Source of the DNA: Roseobacter sp.
Lineage (GTDB): Bacteria > Pseudomonadota > Alphaproteobacteria > Rhodobacterales > Rhodobacteraceae
Assembly (NCBI GenBank): GCA_015665415.1
Contig: JADFAE010000005.1
Span: forward strand, 248,001 to 312,000
Length of the DNA stretch: 64,000 bases
Direction of reading: 5' to 3'
A program made the translations under genes and the position numbers. Positions within the stretch are counted from its first letter, which is position 1, and the number at the start of each line of letters is the position of its first letter. The notes beneath the pieces were generated by a model that saw only the letters and a program-made list of their open reading frames with translations, made no database searches and had not been told where the DNA came from. Below are positions 1 through 64,000 of this stretch, one piece after another.

Positions 1-389
1 AGGCGTGCTTGGGTTTTGTTTTGTGTCACCCAGATTCCGCCATCCTCAATGTGTTGCCATTCCATTCGGGGGAGGTCTGAGGCACGTTGACCGGTGTCTA
101 GCGCCAGTTCAAAAGCGAGCAGAGGCAGCCCATCGGCCTTCCTGCGAAAAGTCGCAATAGCTGACCGTGGCCAGGGCTTGTGGCCATCGCCTGTCTTGAT
201 CTTCTCGATTCCCTTTGCTGGGTTGTCGCGCTGCCAATCCAAATTAATCACATGCTCAAAAAGGTTCGAGAGCATGTGCAGAATGTAGTTGGCAAACCGC
301 GCCCGGTGCCGATTTGCCATCTGGGCCGCAATAACCGAGGATCGGCGTAGTTTTGTGGGGTATTTTTCCCGATAGTGCCGTGCAGGTAC
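1..389 (-). pseudogene. Tyrosine integrase, central and catalytic fragment (runs off window)
   Basis: Reading the minus strand gives an uninterrupted frame from 389 to the window edge. It contains the core-binding end of a phage-type integrase and the start of its catalytic domain, including the segment LALDTGQRASDLPRMEW, where the R is the first Arg of the R-H-R-Y set. An in-frame TGA at 390-392 lies directly upstream, and no N-terminal domain is attached. The first ATG in frame ends at 320. The missing N-terminus resembles the piece at 1134-1356 on the opposite strand. The C-terminal His/Arg/Tyr residues would lie beyond the window, so only the left side is truncated by the window itself. 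Confidence 0.7.
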
Positions 390-400
390 TCAAGTACCTT

Positions 401-580
401 TTAACAATCGGGTTTTGTGCGTGGCGCCAAGGGGCCCAGATAAGGGCGCGGGCGCAGGCCAACAGACCGTTTGAAGGCGACAATGGCCGCATCCGTCCTG
501 GGCCCACGTATCCCGTAGACAGGTCCAAGATCGAAACCCAGTTCAAGCAGACGATCCTGAATAGTTTCAAAGTAGCTCAC
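401..580 (-). CDS. Small peptidoglycan-binding-domain protein
   Basis: This 59-residue frame reads as one peptidoglycan-binding (PG_binding_1-like) repeat: an IQDRLLELGFD helix, the GIRGPRTDAAIVAFKRS core, then a LGPLAPRT end. I chose the GTG at 580 because an AGGAGA Shine-Dalgarno lies about 6 bases upstream; the longer reading from 658 has no such site. Such modules usually sit at an end of phage or cell-wall lysins. Here there is no catalytic domain, so it may be a stand-alone module or the remnant of an endolysin in a decayed prophage. Its neighbours are integrase and recombinase scraps. Confidence 0.5.
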   Translation of the reverse strand: MSYFETIQDRLLELGFDLGPVYGIRGPRTDAAIVAFKRSVGLRPRPYLGPLAPRTKPDC

Positions 581-590
581 GGCCTGTCTC

Positions 591-827
591 CTATTGAGTA
601 TCGGGGGAATAGTTCGGAAAAGGTAAGACACGGCGGTCAAGACGCGAGCGGATATCAACCAAGGTCTCGAGAATGCGATCTAGGGTGACATCTTGCGCAC
701 TGATCCGTTGCTCGACCTGGCGCAAACGCGGATTGATACTCTCGAGCTGATCCTCGAGCCGCTGGAAATCATCCAGCGCAACAACCTGCCCCTCGAGACG
801 ACTGATTGTCGCATCGGTCACTGACAT
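591..827 (-). CDS. Small coiled-coil protein, phage-like
   Basis: This 78-residue frame is almost entirely amphipathic helix with heptad-like spacing (ISRLEGQVVALDDFQRLEDQ, then further LRQVEQRI and LDRILETLVDIRSRL repeats). It has no signal peptide or membrane segment in this reading. Small coiled-coil proteins of this shape often lie beside lysis genes in phages, and here it ends 11 bases before the peptidoglycan-binding gene on the same strand. No convincing Shine-Dalgarno precedes the ATG at 827; an ATG at 863 is the alternative. Function unknown. Confidence 0.45.
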   Translation of the reverse strand: MSVTDATISRLEGQVVALDDFQRLEDQLESINPRLRQVEQRISAQDVTLDRILETLVDIRSRLDRRVLPFPNYSPDTQ

Positions 828-1140
828 GCGCGTGTTGAACTGCGCCCATGCAAAGGCGCACACCGAAGCGGCTCAACACGCCGCCGAATTGAACGCGGCC
901 TTGCATGGTCGCTCCAATTCTCCCGAGAACGTCCTGTGCTTTGCATACGCAGCCTTATGGCCACTCATGCCAGAAAGCCACGCGGACGACGTCGTGAACT
1001 GGTTGAAGCCGTACCCTGGTCACCCAGGGGTTCTTCCGAGACCGCGTAAGGTTGGGCCCTACGAGCGCTGGGACGTTGAAGAATTGCGGGCCGTGATGCG
1101 CGGAGATTTCGCGGACGGATTCGAGGATATCCAATGGTAA
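826..1140 (+). CDS. Hypothetical protein translationally coupled to integrase remnant
   Basis: This is an open frame of up to 104 codons whose stop (TAA at 1138-1140) overlaps the ATG at 1134 of the integrase N-terminal piece, the usual arrangement of coupled genes. No family was recognised. The C-terminal half is acidic and Trp-containing (ERWDVEELRAVMRGDF). The listed start overlaps the divergent coiled-coil gene by two bases, and no Shine-Dalgarno supports it, so the true start is probably further in. It could be a small element-encoded accessory protein or a fragment. Confidence 0.35.
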   Translation: MRVLNCAHAKAHTEAAQHAAELNAALHGRSNSPENVLCFAYAALWPLMPESHADDVVNWLKPYPGHPGVLPRPRKVGPYERWDVEELRAVMRGDFADGFEDIQW

Positions 1141-1356
1141 AGAAGAAATTCACGACCACCAAAATGGTTAAGGGTCGGCTATACCAATTTTTCCGAAGGG
1201 AAGGTCTCCATGTCCGTTTGCCGGATGATCCGACGAGCGAAGAATATGACCGGAGAATACTGGCGCCTGATGCGAGGTGGAGGAGAGCTGGCCAACAAAT
1301 TCAGCTTTGACAAACTGATTTCGAGCTATAAGCAGAGCCCAAATTGGAACCGCTTG
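1134..1356 (+). pseudogene. Tyrosine integrase, N-terminal fragment with frameshift
   Basis: From ATG 1134 the frame gives a typical integrase N-terminus: a basic start, then GRLYQFFRREG and VRLPDDPTSEEYDR. Near 1250 the homology moves into another frame (EYWRLMRGGGEL, then FDKLISSYKQSPNWNRL), so there is a frameshift. It stops resembling an integrase near 1356, where the recombinase tail on the other strand begins. The piece would join in order to the minus-strand fragment at 1-389. I infer one integrase split by rearrangement; two different integrases remain possible. Confidence 0.6.
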
Positions 1357-1607
1357 GGGCGCTGTTTTGACAGTTTTTCGCCCAGCATCGGCTTCTCACG
1401 CTTCATCTTCTCAATGCGTTTTTCATAGGCTGTGATGATAGATGGGCTGTCCGCTTCGACGATGCGGTCCAGCAGCCCGTCGATTTGTTTTTGCAGCTTA
1501 ACGCGTTCCATGCAGATCACACGCTTGTCCGCCTGCATCTGATTGCTCCGCTGGCCCCACCTATCCTGACTGTTGATGAGCTCCACCAGGCCGTAGGTGG
1601 AAATCAC
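1350..1607 (-). pseudogene. Large serine recombinase, C-terminal coiled-coil fragment
   Basis: The minus-strand frame from about 1607 down contains the long helical tail of large serine recombinases: KLQKQIDGLLDRIVEADSPS, then AYEKRIEKMKREKPMLGEKL. The catalytic Ser domain and most of the zinc ribbon are missing; an in-frame stop lies at about 1620. At its other end the frame continues into the antisense of the integrase fragment, so two mobile-element remnants abut tail to tail. It is not functional as it stands. Confidence 0.6.
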
Positions 1608-2087
1608 GGCGGCCCGCGTTCAGTTGGCCCTTGGTTCAGGCAGAGCGTCTGTGCCGGTGGATCCTGACCCTAGCGGCATGGGATTCCCCTCAGAAACTCT
1701 CTGAATCAAGGGGGCGGTATTTTGGCAACCCGGCGACACCTTGCTGCTCGCTTCACTTTGAAGTGTTTTGAAAATTCGCGCGAAACTTAAAATAAATCTG
1801 CTCTTAGTTGCATTTGTTGGAGAGGTCGCAAACGTGTGGTCGCAAACGTGTGACTGTGCGAGTATTGGCCGTTTTCGCGATTGATAAAGATTTCACTGGA
1901 AATGATATGCAATTTTTGGTTGTATTTGAAGAGTCCCTCAAATGCTGCGATTGCGCGTGTTTTGGTGGACGACTGTCTTGTCCCGGGTCTGGAGGGCCGG
2001 GAACTCCAAAAATAGATGACCTTGTCGAAATAGCCAGGAGGGGGACCTTCCCCTGCCGCGTGAAACTGAGTGAAGGAATCTAATAGC
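1608..2087. other. Intergenic stretch between element remnants and LodA cassette
   Basis: About 480 bases hold no gene I can support. The composition is more A+T-rich than the flanking genes from about 1770 to 1930. It contains a tandem 14-base repeat (listed separately) and should carry the promoter of the downstream cassette. The frames that cross it show no recognisable protein. Confidence 0.5.
1825..1852. repeat. Exact tandem 14-bp repeat
   Basis: The unit GTCGCAAACGTGTG occurs twice head to tail (1825-1838 and 1839-1852), about 235 bases upstream of the heme-motif gene. It could be a binding site for a regulator or a simple replication slip; the sequence does not decide. Confidence 0.6.
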
Positions 2088-3443
2088 ATGCTTCTCAACC
2101 GAAAAACCTATGGGCTGCTGCTTCGGGCAGGCCTCATTGCGCTTCCGATGCTGTGGTTCGGGGCAAATGCGTCTCAGGCCGACGACAGTTGCGCCATTCC
2201 TGAGGATTGGTTCCCCGACAATGTTCCGGATCCGCAGGAAACTGCGGCCACGATGGATTTTGACAGTTTCTGCGCCTTTCATCAGTGGTCCTGGAATGCC
2301 TTTCTCTGGTCGATGGAAGAGCAGGATGGTGCCCTCAGATTCGAGAGCTTTCCCACCCAGGAGCAAACGATAGATGCGTCCTTCTCTGCAAAGGACAGCT
2401 CTCAGGTGTTGCGGTTGCAGCTGCGCGCCGGCAAGGGGGATCATCCGATCGATTCCGTCGCCCAGGCCGGAACGCTGGGGCTGTTGGTGGCGCAAAACAG
2501 CCGCGGGGTCTACTACAGCCAGCATGTCTCGCCGCAAATGTATCAACAGATTGTCTCGCTCGACTGGAACTCGGCCGAGGGGCTGACCAATGCACCGGAT
2601 GATGCCCTGTTTGATGTGGGCAACATCGAATACAAGGCGGCCTGGGCCATTGTCGGCGACGGGTTTTCGGTGCCGGGGGCCTATACCCGCATGGCGGAGA
2701 TCCCGCAGCTGGCCACCGTTGTGATCGATGGTGTTCCAACCATCACGGTGCCGGCAGATCCCACCTATGTCGAGGCAGAGGTTGCCTTGATTGGTCTGCA
2801 TGTTGTCGGTTGGGTCAATGGCCACTCTGAGGCCATTTGGGCCAGCTTCTCTCCCATCGACATCGCGCCGGTGGTTCCAACGGATGCCACGGGCAATGCG
2901 ACCATTTCGCCAAGCGACCCAGTGTCCGGTACGGCCACGCCGTTTTACGCCGCAGACACGCCTTTGTCAGAGTGCAATCAGACCAATCTGCCGATCCAAA
3001 AGCTGAATGACGCCACCCAGGAATTTGCCGTTCTGACCCAGGCTTGCCAGTTCTATGAGGCGGGTACTGTAGGCGGGTTTGGTACAGCAAACGGTGCGGC
3101 CATTGAGCAGATCAATGCCTCCGCCGTTAGCGAGATTCCGGACGGTGACGTCTCTCGCGGATATTTTGAAGTGGGGGCGGTCTGGTCCAATGCCGACAAG
3201 CCGGGCGTGAGCAAGCTGAACACCACCTTCCAGGATGCGCTTGTGGGCTCCAATGTGTTGTCCAATCCGGTGATCGAGACATTTACCCAGACCGAAGTGG
3301 GGCAGCACAACTGCTTTTCCTGTCACAATTCCCTGCAGTTTCAACCGAGTGATCCCAGCATTACACCATTGCATCCCTCAATGCTCAATCTCAGCCATTT
3401 CCTGATGCAGATCTATGTCACCACCTATGGCGCGACGAACTGA
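2088..3443 (+). CDS. Exported protein with single c-type heme motif, LodA-cassette partner
   Basis: This is a 451-residue protein with a Sec signal peptide (basic N-terminus, hydrophobic stretch, cleavage expected after residues around NASQA). Near the C-terminus it has one heme c attachment motif, CFSCH, at residues 409-413, so the mature protein should be a periplasmic monoheme protein. The rest matches no family I can name. ATG 2088 is preferred over GTG 2070 because AAGGA precedes it and the signal peptide then starts correctly. It lies 65 bases upstream of a LodA-family gene on the same strand and is probably cotranscribed. An electron-acceptor role for the quinoprotein is inference. Confidence 0.8.
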   Translation: MLLNRKTYGLLLRAGLIALPMLWFGANASQADDSCAIPEDWFPDNVPDPQETAATMDFDSFCAFHQWSWNAFLWSMEEQDGALRFESFPTQEQTIDASFSAKDSSQVLRLQLRAGKGDHPIDSVAQAGTLGLLVAQNSRGVYYSQHVSPQMYQQIVSLDWNSAEGLTNAPDDALFDVGNIEYKAAWAIVGDGFSVPGAYTRMAEIPQLATVVIDGVPTITVPADPTYVEAEVALIGLHVVGWVNGHSEAIWASFSPIDIAPVVPTDATGNATISPSDPVSGTATPFYAADTPLSECNQTNLPIQKLNDATQEFAVLTQACQFYEAGTVGGFGTANGAAIEQINASAVSEIPDGDVSRGYFEVGAVWSNADKPGVSKLNTTFQDALVGSNVLSNPVIETFTQTEVGQHNCFSCHNSLQFQPSDPSITPLHPSMLNLSHFLMQIYVTTYGATN

Positions 3444-3508
3444 CGGCTCCGGGTTTTATCGCCACGTTTCAGGCGTGGCGTCGTTCAACAGTTTAGGAGA
3501 TCATTCTC

Positions 3509-5791
3509 ATGAGTACGACTTTGCGCATTCACCCTGCAATTGGCATTTCCCGGGTCGGAAATTCGCCGGACTACATCATCGCGCCCGAAACCTCTGCCGG
3601 GATGCCGCCCATTGCCGGGTCCACGGTGTCCGGTGGTTTGCCGATCAAGCCGGGCACCGAGACGCAGACGATTACCGATCAGGATTTGCGCGACAGCGAC
3701 GGGCGGCTCAAGCCCCACGCCCAGCGGTTTCGCATCTTTGCCTATGCCGAGGCACCCAGCAGCTACCCCTATGAGGGCGCGGTGACGGAGGTCTGCATTG
3801 GCAGTACCGTCGATGGCAAAACCGTCGAGGCGATCACCTGGCAGGTCCATATGGCCAACAAAAAGGCCAACAACTGGATCATCCCGGAGAATCCTTCTGA
3901 CAACACGGATTGGAACAATGGGGTCGGCGGCATGGCCCATTATGCCAATGGCCAGACCCCCAATGTGCGCAACGGTGTTTTTGGCAAATCGACCTATCCG
4001 GTTGACCTCAATTCCGCAGACTGGGGCGATGGCACGGATCCTTCCGAAGTGGATATGTCGGATCCGGTGCGGCTGACCAAGCTGGTCATTGATGCAGGCC
4101 CCAAAACGATCAGCACCGGTCAGGCGGGGCGGGTGGAATTCGACAGTGGGGCCTGCAGCTATATCGCTGCCGATGGCAGTATCGCGACGGTGGACTATCC
4201 CCAGCTGTGGCCCGCAGATAATTTCAGCCAGCTGTTCACGCCGAACAATTCCAGCCTTGGCACCATGGGCGGCATGGAGACGGATGATCAGGGGCGCCTG
4301 CTGGTGATCGGCTCTCCCGGCTATGCGGCGGCCTGGCAGGTTGGCGAAAACAACCCCGGTGGCAGTGTCGATCAACCGCCCGCCTGGCAGCCGGGCACCG
4401 AAGGAGAGCCTTTTGCACCGCCTGCGTTGAACCAGCCGTTTCCGCTGTGGAGCGATATTGACAATGACGGCTGGCTTGATGATGCCGGCGACGGCCCGGT
4501 CACGGCGGTGCTGCAGTTCTCGGATGGCAGCAGCCGGGTGATCGATGTGCCCGCCTGGTGCATCTGTGCCGATCCGGCCTATGCGCCGCAGGTGCGCAAT
4601 GTGGTTTCGATTTGGGACGAGGTCTACAATACCTGGCTGCGCGCGCCAGAGCTGCAGCTGGACAGCAACATCTACGACACCACCACGCAGCAGTATAATA
4701 CCAAGTATCAGGCCTCCTTTGAACAGGATGTCTGGACCATGTTCCGGGCGGCGCATCTGCAGATGTTCACCACCGATCTGAATGCCACCGCCATTGGGGC
4801 GCATCAGCGGGTCAACGATATCTCTGCCAGTGATGATCCGGCGACCTATCTGAATGTGAAGAACTTCATCCGCAATCCCAACACCGGGGCCGGCAATGAT
4901 CTTGAAGTGGGGTCGCCGCTAATGCCGCTGTCGCTGGGGGATACGGGGTCCAGTTTCCTCACCGTGACCCATACGCAGTATTTCTTTCTAGATCAGTGGT
5001 CTGCTGGGGAGTACAACGATGACAAGGAGCAGCTGACCGCGGGTGAGCTGCTGGACAAGAATGTCCTGACCAATCTGTTGGGCGGGCGGTTCAGCCCGGG
5101 GATCGATCTGACCTTCATTGTGCGCGACCCCTATCTCTACAATCGCGACTGGAGTGCGCCTGCGGTTGGGACCTTTCGGATCGGTGGCAAGGCGCTGGAT
5201 TATGCCAGTGCAACAACCGCGCCCTTCCTGGGGGTTGGCTATACTCCGAACAGGACCGTTGAAAACCCGGTTGAACCAGGGGATCTGTGCAAGTTCATGG
5301 CGCTGCCCTGGCACACGGATTACAATTCCTGCGCAACCCATCTGCCGTCACCCAATCCGCAGCCGGGTGCCAACGCGGCGATCAATGCCCCCAATACCAC
5401 CCTGTTCTGGTCCTGGCCGGCCCAGCGGCCGGTCTCGGTCTATACCTATGAGGATTACGCCGCGAACGGGAATGCTTTCTTTGCAGAGCAGCGGTTCTCG
5501 GTGCGCGGCACTGGCACCCAATGGCTGCCGGACAATCCGGATCCGGAATATAGTGTCGGAGCCGAAAGTGTCGGGCGCTTTCAGGATCGGTTGAATATCG
5601 TAACCCGTTGGTTTGATATCGGTATTGTGCTACAGGGCCCAGCCATCGAAGGCTTCACCGGTAGCAATTCAGATATGTTCCTGGAGGTGAAAAGCCTGCT
5701 GGAAGGACCCTCTGACTGGTCGCAACCCTGGCCGATTCAGACCACGGACAAGGTGTTCCCAGAGCCGTCAGAGCCAGGTGAAAATGGCTGA
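3509..5791 (+). CDS. LodA/GoxA-family CTQ-dependent amino-acid oxidase-like protein
   Basis: This 760-residue protein has the hallmarks of the LodA/GoxA family: an N-terminus RIHPAIGISRVGNS, the block RFRIFAYAEA, and a C-terminal region with ALPWHTDYNSC followed by FWSWPAQRP. Family members oxidise a primary amine (lysine epsilon-amine in LodA, glycine in GoxA), releasing H2O2, through a cysteine tryptophylquinone. Candidate cross-link residues are Cys608 and Trp634 or Trp636; their spacing is shorter than the 65 residues I recall for LodA. There is no signal peptide. A TAGGAGA site precedes the ATG. The stop overlaps the LodB-like gene by 8 bases. Substrate cannot be told. Confidence 0.85.
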   Translation: MSTTLRIHPAIGISRVGNSPDYIIAPETSAGMPPIAGSTVSGGLPIKPGTETQTITDQDLRDSDGRLKPHAQRFRIFAYAEAPSSYPYEGAVTEVCIGSTVDGKTVEAITWQVHMANKKANNWIIPENPSDNTDWNNGVGGMAHYANGQTPNVRNGVFGKSTYPVDLNSADWGDGTDPSEVDMSDPVRLTKLVIDAGPKTISTGQAGRVEFDSGACSYIAADGSIATVDYPQLWPADNFSQLFTPNNSSLGTMGGMETDDQGRLLVIGSPGYAAAWQVGENNPGGSVDQPPAWQPGTEGEPFAPPALNQPFPLWSDIDNDGWLDDAGDGPVTAVLQFSDGSSRVIDVPAWCICADPAYAPQVRNVVSIWDEVYNTWLRAPELQLDSNIYDTTTQQYNTKYQASFEQDVWTMFRAAHLQMFTTDLNATAIGAHQRVNDISASDDPATYLNVKNFIRNPNTGAGNDLEVGSPLMPLSLGDTGSSFLTVTHTQYFFLDQWSAGEYNDDKEQLTAGELLDKNVLTNLLGGRFSPGIDLTFIVRDPYLYNRDWSAPAVGTFRIGGKALDYASATTAPFLGVGYTPNRTVENPVEPGDLCKFMALPWHTDYNSCATHLPSPNPQPGANAAINAPNTTLFWSWPAQRPVSVYTYEDYAANGNAFFAEQRFSVRGTGTQWLPDNPDPEYSVGAESVGRFQDRLNIVTRWFDIGIVLQGPAIEGFTGSNSDMFLEVKSLLEGPSDWSQPWPIQTTDKVFPEPSEPGENG

Positions 5792-6890
5792 ACACAGCTA
5801 TGATGTGGTGATCATAGGCGGTGGCGCTGCGGGCAGCGCTGCCGCCTTGACGCTGCGCCAGCTTGGCGTGCAGTCCGTGTGCATCGTCGAAGGCTCGGAT
5901 TTTGCCGAGGCTAGGGTGGGGGAAACTATTCCTCCGGATACCAATCTGCTGCTGCGCGAGCTGGGCGTTGACCGGAGTTTTGCCAGTCAAAAGCACCTGC
6001 CTTGTTACGGCAGTCAGTCCCTGTGGGGCGGTCCCCAGCTGGGGCACAATGATTTTTTGACCTCGCCTTATGGTCATGGCTGGCATCTGGACCGGGCGGA
6101 ATTTGACAGGATGCTCCTGGCACAGGCGGTGGCGGCCGGGGTTACGCGTATGAATGCCCGTTGCGATTCTGTTGCCTGTACCAAAGACCGGGTGAGCGGA
6201 ATCCTGGCGGGGGGGCAGAGGATCAAGGCGGGAACATATATTGATGCGACTGGGCGCAGCGCGATTGTGCTGCGCGCGCTTGGGGTTGGTCATCGGTTCG
6301 ACGATCGGCAAACTGTCATTTGGGCGCGTTTTGATCTGCCGGGACCGGTGCTGGGGCACAGTACCTGGCTCGAGTCTGCGCCCAATGGCTGGTGGTATGC
6401 CGCCGAGGTGCCGGGAGGGGCGGCGGTTGTTGCGCTGGGAACGGATCCGCGACTGGCCAAATCGGCTGGGCTATACAATCTTCCCCCCTGGGCCGTTGCC
6501 TTGTCGGGCACCCGCCTGATTGCTCCACGCCTGGCGCAGGCGCGCTTGGCCCCCGACAGTTTCAGGATCACTGCCTCGCATTCCTATCGGGCTGAACGCT
6601 GTGCCGGGGCAAACTGGATTGCCGTCGGGGATGCCGCGACGGGGCTCGATCCTCTGTCCTCTGCGGGTATCTACAAAGCGCTGAGCACCGGACAACAGGC
6701 GGCGCGAGCTGTGGTGCAAGAGGGGGGCATGGCAGCCTATACGCAGCGGGTCGGGCAGGACTATGATGGCTATCTGATCAAACGGGCGGAATTGTATCAA
6801 TCTGAGCAGCGCTGGCCGCAAAACGGCTTTTGGGCAGCCCGACAGTCTGTGCCTGAGCAATCAACTTCTGTCTTTGCCAGGTCGTTTTGA
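5784..6890 (+). CDS. LodB-like FAD-dependent maturation enzyme
   Basis: This 368-residue flavoprotein starts with a Rossmann FAD fold (VVIIGGGAAGSAAALTLRQL) and has GETIPPDTNLLLRELG and the second FAD motif GDAATGLDPLSSAG near residue 285. In characterised systems LodB/GoxB hydroxylates the tryptophan of LodA/GoxA to start quinone formation. The ATG at 5784 overlaps the LodA-like stop by 8 bases, which fits coupled synthesis of enzyme and maturase. A general halogenase or hydroxylase reading is excluded mainly by this context. After its stop, about 200 bases without a recognised gene separate it from the response regulator. Confidence 0.85.
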   Translation: MAEHSYDVVIIGGGAAGSAAALTLRQLGVQSVCIVEGSDFAEARVGETIPPDTNLLLRELGVDRSFASQKHLPCYGSQSLWGGPQLGHNDFLTSPYGHGWHLDRAEFDRMLLAQAVAAGVTRMNARCDSVACTKDRVSGILAGGQRIKAGTYIDATGRSAIVLRALGVGHRFDDRQTVIWARFDLPGPVLGHSTWLESAPNGWWYAAEVPGGAAVVALGTDPRLAKSAGLYNLPPWAVALSGTRLIAPRLAQARLAPDSFRITASHSYRAERCAGANWIAVGDAATGLDPLSSAGIYKALSTGQQAARAVVQEGGMAAYTQRVGQDYDGYLIKRAELYQSEQRWPQNGFWAARQSVPEQSTSVFARSF

Positions 6891-7093
6891 GGGGGATGGG
6901 GCTTGCCGGACCGATAAAGCTGCAGAAAGCTATCGTGAGCCACATCTGGCTCCAAGAAAATTCTCGCAAAAATTGTATGAGTTTTGTTTAAATTCCAGAA
7001 CGCCATGGCGCGCGCCCATACCAAATTTGCCCAGTTGGACAAATACATGTACGCTGTAGGAAGATTGGCTGTCAGGCGGAGTGTTTTTCGCAA

Positions 7094-7516
7094 ATGACTG
7101 ATAAAAAACTCTATATTGCCGAAGATAATCTTGAGTTCTCCGACTATCTTGCCACCGTTGCCAAGCGGGAGGGGTGGCTGGTTGAGACCTGTGTCAATGG
7201 GGATGAACTGCTCGCTCTGCTCTACGAAGGTTCTGACCCGGCTCTTGCCCTGATTGATATCAACATGCCTGAGAAGGATGGGATCCAGGTAGTTGAGGCC
7301 CTGTCTGATCTCACCCGCCCCCTGCGCTTCAGATTCATGACAGGGGGCGCGGATGCGCCGATTTTGGCAGCCATGTTGATGGCGCGTGCCCGCAGCCTGT
7401 CGGTTGGTCGCAATCTATATAAACCCATCCCCATGGAGACCTTGATCGCGGTGTTGAATGACGAAGGGGAGGCCTTGGTGCAGTTGGAGGATTATCCGCA
7501 GTTGTCTGCCCTCTAA
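7094..7516 (+). CDS. Single-domain response regulator
   Basis: This 140-residue CheY-like receiver has no output domain. The acidic pocket (E10, D11), phospho-acceptor Asp55 in ALIDINMPEKDG, Thr83 and Lys110 are all present, so it should be phosphorylatable. It is convergent with, and 11 bases from, a hybrid histidine kinase, which may be its phosphodonor. It follows the LodA cassette on the same strand after 203 bases, so it could also belong to that transcript. The output is unknown because it has no DNA-binding part. Confidence 0.85.
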   Translation: MTDKKLYIAEDNLEFSDYLATVAKREGWLVETCVNGDELLALLYEGSDPALALIDINMPEKDGIQVVEALSDLTRPLRFRFMTGGADAPILAAMLMARARSLSVGRNLYKPIPMETLIAVLNDEGEALVQLEDYPQLSAL

Positions 7517-7527
7517 TTTCTGTGGTG

Positions 7528-9582
7528 TCAGCGTTTGTCTTGAAAGGACTTCTTGATTGCGGCCTGCAGATCACCTCGGCGCACCGGCTTCATCAGCCGG
7601 ATGTCTTCACGGCGCAACCCATTGCCATGGACGGTGGCTTCGCTGGCATATCCCGACATGAAAATCACCGGAAGTTCGGGCACCATGCGACGTAATTCCG
7701 ACGACAATGTGGTGCCCTGAAGCCCACCTGGCATGACAATATCGGTGATCAGCAGGTCAAAATGAGGGTCGGCCTCGAATATCGCCTTGGCGGCATCCCC
7801 AGACCGGGCAGCGGTGACCGCGTAGCCATCCCGTTCCAGGGTTTTGACGAGGACGGAGAGCACATCCTCATCATCTTCTGCCAAAAGAAGACGCAGGCCG
7901 GTGTTGCATGTGTCGCTGGGCCCCGCGGCGGCGGGGGAGGGGGGAGCGGCGGAGGTGTGGGCGTTGAAGAAGAGCTTGAAGGTGGTGCCGACGCCAGGCT
8001 CTGAGTAGACCTGCACGGTGCCACCAGATTGGCGCATGAACCCGTGCACCATCGATAGACCGAGGCCGGAGTTACTGCCGACATCTTTGGTGGAAAAGAA
8101 GGGTTCGAAAATTTCGCTCAGATGGTCCGGCGGGATGCCGGCACCGGTGTCACTGATGGCGAGCATGGCATAGCGACCGGGCTTGAGCTCTTCCTGGCGG
8201 GTATCCATGTAGCTGCTTTCGATGCGGATATTTGCAGTCTCGATTGTCAGTCTGCCGCCGTCGGGCATGGCGTCGCAGGCATTGAGGATCAGGTTCAAAA
8301 GTGCACTTTCGGTGGAACCTGGGTCGACCTCAACGGGCCAGAGCTCCGCCAGCAGGGAGGTTTCCACCGAAATGGTTGCCGGCAGGGTCCGACTGACCAG
8401 TTTGCGGGTGTCCAGGACCACCTTGTTGATATCGACAAGGCTGGGCTTCAGGCTGGCCTTGCGGGCAAAGGCCAGCAAATTGCGGGTCAGATCCGCGCCA
8501 CGCAGAGTTGCAGCAATGCTGGTGTCGATCAGTTTTAGCTGCTGTTTGTCGTCGATTTCATCGCGCAATAGTTCCAGATTGCCCAGTGTAACCGCCAGTA
8601 GATTGTTAAAGTCATGGGCTATGCCACCGGTCAGCTTGCCCACGGCCTCCAGCTTTTGCGAGCGGGCCAGTTGCTGTTGAACCCTTTCGTGTTCTTTGAT
8701 TTCGGCCTTGCGGGCGGAGATATCCATAACTGAGGCCCGGATGAGTTTGCGGTCATGTGGTGGCAGGCGCACCAGCGAGACCTCGCAGTCCAGCCGTTTG
8801 CCGCTCTTGTGTTGGTGTTGCCATTCGAACACCGGGAATCCCCCCGCAAGCGCTTGCGCCAGATAGGTTGAGATCGCAGCGCTTGAGCGGGTGCCATTCG
8901 CCTGCATTGCCGGGGTGAGCTCCCTTGGTCCGATCGCACCTACCAGCTCATCCCGGCGATAACCAAAGATCTCTTCGGCGCGGGGGTTGACGTTGGTGAA
9001 GATCCCGAGATTGGTGTCTTCGCCTTGCTTGCGTAGATTTTCCGTCAAGGTGATACAGGCGATGCCGCTGAGCAGCAGGGCCGAGGTCATCACCATCCAA
9101 TTTTTCCAGTTACTTGAAAAGGATAGGAAACCAGGGATGTTTGCTTCTAGAGTCTTTGTGGCATAGAGGGCGCCAAAGGTGAGGCTGATCAAAATTGCCA
9201 GAGCGAGGGTCAAATAGGCGCCCCGCGGCCCGATGAGGGCTGCAGACAGGATCGGGGTGGTCAGCAATACCATCCAGGCTGCTGAGGGAAGACCAAGATA
9301 GGTCAGACCGGTGATGGCCAGCAGGAACAGGCCCAGCAGCAGTAGCGCGGTCCGTTTGATCGGATGCTTGGCCAGGGGCCACAGCAATGGCGGTGCCACA
9401 AAGAAAATCAGGAAAATTGGAATGCCAACGTAGTAGAGCGGCCCAAACAGGGGGGCTCTGGTTGCGGCGGCACAGATGCCCAATCCAACGGCGATGGTGA
9501 AATAGAGGAACAGCCAGTTCGAAGAGGCCCGCAGCTTTGTTGCATGGGTTTCTTTGACATGAAGGATCTGGTCCTCCTGCAT
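7528..9582 (-). CDS. Membrane-bound hybrid histidine kinase with PAS domain
   Basis: This is a 684-residue kinase. About five or six hydrophobic helices fill residues 20-185. A PAS domain follows (NPRAEEIFGYRRDELVG), then HisKA with phospho-His near 323 in GGIAHDFNNLL, an HATPase domain with NLILNACDAM and GLGLSMV, and a C-terminal receiver with ITDIVMPGG. I chose ATG 9582 because GAGGGGG precedes it; the longer frame from 9684 has no such site. The membrane part looks like a transporter-type or MASE-like sensor rather than a periplasmic loop sensor. The signal is unknown. It lies tail to tail with the response regulator at 7094-7516. Confidence 0.9.
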   Translation of the reverse strand: MQEDQILHVKETHATKLRASSNWLFLYFTIAVGLGICAAATRAPLFGPLYYVGIPIFLIFFVAPPLLWPLAKHPIKRTALLLLGLFLLAITGLTYLGLPSAAWMVLLTTPILSAALIGPRGAYLTLALAILISLTFGALYATKTLEANIPGFLSFSSNWKNWMVMTSALLLSGIACITLTENLRKQGEDTNLGIFTNVNPRAEEIFGYRRDELVGAIGPRELTPAMQANGTRSSAAISTYLAQALAGGFPVFEWQHQHKSGKRLDCEVSLVRLPPHDRKLIRASVMDISARKAEIKEHERVQQQLARSQKLEAVGKLTGGIAHDFNNLLAVTLGNLELLRDEIDDKQQLKLIDTSIAATLRGADLTRNLLAFARKASLKPSLVDINKVVLDTRKLVSRTLPATISVETSLLAELWPVEVDPGSTESALLNLILNACDAMPDGGRLTIETANIRIESSYMDTRQEELKPGRYAMLAISDTGAGIPPDHLSEIFEPFFSTKDVGSNSGLGLSMVHGFMRQSGGTVQVYSEPGVGTTFKLFFNAHTSAAPPSPAAAGPSDTCNTGLRLLLAEDDEDVLSVLVKTLERDGYAVTAARSGDAAKAIFEADPHFDLLITDIVMPGGLQGTTLSSELRRMVPELPVIFMSGYASEATVHGNGLRREDIRLMKPVRRGDLQAAIKKSFQDKR

Positions 9583-9751
9583 TGCTGTCCCCCTCAAATA
9601 ACTGCAGTTTGAAAGCGTTGTGACCAACTTGGAGGAAGTCGGATGGCTTACTTTCAACTGTAGGCTGAATGAGGGAGTAATCAAGGGTCGTTAAGCTGCG
9701 GTGGCCTGCAGGATCCCGCTATTGTCCGGGAAAGGAGCAATCGTGATGTGC

Positions 9752-10183
9752 TCAGAACCCATGCATGCGTTTGGCCCATTGATAGGCGACCACAAGCCCC
9801 TTCATCCGTGGCAACAGGGCCAGCGAGGCGGTGACGGTCACGACGGACATGATCAACGCCAGCGTCAGCGGATCGGGACGATAGCTGATGTAGATGATGT
9901 GCAAGGCAAAGCCGAGGATATGGCCAACAATGAGAATGGTCAGATAGGCGGGCCCGTCATCGGCGCGGTTGTGGTGCAACTCCTGGCCACAAGTCTCGCA
10001 GCCATCCCGTACCTTCAGATAGCTGCGCAACAGTTTGCCTTCGCCGCAGTTCGGGCAGCGCAACCGCAGACCGCGCAAAACGGCGGCTTTCCAATCGCGA
10101 GGCGCGTCGGCGGCCAGGCTAGCGGGCGGCGTAGGAATGCTGTCCAGTTGGGCGGCTTCGGGGCGAATCTCGGTCTTGGTCAT
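9752..10183 (-). CDS. DUF983 family membrane protein
   Basis: This 143-residue protein has a zinc ribbon (C43, C46, C62, C65; CPNCGEG and CETCG) followed by two hydrophobic helices, the layout of the DUF983 family. The ATG at 10183 has AGGAG nine bases upstream; the extension to 10237 lacks support. It is divergent from a MocR-type regulator, with a palindrome in the shared intergenic region. Biochemical function of the family is not established. The 170 bases between it and the kinase gene contain nothing I recognise. Confidence 0.85.
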   Translation of the reverse strand: MTKTEIRPEAAQLDSIPTPPASLAADAPRDWKAAVLRGLRLRCPNCGEGKLLRSYLKVRDGCETCGQELHHNRADDGPAYLTILIVGHILGFALHIIYISYRPDPLTLALIMSVVTVTASLALLPRMKGLVVAYQWAKRMHGF

Positions 10184-10226
10184 GATAGCGACTCCTGCTG
10201 ACCCTGTCGCTTTAGGGTGTTTCATG

Positions 10227-10242
10227 ATTGATTGCAATCAAT
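10227..10242. promoter_or_regulatory. Perfect 16-bp palindrome, candidate operator
   Basis: ATTGATTGCAATCAAT lies in the 173-base divergent region between the DUF983 gene and the MocR regulator. A second TTGCAAT copy follows about 25 bases downstream. Position and symmetry suggest a regulator-binding site, possibly autoregulatory for MocR. Confidence 0.4.
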
Positions 10243-10356
10243 GATGCGGTCAATCTTGTTGCAATTGTGGGAAATTGCCGATATTGCCGGGTGACCTGCC
10301 GGGGCGATACCGCTGTAAAGATGGCCGCGCCCCGGAGTGATTTGCGGAGATTATTG

Positions 10357-11745
10357 GTGAAACAATGGAGCCCGACCCTGCCGACTTCGGACAAGCCTCG
10401 CTATGTTGAAATAGCGGATAGCATCCGGGCTGATATTGCATCGGGTCTGTTGAAACCCGGGGATCGCTTGCCGTCTCAACGTGGGGTCGCTGTCGAGCTT
10501 GGGGTGGATTTCTCTACAGTTTCAAGGGGATACTCCGAGGCCGTGCGCCGCGGTGATATCGAGAGCTTTGTCGGGCGCGGAACCTTTGTGCGGCTGGCAG
10601 ATACTGCATCAGCACCTGCAGATGCGGTGGATCAGCCGGATCCCCGTCGGGTCCTGGAAGAAGATCCGATGATGAATATGCCTCCCGAACCTGCTGATCC
10701 GGCACTGGTTGCCCGGATGGCGCGGGGATTGAACCATGTGGCGGCCAATCTGGTGCCGCTTTTGCGCTATCAATCCGTGCTGGGATCCGCTGCGGACCGC
10801 GATATTGCCCGCTGTTGGATGCAGGCAAACGGGTTGCAGTTCGAGGCGGAGCGCTTTGCCATCACCCCCGGTGCCCATGCCAGTATTTACGCCATCCTGA
10901 CCTTGCTGAGCGAGCCGGGGCAGATCGTGCTGTGCGAGACCCAGACCTATCCCGGGTTACGCTCGATCGCCGCCAGATTGGGGCTGCGGCTGATTGGGGT
11001 GCCCAGCGACGGGGAGGGGATGCGCCCCGAGGCCCTGGAGCGCGCCGTCACAGAGCATTGGCCGGCTGCGCTCTATCTCAATCCGACGCTGCAGAACCCG
11101 ACCACCACCACCATGTCAGAGGACCGGCGTCACGCCATTGCTTCGGTTCTGGAACGCCATGCATTGCCACTGGTCGAAGACGACGCCTACCGGTTTGTGA
11201 CCAGTGATGCGCCCGCGCCGATTTCGCGCCTTGTCCCGGAACTGGCCTGGCATGTCGCCGGGATCTCCAAATGTTTTGGGGCGGGTTTGCGGCTGGCCTA
11301 TACCACAATTCCCCAAGGGGCCGAAATGGGACGATTTTCTCAGGCCCTGCGCAGCATGCATGTGATGCCCTCTCCGCTGAGCCTGGCGCTACTGGGCCAG
11401 TGGATCGAGGATGGGACAGCCCGGGAGATCCAGGGCTTTGTGCGCCGTGCTGCGGCCGAACGCCAGGCTCTGGCGGCTGAAATTCTAGAGGGCTGTTTTG
11501 TCACCAGCGCGCCCGAGGCCTTTAATCTATGGGTGGAATTGCCACGTGGCACCAGCCGGGCCGAATTGATGGGGCGCATGGCCAACCGGCAAATCGGGAT
11601 CATGCCAAGTGATGCGTTCTCGATTTCGATACAACCCGTGGAAGCCGTGCGCGTCTGTCTTGGCGGCTCTATCACGCTGGAACAGCTGCGCGAGGACCTG
11701 ATCGTGCTGCGCGATGCCATTCTGCGCAAGGATTGGATCGGATGA
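10357..11745 (+). CDS. MocR/PdxR-type GntR regulator with aminotransferase fold
   Basis: This protein of about 462 residues has an N-terminal GntR winged helix (PRYVEIADSIRADIASG, then GDRLPSQRGVAVELGVD) and a class I aminotransferase-like domain with a candidate PLP lysine in HVAGISKCFGAG. Family members sense an amine or PLP-related ligand and usually control a neighbouring gene. I prefer GTG 10357, which has GGAG seven bases upstream; ATG 10321 is an alternative. A DMT-type exporter gene starts 58 bases downstream on the same strand and is the obvious candidate target. Confidence 0.85.
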   Translation: MKQWSPTLPTSDKPRYVEIADSIRADIASGLLKPGDRLPSQRGVAVELGVDFSTVSRGYSEAVRRGDIESFVGRGTFVRLADTASAPADAVDQPDPRRVLEEDPMMNMPPEPADPALVARMARGLNHVAANLVPLLRYQSVLGSAADRDIARCWMQANGLQFEAERFAITPGAHASIYAILTLLSEPGQIVLCETQTYPGLRSIAARLGLRLIGVPSDGEGMRPEALERAVTEHWPAALYLNPTLQNPTTTTMSEDRRHAIASVLERHALPLVEDDAYRFVTSDAPAPISRLVPELAWHVAGISKCFGAGLRLAYTTIPQGAEMGRFSQALRSMHVMPSPLSLALLGQWIEDGTAREIQGFVRRAAAERQALAAEILEGCFVTSAPEAFNLWVELPRGTSRAELMGRMANRQIGIMPSDAFSISIQPVEAVRVCLGGSITLEQLREDLIVLRDAILRKDWIG

Positions 11746-11803
11746 AAGTGCAGATGACAGGTTTAGGGCTGGATGATGACAGGATGAAGACTGGGCGAAA
11801 TTC

Positions 11804-12718
11804 ATGAGCGCGGGTGTTCCTGTTCGAACCGTTGCAACCGTGGTGCTGGCAATGACGCTCATCGTGACCGGAGATGCGGCGGGCAAGGCGCTGACGGCTG
11901 CCGGGTTCAGCCCTTTCTTTGTGGCCTGGGCCCGCTTTGCTGTGGCAGCAGTGGGGTTTTTGCCCTTTTGTGGCCTGACCCGGAGCGAGCTGGGGGCGCT
12001 GCTGGATTGGCGGGTGATCCTGCGGGCACTGTTGATCGCGGCTGGGATCGCCTGCATTCTCACCGCCCTCAAGACTGAGCCCATCGCCGATGTCTTTGGC
12101 GGATTTTTTGTGGGACCGATCATTGCCTTTGCGCTGTCGGCGCTGCTGCTGAAAGAACCAGCAAGCCTGAGCCGGGTGCTGTTGCTGCTGCTCAGCTTTG
12201 GTGGCGTGTTGTTGGTGGTCAAGCCGGGGTTCGGGATGCAGTCCGGCATGGGGTTTGCGGTGCTGGCGGGGTGTTTTCACGGCTCTTTTCTGGTGGCGAC
12301 CCGCTGGCTGGCGGGGCGCTATCGACCACGGTTCTTGCTGTTCTCACAGCTGGCCATCGGCGCGGTGGTGCTGTTTCCCTTTTGCCTGGGGGATCTGCCG
12401 CAAAGCTATGACATGACCCGGTCCAGCCTGTTTTTCACCGGATTGGTTTTGCTCAGCGCGCTGGGGTCGGCGGCGGGCAACTATTTGTTGGTCCGGGTCA
12501 ATCGCCACACACCCGCCAATATCGTGGCCCCGCTGGTCTATAGCCAGCTGTTGGCGGCCACGGTGATTGGATTTGTCGCCTTTGGTGATCTGCCGGACGG
12601 GCTGGCACTGTTGGGGTTGGTGGTGATTATTCTGGCCGGTCTGTCCTCGCTCTGGCTGGCCGGGCGGGCGGATCCCCGGCCCAGACCGCCTCAGGCTGAG
12701 GTTTTACGCAGCAGGTAG
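11804..12718 (+). CDS. EamA/DMT family transporter
   Basis: This 304-residue membrane protein has about ten hydrophobic helices in two EamA repeats. It follows the MocR regulator and is probably in its transcript. Such exporters commonly remove amino acids or related metabolites; pairing with an aminotransferase-like regulator fits a PLP- or amino-acid-linked substrate, which is inference. Its last 28 bases overlap the convergent cobF gene, so it marks the left border of the cobalamin island. Confidence 0.85.
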   Translation: MSAGVPVRTVATVVLAMTLIVTGDAAGKALTAAGFSPFFVAWARFAVAAVGFLPFCGLTRSELGALLDWRVILRALLIAAGIACILTALKTEPIADVFGGFFVGPIIAFALSALLLKEPASLSRVLLLLLSFGGVLLVVKPGFGMQSGMGFAVLAGCFHGSFLVATRWLAGRYRPRFLLFSQLAIGAVVLFPFCLGDLPQSYDMTRSSLFFTGLVLLSALGSAAGNYLLVRVNRHTPANIVAPLVYSQLLAATVIGFVAFGDLPDGLALLGLVVIILAGLSSLWLAGRADPRPRPPQAEVLRSR

Positions 12719-13464
12719 ATATCCATGATCCAACCGTGTTCGGCGCGGGCATGGGCGCGGGTTTCGATGATGTCCCGGGAGACCGCGCTGAGGCGACCAG
12801 AGCGGCTGATCTGGTTCTCCATGCCAGCATAGGCGCTCCACCAGATCTCAACCCCTGTGGGGTCAATGGCCTGAAACGAGCATTCCCCATCCAGCATGAT
12901 CACCAAAGTGTCGGCACTGTCGGGCCAGCCGGTCTCGCGCAGCTGGCGTCCGGTGGTCACGGTAAAGGGCGCGCCTATTTCGTTGACCGGAATGGCATGG
13001 GCTGCTGTCAGGGCCTGAATCGATGTGACGCCGGGGATGACCTTGAGGGTGATGTTGTGATTGGCCTTCAGCCGTTCGGCGATGCGCATGGTGCTGTCAT
13101 ACAGGGATGGATCCCCCCAGACTAAAAACCCGACCCGGGCTGCCTTGGTGGGCAGATGGGCGCGAATGGTGTCGATCCAGACGCGGGCAATGGCATCGTG
13201 CCAGTGATCAACACGGGCTTTGTAATCGGCGATAGCAGGGTCGCGCACGGGCAGGTCGAACTCGACGATTTGGGGGCCCGGTGCCGTGATCGCCTGGGTG
13301 CAGATCTCCTGGCGCAGCCCCGCGAGGTCATCCTTGCCGCTGCCCTTGTTGGGGATCAGGATCAGGTCCACCTCATTGAGAGCGCGCACCGCCTGCAGGG
13401 TCAGGTGCTCTGGGTTGCCAGTGCCAATGCCAATCAAAGAAAGTTCGATGCTATCGTCGCGCAT
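12691..13464 (-). CDS. cobF: Precorrin-6A synthase (deacetylating)
   Basis: This 257-residue SAM-dependent methyltransferase of the tetrapyrrole family begins LSLIGIGTGNPEHLTLQAV and has GFLVWGDPSLYDST and VIPGVTSIQALTAAH, the sequence type of CobF. CobF methylates C-1 of precorrin-5 with loss of the acetate side chain in the aerobic pathway. AGGAG lies nine bases before the ATG. A strong terminator sits only 18 bases upstream, so it needs its own promoter or read-through from the CbiM-like gene. The 3' end overlaps the DMT transporter gene by 28 bases. Confidence 0.9.
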   Translation of the reverse strand: MRDDSIELSLIGIGTGNPEHLTLQAVRALNEVDLILIPNKGSGKDDLAGLRQEICTQAITAPGPQIVEFDLPVRDPAIADYKARVDHWHDAIARVWIDTIRAHLPTKAARVGFLVWGDPSLYDSTMRIAERLKANHNITLKVIPGVTSIQALTAAHAIPVNEIGAPFTVTTGRQLRETGWPDSADTLVIMLDGECSFQAIDPTGVEIWWSAYAGMENQISRSGRLSAVSRDIIETRAHARAEHGWIMDIYLLRKTSA

Positions 13465-13481
13465 GTCACGGAGCTCCTGCC

Positions 13482-13512
13482 AAAAAAAAACACGGCCCGC
13501 TATGGGGCCGTG
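13482..13512 (-). terminator. Rho-independent terminator after the CbiM-like gene
   Basis: On the minus strand an 8-base-pair GC stem (CACGGCCC/GGGCCGTG, loop of six) is followed by nine U residues. It lies between the CbiM-like stop and the cobF start. Confidence 0.85.
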
Positions 13513-13552
13513 CTGTGGTTAAATCAAGCTTTGATCGGGGCGTCTGGCCTGA

Positions 13553-14230
13553 TCAGGCCGCTTTGTAGAGCCGGGGCGTCACCAGACCGGAGCCTTGCAG
13601 CCCACGCAGGGCCTTAGCACCTGCCAGCACGGCCAGATCGGCAAGCGGCTCGATCAGGATGACCAGCATGTAAGCGCCGCCAAATGTCAGCACAGAGGTC
13701 ATGGTCTCGGCGCCAAAGCCCTGGCCATAAAAGGCCCAGAAGGCGACCCAGGCGACGACGCCGCCCTGATAGGCGGTCGAAAGCGCCAGGGCCTGGCTAT
13801 ACTTGAGATCCACATAGGCCGTCCCGGGGGCGATGATGCGGCTGGCCAGCGCATGCAGCGCAAAGAGCGGCACCAACAGGGTGGTCAGGTTGACGAAATA
13901 CATCGGCAGATCCGACGGCGCAAAGAACGCGCCCTGGATCAGCAGACCGGCGGCCAGACCAAAGGCAGCAGGGGCCGCGCCGAGGATCAGGAACAGAGTG
14001 GAGCCGAGGATGAAGTGCACTTCGGAGATGCCAACCGGGAAATGTGGCAGCACTTCAAAGAACAGGAACACGCCCAGGGCAGCGATGGCGGAGCGCCCAC
14101 CGTAGGATATCAGGCCGCTGCTGCGCAGGTCGCTGAAGGTTTCCTTGGCGGCATAGGTCGCAGCTGCGGCGGCGGTGCCATAGGCAAGCGTCATTTTGGC
14201 GGCGTCAACAACGCCGGGTTCGATATGCAT
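13553..14230 (-). CDS. cbiM: CbiM-like energy-coupling-factor permease (cobalt uptake)
   Basis: This 225-residue integral membrane protein begins with MHIEPG, as CbiM proteins do (the N-terminal Met-x-His binds metal in family members). It carries the hydrophobic blocks VLPHFPVGISEVHFILGS and LLVPLFALHALAS. No CbiN, CbiQ or CbiO lies nearby, so the permease stands alone here. A cobalamin riboswitch lies directly upstream and a strong terminator follows, making it a one-gene unit. GGGAGA eight bases before the ATG supports the start. Cobalt specificity is inferred from the riboswitch and cob context; nickel is less likely. Confidence 0.8.
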   Translation of the reverse strand: MHIEPGVVDAAKMTLAYGTAAAAATYAAKETFSDLRSSGLISYGGRSAIAALGVFLFFEVLPHFPVGISEVHFILGSTLFLILGAAPAAFGLAAGLLIQGAFFAPSDLPMYFVNLTTLLVPLFALHALASRIIAPGTAYVDLKYSQALALSTAYQGGVVAWVAFWAFYGQGFGAETMTSVLTFGGAYMLVILIEPLADLAVLAGAKALRGLQGSGLVTPRLYKAA

Positions 14231-14302
14231 AAGATCTGTCTCCCTGTCGCCTCCCCGGCGACATTCAAAGGGTTTCGCAAGTCAGCTGACCGGGGTCAGC
14301 TC

Positions 14303-14482
14303 ACAACGGCAGGTCTCCTGACTCGCGGGTCTGGGCCGCTCCGGGGCCTTCCCGATCTGCTTGGCAGATCAGTGGCTGTTCCCAGTGGCTCGCCGCTCAC
14401 AGTTGCGGGGGCAGTTTCGGATTTGGCGCCTTTTGGCTACACCTCACCGTATTCCCTTTTCATCCAGAGGCCTTGGACCTCA
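14303..14482 (-). ncRNA. Cobalamin riboswitch upstream of the CbiM-like gene
   Basis: On the minus strand the conserved parts occur in order: a GGGAATACGGTG-type 5' box, CTGCCCCCGCAACTGT, and the 3' box AGGAGACCTGCCG. It ends about 70 bases before the CbiM-like start. Immediately downstream, AGCTGACC/GGTCAGCT (14284-14301) can form an 8-base-pair hairpin that may be the expression platform. Boundaries are approximate. Confidence 0.9.
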
Positions 14483-14595
14483 GTGGAACCGTTGATGGGC
14501 TAGGGGTCCCATATTCAGGCTGCGCCTGTCAATCATTCCGCACCAACAGAACGGGTGCAAATGCGGTCTTGCGCGACTGGGTCGCAGGCGGCAAC

Positions 14596-14621
14596 GAAAA
14601 ACGCCCGCGCAAGGCGGGCGT
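14596..14621 (-). terminator. Rho-independent terminator of the cbtBA-His-rich operon
   Basis: On the minus strand CGCCCGC/GCGGGCG with a three-base loop is followed by five U residues. It lies 35 bases after the stop of the His-rich protein gene. Confidence 0.8.
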
Positions 14622-14655
14622 TGGGCAAAGGCAGGACAGGAGGCCGACCTTTGAT

Positions 14656-15156
14656 TCAGGGGTTGTCGATGGTGATTCTGGCCTCAACCGGGGTGCCATC
14701 CACCATCAGCATGCTGTGACTATTGGCGTTGAGCGAGACCTTCACCTCGACCTTGCCGGTGGGCAGATCAGAGAGGTGCAGCCAATTGCCATAGAGCCGC
14801 GCCAGCTTGGTGCCATTGATATAGACATGGGCATGGCCTTCACCGGGGCGGTCCTCGGTCGAGGCGTTCTCGGGCGCAAAGCGGAAGTTTTGCGGTGTCA
14901 CCCGAAGGTTCCAGCCTGCCATCGGATCCTTGGTCACCGCGACGTCGAGCCCCGGCGCGTCCGGTCCGGCGGAGACATTGACTATGGCAGAATGGTCGTG
15001 TGCAGCCACTTCGGCGTGATGTTCTGCGCCGCCATGTTGGGCCGGGTCGGCGTGGTCGTGGCCATCAAAGGTGATGCCATTGCCGGCAGCGGTGACAAAG
15101 CCAATGCCGCCGCCAAAGACGAGACCAATGGCAAATAGTGCAAGAGAGCGGGACAT
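14656..15156 (-). CDS. His-rich exported protein of the CbtAB operon
   Basis: This 166-residue protein has an N-terminal hydrophobic signal segment (ALFAIGLVFGGGIGFV). A His-rich stretch at about residues 30-54 (repeated HDH, HH and EHH groups) follows, then a beta-rich domain with VYINGTKLARLYGNWLHL and a C-terminal MLMVDGTPVEA. It has no family name that I recognise. AAAGGA precedes ATG 15156. It is the last gene of the riboswitch-controlled cbtB-cbtA transcript. A periplasmic cobalt-binding or delivery role is inferred from the histidines and context. Confidence 0.7.
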   Translation of the reverse strand: MSRSLALFAIGLVFGGGIGFVTAAGNGITFDGHDHADPAQHGGAEHHAEVAAHDHSAIVNVSAGPDAPGLDVAVTKDPMAGWNLRVTPQNFRFAPENASTEDRPGEGHAHVYINGTKLARLYGNWLHLSDLPTGKVEVKVSLNANSHSMLMVDGTPVEARITIDNP

Positions 15157-15222
15157 GAGTATTCCTTTAGAACAGTAAGCCCCCGCCGAGGGTCTGAACA
15201 AGGCGAGGGCTGGTCTTTGACT

Positions 15223-15909
15223 TTAGGCTTCGGCCTGTTTTGCTTCGGCCTGCCAGAAGTGGCCGGCAAAGCAACCCAGCAGGGCCCAGGCGGCCAGGCC
15301 GATGCCAAAGGCACGGGCGGCAAACAGGGCACCGATTTCGGTGGGAACCGGGCCGGTAAAGGTCTCGGGCTCAGGCGCGCCAATCAGATGCGGCAGCATC
15401 AGCAGCATGGCTGCGATGGCATAGCTGACCAGATTGCCACCAAAGGCGAGCAACCACATGGCAATGCCCGCGGCTGCGACGGTTGCGGTCCACCAGATCT
15501 GACGGTCGACAACATCGGCGGCTGCTACACCGGGCACTTCGGGGGCTAGGGTGAACCCCGGAGCCAGGTGAAAGGTGACAAAGCCCGCCAGCCCCCACAG
15601 GATGCCGGTGCGTGCGGTGACCGCATGGCCCATGCCTTCGGCAATGGACATCAAGGCCACCATGACCAGGGCGTAGCCCGTGTAGGTCAACATGGTGAAG
15701 ACGATGCTAAGCCCGTCACGCACGGCGTCAAAGCCGGGCAAGTCGGGATGGGCGGTTACGGCTTCGCCGCCAAAATGCACCAGTTCACCGCTCTCATAGA
15801 GTTCGGCGTGCAAAAGAACCGGTTGCACAAAAAGAAGCTGCAGCAAGGCGATTAACAACCCTGCTGCAGCACCAGCGAACAACGCGCTGGTCAAAACTCG
15901 GCTAAACAT
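15223..15909 (-). CDS. cbtA: Cobalt transporter subunit CbtA
   Basis: This 228-residue membrane protein has five or six hydrophobic helices starting at MFSRVLTSALFAGAAAGLL, with FHLAPGFTLAPEVPG in the middle, which is characteristic of CbtA. It is a predicted cobalt transporter found under B12 riboswitch control. The start at 15909 lies four bases after the cbtB stop; the long upstream extension of the frame runs through cbtB and is not real. The His-rich protein gene follows after about 65 bases. Confidence 0.9.
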   Translation of the reverse strand: MFSRVLTSALFAGAAAGLLIALLQLLFVQPVLLHAELYESGELVHFGGEAVTAHPDLPGFDAVRDGLSIVFTMLTYTGYALVMVALMSIAEGMGHAVTARTGILWGLAGFVTFHLAPGFTLAPEVPGVAAADVVDRQIWWTATVAAAGIAMWLLAFGGNLVSYAIAAMLLMLPHLIGAPEPETFTGPVPTEIGALFAARAFGIGLAAWALLGCFAGHFWQAEAKQAEA

Positions 15910-15913
15910 CTGC

Positions 15914-16084
15914 TTAGTGGCAGGGGAAGCCGGTTGCGTGACGCACGTCATGTGCGGCGTCATGCAGCGCAGAGGCTTGTACGTGACCGGTGAGGGTGAT
16001 GACACCCAGGCCCAGGATCACAGCAAACAGCGCAGGCATGAAACGTGTGCCAGCGGCGGATTTGGTCAGTGTCTTCGTCGTCAT
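15914..16084 (-). CDS. cbtB: Cobalt transporter subunit CbtB
   Basis: This 56-residue single-helix protein has a hydrophobic segment (ALFAVILGLGVITLTG) followed by a His-containing tail ending HDVRHATGFPCH, typical of CbtB, where the C-terminal His motif is thought to bind cobalt. GGAG lies seven bases before ATG 16084. It is the first gene after a cobalamin riboswitch and precedes cbtA by four bases. Confidence 0.9.
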   Translation of the reverse strand: MTTKTLTKSAAGTRFMPALFAVILGLGVITLTGHVQASALHDAAHDVRHATGFPCH

Positions 16085-16097
16085 TTTATATCTCCAA

Positions 16098-16115
16098 GCC
16101 GTCACACCCGACGGC
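16098..16115 (-). promoter_or_regulatory. Hairpin next to cbtB Shine-Dalgarno, candidate riboswitch expression platform
   Basis: GCCGTC/GACGGC with a six-base loop lies between the riboswitch and the GGAG of cbtB, only about two bases from the ribosome-binding site. This placement fits control of translation initiation. Confidence 0.45.
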
Positions 16116-16134
16116 AAAAGTTGCGTCCCATTAC

Positions 16135-16315
16135 ATGGCCGGTCTCCTGACTCGCAGGTCTCAGCAGCTTTTCCCCTTCCCAGTGGCCAGACCAGCCACC
16201 AGTGGGTGTCGAAAAACCGCTCGCCGCTCACAGTCGCGGGGGCGGTCGAGGATGTGGCGCCGCGATTTGGTCCGCCATTCCTCATTCCCGTTTCAGCCCG
16301 GATGCTTTGCACCTG
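16135..16315 (-). ncRNA. Cobalamin riboswitch upstream of cbtBA
   Basis: The minus strand contains GGGAATGAGG near the 5' end, CGCCCCCGCGACTGTGAGCG in the middle and GTCAGGAGACCGGCC at the 3' end, in the spacing of a B12 element. It starts near 16315 and ends about 50 bases before the cbtB ATG. Boundaries are approximate. Confidence 0.9.
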
Positions 16316-16439
16316 ATGGGCACCATGTTCTTTTGTTGTGCCCTTTGATGCCATCGGGGGTCAAGTTTGAATCCGTCTCGCAGAAGGGCAGAAGCGACTT
16401 TTCCGGCAACAGAGCCGTCGGATTGCCCCCCGTTGCCAG

Positions 16440-16778
16440 CTAGTGCTCCTGATTGGCAGGGATTCGCGCCAGTGCTTTCATTCGCAGGGCTCCCAGCGGA
16501 CGGGCATCGGCTAGATTGCCATCCGCACTGGCCCCAAACAGGCGCAAAAAGGTGAGGATATCGGGCAGGTCCTGCACCGTGATCTCGCCAAAGAGATAGG
16601 CGGTTTTGCCGCTTTGGCGCACTGACAGCGTTTGCGGGCGTTTGCAGCCCGACATGCAGTCCACCTGTTGTACCTTGGCAGACAGACCCGCTGCTGCCAC
16701 GGCCTCTGCCAAGAGGTCGGGCAGGGCGGCATCGGCGTCGCGACAGGTGCGGCACAGGGTGAGGGTGGGGCCGGTCAT
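16440..16778 (-). CDS. DUF1636 metal-binding protein (first copy)
   Basis: This 112-residue protein has four cysteines as C9-x2-C12 and C41-x3-C45 (CRTC and CMSGC), the spacing of thioredoxin-like [2Fe-2S] proteins, and matches DUF1636. It lies 3 bases after the cobA stop and is the last gene of the cobL-to-cobA run. A second, divergent DUF1636 gene opens the same cobalamin array at 29701-30114. Role unknown; electron transfer or cobalt handling are possibilities given the context. Confidence 0.8.
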   Translation of the reverse strand: MTGPTLTLCRTCRDADAALPDLLAEAVAAAGLSAKVQQVDCMSGCKRPQTLSVRQSGKTAYLFGEITVQDLPDILTFLRLFGASADGNLADARPLGALRMKALARIPANQEH

Positions 16779-16781
16779 CTG

Positions 16782-17519
16782 TCAGGGCACCGTGGGCAGA
16801 TCTGTTTCGGCCAGGGGGCCGTAGAGAATGAGCACTGGTGCAGTGGTCTCCATCTCACGCAGCACTTTGGGGAGCTCACCGACGCTGTGGCAGCTCAGTT
16901 TTTGATCTGGAGTGGAGACCCCCAGAGCCACCAGTGCAGGGGTCTGCGCAGGCAATCCCGCCTCGACCAGTTTTTCCGCCAGAGAGGCAAAGGTGCGCTT
17001 GCCCATGTAGACCACTGTGGTGGCATCGGGATCGGCCAGGGCCATCAGGTTGAGGCTGTCGGGCAATCCGCCGGTGACGTCATGGCCGGTGATGAACTGC
17101 ATCCGCCGTGCGGTCAGGCGTCGGGTCAGTGGGATATTGGCCGCCGCCGCGGCCGCCGAAGCGGCAGTGACGCCGGGCACGATTTCAAACGGGATGCCAG
17201 CGGCACGCAGGGCGGTGATTTCTTCTTCAAGGCGACCAAAGACGCCGGAATCGCCGGATTTCAACCGCACCACCTTGAGGCCGCTTTGGGCGTAGTCCAC
17301 CAAAAGCTGGCTCACGTGGTCCTGTTTGGGAGAGGGGCGACCGGCGCGTTTGCCCACCCCAACCAGATCAGCCTCGGCGTGGGCATGGGTCAGGATCGGG
17401 CCAGAGGAGAGATCGTCAAACAGCACCGCATCCGCCGCCTCCAGGCGTTTGACGGCCTTGACGGTCAACAGCTCCGGGTCGCCGGGACCAGAGGAGACAA
17501 AGCTGACAAAGCCGCTCAT
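16782..17519 (-). CDS. cobA: Uroporphyrinogen-III C-methyltransferase
   Basis: This 245-residue stand-alone SUMT methylates C-2 and C-7 of uroporphyrinogen III to precorrin-2, the branch-point step. Family motifs are SSGPGDPELLTVKAVKRLE at the N-terminus, VVRLKSGDSGVFGR, and VPGVTAASAAAA. There is no CysG-type dehydrogenase/ferrochelatase domain, so it is the cobalamin-type enzyme. Its start overlaps the cobB stop by four bases (17516-17519), showing tight coupling. Confidence 0.95.
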   Translation of the reverse strand: MSGFVSFVSSGPGDPELLTVKAVKRLEAADAVLFDDLSSGPILTHAHAEADLVGVGKRAGRPSPKQDHVSQLLVDYAQSGLKVVRLKSGDSGVFGRLEEEITALRAAGIPFEIVPGVTAASAAAAAANIPLTRRLTARRMQFITGHDVTGGLPDSLNLMALADPDATTVVYMGKRTFASLAEKLVEAGLPAQTPALVALGVSTPDQKLSCHSVGELPKVLREMETTAPVLILYGPLAETDLPTVP

Positions 17520-18847
17520 GCCGTCTCTCCGGTGATCAGGTGAAAGAAGGTGCCGGTCACATGGCCCTTGATCGAGCCGGTCTCGGGCACCGGGTTGCCA
17601 TCGGCATCCATCACATGGGCCAGGGGCGCGTCGGGTTCGTCCAGAATGGTGGAATAGTGGAATTCATGCCCACGTAGGGCAGCTCCGGTCTCAAAGCCGG
17701 GCATCTGCGCCTGCAGAACCGCGCGACGATAGCCCAAATGGAACTTCCGCTTTTCATAGGAGGTGACCAATCCCAAGAGCCCGGCCATCTGGTGACGGTT
17801 GCCCTCTTTGTCGATCAGCGCTTCACCGAGGGCCATATAGCCACCGCATTCCCCATGCACCGGCTTGGTCTCGGCATGTTTGCGCAGACCTGCGCGGAAA
17901 CTCTGTGCCGCCGCCAGGGTGCCGCCGTGCAGTTCAGGGTAGCCGCCGGGCAGCCAGACCAGATCGGCACCGGCGGCGGGGGCTTCATCTGCCAACGGAG
18001 AAAACGGCAGGATCTCGGCGCCGGCGGCGCGCCAGCCGGTCAGCAAATGCGGATAAGTAAAGGAAAAAGCGGCATCCCGCGCCAGCGCAATACGCTGCGC
18101 GGGCGGCGTTGGCAGGGCACTTGGTGCCGGGGCCGCGGACCCCAGAGCAGCGGCTTTGATTGCCTCCAGATCCACATGTTCGCGCAGGAAAGCGGCGTAG
18201 CCGACAATCGCCGCTTCAAGATCGGGATGTTCCACCGCCTGGATCAGACCCAGATGGCGTTCGGGCAGGGCCAGATCCCCACGCCGGGGCAGCGAGCCCA
18301 GCACTTTGACGCCTGCGCGTTCCATACCGAGGCGTGTCAGGCGCTCATGGCGCGGGCTGGCCACGCGGTTCAGGATCACCCCGGCAAAGGGCACTTCGGG
18401 GTCGTAGGATTTAAACCCCAGGGCGGTGGCGGCGGCGGATTGCGCCTGCCCCCCCACATCGATGACCAGCACCACCGGCCAGCCCATGCGCTTGGCGGTC
18501 TCTGCCGAAGAGCCAAAGCCGGACTGGCCACGGGTGGCGACCCCATCAAACAGGCCCATCGAGCCTTCGCCGATGCAAATCTCCGCGCCAGCTGCCTGTC
18601 CCGCAACCGCATCCAGCAACCCGCCATCCATCGCCCAGGTGTCGAGGTTGAAGCTGGGGCGCTTGGCGGCCGCCAGGTGAAAGGCGGGATCGATGTAGTC
18701 GGGGCCGCTTTTGTAGGGCTGCACCGCCAGACCGTCTTCGGCGAGGGCACGGAGCAGACCCAGCATCACCGTGGTCTTGCCGGTGCCAGAGGCGGGGGCA
18801 GAGATCATAAGCCCGGGAGGGAAGCCCTGCGGAAAAAGATTACTCAT
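17516..18847 (-). CDS. cobB: Hydrogenobyrinic acid a,c-diamide synthase
   Basis: This 443-residue glutamine-dependent amidase has an N-terminal ATP-binding dethiobiotin-synthase-like domain ([20 protein letters not shown]) and a C-terminal glutamine amidotransferase domain with [12 protein letters not shown] and the nucleophile Cys in [11 protein letters not shown]. In the aerobic pathway it amidates side chains a and c before cobalt insertion. ATG 18847 is chosen because the earlier part of the frame lies inside cobM; the overlap with the cobM stop is 8 bases. Confidence 0.93.
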
Positions 18848-19634
18848 CTGCTTCACTCCAGTTCGCCCATTGGCTGTCTGCACTTTGGGGGCGGTAGCGG
18901 CGGTCATAGTCCTGCGCGTAGAGGCAGCTTTCGTCAAAGTCATCATTGCCAAGCGCGCGGCCCACCAGGATCAGCGCGGTGCGCCCGCGCATGCCGCCGG
19001 TGGCCTCTTCCAGGGTGCCGAGGGTGGCCTTGACCACCTTTTGATCCGGCCAGGTGGCGCGCCAGACCACGGCGACGGGACAGTCGCTGCCATAGGCTGG
19101 CGACAGCCGCGCGATGACATCTTCCAGCACATGCACCGAGAGGTGAATGGCCAGGGTGGCACCGGTGCGGGCAAAATTCTCCAGTGTCTCGCCTTCTGGC
19201 ATGGCGGAGGCCTTGCCAGAGGTGCGGGTCAGCACCAGCGATTGCGCCACGCCGGGCAGGGTCAGTTCAGATCCCAAAGCTGCGGCGGCTGCGGCAAAGG
19301 CGGGAACGCCGGGGGTGACATCATAGGGAATGTTCAGCGCACGCAGGCGGCGCAGCTGTTCGCCCAGAGCCGACCAGACCGAGAGGTCGCCGGAATGCAG
19401 GCGGGCAATGTCGTGGCCTGCGTCATGTGCGGCCTGAATCTCGACCATGATCTCATCAAGCGACAAAGACGCCGTGTTGATGATCTTGGCGCCCTCGGGG
19501 CAGTGCTGCAGCAGCGCCTCGGGCACCAGTGAGCCGGCATAGAGGCAGACCGGGCAGGCCGCGATCAGGTCGCGCCCGCGCAGGGTGATGAGATCGGCGG
19601 CACCGGGGCCGGCGCCAATGAAGTGAACGGTCAT
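18840..19634 (-). CDS. cobM: Precorrin-4 C(11)-methyltransferase
   Basis: This 264-residue tetrapyrrole methylase has [18 protein letters not shown], then [15 protein letters not shown] and [16 protein letters not shown], matching CobM. It forms precorrin-5. It overlaps cobB at its 3' end by 8 bases and cobE at its 5' end by four, so translation of the three is probably linked. Confidence 0.93.
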
Positions 19635-20017
19635 GGCTCTAGTCTTTCTGCAAGGGCCGCGGTGGCTTTGCCATCCGCGGTGACAACTCGGGGGGCGATC
19701 AGGCGTGATTTGGCAGGGACCATGCCGGGTAGGCCCCTTCGGGCCGCTACCAGGGCGCAGGCCTCAGCCAAGGATCCGGTGGCAAACCGGGCCTTGATCC
19801 GGGGCGAGCAGGTCAGCGTCTGCTCACCGGCGATATCCGTTTCCAGCAGCGCGAGGAGGGGCAGCTGCATCTCCTCGGCCAGGTGTTTGAGGCCGGGCAT
19901 CTCAGCGCGTGTTGCGAGTGTAGCCAGCGCATCGGGGCGGCCACCGGCAAGCGCCAGTGCCGCACGCAGATCAGCCAGCGAGGCCGCTTCACGACATCCT
20001 ATGCCTGCCAATATCAT
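19631..20017 (-). CDS. cobE: CobE/GbiG C-terminal-type cobalamin biosynthesis protein
   Basis: This 128-residue protein begins [20 protein letters not shown] and has [20 protein letters not shown] and [12 protein letters not shown], which match CobE, a small protein of the aerobic pathway related to the CbiG C-terminal domain. Its exact reaction is not firmly established. ATG 20017 overlaps the cobL stop by four bases, and its own stop overlaps cobM by four. The longer frame to 20257 is antisense to cobL coding sequence in another phase and is not used. Confidence 0.9.
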
Positions 20018-21222
20018 CGGGTCACGCTCCACTGGATCACCGGGCGGGCACGACGCCAGTCGCGCATTGTGCCCAGCGGGCCCGCTTCGGCAATCTCTGC
20101 CTTCATCAAGTGACCGCCATATTGCGCATGGGCCTGCATCAGCAGGGTCTCGGTCTCCAGGGTGACGCCATTGGCCACCAGCCGGGTGCCTTCGGGCAGG
20201 ATCATCCACAGGTGCTGCAGCAGCGCCTGCGAGCCGCCGCCGCCGATAAAGACGCAATCGGGCAACTCATGGCCGGTCAGCACCTGCGGCGCCTTGCCAT
20301 GCATGGCCGCGAGGCGGTGGCTCAACCCAAAATACGCAGCATTGGTGGTGATATTCTCCAGCCGCTCTGGTCGCGGCTCAAAGCAGAGCGCGCGGGCACC
20401 GGGCGCGGCCAGGCACCACTCCACGGAGATCGAGCCGGAGCCGCCGCCAATATCCCACAACAGTTCCCCTGCGCGCGGGGCCAGCGTTGATAAGGTCAGG
20501 GCGCGAATGGGGCGTTTGGTGATCTGGCCATCGCTGGCGAAAAGCGCATCCGCCAGCCCCGAAGCCCGCGGCAGCCCGGGCTGCGTGGCCTCGATGGCCA
20601 CAAGGACCGGAGCCCCCCCGGGCGGCAGATCCCAATCCTTGGCAAGGACAGGCAGCACCCGTTCCTGCGGTCCCCCAAGCCTTTCCATTACATGCAGCTG
20701 TGCATCGGGATGGCCGTTGTGGACCAGCCATTCAGCCAGCTCGGATGGGGCCGCGCCATCGCGCAGGGTGCAAATCGCCCGCGTGCCGCGTCCCAGCAGT
20801 GGCAGCAGCTTTGCGTAAGGGGTGGCATGCAGCCCGAGGCAAAGGGTGTCTTCCAATTTCCAGCCCAACCGATTGGCGGCCAGCGCAAAACAGGACGGCA
20901 CCGGATATGACACCCATTCATGGGCCGCGAGATCCCGCATCAGCGCGCCACCGGCCCCATGCCAGAACGGATCCCCCGAAGCCAGAACCACCACCGGCTG
21001 CCCCCGCTGCGCCAGCACCGGCGCTGTGGAAAAGGGCACCGGCCAGGCCTGACCGCGTGCGCCTGCATGGACCAGCTCCAGATGACGCGGTCCGCCAAAG
21101 ATGGTTTGTGCCCCATCTAGCGCTTTGCGGCTTGCCTCCGAGAGGCCAGCCAGTCCATCTTCGCCCAGACCAATCACCGTGAGCCACGGCTGCTGTGACA
21201 CCTTAAGATCAGGATCAGACAT
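20014..21222 (-). CDS. cobL: Precorrin-6Y C5,15-methyltransferase (decarboxylating)
   Basis: This 402-residue fusion of two methyltransferases has an N-terminal CbiE-like domain (LTVIGLGEDGLAGLSEASR, ASGDPFWHGAG) and a C-terminal CbiT-like SAM domain (LLWDIGGGSGSISVEWCLAA). It methylates C-5 and C-15 and decarboxylates the ring C acetate. Its start codon (21222-21220) shares the bases CATG with the divergent cobK start. Any promoter or ribosome-binding site must therefore lie inside cobK coding sequence, or the gene is read from the upstream cob transcript. Confidence 0.93.
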   Translation of the reverse strand: MSDPDLKVSQQPWLTVIGLGEDGLAGLSEASRKALDGAQTIFGGPRHLELVHAGARGQAWPVPFSTAPVLAQRGQPVVVLASGDPFWHGAGGALMRDLAAHEWVSYPVPSCFALAANRLGWKLEDTLCLGLHATPYAKLLPLLGRGTRAICTLRDGAAPSELAEWLVHNGHPDAQLHVMERLGGPQERVLPVLAKDWDLPPGGAPVLVAIEATQPGLPRASGLADALFASDGQITKRPIRALTLSTLAPRAGELLWDIGGGSGSISVEWCLAAPGARALCFEPRPERLENITTNAAYFGLSHRLAAMHGKAPQVLTGHELPDCVFIGGGGSQALLQHLWMILPEGTRLVANGVTLETETLLMQAHAQYGGHLMKAEIAEAGPLGTMRDWRRARPVIQWSVTR

Positions 21223-21961
21223 GACACGCACCCTTGTTCTGGGCGGCACCACCGAAGCCTCGGCCCTGGCTCGCGCCATGGCCGAAGCAGGCGTTGATGC
21301 GGTGTTTTCCTACGCCGGACGCACCGCCAGCCCGGTGGGGCAGCCGCTGCCCACACGGGTGGGGGGCTTTGGCGGGGTCGCGGGTTTTGTTGCATATCTG
21401 CGAAGCGAGGGCATCACCCAGGTGGTGGACGCAACCCATCCCTTTGCCGCCCAGATGAGCCGCAATGCGATTGCGGGCTGCGCCGAGGCGGGCGTGCCGC
21501 TTTGCGCCTTTGAGCGCCCCGCCTGGCAGGCCGGGGACGGCGACAACTGGACCCAGGTCGCAGATATGGCGGCCGCGGTTGCAGCCCTGCCCAAGGACCC
21601 GGCGCGGGTGTTCCTGGCCATCGGCAAGCAGAACCTCGACATATTTGCCGCCCAGCCCCAGCATCACTATCTGCTGCGGCTGGTGGATGCGCCCAAGGCG
21701 GATCTGCCGCTGCCCGATTGCGCGGTTGAACTGGCGCGTGGCCCCTTTGATCTGGCGGGGGATCTGGCGCTGATGCAGCGCCATGGGACCACCCATGTGG
21801 TGGCCAAGAACGCCGGCGGTAGCGGGGCTGCGGCCAAGCTTGGCGCCGCGCGCCAATTGGGTCTGCCGGTGGTGATGATCGCGCGCCCGCAGCTGCCCCC
21901 CCGGCAGGTGCGGGGGGCGCTGGCAGAGGTTATGGCCTGGCTGTCCCATCCTGAAGTCTAG
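21221..21961 (+). CDS. cobK: Precorrin-6A reductase
   Basis: This 246-residue NADPH-dependent reductase has TLVLGGTTEASALARAMAE, VVDATHPFAAQMSRNA and HVVAKNAGGSGAAAKLGAAR, typical of CobK/CbiJ. It reduces precorrin-6A to 6B. It is the only plus-strand gene between cobO and the DMT transporter. Its ATG overlaps the cobL ATG (shared CATG) and its TAG overlaps the cobJ TAG (shared CTAG). Its promoter must sit within cobL. A weak AGGATC lies upstream. A minus-strand cob transcript reading through would be antisense to it. Confidence 0.93.
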   Translation: MTRTLVLGGTTEASALARAMAEAGVDAVFSYAGRTASPVGQPLPTRVGGFGGVAGFVAYLRSEGITQVVDATHPFAAQMSRNAIAGCAEAGVPLCAFERPAWQAGDGDNWTQVADMAAAVAALPKDPARVFLAIGKQNLDIFAAQPQHHYLLRLVDAPKADLPLPDCAVELARGPFDLAGDLALMQRHGTTHVVAKNAGGSGAAAKLGAARQLGLPVVMIARPQLPPRQVRGALAEVMAWLSHPEV

Positions 21962-22722
21962 CTCTCGTCGCGCGCATAGCGCGGCGTATAGACATGGGGA
22001 CCGAGGCGACGGGTGTCCTTGTTGCCAACAATCACCACGGTGCGCATGTCAGCCATCTCTGGCCGCGCCTCGTTGAGGGTGACGGTGGTGATTGTCTCAC
22101 CGGGTTTGGAGACATCCCGGGCAAAGGAAATCAGGGTCTCGCCGCCACAGGCCTCGCGCAGGATCTCCAGCGCGCGGGCAAATTGATGGGGGCGCGATTT
22201 GGAGCGCGGATTGTAAAAGCCCATGGCAAAACCGGCTTCACCAGCCAAGCGCAGGCGCTTTTCAATCAGGCTCCAGGGTTTCAGGTTGTCGCTGAGATTG
22301 ATGGCGGCAAAGTCATGCCCCATTGGCGCGCCGATCCGGGCCGAAGCGGCCAGCATCGCGGTGATCCCGGGTAACACCTGGATGTCCAGATCCAGCCACT
22401 CGGGCCTGTTCGCCAGCTCAAGAGCCTCGAACACCGCCGAGGCCATGGCAAAGACGCCGGGATCCCCGGATGAGACCACCAGCACGCGTTTGCCCGCTGC
22501 CGCCATCTCCAGCGCATGGGTGGCGCGTTCAACTTCGACACGATTGTCACTGGCATGCAGGGTGAGGCCTGCGCGCGGTGCGATCCGTTTCACATAAGGG
22601 ATATAGCCGACCACATCTGTGGCCTGGCCCACGACCTCCTGCACCTGAGCGGTGACCATGTCCTCGTTTCCGGGGCCAAGGCCTGCGATCTTGACCCAGC
22701 CTTTTTCTGTCAAGTCTGTCAT
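21958..22722 (-). CDS. cobJ: Precorrin-3B C(17)-methyltransferase
   Basis: This 254-residue tetrapyrrole methylase has VKIAGLGPGNEDMVTAQV, VVSSGDPGVFAMASAVFE and VLPGITAMLAASARIGAP, matching CobJ, which carries out ring contraction and C-17 methylation to precorrin-4. It is the standard length for the stand-alone form. The 5' end overlaps cobI by four bases, and the 3' TAG interlocks with the convergent cobK TAG. Confidence 0.95.
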   Translation of the reverse strand: MTDLTEKGWVKIAGLGPGNEDMVTAQVQEVVGQATDVVGYIPYVKRIAPRAGLTLHASDNRVEVERATHALEMAAAGKRVLVVSSGDPGVFAMASAVFEALELANRPEWLDLDIQVLPGITAMLAASARIGAPMGHDFAAINLSDNLKPWSLIEKRLRLAGEAGFAMGFYNPRSKSRPHQFARALEILREACGGETLISFARDVSKPGETITTVTLNEARPEMADMRTVVIVGNKDTRRLGPHVYTPRYARDES

Positions 22723-23435
22723 GGTCGGCGTCCCTGTCCATGGACCAATACGATGGAGAAATAGGGCACATCCCCCTCGATCTCACTGAGTTTCTGCACG
22801 GTCTGACTGGGCATGGTGCCGCGTTCAACCAGCCAGGCATCCCCGGCTTTGCCTGCGGCCTCCAAAGCGCGACGCAGTTTAGGCAGATTGCGGCCGATCT
22901 TCATCACCACCAGCGCGTCGGTGTCCTGGATACGACGGGTCAGCTCTTCCTCGGGCAGGGTGGCCATGGCCACCGTCAGCACGTCGTCGCCCCAGGTGAT
23001 GGGCTGGCCCGAGGCGGTCCAGCAGCCCGACATGCCAGTGATGCCGGGAATGATCTCTTGCTCCGCACGTCCCTGCAGGCGGGTGTAGAGATGCATGTAT
23101 GACCCATAGAGAAAGGGATCACCTTCGCAGAGCACCACGACATCTTCGCTTTGGGCGATCTCGGCCAGGGTCTGCGCCCATTGGTCGTAGAACTCTGCCA
23201 ACACCCGGTTGTACTCGGGGTCGGAGAAATGGATCTCGGTGGTCACAGGGTATTCCATGGCGTGTTCGATGACGCCCTCTGGGAGCAGCCCATCGACCAG
23301 CGCGCGCGCCTGTCCCTTGCGGCCTTCCTTGCGGAAATAAGCCACATGTTTGGCGCCTTGAATGGCGCGCCAACTCTTGACGCTCATCAGGTCCGGATCA
23401 CCCGGTCCCAGGCCTGCGCAGATGACTTTACCCAT
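22719..23435 (-). CDS. cobI: Precorrin-2 C(20)-methyltransferase
   Basis: This 238-residue protein begins MGKVICAGLGPGDPDLMSV and has VVLCEGDPFLYGSYMHLYTR and IIPGITGMSGCW. It methylates C-20 of precorrin-2 to precorrin-3A, the substrate of CobG. ATG 23435 follows cobH after two bases. The 5' extension of the frame to 23702 runs through cobH in another phase and is discarded. The stop overlaps the cobJ start by four bases. Confidence 0.95.
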   Translation of the reverse strand: MGKVICAGLGPGDPDLMSVKSWRAIQGAKHVAYFRKEGRKGQARALVDGLLPEGVIEHAMEYPVTTEIHFSDPEYNRVLAEFYDQWAQTLAEIAQSEDVVVLCEGDPFLYGSYMHLYTRLQGRAEQEIIPGITGMSGCWTASGQPITWGDDVLTVAMATLPEEELTRRIQDTDALVVMKIGRNLPKLRRALEAAGKAGDAWLVERGTMPSQTVQKLSEIEGDVPYFSIVLVHGQGRRP

Positions 23436-23437
23436 GA

Positions 23438-24067
23438 TCACTCTTTCCAGGAAGCAAGTGCGTTGACGGCAGCCACGGTGATGGCCGATCCGCCCAGGCG
23501 ACCCTGCACGATCATCGAGTGCACCGGCAGATCCTGCATCAGGGCCTCTTTGGATTCCATCGCCCCAACAAAGCCCACCGGGCAGCCGATGATGGCCGCA
23601 GGACGTGGACAGCTGGGATCTTTCAGCATGTTGAGGAGGTGAAACAGCGCGGTGGGGGCATTGCCGATGGCGACAACCGCGCCCTCCAGCTTGGGGCGCC
23701 ACAGTTCCAGCGCGGCGGCTGAACGTGTATTGGACATATCCTTGGCCATCTCAGGGACGCGTGCGTCGCGCAGGGTGCAGATGACTTCGTTGTCTGCCGC
23801 CAGGCGCGGGCGGGTGATGCCCTCGCTGACCATATAGGCATCACAAAGGATCGGCGCGCCCTCGGCCAGGGCGGCGCGAGCAGTCTCGGCCATGCCCTCG
23901 GAGAAACGCACGTGCTCCTCAAGGCCGACCATGCCGGCGGCGTGGATCATGCGGACCACGACGCTTTCCTCATCCTTGTTGAAGCGGGCCAGGTCGGCCT
24001 CGGCGCGGATGGTGGCAAAGCTTTCGGCGTAGATGGCCGCGCCGTTGGTTTCATAGGTGTGGAGCAT
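23438..24067 (-). CDS. cobH: Precorrin-8X methylmutase
   Basis: This 209-residue protein has a catalytic His in RMIHAAGMVG (about residue 42), then GAPILCDAYMVSEGITR and IIGCPVGFVGAMESKEAL, all CobH signatures. It moves the methyl group from C-11 to C-12 to form hydrogenobyrinic acid. It sits one base after the cobG stop and two bases before cobI. Confidence 0.95.
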   Translation of the reverse strand: MLHTYETNGAAIYAESFATIRAEADLARFNKDEESVVVRMIHAAGMVGLEEHVRFSEGMAETARAALAEGAPILCDAYMVSEGITRPRLAADNEVICTLRDARVPEMAKDMSNTRSAAALELWRPKLEGAVVAIGNAPTALFHLLNMLKDPSCPRPAAIIGCPVGFVGAMESKEALMQDLPVHSMIVQGRLGGSAITVAAVNALASWKE

Positions 24068-24068
24068 G

Positions 24069-25241
24069 TCAGCTGCCCTCTGTCAGGATTGCGGGATTGG
24101 CACGCAGGGCGGCCGCACTCAGGGTTTCTCTTAGCGGCTGATCCGAGGCCTTGCCATGGTGGATCAGATCGAATGTATCGGCACCGCTGGCGGTGAGCAC
24201 CAGATCGGCAGGTGTCGGCTGGGCGCAGCCTTTGCTGCAGCCGGAGACGTGCAACTGTGCGCCTTTGGGAACATGGGGGGACAAGTCGCGGGCCAGGTCG
24301 CGAGTGGCCGCATGCGCCTGCAGGCAGCCGGGTGCGCCGGTGCAAGCGACCACTTGCAGGCGCGGATCCGTTGCCTCCAGGATCAGACCGGGCATAGGGG
24401 CGAGGTCCTTGGTTGTTTCAATCAGCAACATGCGCCAGGGGGTGAGGCGCAATGCGCCATATCCCGCCAGGGCGGCAAAGCTGTCAGACGGGATCTGACC
24501 GAATTCCAACGCGATCAATTGACCGGTCGCACAGGGTCCCAAACTGGGCTGTTCTGCACTGATCGCCCGGGTGGCAACATGCGATGCGGGTGGCCCGCGG
24601 CGCGCAATGAGCGTTTGCATCCTGCCACGTCCCTCCGGCGCGCCGCCCTGGTCCAGAAACCAGCGGGCCAGGGCGATGGCCTCTTCGGCTGCGCCGTTGC
24701 GTGTGATGCTGAGACCTGTCTCGGCGCCATCGGCACGCAGAATGAGGCCTTCCTTGCCCTGTTCGATGCGGATGTCTGCCGCGCTGCCACAAAGAAGGGG
24801 CGCAGGGCCGCAGTCCACGGCAAAGCCGAATTTCCCGGGCAGAGTGAGGTCGCTGACCAGTGTCAGGGATCGATTCAGATCTGTAGCAACGGCATGGGTG
24901 TCATCGTCTTCTGCCCAGAAAGGGGTCAGCAGGATATTGCGCCGGGCCTCAGCATCGGGATCTGCATCAACCAGGCCCAGCTCACCTAGCGCCGCAATCA
25001 GCGTTTCATAGCGGTCCTCGCGAATGCCGCGCAGCTGCAGATTTCCCCGCGCCGACAGGTCGATCAACCCATTGCCGCAGCTTTGGGACTGTTTGGCAAC
25101 CTCGCGGGCCTGCGACGGGCTCAACCGTCCCAAAGGCGCGCGAATACGCACCACCAGCCCATCGCCCGACATCATCGGGCGCAGGGCGCCGGGGCACCAG
25201 CCATAGACCTTGGGGTCCGCAGAGACGGCATTTTTGCTCAC
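24069..25241 (-). CDS. cobG: Precorrin-3B synthase
   Basis: This 390-residue monooxygenase is related to sulfite/nitrite reductases. It has the four-cysteine [4Fe-4S] pattern CTGAPGC and SGCSKGC in the C-terminal half, plus LIDLSARGNLQLRGIRED. CobG uses O2 to make the gamma-lactone precorrin-3B, so its presence defines the oxygen-dependent pathway. No CobZ alternative was seen. The start overlaps the cobN stop by four bases. Confidence 0.93.
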   Translation of the reverse strand: MSKNAVSADPKVYGWCPGALRPMMSGDGLVVRIRAPLGRLSPSQAREVAKQSQSCGNGLIDLSARGNLQLRGIREDRYETLIAALGELGLVDADPDAEARRNILLTPFWAEDDDTHAVATDLNRSLTLVSDLTLPGKFGFAVDCGPAPLLCGSAADIRIEQGKEGLILRADGAETGLSITRNGAAEEAIALARWFLDQGGAPEGRGRMQTLIARRGPPASHVATRAISAEQPSLGPCATGQLIALEFGQIPSDSFAALAGYGALRLTPWRMLLIETTKDLAPMPGLILEATDPRLQVVACTGAPGCLQAHAATRDLARDLSPHVPKGAQLHVSGCSKGCAQPTPADLVLTASGADTFDLIHHGKASDQPLRETLSAAALRANPAILTEGS

Positions 25242-28200
25242 GCGGCCCCCTCCAATGTCGCGATGATCGAGTTGCGGCGGGTGGCCCAGAGACCGGCCTC
25301 AGCCAGGGCGCGAAACCGGTCCTGCATCGCCTGCAGCGCGGCGGGGTTTTCACGCTGCAGAAACTCCACCAGATCGTCGCGCCCCAGGGTGGCCTCGAAA
25401 TAGAGATCAAAGAGATGCGCGGGAACCACCTGGGCCAGATGGGCAAAGGCGGCCATGTGATCCAGGGTGGCGGCGATTTCGGCACCGCCCCTGAAACCGT
25501 GCATCATCATGGCGCTGGCCCAGTCTGGGTTGATCGCCCGGGCGCGGGTGACACGGGCGATTTCCTCGCCCAATGACCGCGCTTTGGGCTGATCCGGGCG
25601 GGTGGCGTCCAGATGGTAGAGTGCGGGTGCGGGCTCACCGATGCGGGCCATGGCAGCAGCAAAACCCGCCTCATGGGCGGCATAGTCCGAGGCCACCAGA
25701 ACATCGGTCTCAGGCAGGTCCTGCAAATGCACAAAGCTGTCGGCGGACTTCAGGCGGCGCTCCAAAGCCTCGCGCGCTTCGGAGATATCCCCTTTGGCGT
25801 CGATGGCGTGGGATGACGCGCTGAGCCAGGCCTCGCCTGCTGCGGCGCGGGCCGTCTCACTGTAGTCCTCGATATGGGCCCCCATCGAGAGGCCATATTG
25901 GCCGGGTTTGGGGCCAAAAACACGCGGGATTTGAGACAGGTAGGGGTTGTCAGCCGTGCTTTCCTCTCGGGATGCCAGGGCAGCGGCGGCCGTTTCGAAC
26001 ATCTGGGCCAGTCCGGGAAAGACATCGCGGAACAGACCAGAGACCCTGAGGGTCACATCGATGCGGGGACGCCCCAACATCGTGAGCGGCAGCACTTCAA
26101 AGCCCGAGACCCGTTCAGAACCAGCATCCCATTTGGGCGCAAGCCCGGCCAGATGCAGCGCCATGGCAAATTCCTCGCCTGCGGTGCGCATGGTGGCGGA
26201 GCCCCAGAGATCAATCACCAGACCCTGTGGCCAGTCGCCATGGTCCTGCAGGTGGCGGCGCAGCAGCTCTTCCGCCAGCTTAACCCCCTGCGCCTGCGCC
26301 GCCCGTGACGGCACCGAACGTGGGTCGGTGGTAAAGAGGTTACGCCCGGTGGGCAGCACGTCGGAGCGACCGCGAAAGGGAGAGCCGGAGGGGCCGGGAG
26401 GCACCAGCTGACCGTTCAGCGCCGCAACCAGCCCGGCGCGCTCGCCCGCGCCACTGTCTCCGGTGCCAAAGATATGCAGCCCTTCCCCGTATTGGCTTTC
26501 CTTGATGTCGCAGACAAAGGCATCGATTCGGGTGATGGCCTCGGCAGCAGAGCTGTCTGCGGTCAGCCCCAGATCGGCCTCGACGCCAGTGCCCTGCGCC
26601 TCGGCGCGGATGTCATCGATCAGCCGGTCCCGCCGATTGGGGTCCAACCCGTCGGCGGTGGAATATTCGTCCAGCAGGCTTTCGAGCCGGGCCATGCCTT
26701 CGGGCAGATTGGTCTGCGCCAGGGGCGGTGGCAGATGGCCCAGGGTGACCGCGCCGATACGACGCTTGGCCTGGGCGGCTTCGCCGGGGTCATTGACAAT
26801 AAAGGGGTAGGCCACCGGCAGGGATCCGGTCAGTGCTTCGGGCCAGCAATCCTGCGACAGGGCAACGGCCTTGCCGGGCAGCCATTCCAGCGTGCCATGG
26901 GCTCCGATATGCACCAGCACGTCGATCTGCCTGCGCAGCCACAGGTAAAACGCGACATAGGCATGGCGCGGGGTGCGGTCGAGATCGTGGTAGTCATCGA
27001 CCCGTGTTTTGACCTCGCCGCGTTCTGGCTGCAGCGCAATCAGCACATTGCCCGCTCGCAGGGCGTTGAAATGCAGCGCGCCCTCGGCACAGTCGGGATC
27101 TTCTTCCGGCGCTCCCCAGGCGTCAAACAAGGCTTGCCGCAAAGACGCGGGCAGATCGCTCAGCGCGCTGCGATAGTCTGCCAGTGGCAGGCTCATCCGG
27201 GCCTGCGACAGCTGCTGACCCAGGTCGCCCAGAGCGTCCAGATTGTCCGGGCCAGCTTTCGCCGAGGTCACGTCATAGCCCTGTTGTGCCAACTCCCGCA
27301 GGATCTCGCTGCAGGAGGCCAGCGCATCCAGTCCCACCGCATGAGCGAGGTTGTAGCCCTTGCCGGGATAGGTCGAGAGCACCAGTGCCAATTGTTTATC
27401 TGCGTTGATCAGGGTTGCCAGCTTTAGCCAACCTTCAACCCGGTCAATCACGGCCTTGATCCGGTCCGGCTGGGCGCGATGGGCAAAGCGGGAATATTGC
27501 AGATCGGGATCTTTTTTGCCCGGCGCTTTGAAACTGACCACGCCGGTCAGGATGCGGCCGTCGACCTCGGGCAGGACCACATGCATGGCCAGGTCGGCAG
27601 GGGACAAGCCGCGCGCCGCCTCTGCCCAGTCTTTTTTGCGGGCGGTAGAAAGCGCGACCTGAAACACCGGGCACCCTGTGGTCGATAGCGGAGAGGCGCT
27701 GCCGTCTGTGCCCTGCGCCGAAAAGGCGGTGGCATTGAGGATCGCTGCTGGCTTGAGCTCAGGCAGGGTCTGGCGCAACCACTGCGCCGCATCCGGCGTT
27801 TTCAGGCTGGCAGCAAAGATCCCATATGCTCCATAGCCACGGGCACGCAGCTCAGTGATCAGGGCATCCACCGGCTCTGTATCGGCGGCGGTCAGATACG
27901 AGCGATAGAAGCTGACCAGAACCAGCGGCTTGTCCTGCTGTGGCAGGGTCGGGATGACGCCTTTTTGGGGGTCGTAAAACCCGTGACCTGGTGTGGTCTT
28001 CAGGCCTATGACCGGTCCGGCATATAGCCCTGCAGCCAGCGACAACTGTGCCAGAGCCGCCTGGGCGGCCACGGCCCCACCTGCATCACAGAGCGCTTGG
28101 AGGCGGCGCAGGGTCGAAACAGGCAAGGTAGAGAGTTCATCCAGACGGGCATCTTCGCGGCCATCTGCGGGTAGAATCGCCAGCGCGATGCCTTTGCGCC

Positions 28201-28513
28201 GGGCCAGATCCTGCAGCGTGGCGAGTCCATAGGACCAGTAGCTTTCGCCACCAATAAGACGCACCAGGATGCCTTTGACCCCCCCAAGCGTCTGTTCGGC
28301 GTAGGTATCAACAGAGAGCGGATGTTTCAGTGCAACCAGATTGGCCAGCCGCAACGAAGGCAGCTTGCCTTGCGCACGATGCCACCCGGCGGCAAAGGCG
28401 CCGAGATCACTGTCGGAAAAGGACAGCGCCACCAGATCTGCGGGTGTCTGCCCCAGATCCTGTGGCGTGTCGGTCTGATCCAACCCATGGCTTTCGCGGA
28501 AAACAACATGCAT
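25238..28513 (-). CDS. cobN: Cobaltochelatase large subunit
   Basis: This 1091-residue CobN protein inserts Co2+ into hydrogenobyrinic acid a,c-diamide using ATP with CobS and CobT, which are not in this window. Typical blocks are VHIGAHGTLEWLPGKAVALS, ADGLDPNRRDRLIDDIRAEA and LVIDLWGSATMRTAGEEFA, and the C-terminal MMMHGFRGGAEIAATLDH. AGGAGA lies eight bases before ATG 28513. The upstream 149 bases to cobW are very G+C-rich and hold no gene I recognise. Confidence 0.95.
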   Translation of the reverse strand: MHVVFRESHGLDQTDTPQDLGQTPADLVALSFSDSDLGAFAAGWHRAQGKLPSLRLANLVALKHPLSVDTYAEQTLGGVKGILVRLIGGESYWSYGLATLQDLARRKGIALAILPADGREDARLDELSTLPVSTLRRLQALCDAGGAVAAQAALAQLSLAAGLYAGPVIGLKTTPGHGFYDPQKGVIPTLPQQDKPLVLVSFYRSYLTAADTEPVDALITELRARGYGAYGIFAASLKTPDAAQWLRQTLPELKPAAILNATAFSAQGTDGSASPLSTTGCPVFQVALSTARKKDWAEAARGLSPADLAMHVVLPEVDGRILTGVVSFKAPGKKDPDLQYSRFAHRAQPDRIKAVIDRVEGWLKLATLINADKQLALVLSTYPGKGYNLAHAVGLDALASCSEILRELAQQGYDVTSAKAGPDNLDALGDLGQQLSQARMSLPLADYRSALSDLPASLRQALFDAWGAPEEDPDCAEGALHFNALRAGNVLIALQPERGEVKTRVDDYHDLDRTPRHAYVAFYLWLRRQIDVLVHIGAHGTLEWLPGKAVALSQDCWPEALTGSLPVAYPFIVNDPGEAAQAKRRIGAVTLGHLPPPLAQTNLPEGMARLESLLDEYSTADGLDPNRRDRLIDDIRAEAQGTGVEADLGLTADSSAAEAITRIDAFVCDIKESQYGEGLHIFGTGDSGAGERAGLVAALNGQLVPPGPSGSPFRGRSDVLPTGRNLFTTDPRSVPSRAAQAQGVKLAEELLRRHLQDHGDWPQGLVIDLWGSATMRTAGEEFAMALHLAGLAPKWDAGSERVSGFEVLPLTMLGRPRIDVTLRVSGLFRDVFPGLAQMFETAAAALASREESTADNPYLSQIPRVFGPKPGQYGLSMGAHIEDYSETARAAAGEAWLSASSHAIDAKGDISEAREALERRLKSADSFVHLQDLPETDVLVASDYAAHEAGFAAAMARIGEPAPALYHLDATRPDQPKARSLGEEIARVTRARAINPDWASAMMMHGFRGGAEIAATLDHMAAFAHLAQVVPAHLFDLYFEATLGRDDLVEFLQRENPAALQAMQDRFRALAEAGLWATRRNSIIATLEGAA

Positions 28514-28662
28514 CGCTTATGTCTCCTGAGCAATGCTGAGGGCGGTGTCCGTCCGGGCGGGGAGGGGGCGAAGCACCCGCCCCGTGGGGGGCGGAACGGG
28601 CGCTGCCCGGCCTTGCGGCCGGGAGGAGTGCCCCGAGATTTGCTTCGCAGTCGACATATTTA

Positions 28663-29697
28663 TCAGGCCCCGAGTTCAGCGCGGATTGCGGCAGCGTCGA
28701 TATTGTCGTGTTCGGCAATCACCACCAGCTGGGTGCGCCGGTCTGTGTCCCCCCAGGGCTGATCGTATTGGGCCCGCAGGCGCTCGCCCACGGCCTGAAC
28801 CAACATGCGCATCGGTTTTCCTTCCACCGCAACATAGCCTTTGACGCGCAGAATATTACGCTCGCGGGCAAGTTTCACGATGGCATTTTGCAGCGCTTCA
28901 GGATCGGATACTTCGCCCAATTCGACCACGATGCTTTCGAAATCGTCATGTTCGTGATCGTGATGCCCGTCGTGGTGGCTGGGACGTGCTTCCAGATCGT
29001 CTTCGGCGGCCGCATTCAGGCCCAGAATAATACGGGGATCAATCACACCTTCGCTCATCGGCAGGATTGGCAGCTGGCGGGGCGCTTCGGCCTCGATCAC
29101 TTTGCGGGCGGCTTCCAGGCCCACCTCACCGGCGAGATCAGCCTTGGACAGCAAGACGATATCGGCGCAGGAAATCTGGTCCTCAAAGACCTCCGACAGC
29201 GGGGTCTCGTGATCCAGGCTGTCGTCGGCCTCGCGCTGGGCCTCAACGGCGGCGAGATCGGGGGCAAACTGACCTGCGGCCACGGCCTCTGCATCGGCCA
29301 GGGCAATGACGCCATCAACGGTGATGCGCGAGCGGATCGCAGGCCAATCAAAGGCCTTCAAGAGCGGTTTCGGCAGCGCCAGACCAGAGGTCTCGATCAG
29401 GATATGCTCGGGCGCTTCGGGCAGCGCCATCAGCGCCTCGATGGTGGGGATGAAATCATCCGCCACTGTGCAGCAGATGCAGCCATTGGCCAGTTCGACG
29501 ATGTTGTTTTCGGGACAGTTTTCATCGGCGCAGGACTTCAGGATATCGCCATCGACGCCGGCGGTGCCAAATTCATTGACCAGCACCGCCAGACGTTTGC
29601 CCTGTGGGTTCTGCATCAGGTGGCGGATCAATGTGGTTTTACCCGCACCCAGAAAACCGGTGATGACAGTGACGGGGATCTTGTTGAGGTCGCTCAT
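28663..29697 (-). CDS. cobW: CobW-type GTPase (G3E metallochaperone)
   Basis: This 344-residue protein has a Walker A (GFLGAGKTTLIRHL), the metal-binding CxCC motif in GCICCTV, a switch/NKxD-equivalent LSKADLAGEV, and a His/Asp-rich loop around residue 240 (SHHDGHHDHEHDD) before the C-terminal CobW_C domain. G3E GTPases deliver metal ions; with cobN downstream, cobalt delivery to the chelatase is the likely job. It lies three bases after a DUF1636 gene and is followed by cobN. Confidence 0.93.
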   Translation of the reverse strand: MSDLNKIPVTVITGFLGAGKTTLIRHLMQNPQGKRLAVLVNEFGTAGVDGDILKSCADENCPENNIVELANGCICCTVADDFIPTIEALMALPEAPEHILIETSGLALPKPLLKAFDWPAIRSRITVDGVIALADAEAVAAGQFAPDLAAVEAQREADDSLDHETPLSEVFEDQISCADIVLLSKADLAGEVGLEAARKVIEAEAPRQLPILPMSEGVIDPRIILGLNAAAEDDLEARPSHHDGHHDHEHDDFESIVVELGEVSDPEALQNAIVKLARERNILRVKGYVAVEGKPMRMLVQAVGERLRAQYDQPWGDTDRRTQLVVIAEHDNIDAAAIRAELGA

Positions 29698-29700
29698 GGG

Positions 29701-30114
29701 CTAGTCGTCCTTGGATGGGATCGTGAGGGGAGGAATGCGGGCGATGGATTGTTTGCGAAACACTTGCGGGCGTTGCCGCCAGGGCACCAGCCCATCGGTT
29801 GTGGCGGCATAGGCGGCGGCGCCGGCAAGAATGTCGTCAACATGCTGATCGGGGTCGAGGTCGCCATAGACATAGCTCCAGCGGTCATCACCACCGGTCA
29901 GCACCATGGCGCAGCTCCGCTTGCAGGCGGAGAGGCACTCGACGCCGCGCACTGTCACGCCCTCGGGCAATTCGGCTTCGGACAGCGCAGCCATCAGGAC
30001 GGAGCCGGGGCGGGTGGCCTCAGGGTCGGTGCCTTCGGGTCGGCAGGTGGTGCAGATCGTCAAGGTGACCCCTGCGGTGATTTGGACTGTGGGGTCCGCC
30101 ATATCTTCAGCCAT
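29701..30114 (-). CDS. DUF1636 metal-binding protein (second copy)
   Basis: This 137-residue protein has cysteines C21-x2-C24 and C60-x3-C64 plus C68 (CTTC, CLSAC), the same [2Fe-2S] thioredoxin-like layout as the gene at 16440-16778 but with a longer C-terminal tail. AGGA precedes ATG 30114; the upstream part of the frame is riboswitch sequence. It is the first gene of the cobW-cobN transcript and lies about 110 bases after the third cobalamin riboswitch. Confidence 0.8.
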   Translation of the reverse strand: MAEDMADPTVQITAGVTLTICTTCRPEGTDPEATRPGSVLMAALSEAELPEGVTVRGVECLSACKRSCAMVLTGGDDRWSYVYGDLDPDQHVDDILAGAAAYAATTDGLVPWRQRPQVFRKQSIARIPPLTIPSKDD

Positions 30115-30224
30115 CGCGCGCTTCCTAATCGGGGAGGGTGCGGGGCTGTGCCAGCAGGGGAGAGGCCTAGGGCGCACTCCCACAACCAGTTGCGAAACAC
30201 CCCGTCCGCTCGTTGTCTCATCCG

Positions 30225-30425
30225 TTGGCAGGTCTCCCGGCTTGCGGATCTCGACGGGCCTATGGCCTGTCTGCGGTGCTCCAACCTTCCCGGGACGTGA
30301 CGGGCACGCATCCAGTGGCATCAGAGACCTCTCCGGTCACGGTCGCGGGGGCGGCTGCGCTTAGGTTCTGCTCGACTGGATCTCCAGCGCGGGGCAAGGC
30401 CTGTCACATTCCCTCTTCGCCTGCA
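30225..30425 (-). ncRNA. Cobalamin riboswitch upstream of DUF1636-cobW-cobN
   Basis: The minus strand contains GAGGGAATGTGACAGG near the 5' end, CGCCCCCGCGACCGTGACC in the middle, and the 3' box GCCGGGAGACCTGCC. A palindromic CCTGCAA-T-TTGCAGG lies at the 5' edge (30420-30434). Position and strand make it the leader of the long cob transcript; cobO starts divergently about 80 bases to the right. Boundaries are approximate. Confidence 0.9.
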
Positions 30426-30506
30426 ATTTGCAGGAACCAACGAAAACCCCCTTGCGCTATTGGGGGCTTCCTTGTCAAGACTTGGCCAAACAGCAGGAGA
30501 CCCGCC

Positions 30507-31142
30507 ATGAGCGAAAAGTCAGAAACCGACATCTCGGAAGAAGAAGCCGCCCGCCATGCCTCGAAGATGGCCAAGAAGAAGGCCGCGCGCGATCGGATGA
30601 TGAAAACCAAGGATGGTGAAAAAGGCCTGATCATCGTTCACACTGGCCCGGGCAAGGGCAAATCCAGCTCTGGTTTTGGCATGATCATGCGCTGCATCGC
30701 CCATGGGATGCCCTCGGCGGTGGTGCAGTTCATCAAAGGTGCCTGGCAGACCGGCGAGCGCACCCTGATCGAAGAGAATTTCAGCGATCTGTGTCAGTTC
30801 TACGCCATGGGCGAAGGCTTTACCTGGGAGACCCAGGATAAGGCCCGCGATATTGCGGCGGCGCAAAAGGGCTGGGAAAAGGCCAAGGAGATGATCCGAG
30901 ATGAGCGCAACACCATGGTGTTGCTCGATGAAATCAACATCGCGCTGCGCTATGACTATCTCGATCTTGACGAAGTGCTTGAATTCCTGGTCGAGGAAAA
31001 GCCGCCAATGACCCATGTGGTGCTGACCGGGCGCAATGCCAAGGAAGAGCTGATCGAGATCGCCGATCTGGTTACTGAGATGGGGCAGATCAAGCATCCC
31101 TTCCGCGCCGGTGTGAAGGCGCAAAAGGGGGTTGAGTTTTGA
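30507..31142 (+). CDS. cobO: Cob(I)yrinic acid a,c-diamide adenosyltransferase
   Basis: This 211-residue CobO/BtuR protein has the P-loop HTGPGKGKSSSGFG near residue 48 and VLLDEINIALRYDYLD. It adenosylates cob(I)yrinic acid a,c-diamide. AGGAGA precedes ATG 30507. It is divergent from the riboswitch-led cob operon and has no riboswitch of its own on its strand. The Lys-rich N-terminal region (about residues 18-32) is common in CobO. Confidence 0.95.
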   Translation: MSEKSETDISEEEAARHASKMAKKKAARDRMMKTKDGEKGLIIVHTGPGKGKSSSGFGMIMRCIAHGMPSAVVQFIKGAWQTGERTLIEENFSDLCQFYAMGEGFTWETQDKARDIAAAQKGWEKAKEMIRDERNTMVLLDEINIALRYDYLDLDEVLEFLVEEKPPMTHVVLTGRNAKEELIEIADLVTEMGQIKHPFRAGVKAQKGVEF

Positions 31143-31149
31143 TCGATTT

Positions 31150-31169
31150 GCCCGACCCAAGGGTCGGGC
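31150..31169. terminator. GC-rich hairpin between convergent cobO and glpD
   Basis: GCCCGACCC/GGGTCGGGC with a two-base loop lies 8 bases after the cobO stop. There is no clear U-run on the cobO strand, so termination efficiency is uncertain; it may serve both convergent genes. Confidence 0.5.
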
Positions 31170-31232
31170 GCGCCTGACCTCCCCCCCGGGAAGGCGCTTT
31201 GCACCTTACCAAGGTCAGGCTGAGCGTGATCT

Positions 31233-32810
31233 TCAAGCGGCGCGCTGGCTCAGTTGGTCCTGAATATAGGCATCCACTGCGTCGCGCTGAGCGTGATCCA
31301 GACGCAGGCCCAGCTTGGTGCGCCGCCACAGGAAATCCTCGCCGCTGCGCACCCATTCGCGACCCATGGCCCAATCCAGCTCACGCGCAGTCAGGGTGGC
31401 ACCAAAATCCTGCCCCAGATCGGCGGCGGATTTGGCATCGCCCAGCACCTCCCAGGCCTCCAGCCCATAGGCGCGGATCAGGCGACGGGTCGCGTAGGCA
31501 GAGAGGAAGGGATAATCGGCGGCGAGCTTGGCCACCAGCTTGGTGACATCCTCAACCGGGAAATCGCCGCCGGGCATGGCAACCCCTGCGGTCCAGTCGC
31601 CTTTGATCCCGGGCAGGGCTTCACCGATCTTGGCCAGCGCCGCTTCGGCCAGCTTGCGATAGGTGGTGATCTTGCCGCCAAAGACATTGAGCAGCGGCGC
31701 CTGCGCCTGATCCAGTGTCAGCACATATTCGCGGGTCGCCGCCGTGGCAGAGCTGGCCCCGTCATCATAGAGCGGGCGCACCCCTGAATAGGTCCAGACA
31801 ATGTCGGAACGCTTGAGCGGTTTGTCAAAATAGTTTGACGCAAAATCAACCAGATAGTCCTGTTCCTGCGGCGTGCAAACCGGTGCAATATCAGGATCAT
31901 CGTGATCTGCATCGGTGGTGCCGATCAGCGTAAAGTCTTCTTCATAGGGAATGGCAAAAATGATGCGCCCGTCCTCGCCCTGGAAGAAATAGCAACGCCC
32001 GTGGTCAAACAGTTTGGGCACGACGATATGGCTGCCGCGCACCAATCGTACGGTTTCGCGGCTGTTCTGCCCCAGTGTCTGACGCAGCAGTTCCGCCACC
32101 CAGGGTCCGCCGGCATTGACCAGCATACGCGCGCGATGCTCGCGGGTTTCACCGCTGGCATGGTCCTTGGTGCGGATGACCCAGTGATCGGATTTGCGCT
32201 CAGTGCTGATGACTTCGGTGCGGGTCAGGATCTGGGCACCGCGCGCCTCGGCATCGCGGGCGTTCAGAACCACCAGCCGTGCATCCTCAATCCAGCAGTC
32301 GGAATATTCAAAGGCACGCTTGAATTTGCTCTTCAACGGTCGGCCGGCGGGGTCCACCCCTAGGTCAACCGAGCGGGTGCCGGGCAGGATGCCGCGTTTT
32401 CCAAGGCTGTCATAGAGAAACAGGCCAAGCCGAATCAGCCAGGCGGGGCGACGCCCCTTCATCCAGGGCATGAAGGTGGTTAGCAGTTTGGAGGTCGGCG
32501 TGGTGTTGTCAAAGCGCATGTCCTTGTGAAACGGCAGCACAAAACGCATGGGCCAAGAGATATGCGGCATCGCCTTCAGCAGCACTTCGCGCTCAATCAG
32601 GGCTTCGCGCACCAGGCGGAATTCAAAATACTCCAGATAGCGCAGCCCCCCGTGGAACAGTTTGGTCGAAGCTGAGGAGGTGGCCCAGGCCAGATCCTTC
32701 ATTTCGGCGAGGGTGACCGAGAGGCCACGCCCGGCAGCATCACGGGCAATGCCGCAGCCATTGATGCCACCGCCGATGATAAAGAGGTCGGTGATTTTCG
32801 GGTCAGTCAT
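31233..32810 (-). CDS. glpD: Aerobic glycerol-3-phosphate dehydrogenase
   Basis: This 525-residue FAD enzyme oxidises glycerol-3-phosphate to dihydroxyacetone phosphate at the inner membrane. The FAD fold LFIIGGGINGCGIARDAAGRG is at the N-terminus, with STKLFHGGLRYLEYFEFRLV and GGKITTYRKLAEAAL later. ATG 32810 gives the standard N-terminus and overlaps the glpR stop by 8 bases. No glpF, glpK or ABC transporter genes are in the window. Confidence 0.95.
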   Translation of the reverse strand: MTDPKITDLFIIGGGINGCGIARDAAGRGLSVTLAEMKDLAWATSSASTKLFHGGLRYLEYFEFRLVREALIEREVLLKAMPHISWPMRFVLPFHKDMRFDNTTPTSKLLTTFMPWMKGRRPAWLIRLGLFLYDSLGKRGILPGTRSVDLGVDPAGRPLKSKFKRAFEYSDCWIEDARLVVLNARDAEARGAQILTRTEVISTERKSDHWVIRTKDHASGETREHRARMLVNAGGPWVAELLRQTLGQNSRETVRLVRGSHIVVPKLFDHGRCYFFQGEDGRIIFAIPYEEDFTLIGTTDADHDDPDIAPVCTPQEQDYLVDFASNYFDKPLKRSDIVWTYSGVRPLYDDGASSATAATREYVLTLDQAQAPLLNVFGGKITTYRKLAEAALAKIGEALPGIKGDWTAGVAMPGGDFPVEDVTKLVAKLAADYPFLSAYATRRLIRAYGLEAWEVLGDAKSAADLGQDFGATLTARELDWAMGREWVRSGEDFLWRRTKLGLRLDHAQRDAVDAYIQDQLSQRAA

Positions 32811-33588
32811 TTTCGCGGCTTTCGTCAGGGTCAACAGTGAGAATACGGGTGCCGGCAGCCTGGGCTGCCTTGATAAACCTCTGGGGCGGCGCGCGGTCGG
32901 TGACCACCACATCCAGATCCGAGAGATCGCAAATGCGGATCGGGGCAGAGCGTTCGAACTTGCTGCCGTCACAGATCAGCACCTTGGTGCGGGCGTTTTG
33001 GAGGATCGCGCGCGCCACCGAGACTTCGCGGGCGTCATGGTCCAGAACCGCACCGTCGTCATCCAGCGCAGAGGCACCGATCACGGCAAAATCGACTTTG
33101 TAGCGAGAGATGAACTCAACCGCATCCTCGCCGACAATGGCCCCGTCGCTTTGCCGGATGGTGCCGCCTACCAGGATCAGATCCTTGATTTCACCACCCA
33201 TCAGGATGTTGATAATATTGATGTTATTGGAAAGAACTGTCAGTCCGCGATGCCCTGCGAGGGCGCGGGCGGTCTGTTCGGTGGAGGTGCCGATATTGAG
33301 CGCAAGGGAGCAATTGTCGGGGATGATATCTGCCACTGCATCTGCCATGTTCTGCTTTGCTTTGGCGTTCTGCTTGCGCCGGTCCGCATAGGCCCGGTTG
33401 GCAGCCGAGGCGGTGCGGACTGCGCCGCCATGGACCCGCGACAGCGCGCCGCGCGCAGAGAGATCACGCAGATCCGTGCGTATGGTTTGCAGCGAGACAC
33501 CAAAGCGCGCGGCGAGATCCTCAACCTCAACCCGGTCCTGGGTGCTCAGCAGTTCCAGAATCTGATCTTGGCGTGTGTTTGCGTGCAT
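32803..33588 (-). CDS. glpR: DeoR-family glycerol-3-phosphate repressor
   Basis: This 261-residue DeoR protein has an N-terminal helix-turn-helix (VEDLAARFGVSLQTIRTDLR), the family loop SRVHGGAV, and a sugar-phosphate-binding domain with ALNIGTSTEQTARAL. The gene overlaps glpD by 8 bases, so it is probably cotranscribed with its target and autoregulated. TTTCG repeats upstream (33626-33681) are the likely operator. Confidence 0.9.
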   Translation of the reverse strand: MHANTRQDQILELLSTQDRVEVEDLAARFGVSLQTIRTDLRDLSARGALSRVHGGAVRTASAANRAYADRRKQNAKAKQNMADAVADIIPDNCSLALNIGTSTEQTARALAGHRGLTVLSNNINIINILMGGEIKDLILVGGTIRQSDGAIVGEDAVEFISRYKVDFAVIGASALDDDGAVLDHDAREVSVARAILQNARTKVLICDGSKFERSAPIRICDLSDLDVVVTDRAPPQRFIKAAQAAGTRILTVDPDESREND

Positions 33589-33625
33589 CGGCTTTCCCTT
33601 TTGTCTGGGTGATTAGCGTAATGTC

Positions 33626-33681
33626 TTTCGAGAGTCACGAGATACTTTCGTTTCGCTTTCGATTTTTGCATAAATGCGAAA
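33626..33681. promoter_or_regulatory. Cluster of TTTCG repeats, candidate GlpR operator
   Basis: TTTCG occurs at 33626, 33646, 33651 and 33657, and in inverted form (CGAAA) at 33677, all within 60 bases upstream of glpR. DeoR-type GlpR proteins are known to bind TTTCG-type repeats, so autoregulation is plausible. Confidence 0.5.
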
Positions 33682-33749
33682 GGAAAAGGCGCGGCCAAAG
33701 CCACGCCCGTTTCCTCCCGTTTGCCTCGGGTCTTTTCGCAAATGGAAAA

Positions 33750-34877
33750 TCAGCCAAGGGGGATCAGATGGTTGTCCCAGGCCAGATCCTGTTGGTTCAG
33801 CGCTGCCAACTGGGTGCCATTCAGGGCAAAGATCAGACCGGTTCCGGTGCTGGCCAGCAACCCGGTTGCAGCGGGGGGCAGCCCGGGTGCAGCAGGAGCT
33901 AGGCCGGTTGCAGCGGGAGCCAGGCCGCAGACGTCCTGCAAATGATGCTCGTGCAGCATTGCGGTGCTTGCGCAATTCATGACCTGAACCACGCCGCCGC
34001 GCGGAGAGGTGACCGCGACCCGGCTGCCATCGGGGGTGAAAGCAACTGAGCCGCCATAGCCCTGAAGATTGCGCAGCCGCGGGTCTTCTTCGGCCATCAG
34101 GCGTGGGGATGTGCCAGAGGAATAGAGCCCGACGATGGGCACATCTGCGCCGATGTCCCCTTGCCACTGCATGGCAAAGCCGATGGTGCCATCTTTGGCC
34201 AATGCCAGATGGCGGATCGAATTCAGTTGCAGATCTGGCCCCAGTTCCATCCTGTCGCGCAGATCCCCGCTGAGCGACAGCACGCTCAGGTTGGGGCGCA
34301 TCTCGGCCAGGTTCAGTTTGGCGCGCCCGCTGTCGGGGTGGGTCGCGATGCCGCCATTGGCGACCACCAGCTCGGTGGAGTTGTTGTGGCGGCGCAAAAG
34401 CATGTCATGGGGGCCAATGCCGCCGGATGCAAAACTGCTGGTGCGATGATAGGCGCCCTTGGCCGACCAGACGCCGATCACGCCCCGGCCGGTCTCATAG
34501 TCGTTTTCGGTGGTGAACAGCTGGCGGCCATCCGGTGTGAACACCCCATGGCCATAGAAGTGATGACCCGCCGGAGGCTCCAGCCGGGTGAGGTATGCGC
34601 CGCTGCGGCAGTCGATGACATCGGCAAAGCGGCCGGGGCGGCGGGCAAAAGCAACCGCTTCGGGGCGCTGTGGGTGCGCTGCCGCCGCATGGCCCCGACC
34701 CGGCAGCGGACAGGTAAACCGAAGCGCGCCATCAGCGGACAATCCCGCCAATAGATAACTGCCGTCTGCTGCCCTCGCTGCCGAGAGCAGGGCCGGGGCG
34801 CCCAGATCGGCCCAGCTGGCCTGGGGGGCAAGACCTGTCGCCAGCAACCCGCTGAGAAAGCCGCGTCTGGTGGTCAT
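33750..34877 (-). CDS. DUF1513 protein, Tat-exported, of the iron-uptake cluster
   Basis: This 375-residue protein has a twin-arginine signal (TTRRGFLSGLLATGLAP) and a beta-propeller-like body with YGHGVFTPDGRQLFTTEND and GGSVAFTPDGSRVAVTSPRGG, matching DUF1513. It ends the DUF1111-imelysin-DUF1513 run, which recurs near irpA in proteobacteria and is thought to take part in periplasmic iron handling. Near residues 320-342 the repeat LAPAATG/LAPAAPG/LPPAATG interrupts a blade; see findings. It lies six bases after the imelysin gene. Confidence 0.8.
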   Translation of the reverse strand: MTTRRGFLSGLLATGLAPQASWADLGAPALLSAARAADGSYLLAGLSADGALRFTCPLPGRGHAAAAHPQRPEAVAFARRPGRFADVIDCRSGAYLTRLEPPAGHHFYGHGVFTPDGRQLFTTENDYETGRGVIGVWSAKGAYHRTSSFASGGIGPHDMLLRRHNNSTELVVANGGIATHPDSGRAKLNLAEMRPNLSVLSLSGDLRDRMELGPDLQLNSIRHLALAKDGTIGFAMQWQGDIGADVPIVGLYSSGTSPRLMAEEDPRLRNLQGYGGSVAFTPDGSRVAVTSPRGGVVQVMNCASTAMLHEHHLQDVCGLAPAATGLAPAAPGLPPAATGLLASTGTGLIFALNGTQLAALNQQDLAWDNHLIPLG

Positions 34878-34883
34878 GTCGCG

Positions 34884-35888
34884 TCAGTCCCCGTCTAGCG
34901 AGTTGAATCCGGCGAGCACCCCCAGCGAGGGCCCAAGTTCGCTTTCGATCAGGGCACGCAGATCGTTGACCTCTTGCTGCAGAGCTTCGATGCGAAGGCG
35001 CTTGGCGGGATTGGAGACCCCTGAAAGGCGTGGATCATCCAGCGCTGTGGCGCGGGCGATGGCCTTGTCAAAAACCGCCTCAAGATGCGCACGCAGGGGT
35101 GCATTGTCATCGGCCAGCGCCAGGGCTAGAGGGCGCAGCGATTGCAGGGACAGCAGGATGTGGTGCTGACTGCGCCCTGACCGCCAGGCCTCGGCCCGTT
35201 TCGGGCGTGGGCGATCGAATGTGCCCAGAGGGCGGCCAAGTCGCATATCGGCCAGCAGTTGTAGCCCGGTGTTCAGCGCTTTGTAGAGCTCTTGCTTGAC
35301 TTCGGTTTTGTCCGTGTAGCGACCTGTACCGTTGCGCATCTGTTGGGCATAGCTGTCGCGCCAGTCCTGATGGATCGCAGCGGCATTTGTGGCGATGTCG
35401 CGGGCCATGGCGGCAACCAGGGCACAGCGGTACTCCGTGGGTCTGGCTGCGGAAAAGTCAGGGTCGAAATACATGAATTCCAGCGCATAAAAGCCCCGCC
35501 CTGCGATCGAGGACTGGGCAAAACCCTCTGGTGTCAGCAAGGCGGGATCAGCTGCACGCATGTGCCGGACCAGGGTTTTGGGGGTTTTGCCGCGACTGTC
35601 GGGCCAAAAGGCCAGCGCAAAGGCGCGATTGTCGGTCTCAGTTGGGCCAAAGCGCAGGTGGCTCACCCGGATCCAATTGTCAAAGGCCTCGCGGTAGGCG
35701 CGGCGCAATGGGCTGGCACCGGGGCGGCAGATGAGCTCTGCGGCTTGGGCCAGTCGGTGGCTGCTGTCCGCAAGGGCCTGCATGCCGGGCAGGATTTGCT
35801 GCCCCAGGATCTCTTCCACCATATCAGCTCGTGCTGGCGCGGTGATCAGGCTCGCGCAGGCGGCCAGGGCAAACAGAAGATGTTTCAA
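34884..35888 (-). CDS. Imelysin-family periplasmic protein (TTG start)
   Basis: This 334-residue protein has a Sec signal (KHLLFALAACASLITAPARA) and an imelysin-type helical body. The GxHxxE motif of IrpA-type proteins is replaced here by GFYALE. I chose TTG 35888 because it places the signal peptide at the N-terminus and starts one base after the DUF1111 stop; the frame upstream runs through that gene. It probably works with the DUF1111 and DUF1513 proteins in iron acquisition, which is inferred from conserved clustering. Confidence 0.75.
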   Translation of the reverse strand: MKHLLFALAACASLITAPARADMVEEILGQQILPGMQALADSSHRLAQAAELICRPGASPLRRAYREAFDNWIRVSHLRFGPTETDNRAFALAFWPDSRGKTPKTLVRHMRAADPALLTPEGFAQSSIAGRGFYALEFMYFDPDFSAARPTEYRCALVAAMARDIATNAAAIHQDWRDSYAQQMRNGTGRYTDKTEVKQELYKALNTGLQLLADMRLGRPLGTFDRPRPKRAEAWRSGRSQHHILLSLQSLRPLALALADDNAPLRAHLEAVFDKAIARATALDDPRLSGVSNPAKRLRIEALQQEVNDLRALIESELGPSLGVLAGFNSLDGD

Positions 35889-35889
35889 A

Positions 35890-37452
35890 TCAAAGGCTCT
35901 CCAGAAAACGAATGAGGGCGGCCCGGTCTGTGGGGGCAAGGTCGACCACGCGGTCACGGGCGGTTTGCGCCTCGCCGCCATGCCAGAGCACTGCCTCCAG
36001 CAGGGAACGGGCGCGGCCATCATGCAGATAGGTGGCGCGCGGGTTTACCTGTTTTGTCAGGCCAACGCCCCACAGCGGCGCGGTGCGCCATTCGCGCCCG
36101 GTGGCGCGGCCTTCGGGGCGGTTGTCTGCCAAGCCGTCCCCCATGTCATGCAGTAACAGATCACTATAGGGCCAGATCAGCTGAAAGCTGTTTTCGGGTC
36201 GATCCGCCAGACGCTGGGTGACAAATTTGGGGGTGTGACAACTGGTGCAGCCGCTGGTGTAAAACAGCGCCTTGCCGCGCAGCACCTGCGGGTCAGCGAT
36301 ATCGCGCCGCGCCGGAACCGCAAGATTGCGGGTGTAAAAGGTCACCAGATCCATATTGGCCTGGTCAATTTCGGTGCCGCGCACATCGCCATCTCCATGG
36401 GGCGCTGTACGGCAGGCCGTCTGCAGAGTGGTGCAATCACCAGAGGCGGCGGGAAACAGCGGGGTCGAGATACCCACATCCCCAGAGAAGGCCGCCGCCG
36501 ATTGCTGATGCAGGGTTGGCATGCCAGCCTTGTGACCAAAGCGGCCCAGCATGATACGGTCGAACTCCAGCGACCAGGCAAGGTTGGCGCGGCCGGAAAT
36601 GCCATCGCCATTGCGGTCATCCTCGTCGACATGGGCAAGGATGTCATCGACTGAAATCGCCTCCAGCAGCCCAAGACCGATCATCGGCGGCGCCAGTCGT
36701 GGCGACACCATGGCCTGCGGGTGCAGGGGCCCATAGCCCAGTTCCGCAGCCTCATAGCTTGGGACGCGCAGCTCTGCCGTCTCACCCCCGGCGAGGTCTA
36801 CGATCTGAGGTGTGTAGTGGACACGCAACCGGTATTCGGAGGGCATGCCAGGGGCAGAGAAATCTTGCAGCTGGCCGCCATATGTTGGGTCGGGGGCAGT
36901 GGCGAGGTAGTCTTTGACCGCCTGCATTGCCGCTGGCATTTCAGCGGGGATCGATATGCGCAAAAACATCGAAGCGGAACGATAGTCGGGATCCTGGGGC
37001 ACCTCGCCGCGCCCATCCTTGACATGGCAGCGCTGGCAGGAGCGGGCGTTATACAGCGGACCCAACCCGTCAGAGGCGCGGGTGGAGGCTGGCGAAAACA
37101 CCCAGATCTTTTTGAACAAACCATTGCCGAGCTTGAACTCCAGCTCTTGTTCAAAGGACAGGTTGGCGGAATGCTGGGAAAAGGCCTCATCATCGTCGCG
37201 GGCGCGCACTGTCGCACTGCCGCCGGGGGTCTGTTCAAAGGTCTCGGGGGTGGTGAAATCCTGCGTCGGCGCGGTTGCTGCGGCGATACGACCGCGCTCT
37301 GCGGCGCTGCGGGGCAGGATCGAAAGATGGGGATCACCCAGCCCAAGGCCGGAGAGGTCGAGTGCATAGGCGGGGGAGGCTGCCGCAAGTGCGGCAGCCA
37401 GGAGGAGGTTACTCTTCAGCCGCTTCCATTTTGGTGGCGTTGAGTTGGGCAT
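35890..37452 (-). CDS. Di-heme c-type oxidoreductase (DUF1111)
   Basis: This protein of about 520 residues has a signal peptide ([15 protein letters not shown]) and two heme c motifs, CQRCH at residues 139-143 and CTSCH near residue 405. Other DUF1111 blocks are [15 protein letters not shown] and the C-terminal [15 protein letters not shown]. The family is described as thiol or di-heme oxidoreductases of the periplasm. The start is uncertain: ATG 37452 lies inside the end of bfr (44-base overlap) without a clear Shine-Dalgarno. It precedes the imelysin gene with no gap. Confidence 0.8.
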
Positions 37453-37897
37453 AATTTTCGGCACCAATCCGGTCGTGCAGTTCAAGTTGGGTTTCGAGGA
37501 AGTCGATATGGCCTTCCTCGTCTGCCATCAACGTCTCAAACAGTTTCATCGTGACGTAGTCACCGGCGTCGTTGCAAACATCGCGGGCTTCTTTGTATAG
37601 CGCGCGGGCGCTCTCTTCGGCGGCCAGATCGCATTCCAGTGTTTCCTTCGGCGTTTGCCCGATGCGCAGCGGATCCAGTTTTTGCAGATTGGGGTGACCG
37701 CCAAGGAACAGGATCCGGGCAATCAGGTCATCCGCGTGCTGCATCTCTTCGATGCTTTCTTCGCGGCTTTTCTTGGCCATGCTGCCCAGGCCCCAATCGT
37801 CCTGCAAACGATAGTGGAGCCAATACTGGCTCACGGCGGTCAGTTCATGACGCAGTGCCTTGTTGAGATAGTCGATGACTTTGGGGTCGCCCTTCAT
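37409..37897 (-). CDS. bfr: Bacterioferritin
   Basis: This 162-residue ferritin has the full ferroxidase set E18, E51, H54, E94, E127 and H130, and the heme ligand M52. It stores iron as a 24-mer with heme between subunits. AGGAGA lies seven bases before ATG 37897. Its 5' end overlaps bfd by 53 bases and its 3' end overlaps the DUF1111 frame by 44, so storage, release and periplasmic redox genes are packed into one transcript. Confidence 0.95.
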
Positions 37898-38138
37898 AGG
37901 TGCTCTCCTGAGTTGTTCTGCGGCGCAGGTTCTGCAGCCCTGCCGGTACGGTCATGTTATCATTGGATCGCATGGTGTCGAGGAACAATGGCATGCAGCC
38001 GCCACAATCCGCCGCCTTTCCTAGGGCGTGGTAGATCTTGCCGGGGGTGATGATGGTTTTGGGGTCCGCGTCGCGCATCCAGTTGATGGCAGCGTGGATG
38101 TCGTGATCCGAGATCTGGGTGCAGTGGCATATGATCAT
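37845..38138 (-). CDS. bfd: Bacterioferritin-associated ferredoxin
   Basis: This 97-residue protein has the Bfd [2Fe-2S] pattern C4-x-C6 ... C45-x2-C48 ([17 protein letters not shown]). Bfd reduces bacterioferritin iron for release. The first about 70 residues are canonical; the last about 20 are read through the bfr ribosome-binding site and the first 53 bases of bfr, an unusually long overlap. ATG 38138 is at the usual start. Upstream is an A+T-rich region likely to carry the promoter. Confidence 0.88.
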
Positions 38139-38269
38139 GCGGTGGGTTCCCGGGGTGGCATATCCGAGGTTCTTCTCGGCCCGATTAATATCCGACAAAA
38201 AGAATAGGGATACAAGTTCAAAAAACTTATTGTTTTTATCAGGTAATAGGTGGGGCGGCGAGACCAATC

Positions 38270-38297
38270 AAAAAGGACCGCAGAATCTGCGGTCCTT
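38270..38297 (-). terminator. Rho-independent terminator of the porin-like gene
   Basis: On the minus strand AAGGACCGCAGA/TCTGCGGTCCTT forms a near-perfect 12-base-pair hairpin running into a U-rich tail. It separates the porin-like gene from bfd. Confidence 0.8.
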
Positions 38298-38370
38298 CGC
38301 GGGTCTTGTCGACTCATTCTACCGGTCCCGAGGGAAAGCGTTACCGGTAGAGTTCGGCAAAATCTCCGTG

Positions 38371-39387
38371 TTAGCCCCCCAGCGGGATGATCAGGTTGAG
38401 GGCCAGAATGGTGTCTTTGACGCCGCCATCGTCCTGACGTGCCACTGCGCCGCCCAGGGTCATGCCGTTCTGGAATTCATACTCGGCTGCGATCGAATGC
38501 AGATCGGTCTTGCCAGCGGTGTCAAGATCGCGCTGCGACAGGGTGCCCGACAGGGTCAGGCTGCCAATGGCATAGGCAGCGTTCAGGGTTGCGAAAGTGC
38601 CGTCATCACTGCCGCCGCCAAAGTTGGAGAAGGACGCAATCTCACCAAAGATATCCAGACCATTCTGGAAGGAGTGACCTGCACCAACAACAAAACCCTG
38701 TTCGTCATCCACATCGCCCAGGCTGGCGCTCAGGTGACGGGCGCCAACGTGAAAGCGGGTGCCGTCAACTTCATGGGCCCATTGAATGGCAAAGTTGTCC
38801 AGCTTGCCGGTATTGCCTGCACCACCGGTGTCAGAGCGGTTGCGGCCCCGGTCTTCACCGATGGAACGGCTAAGGGCGGAGGCATCGGCAAAGAAGACGC
38901 CAAAGGACAGGGTGCCTGCGCCGTTGAGTTCGACATCTGCCAGCACACCAACCTGTTCGGTCAGTTCATAGTCTTCGGACAGGGTGCCGCCAAAGTAGCC
39001 GGCGGCATTATCCCAGGCGGTGCCAAATACCGGGTGCAGTTTACCGACGCTGACGGTTGTGGCCTGCCCGAGGCCAAAGCTGAGGCCCAGCTCTTCGACA
39101 TAGGCGCCCATGTCCTCGAAGCTGCGGTCGGCTGTGGCGTCGGTGACGCTTTCGGCGGTCAGCGTCGAAAAGATCTCGATGCCGCTGCCAAAGGTATAGG
39201 TGCCGGTGGCAGTAATGATGGCGTAGGTGTTGCGGATTTCATTGGCGGCGTTGTCGGAGGAGACAACCTGCTCGTTGCCAATTTCGATCTCACCTTCCCA
39301 GGAAAATCCCTGTTCGGCGAGGGCGGCATTGGCGCACAGCAGAACGGGCGCGCCGAAAGCCAGCGCGGCTTTTGTCTTTGTGATCAT
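38371..39387 (-). CDS. Porin-like outer-membrane protein of the iron cluster
   Basis: This 338-residue protein has a Sec signal peptide (KAALAFGAPVLLCANAALA) and a body of alternating beta strands rich in Gly, Thr and aromatic residues, ending in hydrophobic LALNLIIPLGG as an outer-membrane barrel does. No family name is certain. It lies between irpA and bfd on the same strand and has its own terminator, so it is probably cotranscribed with irpA. A role as an entry pore for iron or its complexes is inference from position. Confidence 0.7.
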   Translation of the reverse strand: MITKTKAALAFGAPVLLCANAALAEQGFSWEGEIEIGNEQVVSSDNAANEIRNTYAIITATGTYTFGSGIEIFSTLTAESVTDATADRSFEDMGAYVEELGLSFGLGQATTVSVGKLHPVFGTAWDNAAGYFGGTLSEDYELTEQVGVLADVELNGAGTLSFGVFFADASALSRSIGEDRGRNRSDTGGAGNTGKLDNFAIQWAHEVDGTRFHVGARHLSASLGDVDDEQGFVVGAGHSFQNGLDIFGEIASFSNFGGGSDDGTFATLNAAYAIGSLTLSGTLSQRDLDTAGKTDLHSIAAEYEFQNGMTLGGAVARQDDGGVKDTILALNLIIPLGG

Positions 39388-39413
39388 GGGGTCTGTTCTT
39401 TCTGGTGAAGAGG

Positions 39414-39436
39414 CCTGGCTGCAGGTGTCAGCCAGG
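39414..39436 (-). other. Hairpin between irpA and the porin-like gene
   Basis: CCTGGCTG/CAGCCAGG with a seven-base loop lies in the 92-base gap, without a U-run. It may stabilise the irpA 3' end or weaken read-through into the porin-like gene. Confidence 0.4.
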
Positions 39437-39479
39437 TCCTCCGGTTTTCGATTTTGTTATGTTATCACATCTCGATCAT

Positions 39480-40748
39480 CTAATGAAAGACTGCCGTAGG
39501 ATTGTCAAGACTGTCGGAGCCTTCAATTTCCAGGGCGTCAAGATCCAGCAGTTTCACGACACGTTCGATGGAACGGGTTTGATCGACCAAGCCATCTACG
39601 CCGCCCATGATCAGAGCTTCGCCGGCTGCATTTCCGGCTTCCAGCATTTGGTCGTAGGACGTGCCGGCCTCGGCCGTTAGTTTAATTCTTCCAAGCGCTT
39701 GCATGGTGTTGGCCAGCTTGGTGCGCATCTCGCTATCCAGGGTTGGATCCGCGGCAGAAACCAAATCCGACAGGGAGGGGCCGGAAACGAGCTCTCCTGA
39801 GGCACGCACGTATTCGCCCAAATAGACGTTTTGTACGCCCAATCCGTCATAATAGTGGCTGTTGTGAGTATTGTCGGAGAAGCAGTCGTGCTCTTCTTCT
39901 GGGTCGTTCAGCATCAGGCCCAGGCGCATGCGTTCACCGGCGGTCTCACCGTAGGACAGCGAGCCCATGCCGGTCAGCATGGCGGAGATACCGGCGTTTT
40001 CGTCGCTCAGCAGGGTGGTGCGACCTTCGCCAGATGCGCCCCACTGTGCCGCCATCCATTCCAAATCGGAGACCAGCAGATCGGTGGCAGCCTTGAGGTA
40101 TTCCCCGCGTCGGTCGCAATTGTCATTGGTGCAGTCATCACCCGCCGCGTAATCGGTCCAAGCGCGGGCACCCGCACCATGGTTGGTGCCGTTCAGATCC
40201 TGGCCCCAGAGCAGGAATTCAATGGCATGATAGCCGGTGGCGACATTGGCCTCGACACCATCTGCTTCGTGCAGGGTTTCGGCCAGCAATTCGGGTGTGA
40301 TCTGGCTGGTGTCGATGGTCTTGCCCGACAGTTCAAAGGCCGGGTTGGCGACGACGTTGAGCGCGGCCAAGGTGTTTTCGTCGCTGGGACCACCGTAAGA
40401 GGCGTCAACATAATCGATCAGGCCTTCATCCAGGGGCCAGGCATTGACCTTGCCCTCCCAGTCGTCGACCACGGCATTGCCAAAGCGGAACACTTCGGAC
40501 TGCTGATAGGGGACGCGTGCGGCGAGCCAGGCTGATTTTGCCGCCTCGAGCGCTTGTGCAGAGGGAGAAGCAATCAAGGCTTCGACAGCGCCCTGCAGGA
40601 CCTTGGCGGTGATCAGGCTGTCTTGGTACTTAGCCTCGGCGATATTGGCGTAGTTTGTCAGTACCGCAGCTTTGTCGGTGGCAAAGGCAGGCATTGCACC
40701 AAGCGTGAGGGCAGCCAGAGCGGTGCCAGTTAGAAACAGAGATTTCAT
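39480..40748 (-). CDS. irpA: Iron-regulated imelysin-like protein IrpA
   Basis: This 422-residue protein has a Sec signal peptide (LTGTALAALTLGAMPAFA) and two imelysin repeats. The GxHxxE motif is intact at G172-Y-H174-A-I-E177 within GYHAIEFLLWGQD. IrpA proteins are needed for growth under iron limitation in some bacteria. It follows the Cys-rich gene by 43 bases on the same strand and lies near hemP, which supports iron regulation. It is the canonical copy; the gene at 34884-35888 is the divergent one. Confidence 0.9.
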   Translation of the reverse strand: MKSLFLTGTALAALTLGAMPAFATDKAAVLTNYANIAEAKYQDSLITAKVLQGAVEALIASPSAQALEAAKSAWLAARVPYQQSEVFRFGNAVVDDWEGKVNAWPLDEGLIDYVDASYGGPSDENTLAALNVVANPAFELSGKTIDTSQITPELLAETLHEADGVEANVATGYHAIEFLLWGQDLNGTNHGAGARAWTDYAAGDDCTNDNCDRRGEYLKAATDLLVSDLEWMAAQWGASGEGRTTLLSDENAGISAMLTGMGSLSYGETAGERMRLGLMLNDPEEEHDCFSDNTHNSHYYDGLGVQNVYLGEYVRASGELVSGPSLSDLVSAADPTLDSEMRTKLANTMQALGRIKLTAEAGTSYDQMLEAGNAAGEALIMGGVDGLVDQTRSIERVVKLLDLDALEIEGSDSLDNPTAVFH

Positions 40749-40791
40749 CTGCGTAGTCCTTGATGAAGTGAGTTGATTTGGAAAATCGGGA

Positions 40792-41271
40792 TCAGTGAAG
40801 GGTGGCGCTGGCGGCGCGATAGATGCGGCGCCGAGGCGTGCCGGGGGTAACCTGTTGCAGCAAGAGGCCGAATTGCGCAGCCAGGGCGCTCAGGGTCTGG
40901 ACCTGCTGTGGCCGCACGAGGAGCGAAGCCAAAAGCGCGGCGTCACCGGTCTGGTCGGTTGCTGCGGCGGCCAGCAGGTTGGCAAAGCAGTTCTCATCAG
41001 CTCCTAGGCAGGAGCATGTCATACCATGGCGCACCAGCGGACGGCGGCCATGTTTGACGCAAAAATCGCAAAGCTGCCCAAAAGCATCAAAGGCGCTGTC
41101 GGCGAGTTCTGCGCCCAGCAACTCCCTGAAGGTTTGATATAGATCCGCACGAGCCTCTGCGCCGCCAAACCAGTGGCGCAGGTAGCGCACTGCCCCGGCT
41201 TCGAGCGGGGGCAGCTCCGTGATCAAGCCGACGGTGGCACCGCCGCGTGTGGGGCTGTTGTGCGTGGTCAT
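40792..41271 (-). CDS. Cys-rich protein of unknown function in the hemP-irpA operon
   Basis: This 159-residue protein has no signal peptide. It has five cysteines as C68-x2-C71, C86-x-C88 and C95 (LCDFCVKHG, MTCSCLGADENC), a pattern able to bind an Fe-S cluster or metal, flanked by two helical regions. I do not recognise the family. Its ATG overlaps the hemP stop by four bases and it precedes irpA, so it is coexpressed with heme- and iron-uptake genes. Function unknown; an iron-responsive redox or assembly factor is one possibility. Confidence 0.75.
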   Translation of the reverse strand: MTTHNSPTRGGATVGLITELPPLEAGAVRYLRHWFGGAEARADLYQTFRELLGAELADSAFDAFGQLCDFCVKHGRRPLVRHGMTCSCLGADENCFANLLAAAATDQTGDAALLASLLVRPQQVQTLSALAAQFGLLLQQVTPGTPRRRIYRAASATLH

Positions 41272-41438
41272 TTGGTCAGGATCAGCTTTCCGGCCCGGGT
41301 GATGCGCAGGCTGTAAATCTGACCGTTGAGCAGGATGCGGGCCTGAATGCCGCCGCGCGTCAGCTCTTCGGCGTGGTAGGTCGGGAAGACTTCGGTGGTT
41401 GCGGTGGTTGCCACCGGCTGGGGTGTCATCTGGTTCAT
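41268..41438 (-). CDS. hemP: Hemin uptake protein HemP
   Basis: This 56-residue protein ends with the HemP signature ARILLNGQIYSLRITRAGKL followed by ILTK. HemP is a small iron-regulated protein associated with heme uptake. Start and stop overlap the neighbouring genes by four bases on each side (ATGA), tying three small genes together. Confidence 0.88.
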   Translation of the reverse strand: MNQMTPQPVATTATTEVFPTYHAEELTRGGIQARILLNGQIYSLRITRAGKLILTK

Positions 41439-41602
41439 GAGTGTCGCCCATTGTTGAATTCCGCCTTGTCCAAAAGCCATTCCAGACAGAAGCCGGACAG
41501 AGATCCGCTGGGGGCAAAAACGGCAGCCCAAAGTGCCTCGCGACCGACCTGAGTATCAGATCGAAGGGGGGCGGAAATGGTGTGGGATTTTCCGTTCGAC
41601 AT
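41435..41602 (-). CDS. Small protein upstream of hemP
   Basis: This 55-residue frame has a stop overlapping the hemP ATG by four bases. It has a C-terminal amphipathic stretch (GSLSGFCLEWLLDKAEF) and no signal peptide. No family was recognised. The Shine-Dalgarno is weak, but the ATGA coupling and position after an iron-type operator support a real gene. Confidence 0.55.
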   Translation of the reverse strand: MSNGKSHTISAPLRSDTQVGREALWAAVFAPSGSLSGFCLEWLLDKAEFNNGRHS

Positions 41603-41672
41603 GGTGGCGATTTCTATTTGCGTGATGTGAAGCGGGCTGGCCTGACTCGCAGGGTGGCTGAGATCCTTATAC

Positions 41673-41689
41673 CTGATTATTTTAATCAG
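41673..41689. promoter_or_regulatory. Palindromic iron-type operator candidate
   Basis: CTGATTA-TTT-TAATCAG is a perfect inverted repeat with the TGA-N9-TCA architecture known for alphaproteobacterial iron-responsive sites (RirA/IscR type). It lies about 70 bases upstream of the first small gene of the hemP-irpA run. Confidence 0.6.
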
Positions 41690-41812
41690 AAAAGCGATTC
41701 CGAGTAATTTTGTCAGAAAATATGATTTTGCGCTGCATTGTTTCCAAATTGGCCCCAATGGTCTGTGGATGGAGGGGATTGGCGCGCGAAGGTGGATTTC
41801 GCTTTCAAACGG

Positions 41813-41841
41813 AAAAGCCCGCCTCAAGTGAGGCGGGCTTT
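41813..41841 (-). terminator. Terminator after metG
   Basis: AAAGCCCGCCTC/GAGGCGGGCTTT with a four-base loop gives a strong symmetrical hairpin with A/T ends, working on either strand. A second hairpin (GGAGCCCC/GGGGCTCC) lies between it and the metG stop. Confidence 0.8.
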
Positions 41842-41911
41842 GCAGGTCTTGGAGCCCCCAAAAGGGGCTCCGGATTGGGAATCCTGGCTGAGGCCGGGCT
41901 GAAAGGAGGGC

Positions 41912-43657
41912 TCAGTCGCGGGTGCCGGCGAAACGGGCCTGCCAGTCCTCGCGCTGCTCATCCGTAATTTTGGCAAAGAGCACGTCCGGTACCGTAAAGC
42001 CGTGGCCGGCAGGCATTTTGGAGAGGGCGGCGGTCACGTCCTTGGGCCAGCTACGGTCTTGGACCCCCATGGCGGCGAGCATTTTGTCGGCGGCGCCGGG
42101 GATGAAGGGGGCGCTGAGCACCGCATAGAGCGGGATCAGGTTGAGGCCGAGGCGGACCTGAGCGGCAGCCTTGTCGGGATCAGTCTTGAAGGTGGACCAG
42201 GGGGCGGTGGCTTGCAGGTATTCATTGCCCGCCACCCAGATGGCGCGCAGCTCCTGCGCCGATTTGCGCACCTCCATCGCTTCCATATGGGCCTCATAGG
42301 CGCGAATGCGAGTTGTCAGCTCTGCGATCAGCGCCTCTTCATCCGGGCCGTATTCCCCGGCAGAGGGCACCTCCTCGCCGAATTTGGAGCGACAGAACTT
42401 GGTGATGCGGGAGACAAAATTGCCCAGGACGTCGGCCAGATCCTTGTTCACCGATTGCTGGAAGTTCTCCCAGGTGAATTCGGCATCCGAGCTTTCGGGG
42501 GCGTGGCTGAGCAGCCACCAGCGCCAGTAATCGGCGGGCAGGATCTCGAGCGCCTGGTCCATGAAGATGCCGCGGCCCTGCGAGGTCGAGAACTGACCGC
42601 CATCATAGTTCAGGTAGTTAAAGCTTTTCAGGTGGTCGACCAGTTTCCAGCGTTCCGGAATGCCAGCCTTCTCGTTGTGGCTATTGGTGCCCAGGATCGT
42701 GGCGGGGAAGGACAGAGTGTGGAAGGGAACATTGTCCTTGCCCATGAACTGGACGTATTTCACATCATCCGCGCCTTTATCAGTGCGCCACCAGCGTTGC
42801 CAGTCAGCCTCCGCTTTGCCATTGGCCTCAGCCCATTCGCCAGCGGCGGCGATATATTCGATGGGGGCGTCGAACCAGACGTAGAAGACTTTGCCTTCCA
42901 TGCCGGGCCAGTCGCCGTCACCTTTCTTGACCGGGATGCCCCAGTCGAGATCGCGGGTGATACCGCGGTCCTGCAGACCGTCGCCGTCATGCAGCCATTT
43001 TTTGGCAATCGAGGTGGTCAGGACCGGCCAGTCGGATTTGCTGTTGATCCAGGCGTCCAGCTCGTCTTTCATCTGGCTTTGGCACAGGAACAAATGTTTG
43101 GTGGCGCGCACTTCCAGATCGGTCGAGCCGGAAATGGCGGAACGCGGATTGATCAGATCGGTGGGGTCCAGCTGCTTGGTACATTCTTCGCACTGATCCC
43201 CGCGCGCCTTTTCAAAGCCGCAGTTGGGGCAGGTGCCTTCGACATAGCGGTCAGGCAGAAAGCGCTGATCCGCATTGGAATAGATCTGACGGTCTTCGAC
43301 TTCGCGGATCAGGCCTGCATCCGCCAGTTTACCGGCAAAATGCTGGGTGAGCGCGTGGTTCTGGGCGCTGGAAGAGCGGCCAAAATGATCAAAGCTGAGG
43401 CCAAACCCCTTGGCGATCTTGGCCTGGACCGCGTGCATCTCGGCGCAGAAGTCAGCCACCGGCTGTTCCGCCTTGGCGGCAGCAAGTTCCGCCGGGGTGC
43501 CGTGCTCATCGGTGGCGCAGAGGAACATCACCTCATTGCCGATGTCACGCTGGAACCGGGCGTACAGATCGGCAGGAAGCTGACTGCCCACCAGATTGCC
43601 CAGGTGTTTGATCCCATTGATATAGGGAATTGCCGATGTGATCAGAATGCGTGCCAT
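41912..43657 (-). CDS. metG: Methionyl-tRNA synthetase
   Basis: This 581-residue class I synthetase has the HIGH-type motif HLGN near the N-terminus, the zinc-binding segment [17 protein letters not shown] and the alphaproteobacterial KMSKS variant FSTSQGRG. It charges tRNA-Met. The ATG at 43657 gives the standard [11 protein letters not shown] start. It is divergent from yqiJ across a 235-base region and ends in two hairpins. No C-terminal tRNA-binding domain is fused. Confidence 0.97.
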
Positions 43658-43892
43658 GCCATCCACCCAAGTATAACGTCGAAAGCCCGTCTACCCCATG
43701 CGGCGCGGCGCGAAAACCCCGGCTGGTATATTCGCGACATTTTTGGAAGCCGGGGCTGCTATGGCTTGCTTTGCGGGGCGGCATAGCGCACCTATAACGG
43801 GAATTTATTTTACCGGATGTCTTGAAAAGTCACAGGACAGTTATCAAGTTAATTGCATGCGATAGTATACCGTTTAAGGATTTTGCCCATAG

Positions 43893-44651
43893 ATGTTCGA
43901 CTACCTGTTTGATCCTGCTTTCCTTCCTTTCAGCTTTGCGCTGGCACTTCTTTTTGGCCTTGCCGGGCTGGAATTGGTGGCTCTGTTGCTCGGAGCAAGC
44001 TTTCTGGGCGACAGCGATGCCGACGCAGGGCTCGATGGGGTGGACGGCCCTGACTTGGGTGATCTGGGGGATCTCTCCCTGGAGGCGGACGGTCTGGCGG
44101 ATCTGGGTGACTTAGGTGACCTGGGTGAGCTGGATCTGGCGGATGTCGACGGTCTGGAGGCTGCCGAAGGCGCTGAGGCGCTGGCCGGGGCTGGAGGGCT
44201 CAGCGGTTGGCTGGGGCTTGGTCAAATGCCGATGCTGATCTGGTTGGCTGTTCTGCTGTTGGGGTTTGGCCTCAGTGGTCTGGGCTTGCAACTGGGTCTG
44301 AAGGGGCTGTTGTCCTTTACCGCCCCACCTTGGTTGGCAGTTTTGCCCGCTGGGGGTTTTGGGATCTGGTTTGCCCGCAGTTTTGGCGCTGTCTTTTCGC
44401 GGGTCTTGCCGCAGGTAGAGACGGAGGCGCTGTCCGAACGCAGCCTGGGCCGCCGTCGCGGCGTGATCACCCAAGGCACAGCTGCCAAGGGACGCCCCGC
44501 CGAGGTGCGGGTGATCGATGGCTATGGCAATGCGCACTATCTGCGTGCGGAACCTTTGGCCAAGGATGACGAAATTGCCAAAGGAACCGAGGTTCTGGTG
44601 ATCCGGGACCGACGACAGGATGCCTATGTGCTGATCCCACTGTCGGAATGA
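43893..44651 (+). CDS. yqiJ: YqiJ-type membrane/OB-fold protein paired with flotillin
   Basis: This 252-residue protein has an N-terminal membrane helix (residues 10-38), an acidic Gly/Leu/Asp repeat region (about 43-90, with LGDL units), two further helices (about 110-160), and a C-terminal OB-like domain ending in ILVIRDRRQDAYVLIPL-type sequence. YqiJ/NfeD-related proteins act with flotillins at the inner membrane. It lies 94 bases upstream of yqiK. The ATG has AAGGA about 12 bases upstream. Confidence 0.8.
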   Translation: MFDYLFDPAFLPFSFALALLFGLAGLELVALLLGASFLGDSDADAGLDGVDGPDLGDLGDLSLEADGLADLGDLGDLGELDLADVDGLEAAEGAEALAGAGGLSGWLGLGQMPMLIWLAVLLLGFGLSGLGLQLGLKGLLSFTAPPWLAVLPAGGFGIWFARSFGAVFSRVLPQVETEALSERSLGRRRGVITQGTAAKGRPAEVRVIDGYGNAHYLRAEPLAKDDEIAKGTEVLVIRDRRQDAYVLIPLSE

Positions 44652-44745
44652 GCCTGCGGCAACAGGCCTTGGTTCCAAACAATTAGCCAGCCTGAAATTG
44701 GCCATGACAACAACTGAAAATTTTCTGATCGATGGAGGAATTCCA

Positions 44746-46461
44746 ATGGAGTTTTTGATTATCACTGTGCCCAGCATTCTTATTTTCTTGCTGGTTCTGG
44801 GTCTTGTTCTGGGACGATTGTATCGACGATCGACCCGTGAGATCAGCTTGGTTAAAACCGGTTCAGGCGGTAAAAAAGTGATCATGGATGGGGGCACAAT
44901 TGTGGTGCCGCTGCTGCATGAGGTGAGCCCGGTCAACATGAAAACCCTGCGGCTGGAGGTGCAGCGCAGCGGAGATGCGGCGCTGATCACGCAGGATCGG
45001 ATGCGGGTGGATGTAGGTGTTGAGTTCTACGTCTCGGTGATGGCCACCGTTGAGGGCATTGCCCGGGCCGCACAGACGCTGGGCGATCGCACCTTTGATG
45101 TGGAACAGCTGCGCGAGATGATCGAGGGTAAGCTGATCGATGGTCTGCGGGCGGTTGCCGCACAGATGACCATGGACGGATTGCATGAAAACCGGGCTGA
45201 TTTTGTTCAGGAAGTGCAGAATGCCGTCTCTGAAGATCTGTTGAAAAACGGTCTCTCGCTGGAATCGGTCTCGCTGACGGCGCTGGACCAGACCCCGTTC
45301 GAGGCTCTGGATGAGAACAACGCCTTTAACGCGGTGGGGATGCGCAAACTGGCAGAGGTGATTGCCACGTCGAAAATGGAGCGCGCCCAGATTGATGCGG
45401 ATGCGGATGTGGCCGTGCGTCGTGCGGCGATGGAAGCGCAGCGTCAGAAACTGTTGATTGAACAGGACGAAGAACAGGCCCGCATCGAGCAGAAGGAAAA
45501 ACTCGAAACCCTGCGCATGGCCCAGGAGGCTGAGATTGCGGCCCGCACCGAGGATTCGGTTCGTGAGACCGAGCGCGCCCGGATTGCGCGGGAAGAAGCC
45601 ATCCGCTCTGCCGAGATCGAGCGCGAGCGCAAAATCCGCGATGCAGAGATCTCCAAAGAACGCGAGCTGGAAGTGGCAGAGCAGGAACGTCAGATCATCA
45701 TCCAGCAAAAGTCCGAAGAGGAAAGCCGTGCCCGTGCCTCGGCGGATCTGGCCCGGGCAGAGGCGACCAAGGCAACCGAAGCAGTGGCAACCGCCCGCGA
45801 GGTGGCAGAGGCTGAGCGGGAAAAGCAGATTGTGTTGATCCAGGCCACCCGCGAAGCGGAACGCCAGGCCACCGGCATTCGTCTGGCGGCTCAGGCTGAG
45901 AAAGACGCCGCCGCTGACCGCGCCGAGGCCCGCCGCGAGGAAGCCCAAGCCGAGGCCGATGCGCTCAACATTCGTGCCGAAGCCAAGAAGAACGACATGC
46001 TGGCGGAAGCGGAAGGGAAGCGCGCCATTGTCGACGCTGAAAACGCGCTTTCAGCTGAGCTCATTGGCATGAAAATCGATCTCGCCCGCCTCGAAGCGAT
46101 GCCGTCGATTGTGGCTGAGATGGTCAAGCCGGCCGAAAAGATCGACTCGATCAAGATCCATCAGGTTGGTGGCATTGGCGGCATGGCTGGAGGCGCTGGC
46201 CAGGGTCAAAGCGTTCAGGCCGGTGCAGGCGACAAGCCGGTGGTCAATCAGGCGCTGGATTCGATCATGGGCATGGCGGTGCAGATGCCGGCGCTGAAAA
46301 AACTGGGCGAAGAGCTGGGCGTCTCTATGGAAGATGGCATCAGTGGCATAGCCAGTGCAGCCCTTGGGGTTGAGGCGGAAAAACCCGCCGCGAAGGGTCC
46401 GGTTGTGAACGGCAAGGCCCCAGACGTTGAGCCCGACGCAGAGCCGGGTGCATTGGCCTGA
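44746..46461 (+). CDS. yqiK: Flotillin-like protein YqiK
   Basis: This 571-residue protein has a single N-terminal membrane helix (FLIITVPSILIFLLVLGLVL), an SPFH/band 7 domain (residues about 25-190), a long charged coiled coil rich in Glu, Ala and Arg (about 200-440), and a Gly-rich C-terminus. ATG 44746 is chosen because GGAGG lies seven bases upstream and the helix then starts at residue 3. Flotillins organise membrane microdomains. A hairpin terminator follows. Confidence 0.88.
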   Translation: MEFLIITVPSILIFLLVLGLVLGRLYRRSTREISLVKTGSGGKKVIMDGGTIVVPLLHEVSPVNMKTLRLEVQRSGDAALITQDRMRVDVGVEFYVSVMATVEGIARAAQTLGDRTFDVEQLREMIEGKLIDGLRAVAAQMTMDGLHENRADFVQEVQNAVSEDLLKNGLSLESVSLTALDQTPFEALDENNAFNAVGMRKLAEVIATSKMERAQIDADADVAVRRAAMEAQRQKLLIEQDEEQARIEQKEKLETLRMAQEAEIAARTEDSVRETERARIAREEAIRSAEIERERKIRDAEISKERELEVAEQERQIIIQQKSEEESRARASADLARAEATKATEAVATAREVAEAEREKQIVLIQATREAERQATGIRLAAQAEKDAAADRAEARREEAQAEADALNIRAEAKKNDMLAEAEGKRAIVDAENALSAELIGMKIDLARLEAMPSIVAEMVKPAEKIDSIKIHQVGGIGGMAGGAGQGQSVQAGAGDKPVVNQALDSIMGMAVQMPALKKLGEELGVSMEDGISGIASAALGVEAEKPAAKGPVVNGKAPDVEPDAEPGALA

Positions 46462-46486
46462 TCACTGTCTGAGATCTGAAAAAGGA

Positions 46487-46510
46487 GAGGGCTGGGATTT
46501 CCCGGCCCTC
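46487..46510 (+). terminator. Terminator after yqiK
   Basis: GAGGGCTGGG/CCCGGCCCTC (one wobble pair, four-base loop) is followed by TGTTTGCTTG, 25 bases after the stop. Confidence 0.6.
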
Positions 46511-46543
46511 TGTTTGCTTGTGCGTTTGTCTGCGACAGGCTCG

Positions 46544-47773
46544 CTACTTTTTCTCGCGGGAGCGTTTCAGCAGGCGGCCGATGGTAAAGGAGGTGCGCGG
46601 CGCATAGACATAGCGGGTCCGGCCTTCCAGCTCAGGCGCTGGGCGGGCCTGCATCCGGGTGAGGCCAAAACCGATCAACAGCAAATGGCCAGAGGCAACA
46701 AAGGCAAACAGCGCAGGCGGGCCATAGTTCTCGATCAGCTGCGACGCCACATAGGGGGCGGCAATGGCGCCGATGGCAAAGAAAAACATCAGCGCCGCCG
46801 ATAGTTCTACCCGTTGTTCTGAGGTGGCAAAATCATTGGCGTGGGCGGCTGACAGCGAAAAGATCGGAAACGTGGTGAGACCAAAGAAACCCGCCGCCAA
46901 CATGACGCCGATGGTGCCTGCCTGGCTGGCGGCCATGGTGATGACGCAGCTGAGCACGGCCGCAGCCGAAAGCCAGATCAACACCCAGCGGCGGTCGTAT
47001 TTGTCTGCCAGCCAGCCCATGGGGTATTGAGCAAGCGCGCCGCCGAGCACAAAAGAGGCCAGGAAAAAGGCGATCTGATCAACCTGCAATCCAACTTCCT
47101 GACCATAGATCGGCCCCACCATTCGAAAGGACGCGGAGCTGAGTGCGGCAACAATCACCCCGGCCACCGCCAGGGGGGAGCAGCTCCAGGCCAGACGAGG
47201 GCGCAGTCGTGGCGCATCCGGTGTTTCGGGTTGGCTGGCCCGTGTCAGGGTGAGCGGCAGCAGGGCGGCACAGCAGAGCAGTGCCAAGAGGTTGTAGGAG
47301 ACGTAATAGGCGGGCGGCAGCACCGCGATAAACAGCTGCGCGCCCAACGAGCCGCCCATATCCACCAATCGATAGGTGCCCATGGCGCGGCCTCGGGTCT
47401 CATTTGTGACCTTGGCGTTGAGCCAGGCCTCGATCACCGTATAGCTGCCCGCCACACAAACGCCCGAGGCAATCCGCATAACCGCCCAGGCATAAGGATC
47501 ATTGGTCAGCGTGTGGCCAATCAGCCCCATGGCCCCCAGGGCCGTGCAGACGGCAAAAGTGCGGGAATGGCCAATGGCGCCCAGCAGGCGCGGTGCCCAC
47601 CAGCAGCCGATAAAGAAGCCAAGAAAATGCGCCGAGCCCAGCAAACCGATCTGCGCTTTGTCAAAGCCCAAGGAGAACCCGGACAGTGCATCCAGAGGCC
47701 CCACACCTCCGGTCGCGAACTGCAAAAGCACAACGGAGAGAAAGAGGGCGGCAAAGGATATGATCATACGCAT
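46544..47773 (-). CDS. MFS transporter (YcaD-like)
   Basis: This 409-residue protein has twelve hydrophobic helices, the MFS loop pattern WLADKYDRRWVLIW between helices 8 and 9, and YTVIEAWLNAKV in the first half, typical of the YcaD-like group. The C-terminus is basic and cytoplasmic. It lies 81 bases downstream of the YceI gene on the same strand. The substrate is unknown. Confidence 0.85.
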   Translation of the reverse strand: MRMIISFAALFLSVVLLQFATGGVGPLDALSGFSLGFDKAQIGLLGSAHFLGFFIGCWWAPRLLGAIGHSRTFAVCTALGAMGLIGHTLTNDPYAWAVMRIASGVCVAGSYTVIEAWLNAKVTNETRGRAMGTYRLVDMGGSLGAQLFIAVLPPAYYVSYNLLALLCCAALLPLTLTRASQPETPDAPRLRPRLAWSCSPLAVAGVIVAALSSASFRMVGPIYGQEVGLQVDQIAFFLASFVLGGALAQYPMGWLADKYDRRWVLIWLSAAAVLSCVITMAASQAGTIGVMLAAGFFGLTTFPIFSLSAAHANDFATSEQRVELSAALMFFFAIGAIAAPYVASQLIENYGPPALFAFVASGHLLLIGFGLTRMQARPAPELEGRTRYVYAPRTSFTIGRLLKRSREKK

Positions 47774-47854
47774 GATTGCGCATCAATGCCGCTTGCTTCG
47801 GCAAAGGCAAGTGGTTTTCCGACGCGAATGTCGCATCCGGAGGTTTTGGCCGAA

Positions 47855-48457
47855 CTATGTGGCCTGATAGAGGCTGGCGCGAATATCCAGCCGCACCTCA
47901 TCCTGGACCAGGGCGGCAAAACCTGATGCGCCATAGGCGGCCCGGCTGAGGCGGCCTGTCAGATTGAAGTCCAGGCGGCTGAGGTCATCCACCGCACTGC
48001 CAGCCGGGCGAAAAAGCGATGCCGCAAGCGAGATCGGCTGGGTGACGCCGCGCAGGGTCAGATCGCCCAGGATATGCGCGCCACCTGACAGCCGTCGCCC
48101 AGGGCCAAGTTGGATCTGTCGGGAGATAAAATCAATGGTGGGAAAACGTGCCACATCCAGCACTTCGGGGCCGGTCATGGCGCGGGTTGCAAAAATGAAA
48201 CCGGCCTTGGCCGATCTAGCATCTAGAGAAACGGAAACCTTGGTGGCCTCTAGATGGTTGGGCGTCAGCTGGATGGCAGAGCTGACAACGGGCATCGTGC
48301 CGGTCTGCCAGATCTTGTTGAGGCGGAACCCAAACCCGACTTTGGTCTGGTCCGGGTCCAGCAGGTATTCCTGTGGGGCCGCCCAAGCCAGCGCCGGGGG
48401 CAGGGCATGCCCGCAGAAGCCCAAAAGGCCACCAAGGATCTGGCGTCGTGAAGGCAT
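47855..48457 (-). CDS. YceI-family lipocalin-like protein
   Basis: This 200-residue protein has a possible twin-arginine signal (PSRRQILGGLLGFCGHALPP) and a YceI body with LLDPDQTKVGFGFRL and GDLTLRGVTQPISL. Such proteins bind isoprenoids or polar lipids in the periplasm. The signal peptide and the preserved YceI core support a real gene. The upstream 270 bases contain nothing I recognise. Confidence 0.85.
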   Translation of the reverse strand: MPSRRQILGGLLGFCGHALPPALAWAAPQEYLLDPDQTKVGFGFRLNKIWQTGTMPVVSSAIQLTPNHLEATKVSVSLDARSAKAGFIFATRAMTGPEVLDVARFPTIDFISRQIQLGPGRRLSGGAHILGDLTLRGVTQPISLAASLFRPAGSAVDDLSRLDFNLTGRLSRAAYGASGFAALVQDEVRLDIRASLYQAT

Positions 48458-48730
48458 GATGCAGCTCCTGTTGGTCTCTGCCCCTTTGGGGAAACCGGGT
48501 CTGACCGGCTGGTTGTCTGTAGCAGATCGCAGCTGCTGGCACAGCAGGTTTGTCTTCAGGCCTCATGGGCGGGTTCGCGTTTCGGGTGGATTTTCGGTGT
48601 CAGGCCGATGGTCGCGCAAGGGCGAGCGGCAGCGCGACACCAGGTGAGGCGACATCAGGATGGATATCATCTCCGCCTTTGCTTCAAGTTCTTATGTCGT
48701 ATCCGGACCAAAGATCGACCTGTTCTGGCC

Positions 48731-49132
48731 CTAGCTGCTTTGTGGCACGATCGGGGCTCCGGCCTTTTCCCAGGCAGTAAAGCCGCCTTCGAGGTGCATC
48801 ACCGGGGCCAGCCCCATTTCCATGGCAATCTTGGCGCTGAGTGCGGACCGCCATGCGCTGGCACAATAAAAGACGTAGGTTTTGTCCTGATTGAAAATAG
48901 GCTTGTGATAGGGGCTGTCGGGATCTATCCAGAATTCCAGCATGCCGCGCGGGCAGGAAAACGCGCCCGGGATCATGCCGGAGCGCTGCAACTCGCGGAT
49001 ATCACGCAGGTCGATAAAGACATATGCGGGGTCTTGCGCTTTTTCCTTGGCGTCCTCGATGGACATGGTTGTGACAACTGCATTTGCCTCTGCCATCAGG
49101 GCCTTGATGCCCTTGGTGATCGTCTGCGCCAT
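48731..49132 (-). CDS. Rhodanese-domain protein
   Basis: This 133-residue single rhodanese domain has AYVFIDLRDIRELQRSGMIP, then the catalytic loop FYCASAWRSAL with its Cys, and a C-terminal HLEGGFTAWEKAGAP. It should transfer sulfane sulfur to a thiol acceptor. It is divergent from an aldo/keto reductase across 168 bases. No signal peptide is seen, so it is cytoplasmic. Confidence 0.9.
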   Translation of the reverse strand: MAQTITKGIKALMAEANAVVTTMSIEDAKEKAQDPAYVFIDLRDIRELQRSGMIPGAFSCPRGMLEFWIDPDSPYHKPIFNQDKTYVFYCASAWRSALSAKIAMEMGLAPVMHLEGGFTAWEKAGAPIVPQSS

Positions 49133-49300
49133 GGTGGTCTTCCTTTTTGCTGCCGCGCCGCATTGGGGCTGGCGTCAAGCTCTCTGATTTCGGCGCCGAG
49201 CACAAGATGGGGCGGGGAGAGTGCTTGCACCTGCACAGCTCAGCGCTAAGGTCGCGCCTGACAGGATGGCCCATGGATCACTCAGGAAAAGGAACGCGCG

Positions 49301-50344
49301 ATGAAGATGACCCCCTTGGGACGCACCGGTATCGAGGTCTCTGAGCTCTGCCTTGGGACCATGACTTTTGGCACTCAGACGCATGAAGATGAGGCCCATG
49401 ACCAGATCGAGATGGCGCTGGCGGCGGGGGTGAATTTCATCGACACCGCCGAGATGTATCCGGTCAATCCCATCGCCAAAGAGACGGTGGGACGCAGCGA
49501 GGAAATTATCGGCAATTGGAATGCCAAGAGCGGGCGGCGTGGCGACTATGTGCTGGCGACCAAACATTCCGGCGAGGGGCTGGCGGTGGTGCGCGACGGC
49601 GAAGCGATCTCCTCCAGGACCATTGCCACCACCATCGAGGGATCGCTGAAGCGGCTGCAGAGCGATTACATCGACCTCTATCAGTTTCATTGGCCCAACC
49701 GTGGCAGCTATATGTTCCGCAAGAACTGGAGCTATGACCCGTCCAGCCAGAACCGGGAACAGACCCTCGACAATATACGCGACTGCCTGGAAGCGCTGCA
49801 CAAAGAGGTGCAGCGCGGCACCATCCGCGCCTTTGGTCTGAGCAATGAGAGCGCCTGGGGCACAGCGCAATGGCTGCGACTGGCAGAAGAGGGGACCGGG
49901 CCACGGGTGGCCTCGATCCAGAACGAATATTCCTTGCTGTGCCGGATGTATGACACCGACCTGGCGGAACTGAGCGTCAATGAAGACGTTGGGCTGCTGG
50001 CGTTTTCTCCGCTGGGCACCGGGCTGCTGACCGGGAAATACCAGGGCGGGGCGGTGCCCGATGGATCGCGCAAGTCGATCAACCCTGAACTGGGCGGACG
50101 CCATTCACCCCGTGTCTATGATGCGGTGGCGGCCTATCTCGAAATCGCCGCGCGCCACGGATTGGATCCGGTGCATATGGCGCTGGCCTGGTGCCGCAGC
50201 CGTCCCTTTATAGCCTCGGCGATCTTTGGCGCCACCCGACAGGAGCAGCTGGACCATATCCTGAAATCGGTCGATCTGGAGCTGAGCCCGGAGGTTCTGG
50301 ACGAGATCAACCTGATCCATCGCACCCATCCGATGCCCTATTGA
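49301..50344 (+). CDS. Aldo/keto reductase (Tas-like)
   Basis: This 347-residue TIM-barrel enzyme has the NADPH-dependent family motifs FIDTAEMYP (catalytic Asp and Tyr), LATKHS (Lys) and LYQFHWPNR (His). The closest type is Tas-like reductases with the TMTFGTQTHE start. It reduces an unknown carbonyl compound. After the stop, about 250 bases contain a perfect palindrome and no gene. Confidence 0.88.
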   Translation: MKMTPLGRTGIEVSELCLGTMTFGTQTHEDEAHDQIEMALAAGVNFIDTAEMYPVNPIAKETVGRSEEIIGNWNAKSGRRGDYVLATKHSGEGLAVVRDGEAISSRTIATTIEGSLKRLQSDYIDLYQFHWPNRGSYMFRKNWSYDPSSQNREQTLDNIRDCLEALHKEVQRGTIRAFGLSNESAWGTAQWLRLAEEGTGPRVASIQNEYSLLCRMYDTDLAELSVNEDVGLLAFSPLGTGLLTGKYQGGAVPDGSRKSINPELGGRHSPRVYDAVAAYLEIAARHGLDPVHMALAWCRSRPFIASAIFGATRQEQLDHILKSVDLELSPEVLDEINLIHRTHPMPY

Positions 50345-50452
50345 GTCAAAAGGGGAGCTCCCGCCAAAAGCAGTTGCATTGAAATGCCCCTTCTTTTGTT
50401 GGGCCAAGCACCGCGCTGCGCACGGCGAAAAAGAAGGAAGAGCTTGCTGAGA

Positions 50453-50486
50453 GGCCACTGAGGGGCAGGCCTGCCCCTCAGTGGCC
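50453..50486. repeat. Perfect 34-bp palindrome
   Basis: GGCCACTGAGGGGCAGG is followed directly by its exact reverse complement with no spacer, in the gap between the convergent aldo/keto reductase and GlxA-type regulator genes. It may act as a bidirectional terminator, but it lacks a U-run and is unusually long. Confidence 0.75.
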
Positions 50487-50596
50487 AATTCAAGTATGAA
50501 GCCGCAGGTGCCGCCTCAAGGGTGAACCCTGCTGCGCAGGGCCGCGGGGCGGCCCTTGACCTGCCCCCAGTGGTTCGACGATGAGGCGGGCGGGCC

Positions 50597-51634
50597 TTAA
50601 TGGGTGGTGGGGCGTGGCGTTTCCGGACGCGATTGACCAGAGGAGCCCAAAGTGGCGCGGCCCATGCTGCTCCGGTTTTGCCGCAGCTCGCGCGCAGAGG
50701 TGCCATGGGCCACGCGAAAGGCGCGGGCAAAGCTGGAGGGCGAGGTGAAGCCGGTGGCCAGAGCCACCTCCATCAGCGAGATATCGGTGTCGCTGACCAG
50801 GCGGCGGGCTTCGGCCAGGCGCAGGTGCAGATAATGGTCCTGCGGGGTGGTGCCCAGTCGCAGCCGAAACTGCTGTTGCAGGCTGCGCGGACTGGTGCCG
50901 AGGCGGTTGGCAATGGTGGTCAGCGTCAGCGGCTCATCCAGCGAAGCCTCCATCAGCGCATTGGCCCTGGCGGTCAGCGAATTGTGTTTGTGGCCACCCA
51001 GGCGGCTTTGGGGGCGGGTTGGGGCGGCAGGACCATCATAGAGGAATAGCCCGGCCACACGGGCGGCAAAGCCGGCGCCATGCCGGCAGCTGATGATATG
51101 CAGCATCATCTCAATGGCCGGGGTGGCGCCGCCGGAGGTCATGCGCGCGTCGGAGACGGTGAAACGGTCATTGCGGCAGTCGACCTCGGGGAAGCGCCCG
51201 GCAAAATTCTCCAAATCCTCCCAATGGGTGGTGGCGGGATGGCCTTCCAGCAGGCCCGCCTCGGCCATCAGCCAGGGGCCGCCATCGATGCCGGCAATGG
51301 TGGTGCCCTTGGCCGCCAGACGTCGCAGGCCGGCCAGCAGGCTGGGGGTGGCTTGGCGCGCCAGCTGAAAGCCGGCCACCACGATCAGCAGCTCGCAGTC
51401 TTCGAGCCGGGCCAGCGGAATGCCGGGCACCGAGAGCCCGCTGGTGAGCATGGGGGGCTGATCGGTGGCGGTGACATAGTCCCAGTCAAAGGCGCAGCGG
51501 TCGGCCAGGCGATTGGCGGCACGCATCGGATCGACGGCGGCCGCAAAAGAGAGCGTGTTGCATTCATCAAGCACCAGCACCGCTGTTTTCAGCGGGCGAT
51601 GTTCGGGCTGCAGGATGTTTTTTGCGGATTTCAT
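50597..51634 (-). CDS. GlxA-family AraC regulator (carnitine locus)
   Basis: This 345-residue protein has an N-terminal DJ-1/PfpI (GATase1-like) domain (TAVLVLDECNTLSFAAAVDP, IAGIDGGPWLMAEAGLL) and a C-terminal AraC helix-turn-helix (LTTIANRLGTSPRSLQQQF, VALATGFTSPSSFARAFR). GATase1-like regulators such as CdhR control carnitine and betaine catabolism, and this gene is divergent from a BKACE gene 133 bases away. ATG 51634 removes a spurious N-terminal extension antisense to that gene. Confidence 0.85.
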   Translation of the reverse strand: MKSAKNILQPEHRPLKTAVLVLDECNTLSFAAAVDPMRAANRLADRCAFDWDYVTATDQPPMLTSGLSVPGIPLARLEDCELLIVVAGFQLARQATPSLLAGLRRLAAKGTTIAGIDGGPWLMAEAGLLEGHPATTHWEDLENFAGRFPEVDCRNDRFTVSDARMTSGGATPAIEMMLHIISCRHGAGFAARVAGLFLYDGPAAPTRPQSRLGGHKHNSLTARANALMEASLDEPLTLTTIANRLGTSPRSLQQQFRLRLGTTPQDHYLHLRLAEARRLVSDTDISLMEVALATGFTSPSSFARAFRVAHGTSARELRQNRSSMGRATLGSSGQSRPETPRPTTH

Positions 51635-51767
51635 CAACTTCGATTCGCTTGGTGTAAACTGTCTGCACAGATGCTGGGGCAGAGTCGGATATGAAGCAAA
51701 TGGGAATCTGGGGAAGAGCCTGGGGATAACTCTAGGCAAAACCCTGTACATGGCGAGGAAAAGCAAA

Positions 51768-52685
51768 ATGCCTCTGAATATGAACAAAAACGTCTTTATC
51801 ACCTGTGCCGTCACCGGCTCTGGCAGCAGCCAGGATCGCAGCCCGCATGTGCCGCGCTCGCCTGCGCAAATCGCCGAAAGTGCCATTGCTGCGGCCAAGG
51901 CCGGGGCGGCGGTGGTGCATTGCCATGTGCGTGATCCCGAGACCGGCGTACCCTCGCGCGATCTGGGGCTGTACCGCGAAGTCACCGACCGGATCCGTGA
52001 CAGCGACACCGACGTGGTGCTGAACCTGACCGCTGGCATGGGCGGCGATATGGTCTTTGGTGATGTCGAGAACCCGCTGCCGGTGAACGCGGCCGGAACC
52101 GACATGATCGGGGCCACTGCCCGGATGGCACATATCGCCGAATGCCTGCCCGAGATCTGCACGTTGGATTGCGGCACCATGAATTTTGCTGAGGCCGACT
52201 ATGTGATGACCAACACCCCCGGCATGTTGCGTGCCATGGGGCAGATGATGGCGGATCTGGGTGTAAAGCCAGAGATCGAAGCCTTTGACACTGGCCATCT
52301 TTGGTTTGCCAAAGAGTTGGAGAAAGAGGGTGTTCTGCAAAGCCCTGCCTTGGTTCAGCTCTGCATGGGAGTGCCATGGGGCGCGCCCAATGATCTCAAT
52401 ACCTTTATGGCGATGGTCAACAATGTGCCCTCCGATTGGAACTGGTCGGCGTTTTCGCTGGGGCGGGATCAGATGGCCTATGTTGCTGCCTCTGTTCTGG
52501 CGGGCGGCAATGTACGCGTCGGCCTGGAGGACAATCTCTGGCTCGACAAGGGTGTGCTGGCAGAGAACTACCAACTGGTGGAACGCGCCGGCACCATCAT
52601 CGAGAACATGGGCGGCAAGCTGATGGGACCGGCAGAAGTGCGCGAGCAACTGGGCCTGACCAAACGCGCGCCTGTGGCGAAGTAA
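51768..52685 (+). CDS. BKACE-family beta-keto acid cleavage enzyme (dehydrocarnitine cleavage)
   Basis: This 305-residue enzyme is of the BKACE (DUF849) family. The zinc-binding HCHVRD motif is at residues 51-56, and IEAFDTGHLWFA and VRVGLEDNLWL follow. In carnitine loci it condenses 3-dehydrocarnitine with acetyl-CoA to give acetoacetate and betainyl-CoA, which a thioesterase then hydrolyses. ATG 51768 has GAGGA upstream. The downstream dehydrogenase-thioesterase fusion supports this substrate. Confidence 0.88.
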   Translation: MPLNMNKNVFITCAVTGSGSSQDRSPHVPRSPAQIAESAIAAAKAGAAVVHCHVRDPETGVPSRDLGLYREVTDRIRDSDTDVVLNLTAGMGGDMVFGDVENPLPVNAAGTDMIGATARMAHIAECLPEICTLDCGTMNFAEADYVMTNTPGMLRAMGQMMADLGVKPEIEAFDTGHLWFAKELEKEGVLQSPALVQLCMGVPWGAPNDLNTFMAMVNNVPSDWNWSAFSLGRDQMAYVAASVLAGGNVRVGLEDNLWLDKGVLAENYQLVERAGTIIENMGGKLMGPAEVREQLGLTKRAPVAK

Positions 52686-52734
52686 ATACAATCACAAGGG
52701 TGGCGACGTGGAAGAATATCGGTAATGTCCGCGC

Positions 52735-53088
52735 ATGATTGCATTATTCATTTTCTCCTTCGTCACCGCCTGCATTCTTGCTCTGGTAGCCTATCTGCAA
52801 TCTGAAGCCACTTGGTGGAAGGGGCCTTTGGCCGCAGTTGTTCTTTTTGCGTTGGGACTGGGCATCATCGTCCTGGTCCCTGAAGAGGCGCTGAAGAACA
52901 GCATCCTGCCACCGGTGCTCTCTCTCTCTGTCGCAGCCTGGTATTGTGCTGGACTGGTTGGAGTCGGAGCATTGTCAGCTCTCATACTGCGCAGATTTGC
53001 TCCCACGGGCAGGATCGTCAAATTGGTTTTTGGCGGCGGCTGGGGTTTGATGTTTATCGGACTGCTGACGCTCGCCATCCTGAAGTAG
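52735..53088 (+). CDS. Small integral membrane protein
   Basis: This 117-residue protein has three or four hydrophobic helices and no cysteine motif. No family was recognised. It lies between the BKACE gene and the truncated dehydrogenase 5' end on the same strand, so it is probably in the carnitine transcript. No clear Shine-Dalgarno is seen. Function unknown. Confidence 0.6.
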   Translation: MIALFIFSFVTACILALVAYLQSEATWWKGPLAAVVLFALGLGIIVLVPEEALKNSILPPVLSLSVAAWYCAGLVGVGALSALILRRFAPTGRIVKLVFGGGWGLMFIGLLTLAILK

Positions 53089-53099
53089 GAGAACGGCAG

Positions 53100-53159
53100 A
53101 TGTCGAAAACGGCAGCACTTATCGGTGGCGGTGCAATTGGCGGCGGCTGGGCCGCATGA
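53100..53159 (+). pseudogene. Duplicate 5' end of carnitine dehydrogenase, truncated
   Basis: Nineteen codons (MSKTAALIGGGAIGGGWAA) and a TGA reproduce the N-terminal NAD-binding loop of the full gene at 53758, with about 85 percent nucleotide identity by eye over roughly 57 bases. AGGAGA precedes the ATG, so it may still be translated. The homology stops abruptly after the GCC-GC of the Ala codons, just before the DUF1203 region. Confidence 0.85.
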
Positions 53160-53209
53160 GGATCCCCGCGCAGTACAGAGCTGCGCGGTTCTCATCGACG
53201 GTTGCTGGA

Positions 53210-53683
53210 TCAATCTGCGCGGTGAATGCGGCAGAGAAAGCAATTGTTGCTGGCGCTGCGCAGATCGACAAAGGCGACGTCCGGACGGGCCAACACCCTG
53301 GCCGCATAGTCGGTCAGCTGGCTTCGCGGGGTGACCGCCCCGGTGCCGTAGATGATGCGTTCCTCTGCGCAGTAACCGCGCAGGATATAGGCATCTGCCT
53401 GCAGGATCGCGGGGGGTACCGGCGCAGGCTCGGCCCGCGTGCATTTTTCGGCGCAGAGGAAAATCGGCCCTGTCTCGGAAAAAGGGTTGCGGGTTTGAAA
53501 CGGGCGATGGGCCAGCGTCAGAAAAGGATCGCCTTCGGCGACGTGGCACAGACAGTGGCGACAGGGCATGCCGCCCTCTTCGGCACTGGGGTGGCGTTCG
53601 ACAGGATCGCCGTAGGAATCAAGACCCGTGCGATGGATGGTCTCGACCACCTTGCTGGGCAAAGCGTGAAATTCAAGTCTCAT
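53210..53683 (-). CDS. DUF1203 family protein
   Basis: This 157-residue protein matches DUF1203: RLEFHALPS at the start, GMPCRHCLCHVAEGDPFLTL with CxxC, then YGTGAV and the C-terminal FVDLRSASNNCFLCRIHR. AAAGGAGA precedes ATG 53683. It is on the opposite strand to the carnitine operon and sits between the two copies of the dehydrogenase 5' end, as if inserted. Family function is unknown. Confidence 0.85.
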   Translation of the reverse strand: MRLEFHALPSKVVETIHRTGLDSYGDPVERHPSAEEGGMPCRHCLCHVAEGDPFLTLAHRPFQTRNPFSETGPIFLCAEKCTRAEPAPVPPAILQADAYILRGYCAEERIIYGTGAVTPRSQLTDYAARVLARPDVAFVDLRSASNNCFLCRIHRAD

Positions 53684-53757
53684 GAAATGTCTCCTTTCCT
53701 GGGTGTTGTGGCAAAGCACATGCAGGTGAGGCGACCCGAAACATGCGGGAACGCACA

Positions 53758-55233
53758 ATGACAAAAACAGCAGCAATCATCGGTGGCGGTGTAATTGGCG
53801 GCGGCTGGGCCGCTCGGTTCTTGCTCAATGGCTGGGATGTTCGGGTGTTTGACCCCGATCCCGAAGCCGAGCGTAAAATCAGCGAAGTTCTGGACAATGC
53901 GCGGCGAAGCCTGCCGGGCCTTGGCAATGTGGCCCTGCCTGCCGGAGGGGGCCTGAGCTTTCACGCCACCATCGAAGAGGCGGTGGCGGGCGCCTCTTGG
54001 GTACAGGAGAGCGTGCCGGAGCGGCTGGAGCTGAAACAGCGGGTCTATGGCGAGCTGGCCCAGCATGTGGCAGCTGAGGCAGTCATCGGCTCCTCCACCT
54101 CGGGCTTTAAGCCCTCCGAGCTGCAAGAGGGTTGCAGCAATGCCGGACAGATCGTTGTGGCGCATCCCTTCAACCCGGTCTACCTGATGCCGCTGGCGGA
54201 GCTGGTCACGACGGGCGAAAACAGTGCCGCAACCATTGCCCAGGCAAAAGAGGTGATCTCTGCCATTGGCATGTACCCGCTGCACCTGAAGAAAGAGATC
54301 GACGCCCATGTGGCGGATCGTTTTCTCGAGGCGGTCTGGCGCGAGGCGCTGTGGCTGGTCAAGGACGGCATCGCCACCACCGAGGAAATCGACAACGCCA
54401 TCCGCTATGGTTTTGGCATTCGCTGGGCGCAGATGGGTCTGTTTGACACCTACCGCGTGGCCGGCGGCGAGGCGGGTATGAAGCATTTCATGGCGCAGTT
54501 CGGCCCCTGCCTCACCTCGCCCTGGACCAAGCTGATGGATGTGCCCGAGTTCACCGATGAGCTGGTGGACCTGATCGCGGGTCAATCCGATGCGCAGTCG
54601 GGCCATATGTCGATCCGCGAGATGGAGCGTATTCGCGACGACAATCTGGTGGGCATGATGCGCGCACTCGGGGCCAATGACTGGGGCGCAGGCGCGCTGC
54701 AGAACAGCCACGACAAGAGTCTCGAGGCAAGCGCTGGGCTGGTCGACTCCATCGATGAAATCGCCGATCTGAGCCAGCCGGTGCTGACCCAGAGCCGCAT
54801 CGTGCCGCTGGACTGGACCGACTACAACGGTCACATGACCGAGAGCCGCTATCTGGATGCCTTTGCACAGTCCACCGACCGGCTGATGATCATGATTGGC
54901 TGTGATGCGGAATATATTGCCAATGGCGGCAGCTATTTCACCGCCGAGACCCATATCCGCCATATCGATGAATGCCATGCGGGACATCCTATCCAGGTGA
55001 AGACCCGGGTAATCATGGGGGCGGGCAAGAAGATGCATCTGTGGCATGAAATGTATGAAGGCGAGCGTCTGCTGGCCACCGGCGAACATATGCTGCTGCA
55101 CGTGGATCTTGCCACCCGCCGCTCGGCCCCACCGGCCCCTCATATCGAGGCCAATCTGGTCAAGCTGGCCGAGGCCCATGCCACACTCACCGCCCCTGAT
55201 GGGCTGGGGCGCGCGATTGGAGCGCCGCGATGA
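53758..55233 (+). CDS. lcdH: L-carnitine dehydrogenase fused to betainyl-CoA thioesterase
   Basis: This 491-residue two-domain protein is described here by domain. Residues 1 to about 320 are a 3-hydroxyacyl-CoA dehydrogenase-type domain with the NAD loop IIGGGVIGGGWAARF and VVAHPFNPVYLMP. About 335-491 is a hotdog thioesterase with LDWTDYNGHMTESRY. It oxidises carnitine to 3-dehydrocarnitine and hydrolyses betainyl-CoA made by the BKACE enzyme. The start at 53758 matches the duplicate copy; ATG 53743 is an alternative. The stop overlaps the SDR start by four bases. Confidence 0.9.
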   Translation: MTKTAAIIGGGVIGGGWAARFLLNGWDVRVFDPDPEAERKISEVLDNARRSLPGLGNVALPAGGGLSFHATIEEAVAGASWVQESVPERLELKQRVYGELAQHVAAEAVIGSSTSGFKPSELQEGCSNAGQIVVAHPFNPVYLMPLAELVTTGENSAATIAQAKEVISAIGMYPLHLKKEIDAHVADRFLEAVWREALWLVKDGIATTEEIDNAIRYGFGIRWAQMGLFDTYRVAGGEAGMKHFMAQFGPCLTSPWTKLMDVPEFTDELVDLIAGQSDAQSGHMSIREMERIRDDNLVGMMRALGANDWGAGALQNSHDKSLEASAGLVDSIDEIADLSQPVLTQSRIVPLDWTDYNGHMTESRYLDAFAQSTDRLMIMIGCDAEYIANGGSYFTAETHIRHIDECHAGHPIQVKTRVIMGAGKKMHLWHEMYEGERLLATGEHMLLHVDLATRRSAPPAPHIEANLVKLAEAHATLTAPDGLGRAIGAPR

Positions 55234-56000
55234 GGGGCGCTGCTAAGCGGGTTCTGATCACTGCCGGCGGGTCTGGTATTGGTCGCGCCATGGCAGAAGG
55301 ATTTGCGCAGGCGGGCTATGCGGTCTGGGTGACCGACCTCAACGCGCAGGCGCTGGCGGAGCTGCCGAAGGAGTGGAAATGCACAGCGGTGGATGCTGCT
55401 GATGAGACCGGCATGCAGGCGCTGTTTGCTGAGATCGAGCAGGTCTGGGGCGGACTGGATGTGCTTTGCGCCAATGCCGGCATCGCCGGGCCAACGGCGC
55501 GGGTTGAGGATGTGGCGCTGGCCGATTGGCAGAAATGCGTCAGCGTCAATCTGGAAGGCACCTTTCTGGCGGCAAAATATGCGGCTCCGATGATGAAGGC
55601 GGCCAAGGCGGGATCTATCATCGTGACCTCGTCGACAGCCGGGCAATATGGCTATCCCAACCGTGCACCCTATTCGGCGGCAAAATGGGCGGTCATCGGG
55701 CTGGGCAAAACACTGGCGATGGAGCTGGGACCCTTTGGTATTCGCGCCAATGTGATCTGCCCCGGTTCGGTTGAGGGACCCCGCATGGAGGGTGTGTTGG
55801 AGCGCGAGGCGGCGGCCAAGGGGATGACCCGTGACCAGGTCTATGCGGGCTATGCCTCGGGGACATCGATGCAGGCCTTTGTCGAAGCCTCCGACATTGC
55901 CAATATGGCGGTGTTTTTGGGATCGGATGCGGCACGGATGGTCTCTGGTCAGGTCATCGCGGTGGATGGCCATACTGAAAACCCCGATCCAAAAGTGTAA
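55230..56000 (+). CDS. Short-chain dehydrogenase/reductase of the carnitine operon
   Basis: This 256-residue SDR has the cofactor motif ITAGGSGIGRAMAEGF, the NAG motif CANAGIAG, and the catalytic Ser and YSAAK lysine motif. It is translationally coupled (ATGA) to the carnitine dehydrogenase-thioesterase gene. A plausible job is oxidation of D-carnitine or another carnitine-related alcohol, which is inference only. A hairpin follows. Confidence 0.85.
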   Translation: MRGAAKRVLITAGGSGIGRAMAEGFAQAGYAVWVTDLNAQALAELPKEWKCTAVDAADETGMQALFAEIEQVWGGLDVLCANAGIAGPTARVEDVALADWQKCVSVNLEGTFLAAKYAAPMMKAAKAGSIIVTSSTAGQYGYPNRAPYSAAKWAVIGLGKTLAMELGPFGIRANVICPGSVEGPRMEGVLEREAAAKGMTRDQVYAGYASGTSMQAFVEASDIANMAVFLGSDAARMVSGQVIAVDGHTENPDPKV

Positions 56001-56011
56001 CCATAAAACAT

Positions 56012-56039
56012 GGCTCAAGGCGCTGCCGCGCCTTGAGCC
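56012..56039. terminator. Bidirectional hairpin between convergent genes
   Basis: GGCTCAAGGCGC/GCGCCTTGAGCC with a four-base loop is a perfect 12-base-pair stem 12 bases after the SDR stop. No U-run follows on the plus strand. Confidence 0.6.
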
Positions 56040-56118
56040 TGAGCGGCCTGCAAGGCAGGCCTGAGGCAGGCGGCCGGGGAAGCCGCAGAACCCCGGGGCT
56101 GGGTCCTGTCCCTAGGTC

Positions 56119-56982
56119 TCACTCTGAAATGGCAGCTTTCAGCGCCCGCAGCCGTCCGGGAAACTGGCGCGCGGTGATATCGGCCTCGCGCACCAGCTGG
56201 TCGAAATGAGTGGTAAAGGTCTCGATCCGCTCGCGGTCGCGAAAGGCCAGATAGTGGCTGCCGGCATAATAGACGCAGAGCAGCGGGCCAAAGATGGTGA
56301 GCGGCGAGGAGAACAGCCGCTTGGCGTCAAAGAGATAGATCCGCATCCGGGGGTAAAGCTGGGTGGTGAGGCGCTCGAACTGGGCCAGTTGCTCCAGCCG
56401 GATGTCAAGCGGCAGCCCGGAGTAGTAGCCGGTGGCATGGGCAAAGCTGTCCAGCTCATAGATCGGCATGGCGATTTCATAATCCGATTGCGATTGACGC
56501 ATCCAGGCCAGCCGGTCTTCGGAGGCGCCAATGGCCTGATCAGCGGTCCGGCCCAGATGCGGCGCATATTCCCATTCCAAAAGCGCCCGGGTCTTGAGGA
56601 TGTCGGGCAGGGCCGCGGGCACGTGGCGGATCTTGTAGCCCGCCGCCTCGCGGTGCCAGTCAAAGATCCGCTGATCCACCAGCGCACGCGGGGCCTCGCT
56701 CAGGGACAGGCTTGCGGCCAGCAGTTCTGCCGCACTTTCGGGGCGATCCGACAGCGACAAGAGCCAATCGGCAGAGACCCCCAGAGCGGCGGCGCAGGCC
56801 CCAACCACATGGGCATTGGGCAGCCGGGCCCCGTCATCATTCAACAGCTGCGAAATGGTGGAGCGATCCACACCGGTTGCGCGCGCCAGGGCGCTTTGGC
56901 TCACACCGCTGTCGCTGAGGGCGCGGTTGAGGCGGAGGCGAAACTGTTCAGCACGCAGGCGTTTGTCGATTTTTTCCAACAT
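56119..56982 (-). CDS. XRE-family regulator
   Basis: This 287-residue protein has an N-terminal helix-turn-helix at about residues 26-46 (VSQSALARATGVDRSTISQLL) and a larger C-terminal domain of unknown type with GPLLCVYYAGSHYLAFRDRE. It is convergent with the carnitine operon and divergent from a DUF2061 gene. The ligand and regulon are unknown; either neighbouring operon could be the target. Confidence 0.75.
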   Translation of the reverse strand: MLEKIDKRLRAEQFRLRLNRALSDSGVSQSALARATGVDRSTISQLLNDDGARLPNAHVVGACAAALGVSADWLLSLSDRPESAAELLAASLSLSEAPRALVDQRIFDWHREAAGYKIRHVPAALPDILKTRALLEWEYAPHLGRTADQAIGASEDRLAWMRQSQSDYEIAMPIYELDSFAHATGYYSGLPLDIRLEQLAQFERLTTQLYPRMRIYLFDAKRLFSSPLTIFGPLLCVYYAGSHYLAFRDRERIETFTTHFDQLVREADITARQFPGRLRALKAAISE

Positions 56983-57091
56983 ATGTTTAGAAATATCACA
57001 GTTGGTGAGAAAAGTTAATCATATTCAGAATTCTGCACAGCGGGCGCTGGCTTTATCCTCTTGAAGGAACAAAAACAGGAGCAGACCCGAG

Positions 57092-57298
57092 ATGGAAACC
57101 CGCAAAAGATCCCTGGTGAAGGCCGTTGTCTGGAACTTTATCGGATTTTGCACCATGACCCTGGTTGGCCTGGCAGCCACCGGATCTGCCAGCATTGGGG
57201 GTGCCATGGCGCTGGTGAATACCGCCCTGGGGTTTGCCTGCTATCTGATCTACGAGCGGTTCTGGGCCCGGATTTCCTGGGGGCGTGGCAATGTCTGA
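57092..57298 (+). CDS. DUF2061 membrane protein
   Basis: This 68-residue protein is of the DUF2061 type: a basic N-terminus followed by KAVVWNFIGFCTMTLVGLAA and a second helix ending YLIYERFWARI. Its stop overlaps the desaturase start by 8 bases (57291-57298), so the two are coupled. Function is not established. Confidence 0.85.
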   Translation: METRKRSLVKAVVWNFIGFCTMTLVGLAATGSASIGGAMALVNTALGFACYLIYERFWARISWGRGNV

Positions 57299-58220
57299 GT
57301 TGCACCGGCCAAAACCCGCTGCCGCTGCTCTGCCGCGTGGGACCGAATGGGGCACCCTGGGATTGATTGTCGCCTGCTATGGGCTTTGGGCCTTGGTGCT
57401 CTGGGGGCTGCCGCAGGTGAACCTGGGCCTGACCGTGATCTGCCTTGGGCTGTTGTCGGCCTTGCATTCGTCGCTCAGCCATGAGGCGCTGCACGGGCAT
57501 CCGTTCCGTAACCGGGCTCTGAACGAGGCGCTGATGTTCTTGCCGTTGACGCTGTTCATACCCTATGGCCGGTTCCGTGATACCCATCTTGCGCATCACC
57601 AGGATGAACAGCTGACCGATCCCTATGACGATCCGGAAACCAATTTCCAGGACCCGGCGGTCTGGGCGCAGATGTGCGGCAGCCGCCGTCTGCTTTTGCG
57701 GGTGAACAACACGCTTTTGGGGCGCATCATATTGGGTCCACTGATGGGGCAGCTTTGCTTTATGGCGGGCGACTGGCGCTTGGCACGGGGCGGGGATCGA
57801 GGGGTTGTCCGCGATTGGCTGTTGCACGGGATTGGGGCCGGCCTCGTTGTCTGGCTTGCATTGCTGAGCCCAACGCCGCTTTGGGCGCTGGGAATTGGAG
57901 CTTATATGGGGTTGGCACTGCTCAAGATCCGGACCTTTCTGGAACACCGTGCCCATGAGGATTGCCAGGGGCGCACCGTTGTGATCGAGGATCGAGGCCC
58001 GTTGGCCTGGCTGTTCCTGAACAACAATCTGCATATCGTGCATCACCAGCACCCAGGCGTGCCCTGGCACGCCTTGCCCCGGCTGTACCGGGAAAACAGG
58101 CCAGCGTTTCTGGAGGCCAATCAAGGGTATCGCTATCGCCACTATGGTCAGATCTTTTGGCGCTATCTGTTGCGCAGCAAGGATCCGGTGCCACATCCGC
58201 TCTGGTCATCCAAGGACTAG
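57291..58220 (+). CDS. Membrane fatty acid desaturase
   Basis: This 309-residue protein has the three His boxes of membrane di-iron desaturases: HEALHGH, HLAHHQDEQ and HIVHHQHP, spread over about six hydrophobic helices. The substrate could be an acyl lipid or another hydrocarbon such as a carotenoid or sterol. The start at ATG 57291 lies inside the DUF2061 gene. The EamA gene follows after 18 bases. Confidence 0.85.
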   Translation: MSELHRPKPAAAALPRGTEWGTLGLIVACYGLWALVLWGLPQVNLGLTVICLGLLSALHSSLSHEALHGHPFRNRALNEALMFLPLTLFIPYGRFRDTHLAHHQDEQLTDPYDDPETNFQDPAVWAQMCGSRRLLLRVNNTLLGRIILGPLMGQLCFMAGDWRLARGGDRGVVRDWLLHGIGAGLVVWLALLSPTPLWALGIGAYMGLALLKIRTFLEHRAHEDCQGRTVVIEDRGPLAWLFLNNNLHIVHHQHPGVPWHALPRLYRENRPAFLEANQGYRYRHYGQIFWRYLLRSKDPVPHPLWSSKD

Positions 58221-58238
58221 GTCTCCATAAACACGGTC

Positions 58239-59141
58239 ATGTTGACCTGGATCCCGGTTTCGATCGCCGCCGCCACCTTTCAGACCTTCCGCTTTATGCT
58301 GCAAAAGGTGCTGAGTTCTGTCACCCTGTCCCCGGGTGGGGCGACCTTTGCCCGCTTTGCCTATTCCGCCCCGTTTATCCTGACGGGTCTGGCACTCTAT
58401 CTGTATATCAGTGGCCAAAGCCTGCCACAGCTGGGGATGGCGTTCTGGACCTATGCGCTGGTGGGCAGCATTTCACAGATCCTGGCAACAGTCTGTGTGG
58501 TGGCTCTGTTCAAGCAGCGCAATTTTGCGGTTGGCATCACCTTCAAGAAAACCGAAGTGATCCAGACCGCCATCGTCGGGCTGGTTGTGCTGGGGGATGG
58601 CATCAGCGCCTGGGGCTGGGTGGCCATCATGCTCGGGCTTTGCGCCGTTTTGGTCCTGTCCAAACCGCCCCAAGCGACAGGAGCCTGGTGGCAGCATCTT
58701 ACCAACAAGGCGTCCAAGCTGGGTCTGACCTCTGGCCTGCTCTTTGCCTTTTCGGCCGTCAGCTATCGCGGTGCCTCTTTGCAATTGGGGGAGCTGGAGC
58801 CCGCCTTTCGCGCTGCGGTGACGCTGGCAGCGGTGGTCAGCCTGCAGACCCTGTTGATGGTGGTCTGGCTGGCCTGGCGTGAAAAAGGCGAGATCAGTCG
58901 TGTCTGGCAGGCCCGCCGGGTGGCAGTCTGGGTGGGGTTGACCAGTCTGGGCGGCTCGTTTTGCTGGTTTTGGGCCTTTACCTTGCAGAATGCCGCCTAC
59001 GTCAAGGCGCTGGGGCAAGTAGAGCTGATCCTGTCAGTTCTAGCCTCTGTGTTGTTCTTCAAGGAAAAGATCAGCCGTCGCGAGCTATTGGGGATGGGAC
59101 TGCTGATCTTGTCGATCCTGGCTCTGGTTCTGGCGATCTGA
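58239..59141 (+). CDS. EamA/DMT family transporter
   Basis: This 300-residue membrane protein has about ten helices in two EamA repeats, with FKKTEVIQTAIVGLVVLGD in the first and FFKEKISRRELLGMGLL at the end. It lies 18 bases after the desaturase gene on the same strand and may be cotranscribed. The substrate is unknown. It is convergent with the Nudix gene 53 bases away. Confidence 0.85.
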   Translation: MLTWIPVSIAAATFQTFRFMLQKVLSSVTLSPGGATFARFAYSAPFILTGLALYLYISGQSLPQLGMAFWTYALVGSISQILATVCVVALFKQRNFAVGITFKKTEVIQTAIVGLVVLGDGISAWGWVAIMLGLCAVLVLSKPPQATGAWWQHLTNKASKLGLTSGLLFAFSAVSYRGASLQLGELEPAFRAAVTLAAVVSLQTLLMVVWLAWREKGEISRVWQARRVAVWVGLTSLGGSFCWFWAFTLQNAAYVKALGQVELILSVLASVLFFKEKISRRELLGMGLLILSILALVLAI

Positions 59142-59194
59142 GGTCCGGTACGCTGAGCTTGGCAAGGGTGCGGGGGCAGCGCATGCCCTGCGGA

Positions 59195-59926
59195 TCAATC
59201 GGCGGTCGGCATCGGTCGCCCCTTGAGGCGCAAGAACAGGCTTTCTTCGTCGTTGTTGCAGAAATAGGGCACGCTGAGCGGCGGGGTGAGATCTTTCAGC
59301 CGACCTGTGACCTCGGCCAGAACCACTTCGGTGATAAAGGGCAGATCAAAGCTGCGCACCTTGCTCAGGGGGATCCACTGCAGATGTGACAGCTCATCCG
59401 AGGCCTGGGAAAAATCATCCAGATCCCCGGCGATCTCATCGGCATCAACCAGGAAAAAGCGGGCATCAAAGCGCCGGGGGCGGCCTGGAGGGGTGAGAGC
59501 ACGAAAGACAAATTGCAGGGCTTGGGCAGAGGGCAGATGACCAGTTGCTGCAAAGCCCTGCCAATCAGCGCTGATGTCCGCTTGCCAGTTGCCGGGATAC
59601 CCGAGGATCAGACCGGTTTCCTCCCAGAGTTCGCGAATGGCGGCAATGGCCAGAGCATGTTCCAATCCGGGGCTGGCCTGATCGGCCAGACGGCTGCGGC
59701 AGATCTCGGGCAGCGGCTGAGCCAGCGGAACGGAGGCATCACCCAGGTCAACAGCTCCACCGGGAAAGACAAATTTATTGGGCATAAAGGCGGCCTTGGC
59801 GCCGCGCTGGCCCATCAGTACCTTTGGATTGTCGCCCATGCGATCCCGCAGGGCGATGATGGTTGCCGCATTGCGGATCGCAGCCTTGTCGGTGGATGTC
59901 ACGCCTTGAATTGCTGTCTTGCTCAT
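59195..59926 (-). CDS. Nudix hydrolase with expanded Nudix box
   Basis: This 243-residue protein ends its Nudix box with AIRELWEETGL, but about 30 extra residues separate the conserved Gly-Gly (FPGGAVDLGD) from it, which resembles the long-box NUDT19-like group that hydrolyses CoA derivatives. The catalytic Glu-Glu pair is intact. AGNGTHER-type CoA motifs were not checked exactly. No operon partner is evident. Confidence 0.85.
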   Translation of the reverse strand: MSKTAIQGVTSTDKAAIRNAATIIALRDRMGDNPKVLMGQRGAKAAFMPNKFVFPGGAVDLGDASVPLAQPLPEICRSRLADQASPGLEHALAIAAIRELWEETGLILGYPGNWQADISADWQGFAATGHLPSAQALQFVFRALTPPGRPRRFDARFFLVDADEIAGDLDDFSQASDELSHLQWIPLSKVRSFDLPFITEVVLAEVTGRLKDLTPPLSVPYFCNNDEESLFLRLKGRPMPTAD

Positions 59927-60248
59927 TGGCCTCTCCGGTCTGCATCTCGGGCTGTGTCAGCGCTATTTTGAACGCCAATCATGCGGCGGGTCCTGACTGG
60001 CAGGCCCGCGCTCCCCCTTTGTTTGCGCAAAAGATAGAACGAAGCGCGGGGGTCGCCAATCGGGAAAACGCAAAACGTTACGAGAGATTGACTGGAGTGT
60101 TGCATCGAACGGGTCTCGTAGGGGTGGTTTGGCTTTTGTCGCAAGGACAAGGCTTTTTTCAGAACCTGCGACGGAAGTTCGGTGCCTGGGCGTTTACTCT
60201 GTGTATCCGGCAGCAAAGGGCTGCCTTGGAGTGGATAGGAGAGCAGAC
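59927..60248. other. Intergenic region between Nudix and EF-hand genes
   Basis: About 320 bases are divergent promoter space. An open frame crosses it on the minus strand but shows no protein family. A GGAAGTTC near 60172 resembles a -35 element of ECF sigma promoters, weakly, and could serve the downstream sigma locus. Confidence 0.35.
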
Positions 60249-60722
60249 ATGACACAGGTTCGAGTTCTTGCCGCAGTCTTTGCAGCCGCAGGTGTTTTGG
60301 CGGCGGGGGCCGTCATTGCCAAACCCGGTTTTGGTGGTTTTGGTCCAAAGATGCAGTTCGAAGACATCGATACAGATGGCAATGGCGAAATCAGCCAGGC
60401 CGAGATGCAGGCGCAAAAATCCGCGCGCTTCAAGTCTGTGGATGCAAACGGGGATGGCAAACTGTCTCCGGAAGAGATGCAGGCCATGGCGCAGAGCCGG
60501 ATGGCGGATCGGGTGCAAAAGCGGATCGAGCACTTGGACACGGATGGCGATGGCGCGCTGAGCGAAAGCGAATTGTCAAACCTGGGGCGCCATGGTGATA
60601 TGTTCAAACGCCTTGACGGCGACGAAAGCGGCGGCATCTCAAAAGAAGAGTTTGAACAGGCGCGCGCGCAGCGTGCAGGCAAGCGGCGCTGGGGCCAGAA
60701 CAGCGAAACGGAGCAGAACTGA
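60249..60722 (+). CDS. Exported protein with four EF-hand loops
   Basis: This 157-residue protein has a signal peptide (VRVLAAVFAAAGVLAAGAVIA) and four canonical EF-hand loops at residues 41-52, 65-76, 97-108 and 123-134, each starting with Asp and ending with Glu. The mature protein should bind calcium in the periplasm. It lies 67 bases before an ECF sigma gene on the same strand. GAGCAG precedes the ATG. Confidence 0.88.
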   Translation: MTQVRVLAAVFAAAGVLAAGAVIAKPGFGGFGPKMQFEDIDTDGNGEISQAEMQAQKSARFKSVDANGDGKLSPEEMQAMAQSRMADRVQKRIEHLDTDGDGALSESELSNLGRHGDMFKRLDGDESGGISKEEFEQARAQRAGKRRWGQNSETEQN

Positions 60723-60789
60723 TCACGGACCTGTGCTTCAATTCGGACCCATATCTGCGGCGCAGCCCCCGCTTGCGGGGCGGCCAAGG

Positions 60790-61404
60790 ATGAGGGGAAA
60801 TGCGGCGACAGTGTCAGCCGATCCGGCAGGGGCTCAGGTCCCTGCCGGGGATGATGCCTTGCTGGTCCTCTATGCCAATGGCGATGGGCAGGCAGCGGCT
60901 GAACTGATGCGACGCTTGGGCCCGCGCTGCTTTGGAGTGGCCTTGCGGGTGCTTGGCAATGCGGCAGAGGCAGAGGATGTCACCCAGGAAGCCATGATGC
61001 GCCTGTGGCGAATGGCCCCCGATTGGCAGTCGGGGCAGGCCAAGGTCTCAACCTGGCTGTATCGCGTGGTGATGAACCTTTGCATCGATCTCAAGCGTCG
61101 GCAGCGGGGCGGGCATGTGGATCTGGATGCCATTCCGGAACCACCCGACCCGGCGCGCTCCGCGCCTGAGCAGTTGCAGGAGGCCGCGCGTCAGGATGCC
61201 CTGCAACAGGCCTTGATGCAGCTGCCGGAGCGGCAGCGCCAGGCGGTGGTGCTGCGCCATATCGAGGAACTGGCCAATCCGGACATCGCCGGGATCATGG
61301 ACATCAGTGTCGAAGCGGTGGAAAGCCTGACCGCACGTGGCAAACGGACGCTGGCAAAGATCCTTGCCGAACGTAGAGATGAATTGGGATATGCCGATGA
61401 CTGA
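60790..61404 (+). CDS. ECF RNA polymerase sigma factor
   Basis: This 204-residue ECF sigma has region 2 (AAELMRRLGPRCFGVALRVL, EDVTQEAMMRLWRM) and region 4 (LPERQRQAVVLRHIEELANP, ISVEAVESLTARGKRTL). The start is uncertain: ATG 60790 has AAGG directly adjoining, while GTG 60811 has a better-spaced AGGGGA. The downstream gene starts inside its 3' end, the usual sigma/anti-sigma layout. Confidence 0.85.
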   Translation: MRGNAATVSADPAGAQVPAGDDALLVLYANGDGQAAAELMRRLGPRCFGVALRVLGNAAEAEDVTQEAMMRLWRMAPDWQSGQAKVSTWLYRVVMNLCIDLKRRQRGGHVDLDAIPEPPDPARSAPEQLQEAARQDALQQALMQLPERQRQAVVLRHIEELANPDIAGIMDISVEAVESLTARGKRTLAKILAERRDELGYADD

Positions 61405-61813
61405 CAAAGAGGGAGCACAGGAAGACATGAGCGATGTAGACGCACTCTTTGCCAGCGCGCGCGAAGTGCCGCCACAGATGCCCAAAAACCTTGAACAGGC
61501 CATTCTGCGGGACGCTGCCCAGGTTCAGGCCCGTCGGCTGGAGGCGCAAACGCAGGCGCGCTCTGGCCAGGGCGCGACACCAGAGCGCGGCTTGCACCGG
61601 ATTTGGCGACAGTTTTCCACCGCGATTGGCGGCTGGCCCGCACTGGGGGGATTGGCGGCCGCCAGCCTTGTCGGCCTTTGGGTTGGGGTCGCGCCGCCTG
61701 CGTTTTTGCCCGACCCGGTGGAAAGCTTTGTGGCCTACTCCAGTGGTGCGCAGCTGATATCCGAGCAGGGCTATGATGTGAGCCTGTTGATGAGTGAAGA
61801 GGTCTTTGAATGA
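61397..61813 (+). CDS. Probable anti-sigma factor
   Basis: This 138-residue protein has a short cytoplasmic N-terminal helix region and a single membrane segment near residues 90-110 (LGGLAAASLVGLWVGVAP), with a periplasmic tail. It overlaps the sigma gene by 8 bases and the next gene by four. No zinc-finger HxxxCxxC motif is present, so it is not of the ZAS type. Confidence 0.65.
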   Translation: MTDKEGAQEDMSDVDALFASAREVPPQMPKNLEQAILRDAAQVQARRLEAQTQARSGQGATPERGLHRIWRQFSTAIGGWPALGGLAAASLVGLWVGVAPPAFLPDPVESFVAYSSGAQLISEQGYDVSLLMSEEVFE

Positions 61814-62298
61814 ACACGCAACCCAAAGGCGGAACACGCCCCTGGCTCAAGATCCTGCTGGCGGCCTCGTTGGCGCTGAACCTTGCGGTGATCGGCTTTG
61901 GTGCCGGTGCGGCCTGGCGGTATCATGACGGACCGCCCAAGAGCGAAGGACCGCCGATGCTGGGGCGGTTTATCTTCAAGGATCTGGGGCGGCAGGAAAT
62001 TCGCCGTCTGCTGCGGCAAAGATCGGATGAAACCGGGCATGCGCGCGACCGTCGCCGGGGCGAGATGGAGAAGATTGTCACTTTGCTGCGGGCGGAAACG
62101 CTGGACGTAGATGCCGTCAAGACAATCCTGGAGGCGCATGTTGTCGAAACCAACGCCTTTTTACTGTCGGTGTCGCAGGTCTGGGGACAGCGCCTGGAAG
62201 GGCTGAGCCTGAACCAGCGCCAGCAGATTGCGGATCGCATGGAGGCGAGTTTGAAACATGGCCCGCGCCGCAGAAGAAGCGCGGATCGCGATCAATAA
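61810..62298 (+). CDS. Periplasmic heavy-metal-sensor-family protein
   Basis: This 162-residue protein has an N-terminal membrane segment (ILLAASLALNLAVIGFGAG) and a helical periplasmic domain rich in Arg and Glu (RQEIRRLLRQRS, then RRGEMEKIVTLLRAE). It resembles the CnrX/CpxP-like periplasmic metal-sensor fold. The ATGA overlap with the anti-sigma gene suggests the three form a metal- or envelope-responsive switch. The ligand is not shown. Confidence 0.7.
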   Translation: MNTQPKGGTRPWLKILLAASLALNLAVIGFGAGAAWRYHDGPPKSEGPPMLGRFIFKDLGRQEIRRLLRQRSDETGHARDRRRGEMEKIVTLLRAETLDVDAVKTILEAHVVETNAFLLSVSQVWGQRLEGLSLNQRQQIADRMEASLKHGPRRRRSADRDQ

Positions 62299-62380
62299 TG
62301 TGATCAGAACAGTCACCTCAAACAAGAGGCACCAGAGTAATCTGGGTCACTTGTTTGTGTGCTGAAGGCGGCAACGGTTT

Positions 62381-63832
62381 TCAGGCAGCTACGGTGCAGT
62401 TTTTACCCAGGGTGACCTGATTGCGACCGGCATTCTTGGCGTTGTAGAGTGCGCGGTCCGCTTGCGAAATCAGATCTGTGACACCTTTGGCCAGCCGTTC
62501 CGAACCGCCCCGACCGGTGTCAGATCCTTTGTGCTGCAGATCTCGACCGATGACGGCGCCAATGCTGATTGTGACTTCGATTGGCTGCGAGATTCCGGGC
62601 ACTTTGAAGGGCTTGCTGTTGATGGCGTTGCACAGGGCTACGGCGGCCATGCCTGCGCTGACTTCATCAGCACCTGGCAAGACCATCATGAATTCCTCGC
62701 CGCCGACACGGGCAACCAGATCCACCGGGCGAAGCTCGGCTTGCAGGCGGCGCGCCGCTTCGATCAGGACGGCATCTCCTGCCGGGTGGCCATATTGATC
62801 ATTGATCCGTTTGAAATGGTCGAGATCTGCCAGCATCAGCGCAAAAGTGTCATCGCTTTCGGTGGCGCGTTCGGCGGTGCGATCCAGAAACGGTTTGGCG
62901 TAGCGGCGATTGTACAGCCCGGTCATCGGGTCCTGTACCGCGGCGCGCAGGCCATTGCGCAGGCTGTCGCGCAGCCGGTCGTTGCGGGTCTTATACTGCA
63001 GCTGCGTGGTCAGGCGCAGGGCCAGCTCATCAACGTCAAATCCGCTTTGCAGGACGTCATGGGCACCGCGATCCAGCGCCTCGGCGGCAATCTGGGGGTC
63101 GGCCGGGTTGGGCACCGCAATCACCACGGACTTGCGGGTGGCCGCACGGGCCCGCAGGTCCGCCAGCAGCCGCAGGCCGGGACCGGCGGAAAGCTCATTC
63201 AGCTCGATGACAAAGACATCTGCCACCGGTGCGGTCATCATCAGCTGGATGTCATCCATCTGATGGCACCGCAGTTCATGGGGGGCATGGCCCTTGAGGC
63301 GCTTGGCCCAGTCCCTGGCGGTCTGGGTATCCTGGGCCACCAGCGCAACACTGGCACCCGCGCAATCGATGCCCGCATGGCGATCCGAGAGCGGCAGTAC
63401 AAACCCATGAGAGGCATCGCGTTGCAAATGCAGTTCTTCATTGGCGCTGTGCACCCGCAGTAGGCTGCGAATACGTGCCTGCAGGATGACATCATCCACC
63501 GGCTGTGGCAGCACATCATCAATCCCCGCGGACAGCGCATTGAGGCGGCGTTCGGGGGCATTGGATTGGGAGATGGCGATGACCGGGACATCGGCTAGCA
63601 ACTCGTCCTGGCGCAGTGCCTCTTTTACATCGGCGGCTGTGCCATCGGGCAGCGTCATCGCCGTAAGTACCAGATCGGGGCGGCAGTGCCGGGCTGCTTC
63701 GAGAACATCGGCCAGACAATCTGCCTGTTCCACTGCGTAATAGGCAGCAGTCAGCTGAACCTTCAGCATGATGCGGTTGGTGGATACACCGTCTATGACC
63801 AGGATGGTTCCTTGCACGCGGTTGCCTTTCAA
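62381..63832 (-). CDS. PleD-like protein: two degenerate receivers and a GGDEF domain
   Basis: This 483-residue protein has receiver 1 (about 8-125), receiver 2 (about 158-280) and a diguanylate cyclase domain (about 310-475) with GGEEF active site in ARVGGEEFMMVL. In receiver 1 the phospho-acceptor position is Ala58 (VLTAMTLPD) and the second acidic residue of the pocket is Gly15. In receiver 2 the aligned position is Glu. The cyclase should make c-di-GMP but not by the usual PleD phosphorylation. It is divergent from the DUF3572 gene, as in many alphaproteobacteria. Confidence 0.88.
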   Translation of the reverse strand: MKGNRVQGTILVIDGVSTNRIMLKVQLTAAYYAVEQADCLADVLEAARHCRPDLVLTAMTLPDGTAADVKEALRQDELLADVPVIAISQSNAPERRLNALSAGIDDVLPQPVDDVILQARIRSLLRVHSANEELHLQRDASHGFVLPLSDRHAGIDCAGASVALVAQDTQTARDWAKRLKGHAPHELRCHQMDDIQLMMTAPVADVFVIELNELSAGPGLRLLADLRARAATRKSVVIAVPNPADPQIAAEALDRGAHDVLQSGFDVDELALRLTTQLQYKTRNDRLRDSLRNGLRAAVQDPMTGLYNRRYAKPFLDRTAERATESDDTFALMLADLDHFKRINDQYGHPAGDAVLIEAARRLQAELRPVDLVARVGGEEFMMVLPGADEVSAGMAAVALCNAINSKPFKVPGISQPIEVTISIGAVIGRDLQHKGSDTGRGGSERLAKGVTDLISQADRALYNAKNAGRNQVTLGKNCTVAA

Positions 63833-63932
63833 GCCTAGTACTCCCTACAGTTTGAAGTCTCGGTCAGACTGGTTAATAAACTGTTTCGGGTTTTTACTAA
63901 TTTGTCCGCAACATGTCAGGAAAGGGACCAAT

Positions 63933-64000
63933 ATGCAGTTTTCCGCCGATCAAGCTGAGGTCATTGGCCTCAAGGCCCTGGCCTGGTTGATGACAAATGA
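63933..64000 (+). CDS. DUF3572 protein, 5' end only
   Basis: The first 22 codons (with FSADQAEVIGLKALAWLM) match DUF3572, a small protein usually found divergent from pleD in alphaproteobacteria. AAAGGGA lies about seven bases before ATG 63933. The gene runs off the window. Confidence 0.75.
   Translation, partial: MQFSADQAEVIGLKALAWLMTN

Follow-up and report, generated by a model that had tools for sequence, protein, structure and literature searches.

Three adjacent genes in the window (the whole 64,000-nucleotide stretch of Roseobacter sp. DNA that was analysed) encode an exported heme-motif protein (P0001), a LodA/GoxA-like enzyme (P0002) and a LodB-like protein (P0003), all on the + strand (Table 1). 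We give about an even chance to the explanation that a cysteine tryptophylquinone (CTQ) oxidase is accompanied here by an exported heme protein with an enlarged cytochrome P460/c'-beta fold, which handles the products of the oxidase. An earlier note on this DNA had described a cassette of this composition, and all of its open reading frames were confirmed, none of them more than a few codons from where it had placed them. For P0001, the ATG at 2088 gives 451 aa and the mechanical ORF opens at a GTG at 2070, while the start of P0003 overlaps the stop of P0002 by 8 bases. Purine-rich stretches were seen by eye ahead of 2088 and 3509, and a promoter and terminator scan gave results close to those for shuffles.

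Table 1 Features of the three-gene cassette and their positions in the window.
Feature	Position	Strand	Basis
P0001, exported protein of 451 aa with one heme c motif; predicted fold resembles P460/c'-beta	2088..3443	+	ORF, CxxCH, model
Putative Sec signal peptide of P0001, residues 1-31, ...NASQA/DD	2088..2180	+	read from sequence
Lys183, aligned with P460 heme cross-link lysine (NsP460 Lys106)	2634..2636	+	weak hhalign and HMM alignments
Trp186, invariant	2643..2645	+	51/51, plus 3/3 later members
His238, invariant	2799..2801	+	54/54 rows
CFSCH heme c motif, residues 409-413	3312..3326	+	CxxCH in 51/51 family ORFs
His437	3396..3398	+	9/9 LodA-linked members of 51-set, 3/3 later members
P0002, LodA/GoxA-like CTQ enzyme, 760 aa	3509..5791	+	Pfam LodA_N, LodA_C
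Cys608, equivalent of LodA Cys516 (CTQ)	5330..5332	+	39/39 LodA-like rows; LodA chain alignment
Trp636, candidate CTQ tryptophan (LodA Trp581)	5414..5416	+	39/39 LodA-like rows
P0003, LodB-like flavoprotein maturase, 368 aa	5784..6890	+	NCBIfam LodB, GoxB, QhpG

P0002 matched Pfam LodA_N (6.5e-38; 131.3 bits, curated cut-off 26.3) and LodA_C (1.3e-34; 119.5 bits, curated cut-off 25), and the best NCBIfam model for P0003, directly downstream, was LodB (2.1e-66; 224.5 bits, under the 400-bit equivalog cut-off), with further matches to GoxB (4.2e-60) and QhpG (3.2e-50). These results bear out the LodA/GoxA-family and LodB-like maturase assignments of the earlier note. Because P0002 lies below both NCBIfam equivalog cut-offs (NF038172/NF038173; LodA 161.1/600 and GoxA 139.4/750 bits), no substrate is assigned to it. 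Trp636 is the only tryptophan beyond Cys608 kept in all 39 LodA-like rows (a count that excludes the partial L008); its assignment follows from this invariance rather than from a residue-level alignment with LodA. In the mechanism that we propose, P0002 would be a LodA/GoxA-type oxidase with its quinone built with the LodB-like flavoprotein P0003; CxxCH is absent from both proteins. A dN/dS comparison of the window with Kordiimonas (NG86) was not used; two genes were saturated at synonymous sites and values came from lodB only (dN 0.33, dS 3.3). The N-terminus of P0002 (MSTTLRIHPAIG) is without a signal peptide, in agreement with the earlier note. LodA of Marinomonas mediterranea is described as secreted, with LodB kept inside (PMC2855505), even though the LodA chain (726 residues) begins almost at the conserved domain. 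By analogy, how P0001 and P0002 meet would be less of a puzzle.

P0001 was otherwise unrecognised, as had been claimed, with zero Pfam or NCBIfam matches at E<=1. We rejected a domain of the MauG-like or classical cytochrome c kind, since profile searches found none in P0001; one of 23 family members touched Cytochrome_CBB3 (E 0.11), and the single row in a search for solved structures related to P0001 by sequence was a kinase at E 1.4, a chance match. Cleavage of the putative signal peptide was placed by the usual rule. P0001 has only one CxxCH, and this motif occupies the equal C-terminal place in every one of the 51 family ORFs (the frame-broken copy L004 was excluded before this count), so that it is not a chance occurrence. 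It is conserved in homologs, and this refuting condition of the earlier note thus did not arise. Attachment of a c-type heme is plausible because the genome encodes CcmH. The family spans roughly 380-680 residues. Lys183 is kept in 51/51 members and in 3/3 later ones, and His437 is found in only 30/51 of the whole family. Either His238 or His437 could serve as the sixth heme ligand; the mechanism would have a heme that is five-coordinate or weakly six-coordinate.

By predicted structure, the P0001 family resembles the cytochrome P460/c'-beta fold in an enlarged form. All top 17 VIA rows for the P0001 model were cytochromes P460 or c'-beta (Z 5.0-6.0, next unrelated 3.3), as were the top 16 for a model of a remote member (Z 5.8-6.9, next 3.2); these rows represent six distinct proteins with mutants included, every Z is <8, and the two models are not fully independent, as their underlying alignments share rows. 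Foldseek gave McP460 at E 0.10-0.11 and no significant E-value for either model, and the MS2 coat protein, first in its list for P0001, was dismissed as a chance match. With regard to sequence, Cytochrome_P460 was the Pfam family touched by most of the 23 members (5/23, best E 0.017). These matches were weak, none was significant, and P0001 itself had no match to PF16694; we therefore use the term P460-like and do not assign PF16694 membership, given that the profile matches fall below significance. A P460 HMM exceeded 5 bits (best domain) in 10 of 51 members versus 1 of 1020 shuffles, but also in 2/8 unrelated CxxCH ORFs, and shuffling destroys CxxCH too (L164 and L166 were dropped from P460 alignment A5). 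In hhalign, Lys183 paired with the P460 cross-link lysine at 26.5% and 6.8%, each alignment being weak, and the CxxCH...DFxF ends of the heme family and P460 paired at 21.6%, compared with 0.5% for a LodA control; the NsP460 Lys106 numbering was compared with Table 2 of PMC11928373. The sequence support for P460 likeness is weak but collinear. Judged by spacing, the His238 strand may pair with the P460 distal strand, and a role for His238 there is likewise putative. The position matching the distal carboxylate of hydroxylamine-oxidising P460s, placed by spacing from this strand and not by structure, is Leu in 52/54 rows and Met in 2/54, which would argue against hydroxylamine oxidation by the heme family.

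The heme + LodA-like + LodB-like triad recurs in Alpha-, Beta- and Gammaproteobacteria, so that the heme gene does adjoin LodA-like genes elsewhere, a co-occurrence that the earlier note had proposed to look for. Its word "dedicated", however, does not hold, as 42/51 heme-family genes are without a LodA-like neighbour; in the 51-gene tree, the nine LodA-linked ones group together on one side of a branch. Neighbourhoods were read in 17/24 and 14/15 genomes of two sets and in 7/12 plasmids. The first LodA-linked loci came from heme-protein searches, and the search was repeated from the LodA side, among relatives of carriers already known. Rows of the nearest LodA lineage had this heme protein in the upstream position in 11/14 cases and a ferritin-like protein in 3/14. 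Six members of this LodA clade that were not seeds came from the LodA-side search; the gene immediately upstream encoded the heme protein in G792, G882 and G979 and a ferritin-like protein in G337, G833 and G876. The number of independent events is small, as G833 is closely related to G876, and G792 to the Chromobacterium seed; G957 and G1003 are the same contigs as L008 and L004 and were not counted. Heme-gene relatives also adjoin VioB-like proteins (G048, G515; TIGR04492, best E 2.4e-15). The idea that heme-family genes are trailed by a conserved pair of one small and one large gene held only in part: of the large genes scanned, L079, L082, L123 and L125 encode GMC oxidoreductases and L131 a TrwB-like ATPase, and L118 and L120 were without assignment.

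Given the P460-like predicted fold and the ferritin-like swap, we prefer a handler of the oxidase's products (H2O2, imine) to an electron acceptor of the respiratory chain, and we consider it more likely that the heme reacts with oxidase products than that it carries oxidase electrons. P0001 would stand in the gene position where close LodA relatives have a ferritin-like protein, and its heme, outside the cytoplasm, would react directly with H2O2 and/or the oxidase's nitrogen/imine product. It is possible that the oxidase's H2O2 also forms a Lys183-heme link. Fusion partners or neighbours described for LodA-like proteins are of the catalase-fold, pfam14518, ferritin-like (in fungi), tyrosinase and multicopper-oxidase kinds (PMC4417212). 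Such partners are mostly O2- or peroxide-active metal centres, and a heme partner would bear on why LodA-like genes travel so often with proteins of that sort. In NeP460, the lysine-heme link is made by peroxide, and the lysine or its cross-link suppresses peroxidase activity (PMC11928373); a cross-linked heme protein may hence not be a peroxidase. More tentatively, and with a rather modest chance of being right, P0001 could be a giant P460 cytochrome in which H2O2 from the neighbouring CTQ oxidase makes the Lys183-heme cross-link, the pair carrying out a two-step oxidation. If so, a single cassette would contain a pair of protein-derived redox cofactors, of which the first makes the second possible; the oxidase would yield H2O2 and imine for the P460-like heme to consume, and the wider family would form an unrecognised class of exported proteins that have the P460 fold and partner oxidases (LodA, GMC, VioB-like). 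A broad family in which the cross-link position always carries lysine, and in which some members are linked to quinone, flavin and VioB-like enzymes, would extend the chemistry of the P460 fold and would offer a natural test of how the lysine-heme bond is made by peroxide.

The context that suits an electron acceptor, and speaks against product handling, is the presence of GMC oxidoreductases near four relatives, one with a weak FAD-SLDH small-subunit match (21.5 bits, cut-off 24.2). These loci keep alive the idea that P0001 accepts electrons from a CTQ dehydrogenase and feeds the respiratory chain, as do the tight gene order and the apparently similar branching of the heme and LodA-like trees (the LodA tree was built without the duplicates and fragments L001, L004, L012, L052, L064 and L089). 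His238, and His437 in LodA-linked members, could ligate iron, and c-type hemes accompany CTQ in quinohemoprotein amine dehydrogenase (PMC7876137). We nonetheless regard this reading as unlikely. Known P460/c'-beta members are described as mono-His, ligand-binding or catalytic hemes with wild-type potentials of -205 to -424 mV (PMC11928373), and potentials this low hardly recommend a protein as a respiratory acceptor. A ferritin-like gene in the same slot of sister LodA genes is hard to reconcile with a respiratory carrier, and the other LodA-like gene of the genome (L089) has no heme partner. The step in the earlier note from "cytochrome" to a dehydrogenase is thus unsupported, as two predicted structures point to the P460/c'-beta fold.

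A role in building CTQ, as diheme MauG has for TTQ, seems distinctly improbable to us. The final oxidation to quinone requires an oxidant and peroxide chemistry fits heme, and the LodA sister G337 has an upstream DHOR-family diheme gene with weak MauG likeness (E 0.004). Yet the known CTQ maturases are LodB/GoxB, for which no heme protein is named in the available text of PMC7876137; LodB is kept inside the cell and P0001 is apparently exported; and most heme-family genes do not adjoin a LodA-like gene. It is also quite unlikely that P0001 is a P460/c'-beta relative handling NO, CO or hydroxylamine (e.g., sensing or detoxifying nitrogen species) that merely shares the operon. Such roles are established or proposed for characterised members (PMC11928373), and the family is broad with variable neighbours, but the single gene order with LodA is conserved across classes and the assigned distal position has no carboxylate.

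The cassette can be compared with several known systems. VioA/VioB-type pairs consist of an amino-acid oxidase and a metal-dependent partner, and they resemble the present case in that heme-gene relatives adjoin VioB-like proteins and, next to LodA, the heme gene gives way to ferritin-like genes, although the cassette's three genes include no VioB-like gene. The structurally characterised cytochromes P460 and c'-beta are six small cytochromes, known mainly from nitrification and gas-binding studies (PMC11928373, Table 2). The P0001 family resembles them in its predicted fold and in a lysine that aligns weakly with the cross-link position, and it has the single C-terminal CxxCH and, in remote members, a DFxF-like end. 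However, P0001 is about three times longer (451 aa versus 135-161 residues of the solved chains), and the family is without a carboxylate at the assigned distal position, has the invariant His238 and scores below Pfam significance. The quinohemoprotein amine dehydrogenase (QhpABC) likewise combines a CTQ enzyme, c-type heme and a LodB-related flavoprotein maturase, QhpG (PMC7876137), whereas the quinoprotein here is LodA-type and the single heme motif, in P0001, takes the place of a diheme subunit. A reading of the window's ORFs by eye revealed no other qhp-like gene. LodA/LodB (L-lysine epsilon-oxidase, M. mediterranea) and GoxA/GoxB (glycine oxidase) have the same LodA_N and LodA_C domains, CTQ Cys, conserved Trp and a LodB-like gene directly downstream. 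The word "cytochrome" has 0 occurrences in the main text of PMC4417212, so that no upstream heme protein is described in that text, and the cassette differs from both systems by its additional upstream exported heme protein.

P0001, the heme protein of the cassette, matched no Pfam or NCBIfam family. The LodA-like protein P0002 carries Cys608 and Trp636, both of which are invariant in 39/39 LodA-like rows, with Cys608 aligned to LodA Cys516. P0002 scores far below the NCBIfam equivalog cut-offs for LodA and GoxA. The LodB-like protein P0003 was also matched by the NCBIfam families GoxB and QhpG.

Cassette genes and other reading frames in the window
Feature	Position	Strand	Basis or remark
P0001, 451 aa, a single CxxCH motif, apparently exported	2088-3443	+	ORF reading
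P0002, LodA/GoxA-like	3509-5791	+	65 bases downstream of the heme gene; Pfam LodA_N and LodA_C
P0003, LodB-like flavoprotein	5784-6890	+	overlaps the LodA-like gene; NCBIfam best match LodB
Response-regulator-like ORF	7094-7516	+	downstream of the cassette; read by eye
Hybrid histidine-kinase-like ORF	7528-9684	-	downstream of the cassette; read by eye
531-aa frame like the DHOR-family diheme protein of locus L144	35890-37485	-	E 2.5e-9; far from the cassette

The earlier note had proposed that the heme gene is a dedicated companion of LodA-like genes. Querying genome contigs with the heme protein recovered nine relatives; a LodA-like gene follows the heme gene in six (Kordiimonas, Pseudophaeobacter leonis, Tropicimonas, Saccharospirillum, Chromobacterium subtsugae, and an alphaproteobacterial MAG) and is absent after the other three. 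Among seven plasmid records read, the triad of heme, LodA-like, and LodB-like genes was found in Pseudoalteromonas xiamenensis and Xanthomonas sacchari, but not in two Rhizobium, one Vibrio, and one Bradyrhizobium records or in that of Pseudoalteromonas sp. NC201, where the stretch is unannotated but was scanned. The heme family was detected in 24/390 genomes of the window's order and a LodA_C match in 20/390, compared with 15/398 and 12/398 in a phylum sample, all of these counts being lower bounds as the heme family is remote. Both were present in five genomes of the order (G147, G259, G336, G346, and the window's own, G000) and in three of the phylum sample; in each set they were adjacent only in the window's genome (by coordinates in the order, where the G346 pair lies ~11 kb apart). 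Overall, 9/51 heme-family genes are LodA-linked, two of the nine being a tandem pair. Thus, the triad does recur elsewhere, but the proposed exclusivity does not hold: the heme family is wide, and linkage to LodA is the exception within it.

In the tree of 51 genes, a single branch (SH-aLRT 85) separates the nine LodA-linked members from all the others, an outcome that 0/500 shuffles equalled. Their branching appears to resemble that of the LodA-like partners. Two tandem heme-family genes precede one lodA-like gene in the alphaproteobacterial MAG (L008:2910-6076). Pseudophaeobacter leonis, which is grouped in the window's genus, also carries the cassette, but each of its three genes has a broken frame (L004/L223). 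Clade-level LodA was found in 2/12 genus genomes (P. leonis and the window's), so the cassette looks accessory in the genus.

To view the partner slot from the LodA side, the LodA alignment was used to search four sets of genomes related to known carriers (61, 95, 80, and 12 genomes), and the earlier LodA_C search was added. The LodA clade containing P0002 (14 rows, support 100/100) includes six non-seed members, which amount to few events, G833 being close to G876 and G792 to C. subtsugae. A heme gene lies directly upstream of the clade LodA in G792, G882, and G979, and a ferritin-like gene occupies that slot in its place in G833, G876, and G337 (assigned by Pfam PF12902 in G337 and by similarity to that gene in the other two, 3.2e-98 and 6.2e-98); none of the six has both or neither. 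In G337 (L144:1811-4720), a DHOR-family diheme gene with weak MauG similarity and the ferritin-like gene precede the sister lodA, an arrangement that is possibly a natural alternative to the heme partner. Outside the clade (L167-L214), no heme-family frame was found beside a LodA-like locus within flanks of ~1.5 kb, where a partial match could conceal a neighbour. When wider stretches around more distant LodA-like genes were read, the neighbours were ferritin-like in L145 and L146 (by Pfam) and in L222 (by similarity), a tyrosinase in L148 and L149, and a multicopper oxidase in L147. Mapping heme, ferritin, and tyrosinase partners onto the LodA tree takes three changes, one more than the minimum of two. 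The window's genome has a second lodA-like/lodB-like pair of a different clade (C14; L089:7415-10368), with no recognised heme-family, ferritin-like, tyrosinase, or multicopper-oxidase neighbour.

Heme-family genes also have other neighbours. A GMC oxidoreductase lies ≤2 genes away in four loci (L079, L082, L123, and L125), and L079 has a small gene with a weak FAD-SLDH match. VioB-like proteins adjoin the heme-family gene in G048 and G515; in G048 (L073:2642-9230) it has a VioB-like gene on either side and a ferritin-like frame in the vicinity, and the LodA_C search of the window's order reported no match in this genome. A YCF48-like protein follows a Rhizobium plasmid copy. Of ten further neighbours, seven were ordinary and unrelated (RF3, WD40, Mg-chelatase-like, DEAD helicase, ABC1, ABC transporter, and ETF-QO) and three matched no family.

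The AlphaFold2 model of P0001 (23 sequences; pLDDT 79.5, pTM 0.84) and that of L125, a remote family member without a LodA link (pLDDT 77.2, pTM 0.80), gave no significant match by Foldseek alone; for L125, McP460 took the first row (E 0.10). When 998 Foldseek candidates for P0001 were realigned with VIA, the first 17 rows were cytochromes P460 or c'-beta, which represent six distinct proteins and mutants of these and align over 127-143 residues at Z 5.0-6.0; a PNPOx-type protein came next at Z 3.3. L125 gave 16 such rows first (Z 5.8-6.9, 126-136 residues in chains of 135-160) and then 3.2, although it is only a partial replicate because the two alignments have rows in common. In our judgement, which takes in the sequence comparisons below, the heme protein is probably P460-like in ancestry.

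Sequence comparisons point the same way, though weakly. Cytochrome_P460 was the Pfam family matched by most members (5/23, best E 0.017). A profile of eight P460 proteins scored 16.5 bits on the Xanthomonas member, matching it collinearly at the lysine strand and at CxxCH, and hhalign, run alongside a control, was weak yet marked the same places. Best-domain scores with this profile were above 5 bits for 10/51 members versus 1/1020 shuffles, yet also for 2/8 unrelated CxxCH ORFs. Lys183, Trp186, His238, Tyr359, Asn393, Glu397, and CxxCH are invariant (51/51); the earlier note would have been refuted by a heme motif that is not conserved in homologs, and this is not the case. The weak alignments pair Lys183 with NsP460 Lys106, whose position was counted out on the chain sequence, with Table 2 of PMC11928373 as the check; Lys183 is a candidate for a cross-link to heme. 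The position assigned by spacing to the distal carboxylate holds Leu or Met in 54/54 rows. The window's genome also encodes an ordinary small cytochrome P460 (C10:49099-49536, L160; PF16694, E 1.2e-26).

Within the literature searched, which included few subscription papers, cytochrome P460 was paired with LodA in no paper and with quinoproteins only in papers on methane or ammonia oxidation. Pairing P460 with amino acid oxidase returned nothing related, and papers on CTQ and quinohemoprotein amine dehydrogenases included none joining LodA with cytochrome c.

According to PMC11928373, the heme of the known P460 and c'-beta cytochromes has a single His ligand and binds ligands, with wild-type potentials from -205 to -424 mV. 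Hydroxylamine is oxidised by those P460s that have a distal carboxylate, and the lysine-heme link of NeP460 is made by peroxide. Peroxidase-like activity is described there for NeCP-beta, which lacks the lysine, and for NeP460 on Lys70 replacement; a simple peroxidase would therefore be less likely for P0001 if Lys183 were cross-linked. As M. mediterranea secretes its LodA but keeps LodB in the cell (PMC2855505), the heme and LodA-like proteins could meet outside the cytoplasm. Ferritin-like proteins occupy the slot of the heme protein in some relatives, and PMC4417212 describes other LodA-like genes alongside proteins of catalase-fold, pfam14518, fungal ferritin-like, tyrosinase, or multicopper type. 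We infer that what LodA partners share may be chemistry with O2 or peroxide, and not the transport of electrons.
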